From positions 1 through 31,711 of IMG/VR virus record IMGVR_UViG_3300015241_000027: 31,711 nucleotides of DNA, one strand, 5' to 3'. The notes under the pieces are model-generated. The model ran no database searches and was not told the DNA's origin. It saw only the letters and a list, made by a program, of their open reading frames with translations. Made by a program: the position numbers and the translations under genes. The stretch comes from a virus. Within the stretch, counting starts at the first letter, position 1, and each line of letters opens with the position of its first letter. This document shows positions 1 through 31,711 of this stretch, in pieces.

Positions 1-1464
1 CAACTGATCGAAGCGATCCAAATAGCTGAGCGGTTGCGTGAGATCGAGAAGACGAATGCGATTCGCAATTACTTTCCTGATTCCGGCCCTCTAAGACGCG
101 AGCTATATCCAAAACAGCTTGAGCACTTCCAAAGCGGTCTCACAAAGCGTGAGCGCCTATTTCTATGTGGGAACCGTGTCGGAAAGAGTTTGGCCGGTGC
201 ATATGAAGTAACATGCCATCTCACAGGACTTTACCCTAAATGGTGGACTGGACGTCGATTCAATAATCCGGTACGTGTTTGGGCTGCAGGAGATACGTCC
301 AAGACTGTCAGAGACATTGTTCAGCGCATATTGATGGGAGAGCCTGGCCAGTATGGAACGGGCATGATTCCAAAAGATAAGATCGTTCGCACGCTGGCGC
401 GCACTGGGCTTGGCGATGCTGTAGACGTGGTTCACATAAAGCATGTATCCGGCAATGTATCGCAGCTCACATTCAAGTCCTACGATCAGCGACGGGAAAG
501 CTTTCAGGGAACTGAGCAGGATGTGATATGGCTCGATGAAGAATCTCCGATGGATATCTATGTTGAATGCTTGCTTCGGACGATGACAAATGAAGGCATC
601 ATGATACTTACATTCACTCCTTTGCAAGGCCTTTCGAATGTTGTACTTAGCTTCCTTTCTGAAGGATCGATAGAGCATCCGATTGAGTCTAACTCTAAAG
701 GTGTGGTGACTGCAAGTTGGGATGATGTTCCCCATTTGTCCGAAGAAGCAAAAGAACAAATGTTGCTCTCCATGCCACCGTATCAACGCGATGCACGCTC
801 TAAGGGAATACCGCAGCTAGGTTCAGGTGCAATCTACCCGATACCTGAGTCAGAGATCGTAGTCGATGACTTTGTGCTACCGAAGTGGTGGCCTCGCGCT
901 TATGGCTTAGATGTTGGCTGGAACTTCACTGCTGCGGTGTTCGTGTGCAAAAACCCAGACACTGGAGTCATGTATGTCTACAACACTTATAAGGTCGGAG
1001 GAGAGCGAGCGTCGGTTCATGCTGCAAACATTCGCGGAGTTGACGGAAGAATACCCGGAGCCATCGACCCTGCGTCTCGAGGACGCGGACAGACAGACGG
1101 TCAGCAACTATTTCAGATGTACCGCGATCTGGGCCTGGATATCGCGCCTGCAGACAATGCCGTTGAGTCAGGCATTGAAGCCGTACGACAACTGCTGATC
1201 TCTGGACGGCTCAAGCTTATGAAGATTGCATCTGCCGCGATCTTGGCGGAGTACAGGACTTATAGACGCGATGAATCAGGGAAGGTGGTCAAAGAGAACG
1301 ATCACAACCTGGATGCGCTGCGCTATTGGGCAATGATGTTCACGGTCGGTGGTAAGGCTATGCGTCCAGCCGAGGAAGCGCCACTCTCGCGCGAGGAAGC
1401 AGCGATGTGGGGAGCAGCCGAACAAGGTAAGCAGAGGGGTCATCCTATGACTACAGCTCAATGA
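1..1464 (+). CDS. terL: Terminase large subunit, P22-like (5' end cut by window edge)
   Basis: ATPase-nuclease motor that packages DNA through the portal and cuts concatemers. The reading frame is open to base 1, so the true start probably lies upstream; the first start-like codon inside is TTG at 34. Counting from 34: Walker A GNRVGKS at 46-52, Walker B VIWLDEE at 164-170, coupling motif LTFTPLQG soon after, nuclease-type acidic residues D293 (YGLDVGW) and D427 (NHNLDALRYW). Motif wording and order follow the phage P22 gp2 family (for example GNQLGKS, FDEE, ILTFTPL, QDFGWNH). No small terminase subunit is visible; it would lie to the left. The stop overlaps the next start by four bases (ATGA). 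Family certain; the P22-like placement is from remembered motifs. Confidence 0.95.
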   Translation, partial: QLIEAIQIAERLREIEKTNAIRNYFPDSGPLRRELYPKQLEHFQSGLTKRERLFLCGNRVGKSLAGAYEVTCHLTGLYPKWWTGRRFNNPVRVWAAGDTSKTVRDIVQRILMGEPGQYGTGMIPKDKIVRTLARTGLGDAVDVVHIKHVSGNVSQLTFKSYDQRRESFQGTEQDVIWLDEESPMDIYVECLLRTMTNEGIMILTFTPLQGLSNVVLSFLSEGSIEHPIESNSKGVVTASWDDVPHLSEEAKEQMLLSMPPYQRDARSKGIPQLGSGAIYPIPESEIVVDDFVLPKWWPRAYGLDVGWNFTAAVFVCKNPDTGVMYVYNTYKVGGERASVHAANIRGVDGRIPGAIDPASRGRGQTDGQQLFQMYRDLGLDIAPADNAVESGIEAVRQLLISGRLKLMKIASAAILAEYRTYRRDESGKVVKENDHNLDALRYWAMMFTVGGKAMRPAEEAPLSREEAAMWGAAEQGKQRGHPMTTAQ

Positions 1465-1880
1465 GAGTGTGCCAGCGGTGCAGGAAGGAAGATTACCGCA
1501 TGATCCAGCGCAACGAAAGCTGCTCGTGCGGTGCCGGCCAATGGGTTGGCGATGATGAGCACAAGGAAGACTGCTATATGGTTGGCCACCAGGTATTTAC
1601 CTGGCCTTATCCCGAGCCAATTCATCCCCGTGAGCTGATCAAGGACGAGAACTCGCAGCAGTTTGGCTATCGCATGCCGGCTAAGTGGAAGGATTGGGGA
1701 TTGGTGCAGCGCGGTGCTCGCTTCCTCCGAACGAAGATGCTATGCCGTAGCTGCGTGCTTGAGGAGATGGCCGTTGCTGGTCGTGTCGCTGCTCTTCAGA
1801 AGGCGAAGAAGTCCTATGGCAACCGAGGCGCAACACAGGATTCATGGTCGCAACAGATCTGCTCGCAGGACTCATTCTAG
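1461..1880 (+). CDS. Cys-rich, probably zinc-binding small protein
   Basis: 139 aa, not recognised. It starts in a four-base overlap with terL, so it is probably translationally coupled. Cysteine pairs CQRC near the N-terminus, CSCG near residue 22 and CRSC near residue 96, with extra His and Cys between, suggest one or two structural zinc sites. The C-terminus is polar and looks unstructured. Position directly after terL suggests a late gene, perhaps a packaging or head accessory factor, but nothing in the sequence proves it. Confidence 0.7.
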   Translation: MRVCQRCRKEDYRMIQRNESCSCGAGQWVGDDEHKEDCYMVGHQVFTWPYPEPIHPRELIKDENSQQFGYRMPAKWKDWGLVQRGARFLRTKMLCRSCVLEEMAVAGRVAALQKAKKSYGNRGATQDSWSQQICSQDSF

Positions 1881-1925
1881 AATTGTCTATCACTTACCGG
1901 TCAGACGTTGTAATCTGTAGGTGAT

Positions 1926-2285
1926 ATGAGCCTATCCTTCTATTCCGTTGCAGTCCCGGTTACGCGGTCGAAGCTGACCACGTTGATTGCCGCGCAGTTG
2001 CCTACCGTGTCGATGGGAAATGTAACGACACCAGCAGGTTACACGCCACGCGGCAGGCAGATCACGATTCAGTCCAATCCTGGAAACACAGCAGCAGCCT
2101 TCATCTATATTGGCAACTTCCAGATGGTACCGGCCACTCCGATCGGCGTCGGTGCTGCTCTCGCGCCGGGCGCATCGTGGAACTATGGCAATGGTTCAGG
2201 GATTGCCGACGCACTCAGTGACATCTATGTGCAGGCATCCGGCGGTGCGGGCGCTGACACTATCTATGTTTCGGTGACTGACTGA
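1926..2285 (+). CDS. Small beta-rich virion-type protein
   Basis: 119 aa, rich in Ser, Thr, Ala and Gly with alternating hydrophobic residues, the look of a beta-sandwich decoration or fibre-base protein. It starts at ATG after a GGTGAT ribosome site. It has no signal peptide, unlike the fibre genes further on. Its stop overlaps the next start (TGATG). Structural role is inferred from composition and position only. Confidence 0.7.
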   Translation: MSLSFYSVAVPVTRSKLTTLIAAQLPTVSMGNVTTPAGYTPRGRQITIQSNPGNTAAAFIYIGNFQMVPATPIGVGAALAPGASWNYGNGSGIADALSDIYVQASGGAGADTIYVSVTD

Positions 2286-2560
2286 TGTCCGCGCCTGTTC
2301 CAGTATGTTTGCAGACAGGCGAGAAGACATCTTTTGGTGCTCTATTCAAGGGCGAGGCCGAGCGTTCGGCTTTCCATGCGAAGGTGGAGCAGGACATCAA
2401 AGACATTGAATCTGAGGGATTTGTTCGTGACGAGCAAGTCCCTAATATGTTTGCGAAAGACAACGTAGCAATCACATTGGAGGGATGGCGTCATGCGGGA
2501 AAAGATAAGACGTTGGCTTGGCATAGCGCCGTCGTTGCCAGTCTCAAGCCCCGAGGATAA
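2285..2560 (+). CDS. Hypothetical small protein
   Basis: 91 aa, unrecognised. It contains a charged, probably helical stretch (residues about 24-45) and an ITLEGW segment. The start overlaps the previous stop by one base, implying coupled translation. The last 68 bases are also coding in another frame for the following gene, whose own ribosome site lies inside this one. Confidence 0.6.
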   Translation: MSAPVPVCLQTGEKTSFGALFKGEAERSAFHAKVEQDIKDIESEGFVRDEQVPNMFAKDNVAITLEGWRHAGKDKTLAWHSAVVASLKPRG

Positions 2561-2810
2561 GGTCTTTGCTCTGCTGAAGGATACGATCGCAGAGAATCGT
2601 AAGACCACAAAGCTATTGGCAGAAGCGCTCGAGCGTGAGCAGAACACTCTGGATCGCATCGTCGGCGCTCGCTATGATCGTCAACCACGCATGGATTCTC
2701 CCACAAAACAAAATCAACCGGGCTTATTCGATCAGGAAGCTCGTTCAGGTAACCCTGATTCCTATGATGACGCCCCATTCGTTCAATCAATCGGAGAAAA
2801 CATCCAATGA
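2493..2810 (+). CDS. Hypothetical helical protein overlapping its neighbour
   Basis: 105 aa, not recognised. ATG at 2493 is preceded by a strong GGAGGG at an 8-base spacing, so the 68-base overlap with the upstream gene looks genuine. The protein begins MREKIRRWLG, then has a long charged helix (about 20-60) and a polar, Asp/Gln-rich tail. The stop overlaps the next ATG (ATGA), coupling it to the SGNH fibre gene. Confidence 0.65.
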   Translation: MREKIRRWLGIAPSLPVSSPEDKVFALLKDTIAENRKTTKLLAEALEREQNTLDRIVGARYDRQPRMDSPTKQNQPGLFDQEARSGNPDSYDDAPFVQSIGENIQ

Positions 2811-5008
2811 TTCGTAAACTACTGATTCTATTTGCACTATCTTCTCCAGTTCTAGCACAAACGACGACGTGGACGGGAATCATCAAAGATGTGCAGGGCA
2901 ATGTGGTGACCAGCGGTAAGGTCAACTTCACACTCACGCAGTCTGTAGATGCGACTATTCCCGGGCAATCGCGCTTCGTCCCTAGTCTTGTGAGCTGCAC
3001 AATCAATGGCGATGGGACTATGGGAATCGGCACGGGCGCTTGCGTTACGACCATGAACACAGCGATCTCCCCAACGGGAACAAGCTATAAAGTCTGCATC
3101 CAACCATACTTTGCGCAGCCTGGCTCATGCTTCTTTGGCTATGCGGTGACGGCGACGCAGGACATCAGTACGCAAGTGCCAACCCCGTCGACTGGCCCAT
3201 TCAACTACAACCCACTTGCGCAAGGGTTACCAGGTGCTACCGGACCAACCGGACCGCAGGGGCCGCCCGGGACGCCGACTAGCGGACTCAACCTTACGCC
3301 GAGTGCAACGCAGACAGTTGTTCCCACGAATGGGGCAGCTACCAATATCGGTAGATTGCAGATGACAAGCAACTTCTCCTATGCCGGCAGCATCGTCTAT
3401 CGTGCATGGGGCGACTCCATGACCTTTGGATTCGGCATCCCTACGCCGGCGACGCAGGCATATCCGGTTCTGGTTGCAGGCAACAATGGTTGGCCGACAT
3501 TTGAGAATCACGGTGTCAGCGGCGATATGTGTCCTGATGCAGCTACGCGTCTGATCAATACCTATACCGTGGCACCGGGACAGATAAACTCGCTGATGAT
3601 CGGGTTCAATGACAACTACTTCTTCGGAGCATCGCTCGATTACCGGCTTGATTATTACCGGCATTGCCAGGAAGCGCTCATAGCGTGGATGGGTACATTG
3701 CCGGAGCGCAAGATCCTATCCTCCAGCGCGGCAGTGACGTATACCGGTAGTTGGACACCCAACATTCCCTCGCAATATGGCGGGTTGCTCTATCAGACGA
3801 CATCGGTCGGCGGAACTGCAACCTTTACGACCCAGCCAGCGACCACTGTAGACGTGGTTACGCTGCACCAGAATACGAACACATCCGATTACACGATCAC
3901 GATCGATGGAGTTCCGCAGTTCGAGCCGCGCTCAGGAACGATCTATTTCAGCACGTCCATCGACATCACCACGAACAACGGGATTTCGTTCGCTCCTTAT
4001 CTTCACCATTTCTCTGGGCTTCCGAACACTCCCCATACGGTGGTGCTTACCTCAGCGCACATCGTTGGAACCAATCCTAACTACTTCCTCTGGGCTCAAA
4101 GCACCTCGCCTGGGCAGAATGGCACGAATGCTCCCACGGTTTATCTGGGAACTGTACCGCGTAGCACGGCGGCAGCCTATGCAGCCTCGCCGGTGCACAT
4201 AACTCCCACGGATGTCAGCAGCTTCAACAATGCGCAGTATCTGAATATGCAGGAGATGGGCGCATCTGGCGTCAATGTGACTATGGTTGACATCTCGAAC
4301 ACGGCTTGCTTCGACCCGAATGTGTCGGCGAACGTCCAAAGCGATGGAATCCATCCTACAGCACTTGGCTATACCTTCATCGCGGCTTGCTGGGAGAAGG
4401 AGATGTCGAATACGGTGGTCTCGCGTAACTGGCAACCCTATTACAGCTCTGAACGAAGCTATAAAGGCGGGCTCTATGCTGGGGATCCACCATTCGATGC
4501 AACCGGCAATCCGCTACAGCGTGGCCAGCTCGGATCGTCGACCTTCAACACGACAGGATCGATCAACACTGGCCGCCTGAGCATGGGATCGGATGGCTTC
4601 GGTACATTCCAGCGGCTCCCGAACGACTCAACTACTCTCGGAACGGTATGGGCGCTCCTCAATCCAGCATCAGGCTTCGACGGCATCGCATTTGGGCAGT
4701 ATGCGACTGGTTTCCCTTACCTATTCATGGACACGAGCGTAGCAGGCGTGCAGACATACAACTTCGGTCTGTTCGGGAAGTCGCGCACTGGAATCCATGC
4801 GAAACAGGCAGTCTTTGACACCAGCGTTGTCGCTGCATCGGTTGTGGGTACTGCGGGCATCGGACCGGCGGCTACTGTACTATGGACTTCTGGCTCTGGA
4901 GCGCCGTCAGGAGCTTGCGTCAATGGTTCGATGTATACGTCGACCACAGGTACAACAGTCAACATTCTCTGGGCTTGCGGCAGCACGGCTTGGCAGTTAG
5001 TCAAATAG
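2807..5008 (+). CDS. Exported-looking tail fibre with collagen-like segment and SGNH esterase domain
   Basis: 733 aa. Residues 1-17 are a textbook Sec signal peptide (MIRKL, hydrophobic core, cleavage after VLA before Q18), which is unusual for a virion fibre. A beta-domain follows, then a short Gly-Pro-rich collagen-like segment (about 142-158), then an SGNH/GDSL hydrolase: block I GDS with S204, GxND block with N268, and DGIHP with D513 and H516. All catalytic blocks are present, so an active esterase or deacetylase on surface polysaccharide is likely. A lectin-like insertion lies between blocks III and V. The C-terminus (about 690-733) is a small domain ending CGSTAWQLVK, resembling a segment of the gene at 5968. 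First of four tandem signal-peptide genes. Confidence 0.88.
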   Translation: MIRKLLILFALSSPVLAQTTTWTGIIKDVQGNVVTSGKVNFTLTQSVDATIPGQSRFVPSLVSCTINGDGTMGIGTGACVTTMNTAISPTGTSYKVCIQPYFAQPGSCFFGYAVTATQDISTQVPTPSTGPFNYNPLAQGLPGATGPTGPQGPPGTPTSGLNLTPSATQTVVPTNGAATNIGRLQMTSNFSYAGSIVYRAWGDSMTFGFGIPTPATQAYPVLVAGNNGWPTFENHGVSGDMCPDAATRLINTYTVAPGQINSLMIGFNDNYFFGASLDYRLDYYRHCQEALIAWMGTLPERKILSSSAAVTYTGSWTPNIPSQYGGLLYQTTSVGGTATFTTQPATTVDVVTLHQNTNTSDYTITIDGVPQFEPRSGTIYFSTSIDITTNNGISFAPYLHHFSGLPNTPHTVVLTSAHIVGTNPNYFLWAQSTSPGQNGTNAPTVYLGTVPRSTAAAYAASPVHITPTDVSSFNNAQYLNMQEMGASGVNVTMVDISNTACFDPNVSANVQSDGIHPTALGYTFIAACWEKEMSNTVVSRNWQPYYSSERSYKGGLYAGDPPFDATGNPLQRGQLGSSTFNTTGSINTGRLSMGSDGFGTFQRLPNDSTTLGTVWALLNPASGFDGIAFGQYATGFPYLFMDTSVAGVQTYNFGLFGKSRTGIHAKQAVFDTSVVAASVVGTAGIGPAATVLWTSGSGAPSGACVNGSMYTSTTGTTVNILWACGSTAWQLVK

Positions 5009-5015
5009 GTGGGCC

Positions 5016-5954
5016 ATGAAATACTTTGCTTCTCTCCTCGTTCTGATGTCGAGTTCGCTGATTGCCCAGATATCGCCCCCATACCCGAGTGGTGGGGGCG
5101 GTGGAGGAGTTACGACCTTCAATGCCAGAACTGGAGATGTGCTTCCAGCGACGAATGACTACAGTTTCGCCCAACTTAGTGGGCAGGTTTCCGTGTCTCA
5201 GCAACCGGCAACAACGGTGCAAGCGGTTGGCACGCGAACTGCGAATACTATTCTCAAGTGGGTGACCAGTAATACGGCTGCTAATTCGTCATTGGTTGAT
5301 GACGGGTCTTCTATAACGACTGGAGAAAATATAACAGCCCCCAATTTTATAGGAACGCTGAATGGTAACTCTGCATCTTCTTCTTTCGCAACGAACATAT
5401 TGGGCGGAGCGCTTGGATCTATCCCATATCAAAGCGCAGCGAATACCACACTCTTCGTCGCCGGACAGACGGTTGCGGGAACCTATCTACTGTGCGAACA
5501 GCCAACCGGCTCTTTGATAGCGCCGATCCTATGCAACTTAGCGACATTGATGGCCTCACCTGGTCCGATAGGATCAACCACGCGCTCAACTGTCCAGGCT
5601 ACGACAGTCAATGCCACTTCGACGAATGTAGGATCGAACATTATGGCAGGTGAGGGGGTCGTAACTTTCTCGGCCACTCCCGCATTTACTTCAGGAACGA
5701 CCCAATCGCAGATCATGACCCTAACGGCTAATGTAACTTCCTTTACTATGGCGGCTGGAGTTGCTGGGCGAGGATTCACGCTTACACTTTGTCAGAATGC
5801 AACTGGAGGTTTTACGGCAGTAGGGGCCCCAGCCAATCTTAGAGGCTTCGGAACTATAGGAACCACGCCAAGTACATGCTCCTCGCAGCATTTTGTCTAT
5901 AGTGGGAACCAGACAGCATGGCTTGCCGATTCAGCGATGGTCATAAATATGTAG
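5016..5954 (+). CDS. Signal-peptide-bearing fibre/adhesin-like protein
   Basis: 312 aa. N-terminal signal peptide (MKYFASLLVLMSSSLIAQ, predicted cut after Ala17), then ISPPY and a glycine run. FNARTGDVLPATNDYSFAQL is the short fibre motif (FNGRTG...GDY) widespread in tail fibres. The middle is Ser/Thr/Asn-rich beta structure. The last 100 residues (TLTANVTSFTM...W) look like a fibre tip domain. It starts 7 bases after the SGNH gene. The QISPPY motif after the cleavage site is shared with the gene at 6509, suggesting duplication. Virion or surface role inferred. Confidence 0.82.
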   Translation: MKYFASLLVLMSSSLIAQISPPYPSGGGGGGVTTFNARTGDVLPATNDYSFAQLSGQVSVSQQPATTVQAVGTRTANTILKWVTSNTAANSSLVDDGSSITTGENITAPNFIGTLNGNSASSSFATNILGGALGSIPYQSAANTTLFVAGQTVAGTYLLCEQPTGSLIAPILCNLATLMASPGPIGSTTRSTVQATTVNATSTNVGSNIMAGEGVVTFSATPAFTSGTTQSQIMTLTANVTSFTMAAGVAGRGFTLTLCQNATGGFTAVGAPANLRGFGTIGTTPSTCSSQHFVYSGNQTAWLADSAMVINM

Positions 5955-5967
5955 CACGAGGTATCAC

Positions 5968-6498
5968 ATGAAACGCTTTGGAGTTGCACTCGCTTTGGTC
6001 ATCGCTTCTCTAGTTCTTTGCTTCTCCTTACGCAATCATGGAGTCTCGGCACAGACAATTTCTCCGATCGGTTCACCGGCACCGGCGCTACACGGCAATG
6101 GCCCACCGCCTGCTGCAGTCAATCAGATCTGCAATTCATCGCTGATAAATGTTCTCTATTATCAGAATGATGGTGGCCTAGGGATGAAGTTTTGGTTCTG
6201 CGATGGTACGGCTTGGACGCAGAACAATGGAGCGATCACTCTATCTGGAACATCTGCCGTGATTACATGGGGGCTCATTGGAGCTGGGGCTTGCTCACAG
6301 CAGACGATAGCTATATCAGGAGCTACGGTTGGTCAGGCAGCTTACGCGGCAGCTATAGGTGACGCTGGTGATGGCAATGCAAGGATTCGTGCATGGGTTT
6401 CTGCGGCCAATACGGTCACGCTCCGAGCTTGCAACTATGGGCTCACATCTTTAGGCTTGAACGCGGTAGCATGGAAAGTGATTATTCCTTCGGTCTAA
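5968..6498 (+). CDS. Signal-peptide-bearing fibre-like protein
   Basis: 176 aa. The signal sequence covers residues 1-29 (hydrophobic core VALALVIASLVLCFSL, predicted cut after VSA before QTIS). A proline-rich linker follows, then a short domain with CNSS...FWFCDGTAW that resembles the C-terminus of the SGNH fibre, then a beta-rich C-terminal domain. It lies 13 bases after the previous gene and 10 bases before the next start, as part of the same operon. No enzymatic motif is visible. Confidence 0.78.
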   Translation: MKRFGVALALVIASLVLCFSLRNHGVSAQTISPIGSPAPALHGNGPPPAAVNQICNSSLINVLYYQNDGGLGMKFWFCDGTAWTQNNGAITLSGTSAVITWGLIGAGACSQQTIAISGATVGQAAYAAAIGDAGDGNARIRAWVSAANTVTLRACNYGLTSLGLNAVAWKVIIPSV

Positions 6499-6508
6499 GG
6501 TGATTACA

Positions 6509-6982
6509 ATGAAGCAGTACATTTTCGTTGGGCTAGGCATCATCGCGATCGTCATCCTTATGGCGGCAGGCGGACAGATATCTCCTCCTTATAACGGAGG
6601 AAGCGGAGGTGCTGTTGCATCCGTGTTCGGGCGTACCGGAGTGATCACTGCAGTTGTCGGTGACTATTCTGCCTTCTTCCCGATCAGCGTTTATTGCGGC
6701 CTTACGACCACATGCGCAAATACTGCATCCTCCGGCGCTAAGGTCGTGCGCGGCGCAGCTCCGGCCCTTCCAGGGAGTGGAGCGAATCAGGTAACAATAA
6801 CACTTTCGGCGGCATCCGCCTTCTCCGACACAACTTATGAATGCGCCCTAACCTCACATGCGAATGCTCCTATCGCATCAACAATATTCACTCTCAACAA
6901 GCAAAACGGGACGCAATTCATCATTGCTGGATTCCCAATAACGTCAACTGACATTGTGGGTTACGTTTGCACCGGAAACTAA
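6509..6982 (+). CDS. Signal-peptide-bearing fibre-like protein, paralogous to the gene at 5016
   Basis: 157 aa from ATG at 6509, chosen because AAGGTGA sits 5 bases upstream; a GTG at 6500 would overlap that site. Hydrophobic N-terminus (YIFVGLGIIAIVILMAAGG), then QISPPY, a Gly/Ser linker and VFGRTGVITAVVGDYSAF, the same RTG...GDY fibre motif as the gene at 5016. C-terminal beta domain with cysteines (SGANQVTITLSAASAF...VCTGN). The signal may be a cleavable peptide or an anchor, since the expected Ala-x-Ala is not clear here. Confidence 0.75.
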   Translation: MKQYIFVGLGIIAIVILMAAGGQISPPYNGGSGGAVASVFGRTGVITAVVGDYSAFFPISVYCGLTTTCANTASSGAKVVRGAAPALPGSGANQVTITLSAASAFSDTTYECALTSHANAPIASTIFTLNKQNGTQFIIAGFPITSTDIVGYVCTGN

Positions 6983-7018
6983 TGTCCGATTCGAGACATC
7001 TAACGTTTACAATGAACC

Positions 7019-7363
7019 TTGTGTACGTGGAGTCAATTTGTTTCAATAGGGGCCATTGCCTTGGCATATTCAGAGAGTCCAAACGTCGCGCTCTTACTCT
7101 CACGCATTACTGAAGTCGAAAATAAGCATTCTAGCCTAAAGAATGCCTTCGAAAATCACGAGAAGTGGTCTTCAGAGAGAATCAAGAAACACGACAAAGA
7201 CCTCTATGAGGGTAACGGTTTGCCATCTATAACGAATCGCTTGTCATCGGTGGAGATGATCGCGGGAATGGCCAAGTTTGTGGCCGCAACAGCATGTGTT
7301 AATACGATTATGCTGGTCGTCTTCCTTATCAACTATTACGTAGGGCATGGCGGGGGAAAGTAG
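7019..7363 (+). CDS. Coiled-coil protein with C-terminal membrane helix
   Basis: About 114 aa if TTG at 7019 is the start; an in-frame stop at 7013 limits it and no ATG or GTG exists near, so the start is uncertain (a second TTG is at 7061). Residues about 25-85 are charged and helical, followed by a membrane segment FVAATACVNTIMLVVFLINYYV and a short basic tail. The layout resembles small haemolysin XhlA/holin-accessory-type phage proteins, but sits far from the lysis genes. Function unknown. Confidence 0.5.
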   Translation: MCTWSQFVSIGAIALAYSESPNVALLLSRITEVENKHSSLKNAFENHEKWSSERIKKHDKDLYEGNGLPSITNRLSSVEMIAGMAKFVAATACVNTIMLVVFLINYYVGHGGGK

Positions 7364-7377
7364 AACTCCCCCGCGCT

Positions 7378-7494
7378 CTAGCCTCCGTGGCCAGGACGTG
7401 GTGTTGGTTCGCCTGCATCGTCGGGTGCTGCTGCGGCTGGCTTTACTGCGGTCGGCTTCTTAGGAAGCTTCGGATCTTTCTTGTCACTGCACAT
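7378..7494 (-). CDS. Small Lys/Pro/Ala-rich protein
   Basis: 38 aa on the leftward strand, starting MCSDKKDPKLPKK and ending PRPGHGG. The ATG at 7494 overlaps the end of the upstream leftward membrane gene by 11 bases, and AAGGA lies about 8 bases before it, so coupled translation is plausible. The composition is low-complexity and probably disordered. Unrecognised. Confidence 0.45.
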   Translation of the reverse strand: MCSDKKDPKLPKKPTAVKPAAAAPDDAGEPTPRPGHGG

Positions 7495-7930
7495 ATTGTT
7501 GGTCCTTTCTAGGGGCAAAGAATAAAAATGCCGCTACCCAAACTATAAAGCATGCGAGGTTCAGAGAGTTCAATGCATCATGACCAGCGAGCAGAACTGG
7601 GAGACCAAACACCTTCGATATGTAGATTGCAACCTTTAGAATGTTATAGATAAGCATCGGAACCCAGACGAACCAAACATCTAGTCTTTGGCATTCGACG
7701 ATGGCCGCCAGATTCAGGAGGATATTGAGAACGCCGATGGTGAAGACTGCTTTGAGATATTGCGGAGAGCCCACTCCGAAGCGTGACAGCATCGCCATAA
7801 AGAAGACTGACTCGACTAGATCGCACATGATCACTAGAGGAAACCAGAGTAAGCGCCAATGCCGCATAAACAAAAGTGCAAGGATAATGACGTGCAGCGC
7901 GGTTACAATGATCCACAGAAGGTTGTCCAT
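7484..7930 (-). CDS. Polytopic inner-membrane protein
   Basis: 148 aa with about five hydrophobic segments (roughly 4-22, 28-50, 60-80, 85-108 and 122-140) joined by short charged loops. It ends with a cytoplasmic-looking PRKDQQYVQ tail. It lies opposite to the surrounding late genes. Its start codon is only 11 bases from the start of the rightward gene at 7942, and no clear ribosome site precedes it. A host-modifying function such as superinfection exclusion or membrane protection would fit a stray membrane gene, but there is no family evidence. Confidence 0.65.
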   Translation of the reverse strand: MDNLLWIIVTALHVIILALLFMRHWRLLWFPLVIMCDLVESVFFMAMLSRFGVGSPQYLKAVFTIGVLNILLNLAAIVECQRLDVWFVWVPMLIYNILKVAIYISKVFGLPVLLAGHDALNSLNLACFIVWVAAFLFFAPRKDQQYVQ

Positions 7931-7941
7931 AAGGAGATTCT

Positions 7942-8115
7942 ATGCCAGCGCAGTCAGTAGCTCAGAGAAAATTGATGGCGATCGCTGAACATAAGCCGTC
8001 TGAAGTCTATGCCAAGGATTCAGGCGTTCTCGGCATGAAGAAGTCTTCGCTCCATGATTTCGCCGCAACTAAAGAGAAGAATCTCCCCTCCAAAGTCTAC
8101 GCCTCGAAGAAATAG
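7942..8115 (+). CDS. Small conserved-type phage protein (57 aa)
   Basis: A short gene with a strong AAGGAG 5 bases before ATG. The protein (MPAQSVAQRKLMAIAEHKPS..., then VLGMKKSSLHDFA, ending YASKK) resembles a family of small basic phage proteins with the pattern MAIAEH...LxDFA that I recall from many phages; their role is unknown. It precedes the portal gene and probably begins or belongs to the head operon. Confidence 0.7.
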   Translation: MPAQSVAQRKLMAIAEHKPSEVYAKDSGVLGMKKSSLHDFAATKEKNLPSKVYASKK

Positions 8116-8167
8116 AGCTATCTCTAAGTAATTGCATACTGTATTCTTACGGTGAGGTGTGCTCGGC

Positions 8168-10552
8168 ATGGCAGAGGCTGTTGACAAACAGGATGCAGCA
8201 GGAAACAAGTCGCCAGAGCAGACACCCGCACAAAAAGCTCTCTGTGAGTTTGTCCAGGACCGGTACAGATATCTCTCGCAGGATCGCTTGGCCGAAGACG
8301 ACATGTGGTTCCGTTCCGGCCTATTCAACCAAGGATATCAATGGCTTACGCGTGATCGTAGCTCGAAGATCATTCGGCCAATGGACGCCAACGCGGCTCC
8401 TATGTGGACAATGCCGCAGTCGGACTATTTCTCGAAGACAATCGCGGTCAATGCGAACGCTCTCGGAGCCAAGCTACCGCGCGTAACAGCTCTCTCCGGC
8501 AACTATGACTCTCGCTCGCGCAATGCAGCGGAGTATGCGGAGTCGGCCATCGATGCAGCCAATGTCGAATCGGGTATGACACTGCTCAATCCTGTTCTGG
8601 CGGCTCGCGTAGCTCTCTGGGGCATCGGCGTGTCCAAGGAAACGATAGCTTTCGACCGATCTACAGAAGACATCCCGATTCTTGGTGAGCAGACGCCTAT
8701 GGGTGAGGCTGATGTACCTGCCCCGCCACCACAGCTTACCGGAAGCAATCCGGCAGCTCCTACGCAGGATACAGTGAACCAGCAGACCGGTCAGCCAATC
8801 CAGGACAGGACAGGCGACCCAGATGTTATTGGTACCGAACGCATACCTTCTGCCCGACTGCTTACCACTCTGCCTTTGCCGTTCTCGATCTATATCCCTC
8901 GTGACTGTGGAGACGCCAACATTGCGAAAGAAGTCTATGAACGCTGCGCTGCATACCGCCTTTCAGAAGCCCGGGAACTCTGGCCTGACTATGCGGCAGT
9001 CCTTACAGCAGATTCCTCAAGTTCTGAGGCAGATGCAAGCAACTCGAACTCCCTTGCGGCATACTACGAAGTCCAGTTGCGTCGGCTCCAACGTATCAAT
9101 TACACGGGAACGGGTGATCTTACCGGTGAGCACAAAGACACGATCACGACTATCGAAGGATGGGTAAACTGGGGTTGCCTTCCGAAGAAGGTGCAGGATA
9201 AGATCGCCGAAGAGTGGGCAGATCAGCCTTCTGAGGTCGAAGAATACGCCAAGCGCGGCATGACCAAGATCGCCGCCGCTGTCGCCTATGGAATCTTTGT
9301 GGTAACATGGCAAAACTTCACTCTGCAGTGGGGCGAGAATCCAAACAATGGGAAAGCGGTCTATACCTTCTTCATGTGGGAGAAGGATGTTGCTAACCCA
9401 TATGGTAAAGGTGGTCTTGGCCGCGTCCTGATGTCTCTACAGCGCGAATTGAACCGCTTGGATGCTCTGATCAACCGGGCCTTGTTATCGAATGCCACAA
9501 CGAAGGTGATGATGCCGGAAAGCCAGCAATACAAGAGTGAATGGTCTGGTGATCCCATCGATGTGATTCAATATGACGATTCGATTGGCAAGCATATGCC
9601 GTCAGTTATCCAAGCGAGGGCGTTTGACCCTGCTTTGGTTCAGCGCCGTCAGCAGATTGTTACAGAGTTCAATGTGCTTGGCTATGCTGAGGGTGTTTCG
9701 CAAGGGAACGCGCCTGGAGGAGTTGATTCTTTTAGAGGAATTGCTTATCTGGGAGCAAAAGCGGAGGAGTCACGTGGAACACAACGCGCACTCTGGGAGC
9801 AGGCACATGAGACGCGCTCGAAAATCCTCCTGATCATGGCCAAGCGGGTGTGGAATGAGCCCCGCAAGATCAAGATTGCCGGTCCGAACGGTCGTTATGG
9901 TGCGGAATTGATCGAAGGAGCCGATTTGGACTTCGATTCCGACCAGATGACCATTGTTCAGGGCTCGTCACGGCCCAAGACGCTCGAGGAGAAGCTCCAA
10001 GCGTTCGAAACGCTCGCGCAGGGGGGCTTGATCGATGTCATGGACCCTCAGATTCGTCAGTTTGCCTATGAAACTATCGGTATGCCGGAGTTGAACCTTA
10101 CTTCCAGCCTCCAGTATTCGAAGGCAGAACGCGATCTACAGCAGGTGCTCGATGGGATGCAGCCGGTCAGCTCTCCGGCGCAGGATTGGTCGATTGTGGT
10201 GCGGATATTCTCTGACTATACCCTCACTGAGGAGTATGAGAGCCTTCCGCAGCAGACACAGGGTGGAATCCTCGGGTACATGGCGTGGGCGCAGCAGCTT
10301 ATGCATGAAGCACAGGCTCCAGTGGCTATGCCGGGCGTACCGAATGCTGGTGGCCCTCCGGGTACTCCGGGTTCATCTCAGCAAGCTGGCGCAGCGCTGG
10401 CCGCAGCCGGTGCGAATCCAAAGGGATCACCGGGGCAGGTTCTCAGCAAGACTCCTGGCAAAACAGCATCACTCGGCAACACTCAGCAGGCCGCAGTCTC
10501 TGAAGGAAACGGCGTCGCAAATAATGTCGACAAGGCCGCACCGATCGGATGA
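8168..10552 (+). CDS. Portal protein, P22-type size class
   Basis: 794 aa. Start chosen at ATG 8168, which has GAGGTG about 9 bases upstream; a GTG at 8159 abuts that site. The N-terminal pattern (acidic helix, FNQGYQWL, then NANALGAKLPRVTAL) is typical of portals. The long helical middle and a Gln/Pro/Gly-rich C-terminal tail (from about 680) fit a large podovirus portal such as P22 (725 aa). It forms the dodecameric ring that docks terminase and tail. Family call rests on size, context and N-terminal pattern. Its stop overlaps the next start (ATGA). Confidence 0.82.
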   Translation: MAEAVDKQDAAGNKSPEQTPAQKALCEFVQDRYRYLSQDRLAEDDMWFRSGLFNQGYQWLTRDRSSKIIRPMDANAAPMWTMPQSDYFSKTIAVNANALGAKLPRVTALSGNYDSRSRNAAEYAESAIDAANVESGMTLLNPVLAARVALWGIGVSKETIAFDRSTEDIPILGEQTPMGEADVPAPPPQLTGSNPAAPTQDTVNQQTGQPIQDRTGDPDVIGTERIPSARLLTTLPLPFSIYIPRDCGDANIAKEVYERCAAYRLSEARELWPDYAAVLTADSSSSEADASNSNSLAAYYEVQLRRLQRINYTGTGDLTGEHKDTITTIEGWVNWGCLPKKVQDKIAEEWADQPSEVEEYAKRGMTKIAAAVAYGIFVVTWQNFTLQWGENPNNGKAVYTFFMWEKDVANPYGKGGLGRVLMSLQRELNRLDALINRALLSNATTKVMMPESQQYKSEWSGDPIDVIQYDDSIGKHMPSVIQARAFDPALVQRRQQIVTEFNVLGYAEGVSQGNAPGGVDSFRGIAYLGAKAEESRGTQRALWEQAHETRSKILLIMAKRVWNEPRKIKIAGPNGRYGAELIEGADLDFDSDQMTIVQGSSRPKTLEEKLQAFETLAQGGLIDVMDPQIRQFAYETIGMPELNLTSSLQYSKAERDLQQVLDGMQPVSSPAQDWSIVVRIFSDYTLTEEYESLPQQTQGGILGYMAWAQQLMHEAQAPVAMPGVPNAGGPPGTPGSSQQAGAALAAAGANPKGSPGQVLSKTPGKTASLGNTQQAAVSEGNGVANNVDKAAPIG

Positions 10553-11055
10553 TTTCTGGCATCATAGACCTCATGAGTTTCTTCCATCGCCACCATCACA
10601 TAGATCCTGTCGAGGAACTGCTCGAAGATGTCGTAATTCTGTTGAAACAAATCCGCGATAGCCTACGTCCACAGAAGGCAGTTGCCTTCATCATCAGACA
10701 AATAGGAGAATCTCCCATGCCAGTTCAAGGACCAGTAACCGGAATCGTAGTCGGTCAAACAGGAACATTTTTAGCTATTCCCGTGGATGCTAATGGGAAC
10801 GAAGTACCAGTTCCTGCAGGAACCGCCAATCCAACATGGACATCGGATACATCAAATGCTACGGTAACATCATCCCCAGATGGTCTTACCGCATCAGTAG
10901 TGGCAGCTTCAGACCCAACTCTTGCTGGGACATCATTCAATCTCACGATTTCTGCTACCGTAAATGGATCCGTGGTATCTAATACAATTCCAGTTCCGTT
11001 TCTTTCTGCTTCGACCGGTGCATTTGTTGGATTTGTTATCACGCAGACTAGCTAA
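10549..11055 (+). CDS. Ig-like (Big2-type) head decoration candidate with a possible internal start
   Basis: 168 aa. Residues 1-56 are a separate His-rich and helical piece (FFHRHHH, VEELLEDVVILLKQI). From residue 57 the sequence is a single Ig-like beta domain (WTSDTSNATVTSSPDG... is typical of Big2 domains). The ATG at 10717, in the same frame, carries its own AGGAG 8 bases upstream. Two products, a long 168-aa form and a short 112-aa Ig-domain form, are therefore plausible. Placement after the portal suggests a capsid surface or accessory protein. A terminator follows. Confidence 0.72.
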   Translation: MISGIIDLMSFFHRHHHIDPVEELLEDVVILLKQIRDSLRPQKAVAFIIRQIGESPMPVQGPVTGIVVGQTGTFLAIPVDANGNEVPVPAGTANPTWTSDTSNATVTSSPDGLTASVVAASDPTLAGTSFNLTISATVNGSVVSNTIPVPFLSASTGAFVGFVITQTS

Positions 11056-11071
11056 TCATTTCTTATAGATC

Positions 11072-11100
11072 AAGCCTCCTTTGCGGGAGGCTTTTTCTTT
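11072..11100 (+). terminator. Rho-independent terminator after the Ig-like gene
   Basis: Stem AAGCCTCC pairing with GGGAGGCTT across a short TTTGC loop, followed by TTTTTCTTT. It closes the portal-decoration transcript. Confidence 0.9.
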
Positions 11101-11115
11101 GCCTGCTGATATAGT

Positions 11116-11145
11116 TTGACTAGCGGTTGTTCGATAACCGATAAA
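11116..11145 (+). promoter_or_regulatory. Candidate sigma70-type promoter
   Basis: TTGACT at 11116 and GATAAA at 11140 with an 18-base spacer, directly after the terminator and 25 bases before the ATG at 11171. The -35 is good, the -10 is weak. It would restart transcription for the small virion, scaffold and capsid genes. Confidence 0.5.
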
Positions 11146-11170
11146 GTCCGGTCTAAAAGGAGAAATACAA

Positions 11171-11509
11171 ATGGCTCTAGCAACTTATACATTCAGCAGA
11201 AAAACGGTTCCCGGGGGCCAGTATTTCTCCCAGGTTGACATCACCGGAGAAACATCTTATACAACGGGTGGGCCATCTATCGATGTAACTAAGCTTGGAC
11301 TTCCCGCAAATCAGCTCAAGATGGTTGTTGAATGCCGTCCTACGCTGGCTGCTTCTACGGTATGGACTCCTGTCTTGATTGAGACATATTCCGGTGGAGT
11401 TATTACCAATCTGAAGTTCATGCTTACCGTCGCGGCTACCGGAACGGAAGTTACCGCTGCCACTAATGTTTCCGGTGGTATCTGGCGCTTCATTTTCTCA
11501 GGAAACTAG
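11171..11509 (+). CDS. Small beta-rich structural protein
   Basis: 112 aa, with AAAGGAG 8 bases before the start. Alternating hydrophobic and Thr/Ser residues suggest a beta-sandwich; no cysteine pairs beyond one Cys, no signal peptide. It lies between the decoration candidate and scaffold. A capsid decoration or stabilising protein is the best guess. Unrecognised by family. Confidence 0.7.
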   Translation: MALATYTFSRKTVPGGQYFSQVDITGETSYTTGGPSIDVTKLGLPANQLKMVVECRPTLAASTVWTPVLIETYSGGVITNLKFMLTVAATGTEVTAATNVSGGIWRFIFSGN

Positions 11510-11517
11510 GAGGATCG

Positions 11518-11841
11518 ATGAAAGTTCGCGCTAAAGTAACCGAAATCAATGCCATTTGTCATCCCGGGCCGTCGCCTCTGACGGTTATGGGTGCAAAGGG
11601 ACAGCAGGAAGCCAAGAAAGGCGATTACATCTTCATGCATGGCACCGATCCATCTACCTTCGAAGTGGTAAAGAAGGCTGACTTCGATGACAAATATGAA
11701 GTGGTCGCTGAAGTACCGGTTGCACATCCAGCTCCAGTAGAACCCCTGCCACCAGTAATCGAATCGGATCTAGGTGGAACTGACCCAGAACCTCCAATGC
11801 CTCATTCCGATGAAGAAAAGGTTGAAGAACCAACTGCATAG
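11518..11841 (+). CDS. Small protein with Pro/Glu-rich tail
   Basis: 107 aa. The first 70 residues form a compact, probably beta-rich domain (MKVRAKVTEINAI...GDYIFMH). The rest is a Pro, Glu and Val-rich disordered tail. AGGAGG precedes the start by 4 bases. Located immediately before the scaffold leader hairpin, so it may be a head accessory protein; function unknown. Confidence 0.68.
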   Translation: MKVRAKVTEINAICHPGPSPLTVMGAKGQQEAKKGDYIFMHGTDPSTFEVVKKADFDDKYEVVAEVPVAHPAPVEPLPPVIESDLGGTDPEPPMPHSDEEKVEEPTA

Positions 11842-11847
11842 TCTGGT

Positions 11848-11916
11848 AAACTCCTCTTATACCGAAGCCTTCTGATTTGCGGAGCACCGCACGGTAGGCG
11901 CGAGTAAGAGGAGTTT
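11848..11916 (+). promoter_or_regulatory. Long RNA hairpin covering the scaffold ribosome site
   Basis: AAACTCCTCTTA (11848-11859) is perfectly complementary to TAAGAGGAGTTT (11905-11916). Inside lie ACCG/CGGT and a GCGG-AGCA-CCGC hairpin (11879-11890). The 3' arm contains the AGAGGAG Shine-Dalgarno of the gene starting at 11920, so folding would hide it. This looks like a translational control element. Confidence 0.75.
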
Positions 11917-11919
11917 TCA

Positions 11920-12924
11920 ATGGCCGATGAAATCGTAACTGATGCTGGTTCCACCGCAGACCTCTCCGCTCCTGAAACCGCAACATCTCCCGCAGAAACC
12001 TCCGCAACAGATACTCTTCCATTCGAGAAGCCAGCCGGGGAGGCCGACCCCGCTACGGAATCTGCTGAAGTCGATGAATACGGCGAACTGGAGAAGCTCT
12101 TCGCGGAAGAAGAGAAGGCTGCAGATCCGAATGCTCCGGTTGTGCCGCCGGTCGACGCCGGTCAGGTACCAGAGGCATTCAAGGAAGCTCTCGGCATCTC
12201 GGATTGGGTGAAGGAGCCCGCCGACGTCGCGCAGGCTGTCCGCGCCGCCGATGAGATCTGGAAAGTGAGCGCCGGTGATGCGCATGTGGCGACATTGTTC
12301 GAGGGATTACGCGGAAGCAATCCGGAGAGATTCAACTCTATCATTCCAGAGGCGATAAGCTACATAGAGCAGATTACCGGTAAGAAGTTTGGGGGCGAAG
12401 GCGCTCCAGAAGTACAGGTTGATCCGGCTCTCAAGGCTCTCCAGGACGAAGTCAAGCAGATGCGCACGGTCGAGCAGCAGCGGACTGAACAGGCTCAGCA
12501 AGCTTATGTGAACGAGCAGAATCAGAAGATTAGCCAGTCGCTGCAGTCGAAGGTGTCCGAAGTCGCGAAGGGAACGTTTCTGGAGCAGGATGCGAATCTC
12601 TTCCAGAACGTCTTACAGCGTCTTGACGCGATGAAGGTCTCCCCGGCTAAGATCGCTGCGGATGTGGCGAAGGGCGACTTTACCGATATCGAGAAGGCGT
12701 ATAAGGCATATGCGCGTGAGACTCTGGCTCAGGTAAAAGCCCACTCCGCTAATGTAAAGAGCCACTATCAGCGCTTGCGCAATACGGCGCCGGCGGCAGC
12801 GGGTAGCCAGGCTGGAAGCGGTAAATCAAACAATGGAATGCCGAACCGTGCTGATTTTCCTGAAGGACCGGATGGGACACGAGCATGGACCGGAGCCATG
12901 TTTGATGCTCATCAATCTAAGTAA
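11920..12924 (+). CDS. Capsid scaffolding protein
   Basis: 334 aa. The first 80 residues are acidic, Ala/Thr/Glu-rich and disordered. The central part is helical, with a Gln/Glu-rich coiled-coil (about 165-215) and further helices. The C-terminus (AYARETLAQVKAHSANVKSHYQRL) is basic, as expected for the coat-binding helix-turn-helix of scaffolds. Place immediately before the capsid gene and the composition support the call. P22 scaffold (303 aa) is known to regulate its own synthesis; here the RBS is inside a hairpin. An in-frame protease domain is not visible. Confidence 0.78.
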   Translation: MADEIVTDAGSTADLSAPETATSPAETSATDTLPFEKPAGEADPATESAEVDEYGELEKLFAEEEKAADPNAPVVPPVDAGQVPEAFKEALGISDWVKEPADVAQAVRAADEIWKVSAGDAHVATLFEGLRGSNPERFNSIIPEAISYIEQITGKKFGGEGAPEVQVDPALKALQDEVKQMRTVEQQRTEQAQQAYVNEQNQKISQSLQSKVSEVAKGTFLEQDANLFQNVLQRLDAMKVSPAKIAADVAKGDFTDIEKAYKAYARETLAQVKAHSANVKSHYQRLRNTAPAAAGSQAGSGKSNNGMPNRADFPEGPDGTRAWTGAMFDAHQSK

Positions 12925-13444
12925 GACGAATGAATTCTCCATGCTGGAGATATGCCGCCAGGATATATGCCTGAGCGGCATCTTCTTTTATACTGAAAAA
13001 TCCAAGATGGATTCTCTTATTATGGCTGGTGCAACACGCATGCCATTTTCTAGCTTGTTTGTTCCAATAAACCCCTTTATATCCACTCTTGTTGCTCTTC
13101 TGAAGCCTTCTATTCCAAGATTGCTACGCATGTGTGGCAAGTCTTAGATTGCATCGTCGATTGTCCAGAGAGTTACCATTACGGTGATCTACGGTATTCC
13201 CGTCTGATGGTTTGAGAAGTAGCTGGTGGAGATTTTTGTTTCTATGGTCATCGTTTATTCTCATGCGCCTACGTGCATAGAAATTGTCGTCGGTTCTACT
13301 TTTACATGCACTCCAGTTCCATTGAGACAGGAACGTAGCATCTTCCCAATCGCAAAGTACCCATAAACCTTTTGTCAATGGAATGTAAGAGATAGATGGG
13401 CCTATTGGATAAATTGGCTGACGAGTTGTAATCTTGTATTGCAT
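12917..13444 (-). pseudogene. HNH homing endonuclease with AP2 domain, interrupted by an in-frame TAG
   Basis: Read leftward from ATG 13444 (GGAG 6 bases before it; an upstream ATG at 13456 lacks a ribosome site). The N-terminal part contains WNWSACKS...FYARRRMR and the HNH core VDHRNGNSLDNRRCNLRLATHA. A TAG at 13126-13124 then interrupts. The same frame continues for 68 codons with a clear AP2 DNA-binding domain (SGYKGVYWNKQARKWHA...KRIHLGFFSIKEDAAQAY) and stops at 12917, overlapping the scaffold 3' end by 8 bases. About 175 aa in total is the normal length of this family. Either a recent nonsense mutation or readthrough. Confidence 0.85.
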
Positions 13445-13456
13445 CGGTGTCTCCAT

Positions 13457-13669
13457 TTAGACTTTGTTCGAATTGAGTGTTAGAGCACTCTTCGTGACGA
13501 TGCTTCATTTTATCACTTGCAAACAATAACTTACAGATGTACCTTAGTTCTTGTAGAGTGTCTGCGAGACCTCCTATCGATCTACCGGTTAGCCGGTTAG
13601 TTCGAAGGCCAGGCGGGTAGAGATCTCAAAATCTCATATTTACTCGTAATGCCCTAGGAGGGTATCTAT
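13457..13669. other. Non-coding leader between the endonuclease and capsid genes
   Basis: About 210 bases with no convincing gene. It holds hairpins GAGTG-CACTC (13475-13490) and GAGAT-ATCTC (13620-13635), a direct repeat CCGGTTAG CCGGTTAG near 13585, TCTACC/GGTAGA (13581/13616), and CCTCCTA (13570-13576), which is complementary to the capsid Shine-Dalgarno TAGGAGG (13655-13661). A weak promoter-like pair TTGCAA/TACCTT (13517 and 13540, 17-base spacer) may drive the capsid gene. Confidence 0.5.
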
Positions 13670-14926
13670 ATCGCTGACGCTGGGACCATATCTAGAATTG
13701 GTGGAATCCTCAAAACGACATACGATGACGGCGTAAAGGAGCAGCAGAACCTTACCGCCGACTTTCGCAAACGTATCGGAAAGCCATCGGCTGATGCATG
13801 GAAAGCCCCCGGCGATCACTTTGAGTTCTCTGCACGCATTGGTGGCAACCGCGCTGGAATTACCCCGGCTGCTTCCACTGATCCCCTTCCCGCAGCGGCT
13901 GGTCAGCGCGAAGTAAAGTGCTCCGTATTCGAGCGCAATTACTACGGCCAGGTTCTTCTCTATGTGAAGGACATGCTCAACACTGATAAGGGTGCATTCC
14001 AGGCGTTCATCGATCAGAAAACCAATGAAATGAAGGGCATCACTCGCGACTTTCAGAAGGTTGCGAACATCGATATCTCTTCGGGCGATGGTTCTGGTGT
14101 TCTCAGCCTGATTGCAGCTATCTCTGCTACAACCACGCAGACACTTCAGATTGGAACTGCAAAGTTTCAGTATGGTTCCTTGAATCTCCAAGTTGGAGAT
14201 CTCATCGACATATTCGATTCAACGCTGACAACTTCCCGTACTGGCGGGACAGGAGCAACGATTGTATCGATCACTCCTACTGTCAATGGGACGACTTCCA
14301 CCATCGTCCTTTCAGTAGCTCCTTCAGCTACTGCAGTTGGCGATTTCGTAGTTCGTGGTGCCAACAAGGTGAACAAGTCCTATGTGGCTCCTCTCGGGAT
14401 GCTTCGCAATCAAGGCATTACCTTCCAAGGACAGTCAACGGCAACCAATCCTCTTCTGGCAGCCAATATCATCAATGCTGCCGGTCAGCCACTCACCGAA
14501 TCACTTCTCCGCAGCGCGATGGATACCGTTTATCGCTCTTCGGGGCTCGAAGTAGATGAGTTCTGGGTTGGCTTGGCGCAGTGGGCTGAATATGAGGCAT
14601 CTGGATTCGCTCAGAAGCGCTTCATGGCGATGGAACTCGATAAGGGTTTCTCCACTCTGACCTTCGACGATAAGAAGATCGTCAAGGGTGTCGATATCCC
14701 CTCGGCTGTCGTGATGGCTCTCAACCTCGACTCGATCAAATTCGGATCGATCACCCCTTGGGGCCCTTCTGACATGGATGGAAGCATCCTGAAGGCTCTT
14801 CCCGGATTCGCCGCCTACTACGCATACTTCGTGGAGTCGGGAAACTTCATCTACTACCAGGCGAATGCAAACTGCCTGATCGATGCTCTTTCCTATAACA
14901 CGCTGAATCCGGCGTACGCGAAATAA
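13670..14926 (+). CDS. Major capsid protein, apparent ATC start codon
   Basis: About 418 aa. Called from its size, its place after the scaffold, a strong terminator behind it, and a capsid-like sequence: N-terminal arm (DDGVKEQQNLTADFRKRIG), central domains, and the C-terminal ITPWGPSD...FAAYYAYFVESGNFIYYQ. AGGAGGG (13656-13662) sits 7 bases before ATC at 13670, giving I/M-ADAGTISRIGG. No ATG, GTG or TTG occurs in frame between the TAG at 13655 and GTG at 13964. Starting at 13964 would remove 98 residues, including conserved-looking capsid sequence. Exact capsid family is not resolved; an HK97-type fold is expected. Confidence 0.85.
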   Translation: MADAGTISRIGGILKTTYDDGVKEQQNLTADFRKRIGKPSADAWKAPGDHFEFSARIGGNRAGITPAASTDPLPAAAGQREVKCSVFERNYYGQVLLYVKDMLNTDKGAFQAFIDQKTNEMKGITRDFQKVANIDISSGDGSGVLSLIAAISATTTQTLQIGTAKFQYGSLNLQVGDLIDIFDSTLTTSRTGGTGATIVSITPTVNGTTSTIVLSVAPSATAVGDFVVRGANKVNKSYVAPLGMLRNQGITFQGQSTATNPLLAANIINAAGQPLTESLLRSAMDTVYRSSGLEVDEFWVGLAQWAEYEASGFAQKRFMAMELDKGFSTLTFDDKKIVKGVDIPSAVVMALNLDSIKFGSITPWGPSDMDGSILKALPGFAAYYAYFVESGNFIYYQANANCLIDALSYNTLNPAYAK

Positions 14927-14949
14927 TCTCTCTCCTTCTTACCTCGCGA

Positions 14950-14982
14950 AAGGGCCACCCGAATAAGGTGGCCCTTCTTTTT
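14950..14982 (+). terminator. Strong rho-independent terminator after the capsid gene
   Basis: AAGGGCCACC pairs with GGTGGCCCTT around a short CGAATAA loop, followed by CTTTTTT. One of the clearest sites in the window. Confidence 0.95.
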
Positions 14983-15007
14983 GGTACCGTTACCTTATAT
15001 GTTGCTG

Positions 15008-15013
15008 TATTCT
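15008..15013 (+). promoter_or_regulatory. -10-like hexamer just before the gene at 15020
   Basis: TATTCT lies 6 bases before ATG 15020. There is no Shine-Dalgarno and no good -35. The spacing would put the transcript start at or near the A of ATG (leaderless mRNA). Confidence 0.35.
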
Positions 15014-15019
15014 AGCGAC

Positions 15020-15445
15020 ATGGCCCTCTGGTTACCCGAAACCGCCAAGAATGACCGAGTCGTCCCAGACTGGTTCCTCAGACTCCTCAAAGACGTTGAT
15101 CCTGCGCTATGCGTCTTCTACAACCGGTTCCACGACCGTTGGATGATTCAGCGGAAGGCGGAGGACAATACCCAACATCATGTCCTTACGGTTGAAGGAG
15201 ATAACGGAGAGTACATGTCCCTGAACGAGAGGACAATCGCAAAGTTGAAGGAGATGGACGCCTGGTCGAAGTATGGATCAGCGGAAAACTTCCACCTCTC
15301 CAACGAGAACGCTCTCGCCGAGGACGAGGCCAAACGCCAAGCCAAGATTGACGATGTCTATACCCACAGCGCACAAATCAATCGCCGACAGCTCCACGAG
15401 GCGCACTCTTTGATTCAAACGCATGATATGTCCGAGATCCACTAA
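15020..15445 (+). CDS. Hypothetical protein after the capsid gene
   Basis: 141 aa from ATG 15020; in-frame upstream starts (TTG 14981, ATG 14999) overlap or hug the terminator and were not chosen. The N-terminal half (MALWLPETAKNDRVVPDWFL, then VFYNRFHDRWMIQRKA) looks folded. The second half is a charged helix rich in Glu, Lys and His. Unrecognised; a completion or tail-attachment protein is possible from its position. Confidence 0.7.
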   Translation: MALWLPETAKNDRVVPDWFLRLLKDVDPALCVFYNRFHDRWMIQRKAEDNTQHHVLTVEGDNGEYMSLNERTIAKLKEMDAWSKYGSAENFHLSNENALAEDEAKRQAKIDDVYTHSAQINRRQLHEAHSLIQTHDMSEIH

Positions 15446-15504
15446 CCCTAACCCACCAAGAGTCTGATTCTGTCTTAGGGCAAAGCAGGCCAAAGGAGAA
15501 CCGA

Positions 15505-16161
15505 ATGAAAGAGCACTTAGGATCAGCACTAAACGAAGTCCCTGATAACATGCTTCTCTTCTACAACCCTGGTAAAGCCGTTCGAGAGAACCTCGCCTAT
15601 GACCATCCGTTCAGGCTGCAGGGCGATCCGCGATCGTATCAGCCAGCCTATCACCTTCTGGACATGCCGGAAAAGGGCTTCTTCGTCATCCCTAAGTCGG
15701 TCATCGTGAACGGTGGCGACCAGTATGGCGAACAGGAGATCATCATCCCCAAGCTATTTGAGCGCATCATGCAGCTCTACCGCGCGGTCGGCGTTGTCCG
15801 TATCGACCCGAATCCTCGCGTTTCAGATCCGAATGTCGCTGATACGAAAGAAGCAGCACGCAAGCTTGGCGATTCCCTCTATATGGACTTCCTTCGCGGC
15901 AAGTGTGGCGAGTGGATGCAGGTTGTCTCTCAGGTAAAGCAGGCTGGTGGCGTACCGCGCGCGGCGCAGGGCCTCTTCAAGCTGGCATTGCAGGAATGTG
16001 GCTACTCGGACCCAGCTGATACCGTGCAGGTGATCGAACATGAGCGTGCATCGGCGTCCAGCAAGAGCGATCTTCAGAAAGAGATTGATGCGCTCAAGGC
16101 GACAGTGAATCAGTTGATCGGAAGCATGACAGCACCGACAGGAGTATCGACAACCAAATGA
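15505..16161 (+). CDS. Structural/connector-region protein with C-terminal coiled coil
   Basis: 218 aa, with AAGGAG 7 bases before ATG. Folded N-terminal region (to about 160), then a Ser/Lys-rich linker and a heptad-like helix (KSDLQKEIDALKATVNQLIGSM). It lies between the capsid region and the adaptor, and its stop overlaps the next start (ATGA). No family recognised. Confidence 0.7.
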   Translation: MKEHLGSALNEVPDNMLLFYNPGKAVRENLAYDHPFRLQGDPRSYQPAYHLLDMPEKGFFVIPKSVIVNGGDQYGEQEIIIPKLFERIMQLYRAVGVVRIDPNPRVSDPNVADTKEAARKLGDSLYMDFLRGKCGEWMQVVSQVKQAGGVPRAAQGLFKLALQECGYSDPADTVQVIEHERASASSKSDLQKEIDALKATVNQLIGSMTAPTGVSTTK

Positions 16162-16877
16162 ATACCCCCTATATTTACGGAGAACTCGATAGGAAGAGCT
16201 ACTATTCGCAGTCTGATGCAGATATCTACAATGCTATCAACGCGGCAGGATGGACGCTCTATACTCGGATTCTCCGTGAACATAGAGGGTATTTTGTAAA
16301 GTTTGATGAGACAACGCTGACATTTACGCCGAATGTGCAGACTTATTCGCTTCCTCCCGACGTTGATCAGATTCTTCATCTTGCGGAGCGCGCCACGGCG
16401 ACCGAGCGATGGCACCCGATGGCGGCAACGACGCTACAGGACGTTATCGAACATGCGCAGGACAAGAGCGGCTTCTTCGGGAACTACTACAACGGCGGTC
16501 TTTATGGGGAGCAGTCTCGGTTCAGCTTCTATGGCCCCTTCCTTCCCGCTACCTCGATCAGCGTATCGCCCGGTGCACCGCAGATTCAGCAGATCATGGT
16601 GGAACCAGCCATCGATCAGACTCGTTTTGTCCAGATCGCTTATACCGTTGCCTGGGTACCGGTACGGGACGGTTCGACGAAGGTTTACTTGCCGGACGAT
16701 GCCGAGTCGGCCTTGATTGACTGGGGATGCATGGAGCTAATGCGGAACAATGACGATACTCTAGCGGATCGCTATGCTGCCTCTGCAGAGACCAAGACAC
16801 AGTGGCTGACATCGCTTATGCGCCAGCGTCAGTTCGCCTCTCCTCCACAGGTAAAGCTATTCGGTGGGTGGATCTAG
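16158..16877 (+). CDS. Head-to-tail adaptor (gp4-like candidate)
   Basis: 239 aa. DADIYNAINAAGWTLYTRIL at the N-terminus and TPNVQTYSLPPDVDQILHL, followed by beta-rich sequence and a C-terminal helix (ALIDWGCMELM...DRYAAS). This is the pattern of short-tailed-phage tail adaptors, where YxLPxD sits after a helical N-terminus. It would extend the portal and receive the nozzle protein encoded directly downstream. Role inferred from pattern and synteny. Confidence 0.68.
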   Translation: MNTPYIYGELDRKSYYSQSDADIYNAINAAGWTLYTRILREHRGYFVKFDETTLTFTPNVQTYSLPPDVDQILHLAERATATERWHPMAATTLQDVIEHAQDKSGFFGNYYNGGLYGEQSRFSFYGPFLPATSISVSPGAPQIQQIMVEPAIDQTRFVQIAYTVAWVPVRDGSTKVYLPDDAESALIDWGCMELMRNNDDTLADRYAASAETKTQWLTSLMRQRQFASPPQVKLFGGWI

Positions 16878-18857
16878 ATGGCGATCAGGGGTATCAAGTC
16901 TTTCCCCATTGCAGCATTCTCCGGCAAGAATACAGCGGTGAACCTGACTGCGCAAGCGATGGGAACGCTTACAGCTGCAAGCAATGTCATGATCATGAGC
17001 GATCAGCAGGTACGGCGAGCACCCGGCTACACGCTTGTGAAATCTCCTGTTATTGGCCGGCAAGTACAATCCATCTTCAACTTTGAGAGATCTGTTGATT
17101 CTAAGCAGTTTGTGTTTGTTCAGCGGATGGCAGACCTGTATTACATGAACGCTGATGGTACCGGCGAAGTGCGGCTGCCTGGATTATTCAGCTCCGAACC
17201 ACTTCAGTGGGTAGAAAACGCCTTTGTGGCTTATGCGACCAACGGGTTCGATGCTCTCCGCTTTGTCGATAATGCAGGTGTTCTCACGATGTGGAGATGG
17301 GGCATTGTTGCTCCTGCAACGGCACCAGCTATCTCTATCAGCGCGGGAACCCTGACGCTCACCTATGGTCGTCGCTATGTGCGATGCTATGTCTCGAAGT
17401 ACACAGACAGCCTAGGAATCGAAAGAGTCAGCATCTCGGCACCTTCCGCGATGTCCGCATTCACGGGGCCAGTTACGGATGCGGTCATAACTCTTTCCGC
17501 GATGACTCCGTCGACCGATCCACAGGTAACGCATCAGTGGATCTTCGCCACGTCAGATAGTCCGATCGATACATCGGCGACTTTCTTCTTCGAAGCCGAG
17601 ATTACGAATGCAACAACGACTTTTGCAGACACGATTATCGATGAGTTTCTCGATCAGACACGCTTGGCTCCTTTCGACAACAATCCTGCACCGCCATCAC
17701 ACATTGTGACGACTTTCCAGAATCGGCAGGTTTTGATCGAAAAGAATCAGATCCGCCTGAGTGGCGGCGCAACGGTCACGATTGGAATACCAGATGAAGC
17801 CTTCCCACTGAGTCTCTTCTTCAACATCCCAGCTGGCGCACGCGAGGCCACGGCGGCGATCTCTCTCAATCAGGGAACAATTCTCGCTGTATCGTCCGCT
17901 GACGACTGGTTCGTCTATACGGGATACGATGCCTCCACATTCACCGAACAAGACCGTATAGCAAGCCCTGGCGCGGCTGGTCGCTACGCTGTATGTCAGA
18001 CGCCATATGGGACAGTATTCATGTCTCAATCGAAACGCTTCTGGCTCTGGGATGGAACCGACAATCACCCAATGGAACTGAGTGCGGCGGTAGCGAGCAT
18101 TCTCTTTGGAACGGTGGGTATGGAGTCTCTCGATAGCACCCATATTTCTGATGCGAGGCTGCACTGGTATTCTTATGGACTCCGACACTTCATCGGAATC
18201 ATGGGACGCACCTCGAATGCCAATGCTGCCACTGCCGGCACTGACTGGCTCTCTATCTGGGGAGTTCCGGGCAATGGAATTGGCGGCCAGAATGCTGAGT
18301 TCCAGAGAACGAATACACTCTTTCAGACTGATAAGTTTCCCACGGACTACTGGACTGCGAGCGCCCTGGTCAAGGTCGGCAATGTTCCTTATCTCTTCGT
18401 TGGAGATCAGGTTGGAAACGTCTACCGCTTCCCTGACGGCTTCCAAGACAATAGCGTTGACTACAACTCCGCGTTCTCTCATGCCTGGTTTTCTCCTATA
18501 GAGGGAAAGAGCAGGTTCTATTGGGCGGACATCTTCGTGGATGCTCCTGCGGATATCATGGGGCAGGGAGGACCAGAAGCGGTAATCACCGTGTCGGCTA
18601 CCGTGTTGGAAGCGCCAGAGAACTCCGCTCGAGGGATTGCAGCGACGTTACTTGACCTTCGGAACATTCCAACACAGACCGGCGAGTCATATTTCTGCGT
18701 GAGAGCGAAGATGCAGGTTCCTGATGTCAACTCTGGGCGTTATCTTCGTCTCAACTTTGGATTGTCTTCCACTTCTGCATCGGTTCCTATGAATTACGAT
18801 GTCGCGATTCAGAAGGTAATTCTTTATGCTGCACCACTTTACGACGGTATGCCCTGA
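16878..18857 (+). CDS. Tail nozzle/hub protein candidate
   Basis: 659 aa, starting right after the adaptor stop (TAG then ATG). The start (MAIRGIKSFPIAAFSGKN) and repeated beta blades (IFNFE...FVFVQRMADLYYMNADG, WVENAFVAYATNGFDALRFVD, TILAVSSADDWFVYTGYD, GTVFMSQSKRFWLWDG) suggest a beta-propeller-containing nozzle, as in T7 gp12 or P22 gp10. No enzymatic motif visible. The stop overlaps the next ATG (TGATG). Confidence 0.75.
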   Translation: MAIRGIKSFPIAAFSGKNTAVNLTAQAMGTLTAASNVMIMSDQQVRRAPGYTLVKSPVIGRQVQSIFNFERSVDSKQFVFVQRMADLYYMNADGTGEVRLPGLFSSEPLQWVENAFVAYATNGFDALRFVDNAGVLTMWRWGIVAPATAPAISISAGTLTLTYGRRYVRCYVSKYTDSLGIERVSISAPSAMSAFTGPVTDAVITLSAMTPSTDPQVTHQWIFATSDSPIDTSATFFFEAEITNATTTFADTIIDEFLDQTRLAPFDNNPAPPSHIVTTFQNRQVLIEKNQIRLSGGATVTIGIPDEAFPLSLFFNIPAGAREATAAISLNQGTILAVSSADDWFVYTGYDASTFTEQDRIASPGAAGRYAVCQTPYGTVFMSQSKRFWLWDGTDNHPMELSAAVASILFGTVGMESLDSTHISDARLHWYSYGLRHFIGIMGRTSNANAATAGTDWLSIWGVPGNGIGGQNAEFQRTNTLFQTDKFPTDYWTASALVKVGNVPYLFVGDQVGNVYRFPDGFQDNSVDYNSAFSHAWFSPIEGKSRFYWADIFVDAPADIMGQGGPEAVITVSATVLEAPENSARGIAATLLDLRNIPTQTGESYFCVRAKMQVPDVNSGRYLRLNFGLSSTSASVPMNYDVAIQKVILYAAPLYDGMP

Positions 18858-20824
18858 TGGCGAGCCAAACGACACCACATACTGTCAACGATCCGATCAT
18901 CAATGAAGTACGAAAGATAATCTCGTCTCCGGCTATCCTGCAGAATGCTATCTCATCGTTCACGGTAACCCAGAACACGGCTACTGGTGGCGTCGATGTG
19001 GCCTTCCATGTGTCGACAACGCAAGGGATTCTCTCGATCAATCTTCTCCGCGCGGTAGTGCGCGACTCCGCGCAGGCTACGGTAGTGCAGACGTGGAGTT
19101 CGATTGAGGTTCTCGATTATGCGTTTCCCGATGCTGCGAACGTAGCTTCGATCTCGCAAGCATTCTACTGGTTGCGGCTGAACCCGGTAGGAACGAGCGG
19201 CACATCGACACTTGTCGGTCCGCAGACAATCTCTCTGAATCCAGATCTCACAGCTCCGGCACAACCAACCTCGATCAGCGCCTCTCATGATTCCGTCGTA
19301 AATGGCGCGGTGCGCGTCTTCGTCAATGTGGGCGGCGTCGATCCGCAGAACTCGATTCGCATCTTTGTGGCCGGTTATCATGGGAATCCCTCTCCAGTAT
19401 CGGTCGCGCAAGGTGGGTCCTCTCCTGTTTCCTTCAATCTCGATGCGACCGGCGAGACAGTAACCATTACTGCGCAGGCCGTCACCCCGGAAGGCATCAC
19501 ATCGCCCATATCCGGTTCAGCGACGCTGACTCTTGGGACTGGACGCACGGTTCCGGCGGCTCCCGGGACTCCGATCGTAGTGCAGTTCTCTGGTGGGAAC
19601 CAAGTGAGTTGGCGCTCTTCCGGAGAATCGTGGGTAATCTCCTACTTCGTCTACCGCAGCCAGCGTGATGAGACCTTTCTCACAGCAACAAACATCGCCA
19701 CGGTGGCCGCTACGACCGAAGGCACAGTGAACTATGTCGATGCGGCTGGACTGACTGGCGACTGGGCATATTACATCGTGGCGCATTCGGCTTCTGGCGA
19801 CTCTCTACCATCGGGGCCGGGCTCGCCGACGATCACCTATACCTCATCGACGATTCCGCCGAACGTTCCCGGCAACACGACGAACAATGCGACGATTGAT
19901 TCGATTGATAGTGGGACGAACGCGATATGTCGCATCTATGGCCCCGGCGGCCCCGGCACAAGCTATACGCATTACACGGGATATGGTTCCCTCTCTCGCG
20001 TCAATGGCGTCATCAATGGCTTGACCTATAACACTAATTATTTCATCATGTACGACACTGTAGCCAAGACGTATTCTTCCTATCTACAAACTACCGGCTA
20101 TCCTGGGACGCTTCCTGATTCCTTTGAATATGTCGGCCTGTTCCTTACTTTGACTGCAAGTGGAGCTACCGGAAGCGGAGCAACCGCGAGCGCATTGGTA
20201 GATCTTCCGAGTGGTCATATCATTCAAGTGAATCCCACTACCGCAGGGAGCGGATATATATCTGGTAGCGTTACAGTTAGCATAAGTGGTGGGGGTGGAA
20301 GTGGTGCAGCAGCGACAGCAAACGTCTCTGGTTTTGGTGGAAACATCAATTCTTATACGGTAACCAATGGCGGAACGGGATATAGCAACACGCCTCCTGT
20401 AGTCGTGACTGTGACAGGGAATCCTACTACCGGAGCCGTTGGCGGCGGTGGCACGGCTGCGACCGATTCAGGATATCGCGGAGGATGTGTCGAGGAAGGG
20501 ACGATCGTCGATGTTCCACATGGAACAATCTCGGAGCTTGCCGATTGCGAAGAATGGGTTGAGGTTCGACTTGGGCCGAGCGGTGATTCAGTAATGATGC
20601 ATCCTGACACAATGGTGGGAGTATGGAAGAAAGCTAAGGAGCTCACCGCCTGGTCGCGCATCAATGTGCAAGATGAGTTTGGCTATTCGAAGTGGAAGAG
20701 GCCGGACTCGATCAAGCATGTGGTGAAAAAATCGAAGAAGGTAGTTCGTAAATGCCCTGGCGGCGTCTACCGAGCAGGAAAAGAAAAGATTCTCGTCCAT
20801 AACGTGAAATACTTAGACGCATAG
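18857..20824 (+). CDS. Tail protein with Fn3-like domains and a C-terminal intein-like Hint domain
   Basis: 655 aa. N-terminal beta domain, Ig/Fn3-like repeats (about 130-330, for example VPAAPGTPIVVQFSGG...SWRSSGESWVISYFVYRS), then Gly/Thr-rich beta repeats (SGYISGSVTVSISGGGGSG, GGTGYSNTPPVVVTVTG). Residues 544-649 form a compact Hint-type module: Cys544 at its start (GGCVEEGTIVDVPHG), His582 in a block-B-like MMHPDTM, and the terminal His648-Asn649 (KILVHN). At 106 residues it is smaller than a mini-intein, and only six residues (VKYLDA) follow, without a Cys, Ser or Thr nucleophile. Likely autoproteolysis or cross-linking rather than true splicing. Confidence 0.75.
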   Translation: MASQTTPHTVNDPIINEVRKIISSPAILQNAISSFTVTQNTATGGVDVAFHVSTTQGILSINLLRAVVRDSAQATVVQTWSSIEVLDYAFPDAANVASISQAFYWLRLNPVGTSGTSTLVGPQTISLNPDLTAPAQPTSISASHDSVVNGAVRVFVNVGGVDPQNSIRIFVAGYHGNPSPVSVAQGGSSPVSFNLDATGETVTITAQAVTPEGITSPISGSATLTLGTGRTVPAAPGTPIVVQFSGGNQVSWRSSGESWVISYFVYRSQRDETFLTATNIATVAATTEGTVNYVDAAGLTGDWAYYIVAHSASGDSLPSGPGSPTITYTSSTIPPNVPGNTTNNATIDSIDSGTNAICRIYGPGGPGTSYTHYTGYGSLSRVNGVINGLTYNTNYFIMYDTVAKTYSSYLQTTGYPGTLPDSFEYVGLFLTLTASGATGSGATASALVDLPSGHIIQVNPTTAGSGYISGSVTVSISGGGGSGAAATANVSGFGGNINSYTVTNGGTGYSNTPPVVVTVTGNPTTGAVGGGGTAATDSGYRGGCVEEGTIVDVPHGTISELADCEEWVEVRLGPSGDSVMMHPDTMVGVWKKAKELTAWSRINVQDEFGYSKWKRPDSIKHVVKKSKKVVRKCPGGVYRAGKEKILVHNVKYLDA

Positions 20825-20831
20825 GTGATTC

Positions 20832-21074
20832 ATGGCAGCGAAAGAGCTTAGTAGAACCTTCGACTTACAGCGCGGTGCGGTAGACATCAAGGTCGATAAC
20901 GGCTATGGCGTCACGAACCCTCTTACGGTCTACGTCTCCAATGTCTCCGATGTCGCGCAGGCGATCGCAGACGGAATCAAGATGATTGGCGATCAGGCCG
21001 ACGCAGTTCATGCGAAAATGGTGGAAGCGGGGATGCAAGTTGCCACTTCTGATACGCCAAGCTCGAACGGATGA
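20832..21074 (+). CDS. Hypothetical small protein
   Basis: 80 aa, with AGGTGAT upstream of ATG. N-terminal KELSRTFDLQRGAVDIKVDN looks like a short beta domain; the centre is helical (VAQAIADGIKMIGDQADAV). The 3' end overlaps the following gene's start. Unrecognised; same transcript as the tail genes. Confidence 0.65.
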   Translation: MAAKELSRTFDLQRGAVDIKVDNGYGVTNPLTVYVSNVSDVAQAIADGIKMIGDQADAVHAKMVEAGMQVATSDTPSSNG

Positions 21075-21438
21075 GTTTCCCTATCTTGCTGAACAGCTTG
21101 GCCCATCTGCAGAACTGGTAGAGGGCAGAGTCTGGGTTGGCGAATGCGATGGGGATCTGATCGGCGTGCTTCCCTTGCGCATGTGTTGGAATCCGGAACC
21201 ACTCATGCTTCTCCCGGCAGCAAAGAAACATCCCAAGATTACAAAGTCTCGTACCATGCTCCTTCTCTATCTTGCGTGTGAGGAATATATCAAAGATCCT
21301 GCTCGCAATAAGGTGGGCCCACGGTTTTTACTAGCGGTAACGAGGTCAAAGACGTTACTATCATGGAGTGAGCGACTTGGCTGGTTTCGTTGTTTCAAGG
21401 GCTCTATGTTCTTCATAAAGCACTTTCCGAAGCTATAG
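21040..21438 (+). CDS. GNAT-fold acetyltransferase-like protein
   Basis: About 132 aa from TTG 21040, where the protein starts LPLLIRQARTDEFPYL as N-terminal GNAT strands usually do; an ATG at 20986 would extend it inside the preceding gene. RVWVGECDGDLIGVLPLR matches GNAT beta-strands 2-4. The acetyl-CoA pyrophosphate loop (Q/RxxGxG/A) is not obvious, so activity is uncertain. FLLAVTRSKTLLSWSERLGWFRCF fits the GNAT C-terminal NxxxxxxYxkxGF region. GNAT-like proteins occur among podovirus virion genes. Confidence 0.6.
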   Translation: MPLLIRQARTDEFPYLAEQLGPSAELVEGRVWVGECDGDLIGVLPLRMCWNPEPLMLLPAAKKHPKITKSRTMLLLYLACEEYIKDPARNKVGPRFLLAVTRSKTLLSWSERLGWFRCFKGSMFFIKHFPKL

Positions 21439-21446
21439 GAGCCCAA

Positions 21447-22091
21447 ATGGGAAGCAGTCCGGTAGACAAATCCACACAGCAATCATCGTCCGCCGCAGCA
21501 ACCCAACTTTCAGCCACACAGGCCGCGAATGCCGCAGCAGCTCAGAAGACTGCTAACCAGACAGCGGCCTCTCAGTTCGGCACGATTGATCCGGCAACAG
21601 GTAAGTATTCTGGCGGAACGGAATCTCAGTTCCTTGACCCCAACTCATTGAATCAAACTGGTTTGACTGGGACATACAAGGATCAGTACAACAGCCAGGC
21701 CAACACTAACGCGAACACGGCCAACAACTCGGTTGGTACGACCATTCAGAATCTAAACTCGCGTGGTATGGGAGCGACGCCAGCAGGATTCGACGCCGAC
21801 CTTCAGCGCAAGGCATATGCGGACCAGGCTGCCACCAACTCGACAGCCTACACCAGCATGTCTCAGAAGCAGCTCTCGGATGCGCTCGCGAACTACTGGA
21901 ATGCGAACAATGCGTTGTCGGCCTACGGGACGAATCAGCAGAACGCGGCGCTTACAGGAAATGCGAATGCTAACTCGACGAATACTTCACTTTATGGAAC
22001 AGCATCGCAGCAGAAGCAGAATCCTCTGACGTCGATCGTAAGCAGTGGTCTGGGAGCAGCAGGCGGGATCATAGGAGCAGTGAAATCATAA
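21447..22091 (+). CDS. Ala/Asn/Gln-rich internal virion protein candidate
   Basis: 214 aa from ATG 21447 (AGGAG 6 bases upstream). Low complexity: Ala, Gln, Asn, Ser and Thr dominate, with helical stretches and a Gly-rich hydrophobic C-terminus (GLGAAGGIIGAVKS). This resembles the smaller ejected protein of P22-like phages. No enzymatic motif. Its stop overlaps the next ATG (TAATG). Confidence 0.65.
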   Translation: MGSSPVDKSTQQSSSAAATQLSATQAANAAAAQKTANQTAASQFGTIDPATGKYSGGTESQFLDPNSLNQTGLTGTYKDQYNSQANTNANTANNSVGTTIQNLNSRGMGATPAGFDADLQRKAYADQAATNSTAYTSMSQKQLSDALANYWNANNALSAYGTNQQNAALTGNANANSTNTSLYGTASQQKQNPLTSIVSSGLGAAGGIIGAVKS

Positions 22092-24100
22092 TGGCTAACT
22101 CAATTCCTACTCCAGAAGAAGCGCTTGCTCTCCAGAACATCATTCCGCAGGCACCGATGCCGACGCCTGCAGGGAATGGCTTCGCTGCATGGGCTGCCGA
22201 TCCGCAGAACAGCCAGAAGGTGATCAACTCCCTTGTTCCGCCGGGGCAGTCGATCATGCCTGCGCCCCCACCGCAGCCCGCACCTAATACTCCGGCGAAT
22301 CCGACTCCTCCGATGGCGGATAAATTATTCCATTGGACACCTCCTAATCTTCCTCCACAGAATCCAAAGGGACAGACCTCACCCGGCAACATCAACGTGC
22401 TAGATCGTCCTATTGTCCAGAATCCGGACGGAAGCTCAAGTACTGTTCGCTCTATGAGCTATGGGGATGATCGCGGAGAGCATCTTATTCCCACAGTGAG
22501 CGATGGGGCAGACGGTCGTGCGCCGCATGTGATGGGAAACAAGGAAGCCATCGCCTACGCGCAGAGGACAGGCCAGAATCTAGGAAACTTCGATAATCCT
22601 AACGATGCCACAGCCTATGCGCAGTCTCTTCATCTGCAGCAAGCTGGGATGGGTAACTTTGGTGGTAGAACCTCTATGCCACCACAGATGACATCGGAGA
22701 ACCTGCAAGCTCCCACTCTCCCACAGGGAAATCCTATGGGAGGAGCTCCCACAATACCGCAGTCCTACGCTCCCTATGCGCAGCCAAATGGATCTGCTCC
22801 AATGCCGACATCTTCCGCAATCCTTCCGCCTTCCATGCAGGGACAGGCACCGTCTCCGCTGGCAGCGCAGACACCGGGACAGATTCCGAACATTCCGTCT
22901 TATGGAGAATGGGTTGGAGCGAATCCGAACATGCTCGACAAGCCTTCTTTGGCTGGTCATAAAACCAGTTCTGCAATCATCGCTGGACTGCTTGGCGCTG
23001 CCGGCGGCCTCAAGGGAGATCCCAGCGCGGGAATCAACTACGTGCAGGGCGAGCGTCAGCACGACAGAAACATCCCTACAGTCAACATAGAGCGCTATAA
23101 GTCCGCTGTAGTGGCTCCCGTTCAGGCGCAATTGGCCCTCCAGGACACGCAGAGCCAGATTGCACAACGTAATGCTGCAGCGGCCAAGTCGACGGCTCAG
23201 GCGGGCGCTATTGGCGATGACACTAAAGGTAAAGCGAAGGCTGTTACTGATGCTGCCAAGTTGGGGATGGTTCCGGTTTACGATGAACAGGGTAATCTTG
23301 CCAGCTTCGCTCCGGATGAGAAATCGCCAATAGCACAGCGGCGGGCGCTACAAGATCAGCTTACCTCGGCCCAGGTCGATAGCACGAAGGCGCAGAAAGA
23401 GCTTCGCGACGCCCAGACTGAGGTCAATAAGCAAAAAGGAGATCCGAACAGCGTACCCAATCAACTTGCTAAAGCTCGACTCGCAGTTGCGCGTCAGAAC
23501 GCTTCGACGGCATCGCAGCGCCTCAACCTCAGCACCCAGACATTCATGATGCGGTCACGTGGTACCGATATGCAGGGTAACCCGCTCCCGGGGGCCATGA
23601 TCGGCGATGATGATATACCAATCGGTTCGGCTTTCCAGCAGAACGTTCGTCCGACTGGAACCGAGAGAAACAAGGGCGATATGGCAGCATCTGCAGATGA
23701 GCAGCTCAAAGATATCAAGGATATCATGCAGAAGCACAAGGGCATGTTCGGTCCCGGCTATGGTCAGTCTTCGCAGTTCCGTCAGTGGATTGGCTCACAG
23801 GATCCGGATGCACAGCGATTCGTCGCGGCGCGCACCATTGCGGCTGATCACTTGGCCGGTACCTTTGGTGGACGTTCTGAGGCCGCACTTACCGCGCTCG
23901 ACAATGCGATTGGTCAGTTCAAGGACAATCCAACTGCTGCGATCGCCGGTGTCGACCAGCTTACGAAGGCGAATAAGCGGTTTGAGAACGCCGGTACTGT
24001 GCGGACGCAGGGGAGCAACTTCAATAAATCGAAGGGTGGGGCTGCGATGTCCAACCCACCAGCCAAAAAGGGTGCTTCTGATCCAATGGGGATTCGCTAA
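22091..24100 (+). CDS. Large internal/ejection virion protein candidate
   Basis: 669 aa. Pro/Ala-rich disordered N-terminus (1-95). Residues about 98-180 hold a recognisable phage domain (GNINVLDRPIVQNPDGSSST...HLIPTVSDG...YAQRTGQNLGNFD), which I recall inside many internal virion and transglycosylase-type proteins. More Pro/Gln-rich sequence follows, then a long helical region with a coiled-coil (QLTSAQVDSTKAQKELRDAQ) and a globular C-terminal part. No lytic-transglycosylase catalytic motif is seen. Probably ejected with DNA. Stop overlaps next start. Confidence 0.68.
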   Translation: MANSIPTPEEALALQNIIPQAPMPTPAGNGFAAWAADPQNSQKVINSLVPPGQSIMPAPPPQPAPNTPANPTPPMADKLFHWTPPNLPPQNPKGQTSPGNINVLDRPIVQNPDGSSSTVRSMSYGDDRGEHLIPTVSDGADGRAPHVMGNKEAIAYAQRTGQNLGNFDNPNDATAYAQSLHLQQAGMGNFGGRTSMPPQMTSENLQAPTLPQGNPMGGAPTIPQSYAPYAQPNGSAPMPTSSAILPPSMQGQAPSPLAAQTPGQIPNIPSYGEWVGANPNMLDKPSLAGHKTSSAIIAGLLGAAGGLKGDPSAGINYVQGERQHDRNIPTVNIERYKSAVVAPVQAQLALQDTQSQIAQRNAAAAKSTAQAGAIGDDTKGKAKAVTDAAKLGMVPVYDEQGNLASFAPDEKSPIAQRRALQDQLTSAQVDSTKAQKELRDAQTEVNKQKGDPNSVPNQLAKARLAVARQNASTASQRLNLSTQTFMMRSRGTDMQGNPLPGAMIGDDDIPIGSAFQQNVRPTGTERNKGDMAASADEQLKDIKDIMQKHKGMFGPGYGQSSQFRQWIGSQDPDAQRFVAARTIAADHLAGTFGGRSEAALTALDNAIGQFKDNPTAAIAGVDQLTKANKRFENAGTVRTQGSNFNKSKGGAAMSNPPAKKGASDPMGIR

Positions 24101-25809
24101 TGCCAATGTCGCCGCAAGTCCTCGCCAATCTTCGCCAGAAGTATCCGCAGTACAACGATATTGATGATGCAACTCTGTCCGCAAAGGTAATTGCGAAGTA
24201 TCCCGAGTACGATGATCCGATCCCGTCCTCACCGATACCGCAGAATGTAGCAGGGTTGCCTCCGGGACAAGCACCTCCCGGTTTCCCCGCTGCGCCGCCG
24301 GTGAATATGAAGCCGAGCGATGTAGGACAGATATTCGGAGATCCCGGAACCTATGCAGGAGTCCCTGCGAAGCATATCACGAATATGGTCAAAGGCATCG
24401 GCGGTATCGCAGCACCCGCTCAAAATGGTGGGGAGCTGGCAGCATCCGCTTTCGGTCCTGCGGCACTTCCTGCCTATCGCGCTCTTGTGCAGCCATCCAT
24501 CCAACCCTTGAAGGATACGGCTAACTACGCGAAGCAAGGTAATTGGGAGGGTGCGCGGCAATCCATCATCAATGCGGTTCCTATCGCTGGCCCATGGGGC
24601 AAAGCGGTTGAGGATGAAGCGAAAAGTGAAGGTGGCGTGCCGGCGGCTCTTGGATTAGCGACCGATTATGCAGCACCTATTGGTGCATCCAAAGCATTAG
24701 GATTGGCAGCTCGAGGTGCTGGCGCAGTTTCTAGCGCTATCGGAAAGATTGGAGAGTATGCGGGAGCCACTAAGGATGCACGAGCTTTAGCGAATACTCG
24801 TTTCTTGGTACCTGGCGAATCGGGTGATGTTCTTACAAGAGCCCTGAAGCCTTCTATTTCTTCAAAAGTTGGCCCATCTAATCTCACCAGTAGCCTTCCA
24901 GATATTCTGAAACAGAATCCTAATCCACAAAACTTGGGAGAATTTGGCTCCGCGACTGATGCTGCTAGAGAGGCTAAGAATACGCAATATGCGGCATGGA
25001 GAGATCCTCATGCAAATACGCCTTTAGATACGACCTCGATGGTCCAGCCGCAGATGAACTCTATTCCTGCGACAAATCGTTTCGAAACTCCGGGAATAAT
25101 TGATACTACGGCACGCCAGGCTTCTCCATATGACATGACGCCACGTGAAGTTACTACCACGAGCCCTATCCTTGACCAGTTCGGTAAGCCAATCACGAAT
25201 ACGGAGATGGTATCACCTCAGAAACCGACTCTTGGCACCGTCGATGAAATACGGAAAGATACAAATGCGAAGCTAAACTCTTTTTACAACAAAGAGATGG
25301 GCGATCAGAATGCTGCGATGTCTAACCCCGGTACGGCTCGCATCAAGGCAGTCAATGATTCGTCTCGTAACCTTGTCTACAAAAACCTTGCGGAGTTCAA
25401 TGACATCCCAGAATCCGATATACGTGCCAATCAGAATGCCTATGGAACCCTATCCGAGATTGGAGATGTAGCCGGGAATAGAGAGAATGTGTTCGGACGA
25501 CATGACCCGATATCTCTTCCAGAGAAGATCGCAGTGAGTCATGGTGTCAAGAATGCTCTTATCGATTATGGAACTCAGAAATTCCTAAAGAACACCACTG
25601 ATTCTAATGCTCTTATTAGATCAGGTGTGGATAGATTCAATAATCCTATTTCCACGCCACTTCCGACGAGGAGTGATCTATTCGCTCGCGGCACGGCATA
25701 TACCGGACGTGCTGCACAGGAGTTCGGAAAAGGTGCATCGGAAACAGGTAAAGCTATATCGAGCGGTAGAAATAGCTATCTTATCCCACCGAAGAAGAAG
25801 AAGTCTTAG
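24100..25809 (+). CDS. Internal virion protein candidate
   Basis: 569 aa. LRQKYPQYNDIDDATLSAKV followed by IAKYPEYDD is a motif common at the N-terminus of phage internal proteins. A Pro-rich linker follows, then Gly/Ala-rich amphipathic segments (about 85-220) able to interact with membrane, and a helical C-terminal half. No catalytic motif. It ends the structural gene run; its last 29 bases overlap a convergent leftward gene. Confidence 0.65.
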   Translation: MPMSPQVLANLRQKYPQYNDIDDATLSAKVIAKYPEYDDPIPSSPIPQNVAGLPPGQAPPGFPAAPPVNMKPSDVGQIFGDPGTYAGVPAKHITNMVKGIGGIAAPAQNGGELAASAFGPAALPAYRALVQPSIQPLKDTANYAKQGNWEGARQSIINAVPIAGPWGKAVEDEAKSEGGVPAALGLATDYAAPIGASKALGLAARGAGAVSSAIGKIGEYAGATKDARALANTRFLVPGESGDVLTRALKPSISSKVGPSNLTSSLPDILKQNPNPQNLGEFGSATDAAREAKNTQYAAWRDPHANTPLDTTSMVQPQMNSIPATNRFETPGIIDTTARQASPYDMTPREVTTTSPILDQFGKPITNTEMVSPQKPTLGTVDEIRKDTNAKLNSFYNKEMGDQNAAMSNPGTARIKAVNDSSRNLVYKNLAEFNDIPESDIRANQNAYGTLSEIGDVAGNRENVFGRHDPISLPEKIAVSHGVKNALIDYGTQKFLKNTTDSNALIRSGVDRFNNPISTPLPTRSDLFARGTAYTGRAAQEFGKGASETGKAISSGRNSYLIPPKKKKS

Positions 25810-25996
25810 CCGCCATAGCAGCTTTTATTGAGTTCCCAATGGCATCAGAACATGCTTTACTGGCGGCATCTCTGGCGGCCTCGCGCTCTTCTTTAGGGTC
25901 CTGATTCATCCAGAACAATAGAACGATCACGAATAAGCTGATTGCTACTCCACCCAAAAAAACTGCTGCTGCTGTTCCTACCAATATGTCAAACAT
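25781..25996 (-). CDS. Small single-pass membrane protein
   Basis: 71 aa, leftward. Strong GAGGG 7 bases before ATG 25996. One long membrane helix (about 5-30, ILVGTAAAVFLGGVAISLFVIVLLFW) followed by a charged, Ala-rich helical tail. It converges with the preceding virion gene. Candidate for antiholin, membrane-protection or lysis-timing function by size and position; not recognised. Confidence 0.6.
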   Translation of the reverse strand: MFDILVGTAAAVFLGGVAISLFVIVLLFWMNQDPKEEREAARDAASKACSDAIGNSIKAAMAAKTSSSSVG

Positions 25997-26084
25997 GTTA
26001 TTTCCCTCGTGAAAGAACCATAGCGCTATTCGGCCTGTGGATAAACATCATTCGTGAAATAAAACGTTCGACGTAACGTTACCA

Positions 26085-26115
26085 ACAGAAAAGCCTCTCC
26101 AGTTATGAAGAGGCT
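26085..26115 (-). terminator. Leftward intrinsic terminator
   Basis: AGCCTCT and AGAGGCT (26092-26098, 26109-26115) form a 7-bp stem. Reading leftward it is followed by TTTTCTG; reading rightward there is no T-run. It would end a leftward transcript coming from the 26120-26640 region. Confidence 0.7.
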
Positions 26116-26119
26116 AATC

Positions 26120-26638
26120 AGAAGGTGCGGGGTTGCCAAGTTGGCTGATTGCTGAGGTCGGCTACATGGCTGGGTCAGGATTGATTCGCTGTCAACCCCG
26201 CATCTCCATATTGACTTGGATGCAGGTTTATGTCAAGCTGATGTTGCTGAGGTTTCATGCTACATCCGCTTCACGGAACCATCCGGGCGGTCTGGGAAAT
26301 GTAAATAGGATGAGAAAAGGCTGTAAATCCCAGAACATACAATCTAATTCAGTTTTTGGGAAGCAAAGTCCAAAGCAGCTATTTGATGGCCATGTCGCCG
26401 GTAGTCTGCTCCAACGGGGATTCCTAAATTTCTGAGGAACTGCCCTTCTCGCTGAAAGGCGAGTTTCCGGGCGCTGTTGGTGGCTTGCATCCCGGACCTA
26501 GCGGATCGATAAGAAAAAGGGTACATGTGCTCAGGGGTTGGCTAGATTAGATTCAACTACCGATTCCAAAGAAGGGTCTGGTTATTAGATCCCAACGGGG
26601 AAAGCCACAATTATGCCTGAAAATGAGCCCTCGCAAGC
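26120..26638. other. About 500 bases without a convincing gene, rich in complementary segments (structured RNA candidate)
   Basis: Short frames exist on both strands but none has a ribosome site. Base-pairing segments: TGCGGGGTTG/CAACCCCGCA (26126/26193, 10 bp), GGATGcAG/CTaCATCC (26218/26259), TCTGGGA/TCCCAGA (26291/26328), TTTGG/CCAAA, CTCGC/GCGAG and TCCGGG/CCCGGA (26470s). One mismatch becomes a G-U pair if read leftward, and the intrinsic terminator at 26092 also faces left. Strand and function undetermined. It could be a large phage non-coding RNA, or decayed genes. Confidence 0.45.
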
Positions 26639-26644
26639 TATACT
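26639..26644 (+). promoter_or_regulatory. -10-like hexamer just before the lysozyme gene
   Basis: TATACT, 6 bases before ATG 26651. No convincing -35. GAGG is present but only 1 base from the ATG, too close for a normal ribosome site, so a leaderless start is possible. Confidence 0.35.
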
Positions 26645-26650
26645 TGAGGC

Positions 26651-27199
26651 ATGAGCTACCTACAGACATCCTACGATTCTCTGAAACGATGGGAAGGCTC
26701 AGTTCCTTACATGTACCTAGATTCGGTCGGCTTGGTGACCGTCGGCATTGGATTCATGCTGCCGAATGTCTTCGCAGCGTCTGCATTGCCTTTTATGAAC
26801 TCCGCTGGCGATTCCTCGGCACAAATTGAGATCGCCACTGATTTCGCAAGGGTCAAGGACATGATTCCTAACAAGTTACCAAAGTTTTATTATCATTCAG
26901 AATCGCCGATTCTTCCCCAGGCCGAGATTGATCGACAACTTGCAGCTAAAGTAAATGCATTCGAGGTTGTCCTGAGACGATACTTCCCTGATTATGATGC
27001 GTATCCGGATTCGGTAAAGCTTGGTCTAATAGATATGACTTATAACCTGGGACCAGCTAGATTTAGGGCTCAATATCCTAAGTTCTATGCGGCTATACTG
27101 GCTCATAATTGGGGTTTAGCGGCTGCACAATCTCACCGCAATGGACCAAGCGAAGAACGTAACGAATGGTGCAAAAATCTGTTCATGGAGGCGGTATGA
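26651..27199 (+). CDS. Endolysin: T4-type (GH24-like) lysozyme
   Basis: 182 aa. Catalytic triad pattern KRWEG (E15), YLD (D24) and VTVGIGF (T30) is the E-8aa-D-5aa-T signature of phage lysozymes that cut the MurNAc-GlcNAc bond. LIDMTYNLGPARF in the C-terminal half is the family's conserved helix. No signal peptide or SAR helix, so release depends on a holin. Length is slightly above the usual 150-165 aa, with an insertion around residues 50-95. The stop overlaps the next start (ATGA). Confidence 0.88.
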   Translation: MSYLQTSYDSLKRWEGSVPYMYLDSVGLVTVGIGFMLPNVFAASALPFMNSAGDSSAQIEIATDFARVKDMIPNKLPKFYYHSESPILPQAEIDRQLAAKVNAFEVVLRRYFPDYDAYPDSVKLGLIDMTYNLGPARFRAQYPKFYAAILAHNWGLAAAQSHRNGPSEERNEWCKNLFMEAV

Positions 27200-27435
27200 A
27201 CGATCACGGGGAACTACGGCTTCAACTTATTGCTTGTGCTCTGATTATCGTCGGCCTAGCTGCTGTAGCTATGGCAGATAAGTCAAATTTCCGCGATCTA
27301 GCAAACGGTGCAACGATGGTTCTCGGCATCGGAGCAACTCTTCTTACCGGTAAATCGCAGAGCCAATCGACTAAAACGGGCGATATCAAGAACGTCAACG
27401 CCCCAGAGGACAAGCCAGAGGAGCCCAAAGCGTGA
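27196..27435 (+). CDS. Holin candidate
   Basis: 79 aa from ATG 27196, coupled to the lysozyme by a 4-base overlap with GGAGG just upstream. Two hydrophobic segments (about 8-27 and 36-51) and a polar, charged C-terminus (GKSQSQSTKTGD...EEPKA). Size, topology and place between endolysin and spanin-like gene fit a class II holin. It could also be an antiholin, with the true holin elsewhere. Confidence 0.68.
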   Translation: MNDHGELRLQLIACALIIVGLAAVAMADKSNFRDLANGATMVLGIGATLLTGKSQSQSTKTGDIKNVNAPEDKPEEPKA

Positions 27436-28139
27436 CAGAATCATGGATTAAAACGCATGAAAGATTCCTTCTCGTTGTCCTAGGCCTGCTTGTTGCAGGC
27501 TTTCTTATTTGGAAGTACTTGGATCATTCCGCTGCGGTCGCCGATAAGAAGTCTCTTCAGGCCGATGCGGTGCTCGCACAGCAAGTTGTGATAAATACCA
27601 ATCTGGCCGCGCAGGTGAAGTCCCAGGGCGATACTCTGACCCAACTGGTAGTGCAGGTGTCCCAGGAGAACGCGGCGCTTCTACAGGCCATCCAGGTGCG
27701 ATCGACGGCCACCGTGGTGCAGCAGAAGGTCGATAAGACGCTACCTTTGCCTGAACTGGCGACTCGTTGGGAGAATCTGGCCTCACTCCAGCCAGCAGAC
27801 ATCACCGCTACGGCCTCAGGCTTGTCTATAAGCGACGCAGGCAGCCGGGCCACGGTATCAGCTCTAGAACAGCTTCCAGCCCTCACAGCGAACCTCCAGG
27901 ACTCGAATACGATCATCGCAAACAAGGATTCGCAGATTTCCAGTATGACCGAGTTCCAATCGACGCTTCAAGAGCAGGTTACCGGACTCAACACCCAGAT
28001 CGGCGATGCGGCCATGGCCTGTAAACTTCAAGTGTCAGCGGTGAAGGCTGAAGCTCGTAAAGGAAAGTTCAAGGCTTTCCTGTATGGTCTTGGCGCGGGG
28101 TTTGGCGGCGGTATAGCAATTGCAGTAAAGTTCCTCTAG
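27432..28139 (+). CDS. Spanin-like membrane/coiled-coil protein
   Basis: 235 aa, GTG start overlapping the holin stop (GTGA). N-terminal membrane helix (about 11-30, RFLLVVLGLLVAGFLIWKYL), then a long periplasmic Gln/Ala-rich coiled coil (35-100 and 150-200), as in inner-membrane spanins (Rz type). A second hydrophobic Gly-rich stretch lies at the extreme C-terminus (about 215-235). No lipobox, and no nested Rz1-like frame was identified. Either an i-spanin with an odd end or a single-protein (unimolecular-type) spanin of new design. Operon-final. Confidence 0.6.
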   Translation: MTESWIKTHERFLLVVLGLLVAGFLIWKYLDHSAAVADKKSLQADAVLAQQVVINTNLAAQVKSQGDTLTQLVVQVSQENAALLQAIQVRSTATVVQQKVDKTLPLPELATRWENLASLQPADITATASGLSISDAGSRATVSALEQLPALTANLQDSNTIIANKDSQISSMTEFQSTLQEQVTGLNTQIGDAAMACKLQVSAVKAEARKGKFKAFLYGLGAGFGGGIAIAVKFL

Positions 28140-28151
28140 GATATATCGTGT

Positions 28152-28157
28152 TATTAT
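28152..28157 (+). promoter_or_regulatory. Extended -10-like site before the endonuclease VII gene
   Basis: TATTAT preceded by TGT (extended -10 pattern), 7 bases before ATG 28165. There is no Shine-Dalgarno. Compatible with a leaderless transcript separate from the lysis operon. Confidence 0.38.
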
Positions 28158-28164
28158 CCTATTC

Positions 28165-28719
28165 ATGGCCAAGTGTAAAATACCAGATTGTCATGGAGAG
28201 GCAAACTTACCTGGAACAGCTCAAGGGCTGTGCCGATCTCATTACAAAAGACTTTATCGATATGGAGACGCAGAATTACCTCTCAGGAAGGTTAGGTCGT
28301 GGAAGGGAATTGTATGCCAGATAGAGGGATGCGATAAGGAAATAATGGGACGAGGGTTCTGTGAAATGCATTATGCTAGAGCGCGTCGCAAGCAGGATCC
28401 AGTAGGAAATAAGAGAAGGATTCGAGCATACAAACTAAGACAGGACGATAAAAAGGTCAAAGAAGCCGGTAGGCCTCGGCCTGACACATGTGAAGTATGT
28501 CGAGAGCTTCACATTAGAGTAGTATTCGATCATTGTCATGCTACTGGAGTTTTCAGAGGATGGATATGCGATAGGTGCAATAGGGTTTTAGGACTCTGCT
28601 ACGACGATCCAGAATTACTCAACAAACTAGCTAAATATCTAAGGAGAAATGGAAATGTCAAAGCTAACCTCGAAGCACAGGGACGACCTTCCCAGCTCGG
28701 CCTTCGCATTGCCAGCTGA
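28165..28719 (+). CDS. Recombination endonuclease VII-family nuclease
   Basis: 184 aa. C-terminal part carries the endonuclease VII signature: CEVC (C109, C112), FDHCH (D122, H123, H125) and CDRCN (C135, C138, N139) with LGLCYDDPELLNKLAKYL. This His-Me nuclease family resolves branched DNA before packaging or acts as a homing enzyme. The N-terminus adds two zinc-knuckle-like units (C4/C9/C23/H26 with SHYKRLYRYGD, and C51/C56/C66/H69), probably DNA binding. A free-standing gene lying after the lysis genes. Family confident, role (resolvase or homing) open. Confidence 0.85.
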   Translation: MAKCKIPDCHGEANLPGTAQGLCRSHYKRLYRYGDAELPLRKVRSWKGIVCQIEGCDKEIMGRGFCEMHYARARRKQDPVGNKRRIRAYKLRQDDKKVKEAGRPRPDTCEVCRELHIRVVFDHCHATGVFRGWICDRCNRVLGLCYDDPELLNKLAKYLRRNGNVKANLEAQGRPSQLGLRIAS

Positions 28720-28849
28720 AAGGAAATTCCCGATTTTCGATAAAAATCATGCCAGGAACGCTCTAGCTCGTGCGTCGGCATTTGCGAGTCCTCCGCAGAA
28801 GAAAGCTATTGACGCCAAGGTCCATAAGAGGTTCCCTGGCATCAAATAG
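28655..28849 (+). CDS. Small basic protein (64 aa)
   Basis: Start taken at ATG 28655 because AAGGAG is 8 bases upstream; an ATG at 28649 is too close to that site. It overlaps the endonuclease VII gene by 65 bases in another frame. The pattern LPSSAFALP...FPIFDKNHARNALAR...AKVHKRFP resembles a small protein family frequent in phages and prophages that I recall without a known function. Its stop TAG abuts the stop of the convergent leftward gene (TAGCTA). Confidence 0.7.
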   Translation: MSKLTSKHRDDLPSSAFALPAERKFPIFDKNHARNALARASAFASPPQKKAIDAKVHKRFPGIK

Positions 28850-29017
28850 CTAACGCGTCACAAGCAACTCGATGACCTTCCAGCCATAAACACAAGCTGC
28901 TAGGGCCAGGAACGGGCTACAGAGAACTCCGAGATAGATAACGCAATAGAACAACATGCGGAATGTCTTGTAACCATCGGCAGTAATGCGAGCAGAAAGT
29001 ACTTCATCGTGGCTCAC
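28850..29017 (-). CDS. Small membrane protein (55 aa), last gene of the leftward operon
   Basis: GTG start at 29017, overlapping the upstream stop by four bases (GTGA), with GGAAGGG before it. One long hydrophobic segment, about residues 19-45 (FRMLFYCVIYLGVLCSPFLA then LAACVYGW), flanked by charged ends: MSHDEVLSARITADG outside and KVIELLVTR at the C-terminus. Unrecognised. Confidence 0.55.
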   Translation of the reverse strand: MSHDEVLSARITADGYKTFRMLFYCVIYLGVLCSPFLALAACVYGWKVIELLVTR

Positions 29018-29100
29018 TGTTTCCCTTCCAGGATTCGTTTGATCGGGAATCTGAAGTCATCAGGCCGACCCAATACTAACCACAGAATACGCCTTATCAT
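29014..29100 (-). CDS. Very small ORF in leftward operon (28 aa)
   Basis: MIRRILWLVLGRPDDFRFPI and eight more residues. ATG at 29100 lies 2 bases after the upstream stop, GGTGA precedes it, and its stop overlaps the next start. The packing suggests it is translated, perhaps only as a coupling leader for the membrane gene. Weak evidence of function. Confidence 0.4.
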   Translation of the reverse strand: MIRRILWLVLGRPDDFRFPIKRILEGKQ

Positions 29101-29102
29101 GA

Positions 29103-29513
29103 TCAATTCACCTTATTTCCTTCTTCGCAGCGCATATAGCGCACGATCTTGAACTGCGTATCTGGATGATCCTTAGACCACATATCGCGATAGCTTTCGG
29201 CCATCTCGAGCGATAGGAATGGATAGTCCTCACGGCCATCTGCAGTCCACTTATGTCCGTCCTTCTCAGCATCTACCATGAAAAACTCGTCATACGTCTG
29301 CTTTCCTACATGCAATGTCGGGTGGTAATCCTCATAGACTCCATCCCAGCCAGCCTGATAGAGAGCCTCGCGGATAGTACCCCCGGCGAATGAAAGCATC
29401 CCACCAAAATACTCTATTACCCATTCGTGGGTATTTGAGTAATAGACAAATCTACTAAGCCCTGTATCCGGTCGGAGACGCTTTGCAATATGCACTGCTT
29501 GATCGATATTCAA
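29103..29513 (-). CDS. Hypothetical protein in leftward operon
   Basis: 136 aa, starting in a four-base overlap (ATGA) with the preceding gene. Begins MNIDQAVHIAKRLRPDTGLS; aromatic-rich centre (YYSNTHEWVIEYFGG) and a second alpha/beta region (FLSLEMAESYRDMW). Looks like a folded cytosolic domain. No family recognised; probably an early or host-takeover gene given its operon. Confidence 0.68.
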   Translation of the reverse strand: MNIDQAVHIAKRLRPDTGLSRFVYYSNTHEWVIEYFGGMLSFAGGTIREALYQAGWDGVYEDYHPTLHVGKQTYDEFFMVDAEKDGHKWTADGREDYPFLSLEMAESYRDMWSKDHPDTQFKIVRYMRCEEGNKVN

Positions 29514-29707
29514 AGGATTGTCCTCGATCCTGTAAGCTCAACGTAAAACTCTTCAACCAATGGTGTCCAACCTACGAAAACCTTATATTCCCGGTTGAAC
29601 ACAAAGTACTGATCACACCGCGTGCAATGCTGCTTCCAGCTACCGTTCTCGAACGTCTGCACGGTGCGGAGTTTGTGGCGAAACCATGAGCAAATCCAAG
29701 AATTCAC
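29510..29707 (-). CDS. Small CxxC protein in leftward operon
   Basis: 65 aa from GTG 29707, which has GGAG 5 bases upstream and overlaps the previous stop (GTGA). A longer frame to 29740 is possible but has no ribosome site. Contains WICSWFRH, then WKQHCTRCDQYF, a likely single zinc site of mixed Cys/His. Unrecognised. Confidence 0.6.
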   Translation of the reverse strand: MNSWICSWFRHKLRTVQTFENGSWKQHCTRCDQYFVFNREYKVFVGWTPLVEEFYVELTGSRTIL

Positions 29708-29922
29708 GCTTTCTCCTCCAGTTCGACAATTGCTTCGCAACTTTCGCAGAGATCCTCATCTCCCGCAAACTCGCTATTGCAGAGAGTGCATTTTGGATAG
29801 CATGCTTCGCAAAGGAAGTCACAATCTGGTCCATAGCTTCCTATGTACTCATAGAGATATCTTTCCGCGCTATATTCTTCGCAACGGTCGCATCGTCCCG
29901 AATTGGCATCTGGTTGTCGCAT
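29704..29922 (-). CDS. Cys-rich double zinc-ribbon-like protein
   Basis: 72 aa. Four cysteine pairs, CDRC (11-14), CEAC, CTLC and CESC, plus further Cys and acidic residues, fit two zinc ribbons. Very acidic C-terminus (EAIVELEEKA). Such small acidic zinc proteins in early phage operons often bind host proteins, but no target is suggested by the sequence. Start overlaps the previous stop by one base. Confidence 0.65.
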   Translation of the reverse strand: MRQPDANSGRCDRCEEYSAERYLYEYIGSYGPDCDFLCEACYPKCTLCNSEFAGDEDLCESCEAIVELEEKA

Positions 29923-30242
29923 TACTGTACCCCCGGGAAGAATTTGTGGCGCTCGTGGTAGTTCGACGCGTTTACCTTTGACTTGGCCGCCTCCGCGAAG
30001 TTACTCAACATTTCTGCCCAATCCGCAAGATCATCCTGCATCTGCATGCAGTCCAGCATCAGGCACATAGCCCTAGACGGTACAACCATGCTGAGCTTTA
30101 TTGCATAATCGGTCACAGCGTCAATGCGACGTGCTGCAGCATCGACACATGCTTTCATGCCATCGAAGTTTTGGTTCTTTTCGTGGCCTCTGGCAATCTT
30201 TAGGTCGGCTGATGCGGAATCTAAGGTCAACGTGATGTCCAT
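29922..30242 (-). CDS. Helical protein, first gene of the leftward operon
   Basis: 106 aa, ATG at 30242 with GGAG 8 bases upstream and a good promoter at 30292-30264. Predicted all-helical (SADLKIARGHEKN, MKACVDAAARRIDAVTDYAI, DDLADWAEMLSNFAEAAK). No domain recognised. Begins a six-gene leftward run that is divergent from the Cro-like gene. Confidence 0.65.
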   Translation of the reverse strand: MDITLTLDSASADLKIARGHEKNQNFDGMKACVDAAARRIDAVTDYAIKLSMVVPSRAMCLMLDCMQMQDDLADWAEMLSNFAEAAKSKVNASNYHERHKFFPGVQ

Positions 30243-30263
30243 ATGTGTTTCTCCAGTTCCTCA

Positions 30264-30292
30264 ACAATAGAACAGGTGAAAGAATACGTCAA
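30264..30292 (-). promoter_or_regulatory. Leftward promoter of the early operon
   Basis: Reading leftward: TTGACG (30292-30287), 17-base spacer, TATTGT (30269-30264). Close to sigma70 consensus, about 22 bases before the ATG at 30242. Confidence 0.75.
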
Positions 30293-30320
30293 TACTTATT
30301 TTCTAATATTCTATATTGAC
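30288..30320. promoter_or_regulatory. Inverted-repeat operator between divergent promoters
   Basis: GTCAATA (30288-30294) and TATTGAC (30314-30320) form a perfect 7-bp inverted repeat separated by 19 AT-rich bases. Each arm overlaps the -35 box of one of the two divergent promoters, so binding of a dimeric repressor, probably the HTH protein at 30351, could control both. Confidence 0.6.
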
Positions 30321-30344
30321 AACCATAAAAAGATGGGATAGTCT
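30316..30344 (+). promoter_or_regulatory. Rightward promoter of the HTH gene
   Basis: Perfect TTGACA at 30316-30321, 17-base spacer, TAGTCT at 30339-30344. The ATG follows only 6 bases after the -10, so the mRNA is probably leaderless, as for lambda cI from PRM. Confidence 0.68.
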
Positions 30345-30350
30345 CAGGAT

Positions 30351-30545
30351 ATGAAAAAGACATTCTATGGCTATGACGAATATCTAAACCTTGTCCGTGA
30401 TCGTGGCGGGGCTAAATGGCTTGTTGATAAGGCCGGCATCAGCCTTCAGCAGGCGTACAACATACTCAGGGGTGGATCTAGGCCGTCTGAGGCAACATTG
30501 AACGCACTGGGTGCGACATGGGTTATCGCGGAGGTGAAGAAGTGA
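30351..30545 (+). CDS. Cro/CI-like helix-turn-helix regulator
   Basis: 64 aa. KWLVDKAGISLQQAYNILRGG followed by RPSEATLNALG is a classic HTH of the lambda repressor/Cro class (helix 2 about 23-30, recognition helix about 32-39, then the helix with SxATLxAL). The size is that of a single-domain Cro. It sits beside an inverted-repeat operator and divergent promoters, so it probably represses the leftward operon and perhaps itself. Stop overlaps the next start (GTGA). Confidence 0.78.
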   Translation: MKKTFYGYDEYLNLVRDRGGAKWLVDKAGISLQQAYNILRGGSRPSEATLNALGATWVIAEVKK

Positions 30546-30742
30546 GAGTGATCTCGATCCTACAAGCCCAGTCGGCGGCAAAGTCTTTCCTGAAGGCTTC
30601 GAACAAATACCTCGCCAAGCATCCGGACTGGTCTTCTCTCAACATGCCAGAAGATCAAACCATTATCGATGCTACTGAAGAGATGATGCATCAAGGCCAT
30701 CTATTGCGTAGGCAAGCATGGATCGAGGCCCATAGTGGATAG
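30542..30742 (+). CDS. Hypothetical small helical protein
   Basis: 66 aa from GTG 30542, which overlaps the HTH stop and has GGAGGTG upstream. Begins MRVISILQAQSAAKSF; contains PDWSSLNMPEDQTIIDATEEMM. Predicted helical, polar. The YqaJ gene starts inside its last 8 bases. Unrecognised; early operon member. Confidence 0.65.
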   Translation: MRVISILQAQSAAKSFLKASNKYLAKHPDWSSLNMPEDQTIIDATEEMMHQGHLLRRQAWIEAHSG

Positions 30743-31667
30743 GTCAAAGCACATCGGAAGCAGCGATATAGCGGCCATCATCGGCGTGAGCCCCTGGAAA
30801 ACAGCCCTTCAGCTCTACGAGGAGAAGCTTGGAATCTCGGAGCCGGAGTATAACCCAGAAAAGGAGATACGACTCAAGCGTGGAACTCGGTTTGAGCCTT
30901 TGATACTGGATCAGTACGTATCTGAATACAATACTGCCATCGTAGGAAGAAATAATCGCTATACGCACCCAGAATATCCATTTATGGCTGCCGAGATTGA
31001 TGCCGAGGAGCAGGATATTGAAGACAGAATTCTCAATCTAGAGATAAAGAGCGCTTCTTCCTTTATGTCTAAGAAGTTTGGCGAACAAGGGACGGATGAC
31101 ATACCAGATTATTATGCTGCTCAAGTAACCTATGGGATGCTATGCACCGGTCGTAAGAATGCGCGCTTAGTCGTTCTTCTGGGTACCGATGATCTTCGCA
31201 CTTACGACATACCCTACGACGAAGACCTCGGTAACTATCTACGGCAAGAGGCAGTGAACTTCTGGGAAAATCACATCCTCGCTAAGGTTCCACCGATGCC
31301 GCAGAACAAAGATGAGTTCAGGAAGATCTTAGATAAATTCCCTGGGTTCCACTTCAAGGTAGATGATCTAACCCTCGAAGCTATCAGCGAATTGAAGGAG
31401 TGCAAGCAGAAGATAAAGGAGTTAGAGGAATACAAGGAAGAGCGAGAAGGAAGGATTCTATTCAGCATGACTATAGCCGCAGAACTGAACAGTGTCGATG
31501 CATTGGAAGATAAATTCCTGTTCGTTGATGAAGGCGGCAAACAGCTTGCGTCATGGAACCGCCAAGACCACACAAGCCTCGATCAAAAACTCTTGAAGTC
31601 TGAATATCCAGAGATAGCAGAATCACTTATGCGGAAACAACAAATTCGAGTACTGAGGATAAAGTAA
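30735..31667 (+). CDS. YqaJ-family recombination exonuclease (lambda Exo-like)
   Basis: 310 aa, GTG start. Family motifs in order: HIGSSDIAAIIGVSPWKTALQLY (7-28), RGTRFEPLIL with E54, AAEIDA with D89, LEIKSA with E103 and K105 (the D-ExK metal site of PD-(D/E)xK nucleases), and YYAAQVTYGM with Q130. It would resect double-stranded DNA 5' to 3' to make single strands for annealing by a RecT/Bet-type partner. The next gene starts with a one-base overlap. C-terminal third is a charged helix and a small domain. Confidence 0.9.
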   Translation: MDRSKHIGSSDIAAIIGVSPWKTALQLYEEKLGISEPEYNPEKEIRLKRGTRFEPLILDQYVSEYNTAIVGRNNRYTHPEYPFMAAEIDAEEQDIEDRILNLEIKSASSFMSKKFGEQGTDDIPDYYAAQVTYGMLCTGRKNARLVVLLGTDDLRTYDIPYDEDLGNYLRQEAVNFWENHILAKVPPMPQNKDEFRKILDKFPGFHFKVDDLTLEAISELKECKQKIKELEEYKEEREGRILFSMTIAAELNSVDALEDKFLFVDEGGKQLASWNRQDHTSLDQKLLKSEYPEIAESLMRKQQIRVLRIK

Positions 31668-31711
31668 TGTCAGGATCAATCGAGAGAATCAAAGAAAAGA
31701 CGGGACTCAGT
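31667..31711 (+). CDS. Start of next gene, cut by window edge
   Basis: Begins in TAATG overlap with the exonuclease stop. Only 15 residues are visible (MSGSIERIKEKTGLS). From context an annealing protein (RecT/Bet/Erf-type) or a single-strand-binding protein is expected; the fragment cannot decide. Confidence 0.6.
   Translation, partial: MSGSIERIKEKTGLS

Follow-up and report, generated by a model that had tools for sequence, protein, structure and literature searches.

The window analysed here, i.e., the whole 31,711 nt stretch of the IMG/VR virus record IMGVR_UViG_3300015241_000027 from an uncultivated phage, carries on the plus strand an open reading frame of 418 codons (nt 13670–14926, stop codon TAA) whose product matches the phrog_14242 "major head protein" family (residues 6–406 against 4–387 of 396, E = 1.2e-32), in agreement with the identity of major capsid protein proposed in a previous sequence-only reading of this DNA. 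The gene is located in the head gene block, which is colinear with that of the relatives, beside the portal gene and a gene considered scaffold-like by its position (nt 11920–12924, plus strand), whose colinear orthologs immediately precede the capsid gene. Just downstream of the window capsid gene, a strong hairpin resembling an intrinsic terminator, with a 10 bp stem and a T-rich tail, was detected (nt 14950–14976, plus strand). In another part of the window, a long ORF (nt 2807–5008) shows a GDSL lipase/acylhydrolase domain, with the first ~150 residues conserved in the relatives and the rest without a match there.

Between the scaffold-like and the capsid genes, an HNH endonuclease gene (nt 12917–13456, minus strand; PF13392, phrog_99) lies in antisense orientation and is absent at this place in the relatives. 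Since the gap upstream of the capsid gene measures 745 bp in the window versus about 108–263 bp in the relatives, the HNH-bearing insertion can be estimated at about 500–600 bp; its G+C content is about 42%, versus about 55% in the flanks. The HNH frame is interrupted by a single in-frame amber codon (nt 13124–13126) and, otherwise open, continues beyond it, aligning with the HNH protein of Tunturi_2; the frame extends as far as the end of the scaffold-like gene. This amber codon, about 550 bp from the capsid start, may reflect ordinary decay or may mark a poorly covered or poorly resolved stretch.

Re-reading of the sequence confirmed the arrangement described by the sequence-only reading at the 5' end of the capsid gene: a Shine-Dalgarno sequence AGGAGGG (nt 13656–13662) precedes ATC GCT GAC, starting at nt 13670, an in-frame TAG at nt 13655 closes the frame on the upstream side, and the next in-frame ATG, GTG or TTG downstream is the GTG at nt 13964. 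The N-terminus encoded in the window reads I-A-D-A-G-T-I-S-R. No other gene among the 34 listed for the window lacks an ATG, GTG or TTG candidate, and the RNA structure around the capsid start is unremarkable (z = -0.30). Either the capsid gene uses AUC, a very rare and normally weak start codon, or the contig contains a one-base error.

When the window capsid alone was used as direct query, phage, viral and genome collections yielded only a relative with 23% identity, and alignments had to be built stepwise. A colinear relative found via the portal gene (L013) enabled the alignment, and further orthologs were added by searches with growing alignments. After removal of near-copies, 14 distinct capsid orthologs, about 35–57% identical, were counted. 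The comparison of homologous capsid genes suggested by the sequence-only reading could thus be performed, and all 14 place the start at the ATC at nt 13670–13672. The codon aligned with it is ATG in 7 orthologs (L045/L014, L046/L032, L047/L018, L052, L053/L015, L054/L020 and L022), TTG in 4 (L055/L034, L056, L057 and L061/L013) and GTG in the remaining 3 (L048, L049 and L059). The motif A-D-x-x-T-[IL]-x-R follows the start in every one of them, and a clear Shine-Dalgarno is present just upstream in nearly all, the weakest being that of L055. Comparison of the first 17 codons with the closest ortholog, L014, revealed 4, 0 and 13 differences at codon positions 1, 2 and 3, respectively, indicating that this stretch is translated and constrained. 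Based on the ortholog starts and on the purifying selection at the N-terminus, the translation start of the capsid gene is placed at nt 13670, where the deposited sequence has ATC. Gene, start position and gene order are shared with the phrog_14242 head proteins and the capsid clade (L013, L014, L022, L048, L059 and others); the window differs in that these relatives start at ATG, GTG or TTG, and none at ATC.

A start of the protein elsewhere, i.e., at the GTG at nt 13964, at the ATG at nt 13649 by amber readthrough, or in an upstream exon removed together with an intron, would have in its favour that these two codons are the only canonical in-frame ones near the capsid start and that the HNH-bearing insertion lies upstream of the gene. 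However, we consider it very improbable, as the N-terminal residues of the capsid are conserved in all orthologs and the spacing between the Shine-Dalgarno and the homologous start is already the native one. Initiation at GTG 13964 would drop 98 residues conserved in the relatives. The ATG at nt 13649, followed by CCC TAG, opens a two-codon chance ORF (nt 13649–13657, plus strand) that is not conserved and, by inspection, has no Shine-Dalgarno; the readthrough offered as an alternative in the sequence-only reading is not upheld, the resulting extension having no counterpart in the relatives and TAG being a normal stop here. Indeed, recoding of TAG was rejected since TAG terminates about one third of the 34 listed genes and several of these ends match those of orthologs, including the genes ending at nt 16877, 21438 and 11509; for several such genes, the ortholog stop codon at the matching position is TAA, TGA or TAG. 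In the same test, no tRNA was found. As to the intron, neither an Rfam match to group I or group II families, at gathering or relaxed threshold, nor a split exon was obtained at the capsid 5' end, and the native spacing leaves no room for an intron between the Shine-Dalgarno and the start. The downstream near-cognate codons ATA 13688, ATT 13697 and ATC 13706 were also discarded, being too distant from the Shine-Dalgarno and preceded by the invariant A-D residues.

The start codon of the capsid gene is labile in this clade in general, with ATG, GTG and TTG all in use, and AUC is its extreme. Non-AUG starts (GTG or TTG), found in 7 of the 14 distinct orthologs, require at least 3–5 changes on the tree; in the same set, the gene two places downstream of the capsid starts with ATG in 12/12 clear cases, and other neighbouring genes are nearly always ATG-started. 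When the two genes were compared in matched genomes, non-ATG starts were counted in 5/12 for the capsid (window included) versus 0/12 for the gene two places downstream (Fisher's exact p~0.04), a contrast that is suggestive only, since the p value ignores kinship and the contrast drops without the window. Among the 34 listed genes, the computed pairing of the capsid Shine-Dalgarno with the anti-Shine-Dalgarno (-10.7 kcal/mol, AGGAGG with an 8 nt spacer) is the strongest, and among the 15 capsid orthologs it ranks second, the best being that of the GTG-started L059 (-11.0). Compensation between start codons and Shine-Dalgarno strength has been reported (PMC5622118), and the strong Shine-Dalgarno of the window fits with it, but the orthologs as a whole show a weak trend, L055 combining TTG with a value of -3.9.

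Whether the C at nt 13672 is real was then weighed on the sequence evidence. A real C is favoured by the labile capsid start codon of the clade and by the strong Shine-Dalgarno, in addition to the error rate of assembled contigs, which is expected to be low. Conserved genes of the contig showed no indel or nonsense error, and another contig, IMGVR_UViG_3300012925_000126, the only near-identical one, matches the window at 100% over 12,744 bp (nt 1–12744; L003, L012). This contig also adds 2.6 kb of genome upstream of the window start. On the other side, the prior for AUC is very low, since a study of 61,358 reconstructed AUG starts (PMC5622118) recorded a single replacement by AUU and makes no mention of one by AUC. 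In our judgement, genuine AUC initiation aided by the strong Shine-Dalgarno is the best reading, with slightly better than even chances, and is somewhat likelier than a consensus error.

Such an error, in which an ordinary start codon at nt 13670 would have had one base miscalled in a stretch with thin coverage or mixed strains, is nonetheless a serious contender, less probable than a real AUC start but well within reach. In its favour, and against a real AUC start, the third base of the start codon is G in 14/14 orthologs, and the HNH amber would be a second one-base anomaly about 550 bp away. Base 13672 also has no independent support: the identical contig stops at nt 12744, no independent assembly covers the position, and an exact DNA scan of the viral collection gave no match to the capsid start region. 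By contrast, start, stop and frame are otherwise free of anomaly in the conserved genes across 31.7 kb, HNH genes decay often, and non-AUG capsid starts are tolerated in the clade. The ATC might also be present in the sampled DNA of a lineage that makes too little capsid, or as a low-frequency allele. The nonsense codon that breaks the adjacent HNH gene and the long branch of the window capsid (0.73) would be compatible with such a defective or minor variant, which we regard as quite unlikely given that neither the capsid reading frame nor any conserved structural gene shows other damage.

If the AUC start is genuine, the full AGGAGG, 8 nt upstream, would place the 30S subunit at the capsid start, and fMet-tRNA would initiate at the AUC at nt 13670–13672 with the first two bases paired and the third position mismatched, giving the product (f)Met-Ala-Asp-Ala-Gly-Thr-Ile-Ser-Arg..., from which Met would probably be removed before Ala. 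While the start site, the open reading frame and the Shine-Dalgarno are results of the present analysis, this mechanism would further imply that the C at nt 13672 is truly in the phage population and that fMet is inserted. AUC would then slow capsid synthesis and make it sensitive to IF3, partly offset by the strong Shine-Dalgarno; IF3 disfavours weak third-position pairs (PMC10158994, in vitro; PMC5472188), which counts against a genuine AUC start. The features found at the locus, with ATC in place of ATG, GTG or TTG at the homologous start and a properly spaced Shine-Dalgarno, are those of a near-cognate start. The codon class is the same as in infC, the gene for IF3, a natural, IF3-sensitive start read by the initiator tRNA, with AUU in E. 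coli and AUC in Streptomyces, where the gene begins with ATC (PMC5472188). However, infC, conserved and autoregulated, belongs to the host, whereas here an abundant phage structural gene is concerned, with AUC in one phage of the clade only. Likewise, the IF3-repressed sigR of Streptomyces starts with GTC and thus has a non-G third position (PMC5472188) but, unlike this capsid gene, encodes a low-level regulatory protein and uses another codon. A partial literature search retrieved no relevant case of a phage capsid gene with an AUC/ATC start.

The E. coli context in which the sequence-only reading had judged the codon found no support, the relatives pointing weakly to Acidobacteria. Since the capsid relative L022 is encoded on a contig of an Acidobacteriaceae metagenome-assembled genome (MAG) and a Tunturiibacter phage provides the best match to the HNH gene, an acidobacterial host is tentatively considered possible. 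The infC gene of this MAG, like that of genomes of the same genus, has ATC or ATA GAY AAA downstream of a Shine-Dalgarno, so that such hosts probably initiate at AUC or AUA in at least one gene, a point in favour of a real AUC start in the capsid gene. In L035, L037, L039, L041, L042 and L044, all putatively acidobacterial, infC appears to be ATC/ATA-started after a Shine-Dalgarno, a likely trap for misannotation.

Should the AUC start be real, a phage protein both essential and very abundant would be translated from a codon rejected by common gene callers, and such capsid genes would be truncated, here by 98 residues, or missed in viral annotation. The locus would also provide a natural test of how IF3 discrimination is offset by a strong Shine-Dalgarno. 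A more far-reaching view, that weak start codons have been selected to set capsid output in the clade and that here AUC, paired with a strengthened Shine-Dalgarno, puts the most abundant virion protein under the control of IF3, is speculative and, in our opinion, unlikely. More generally, the labile start codon of the capsid gene suggests that the dose of capsid is tuned at the level of translation in this clade.
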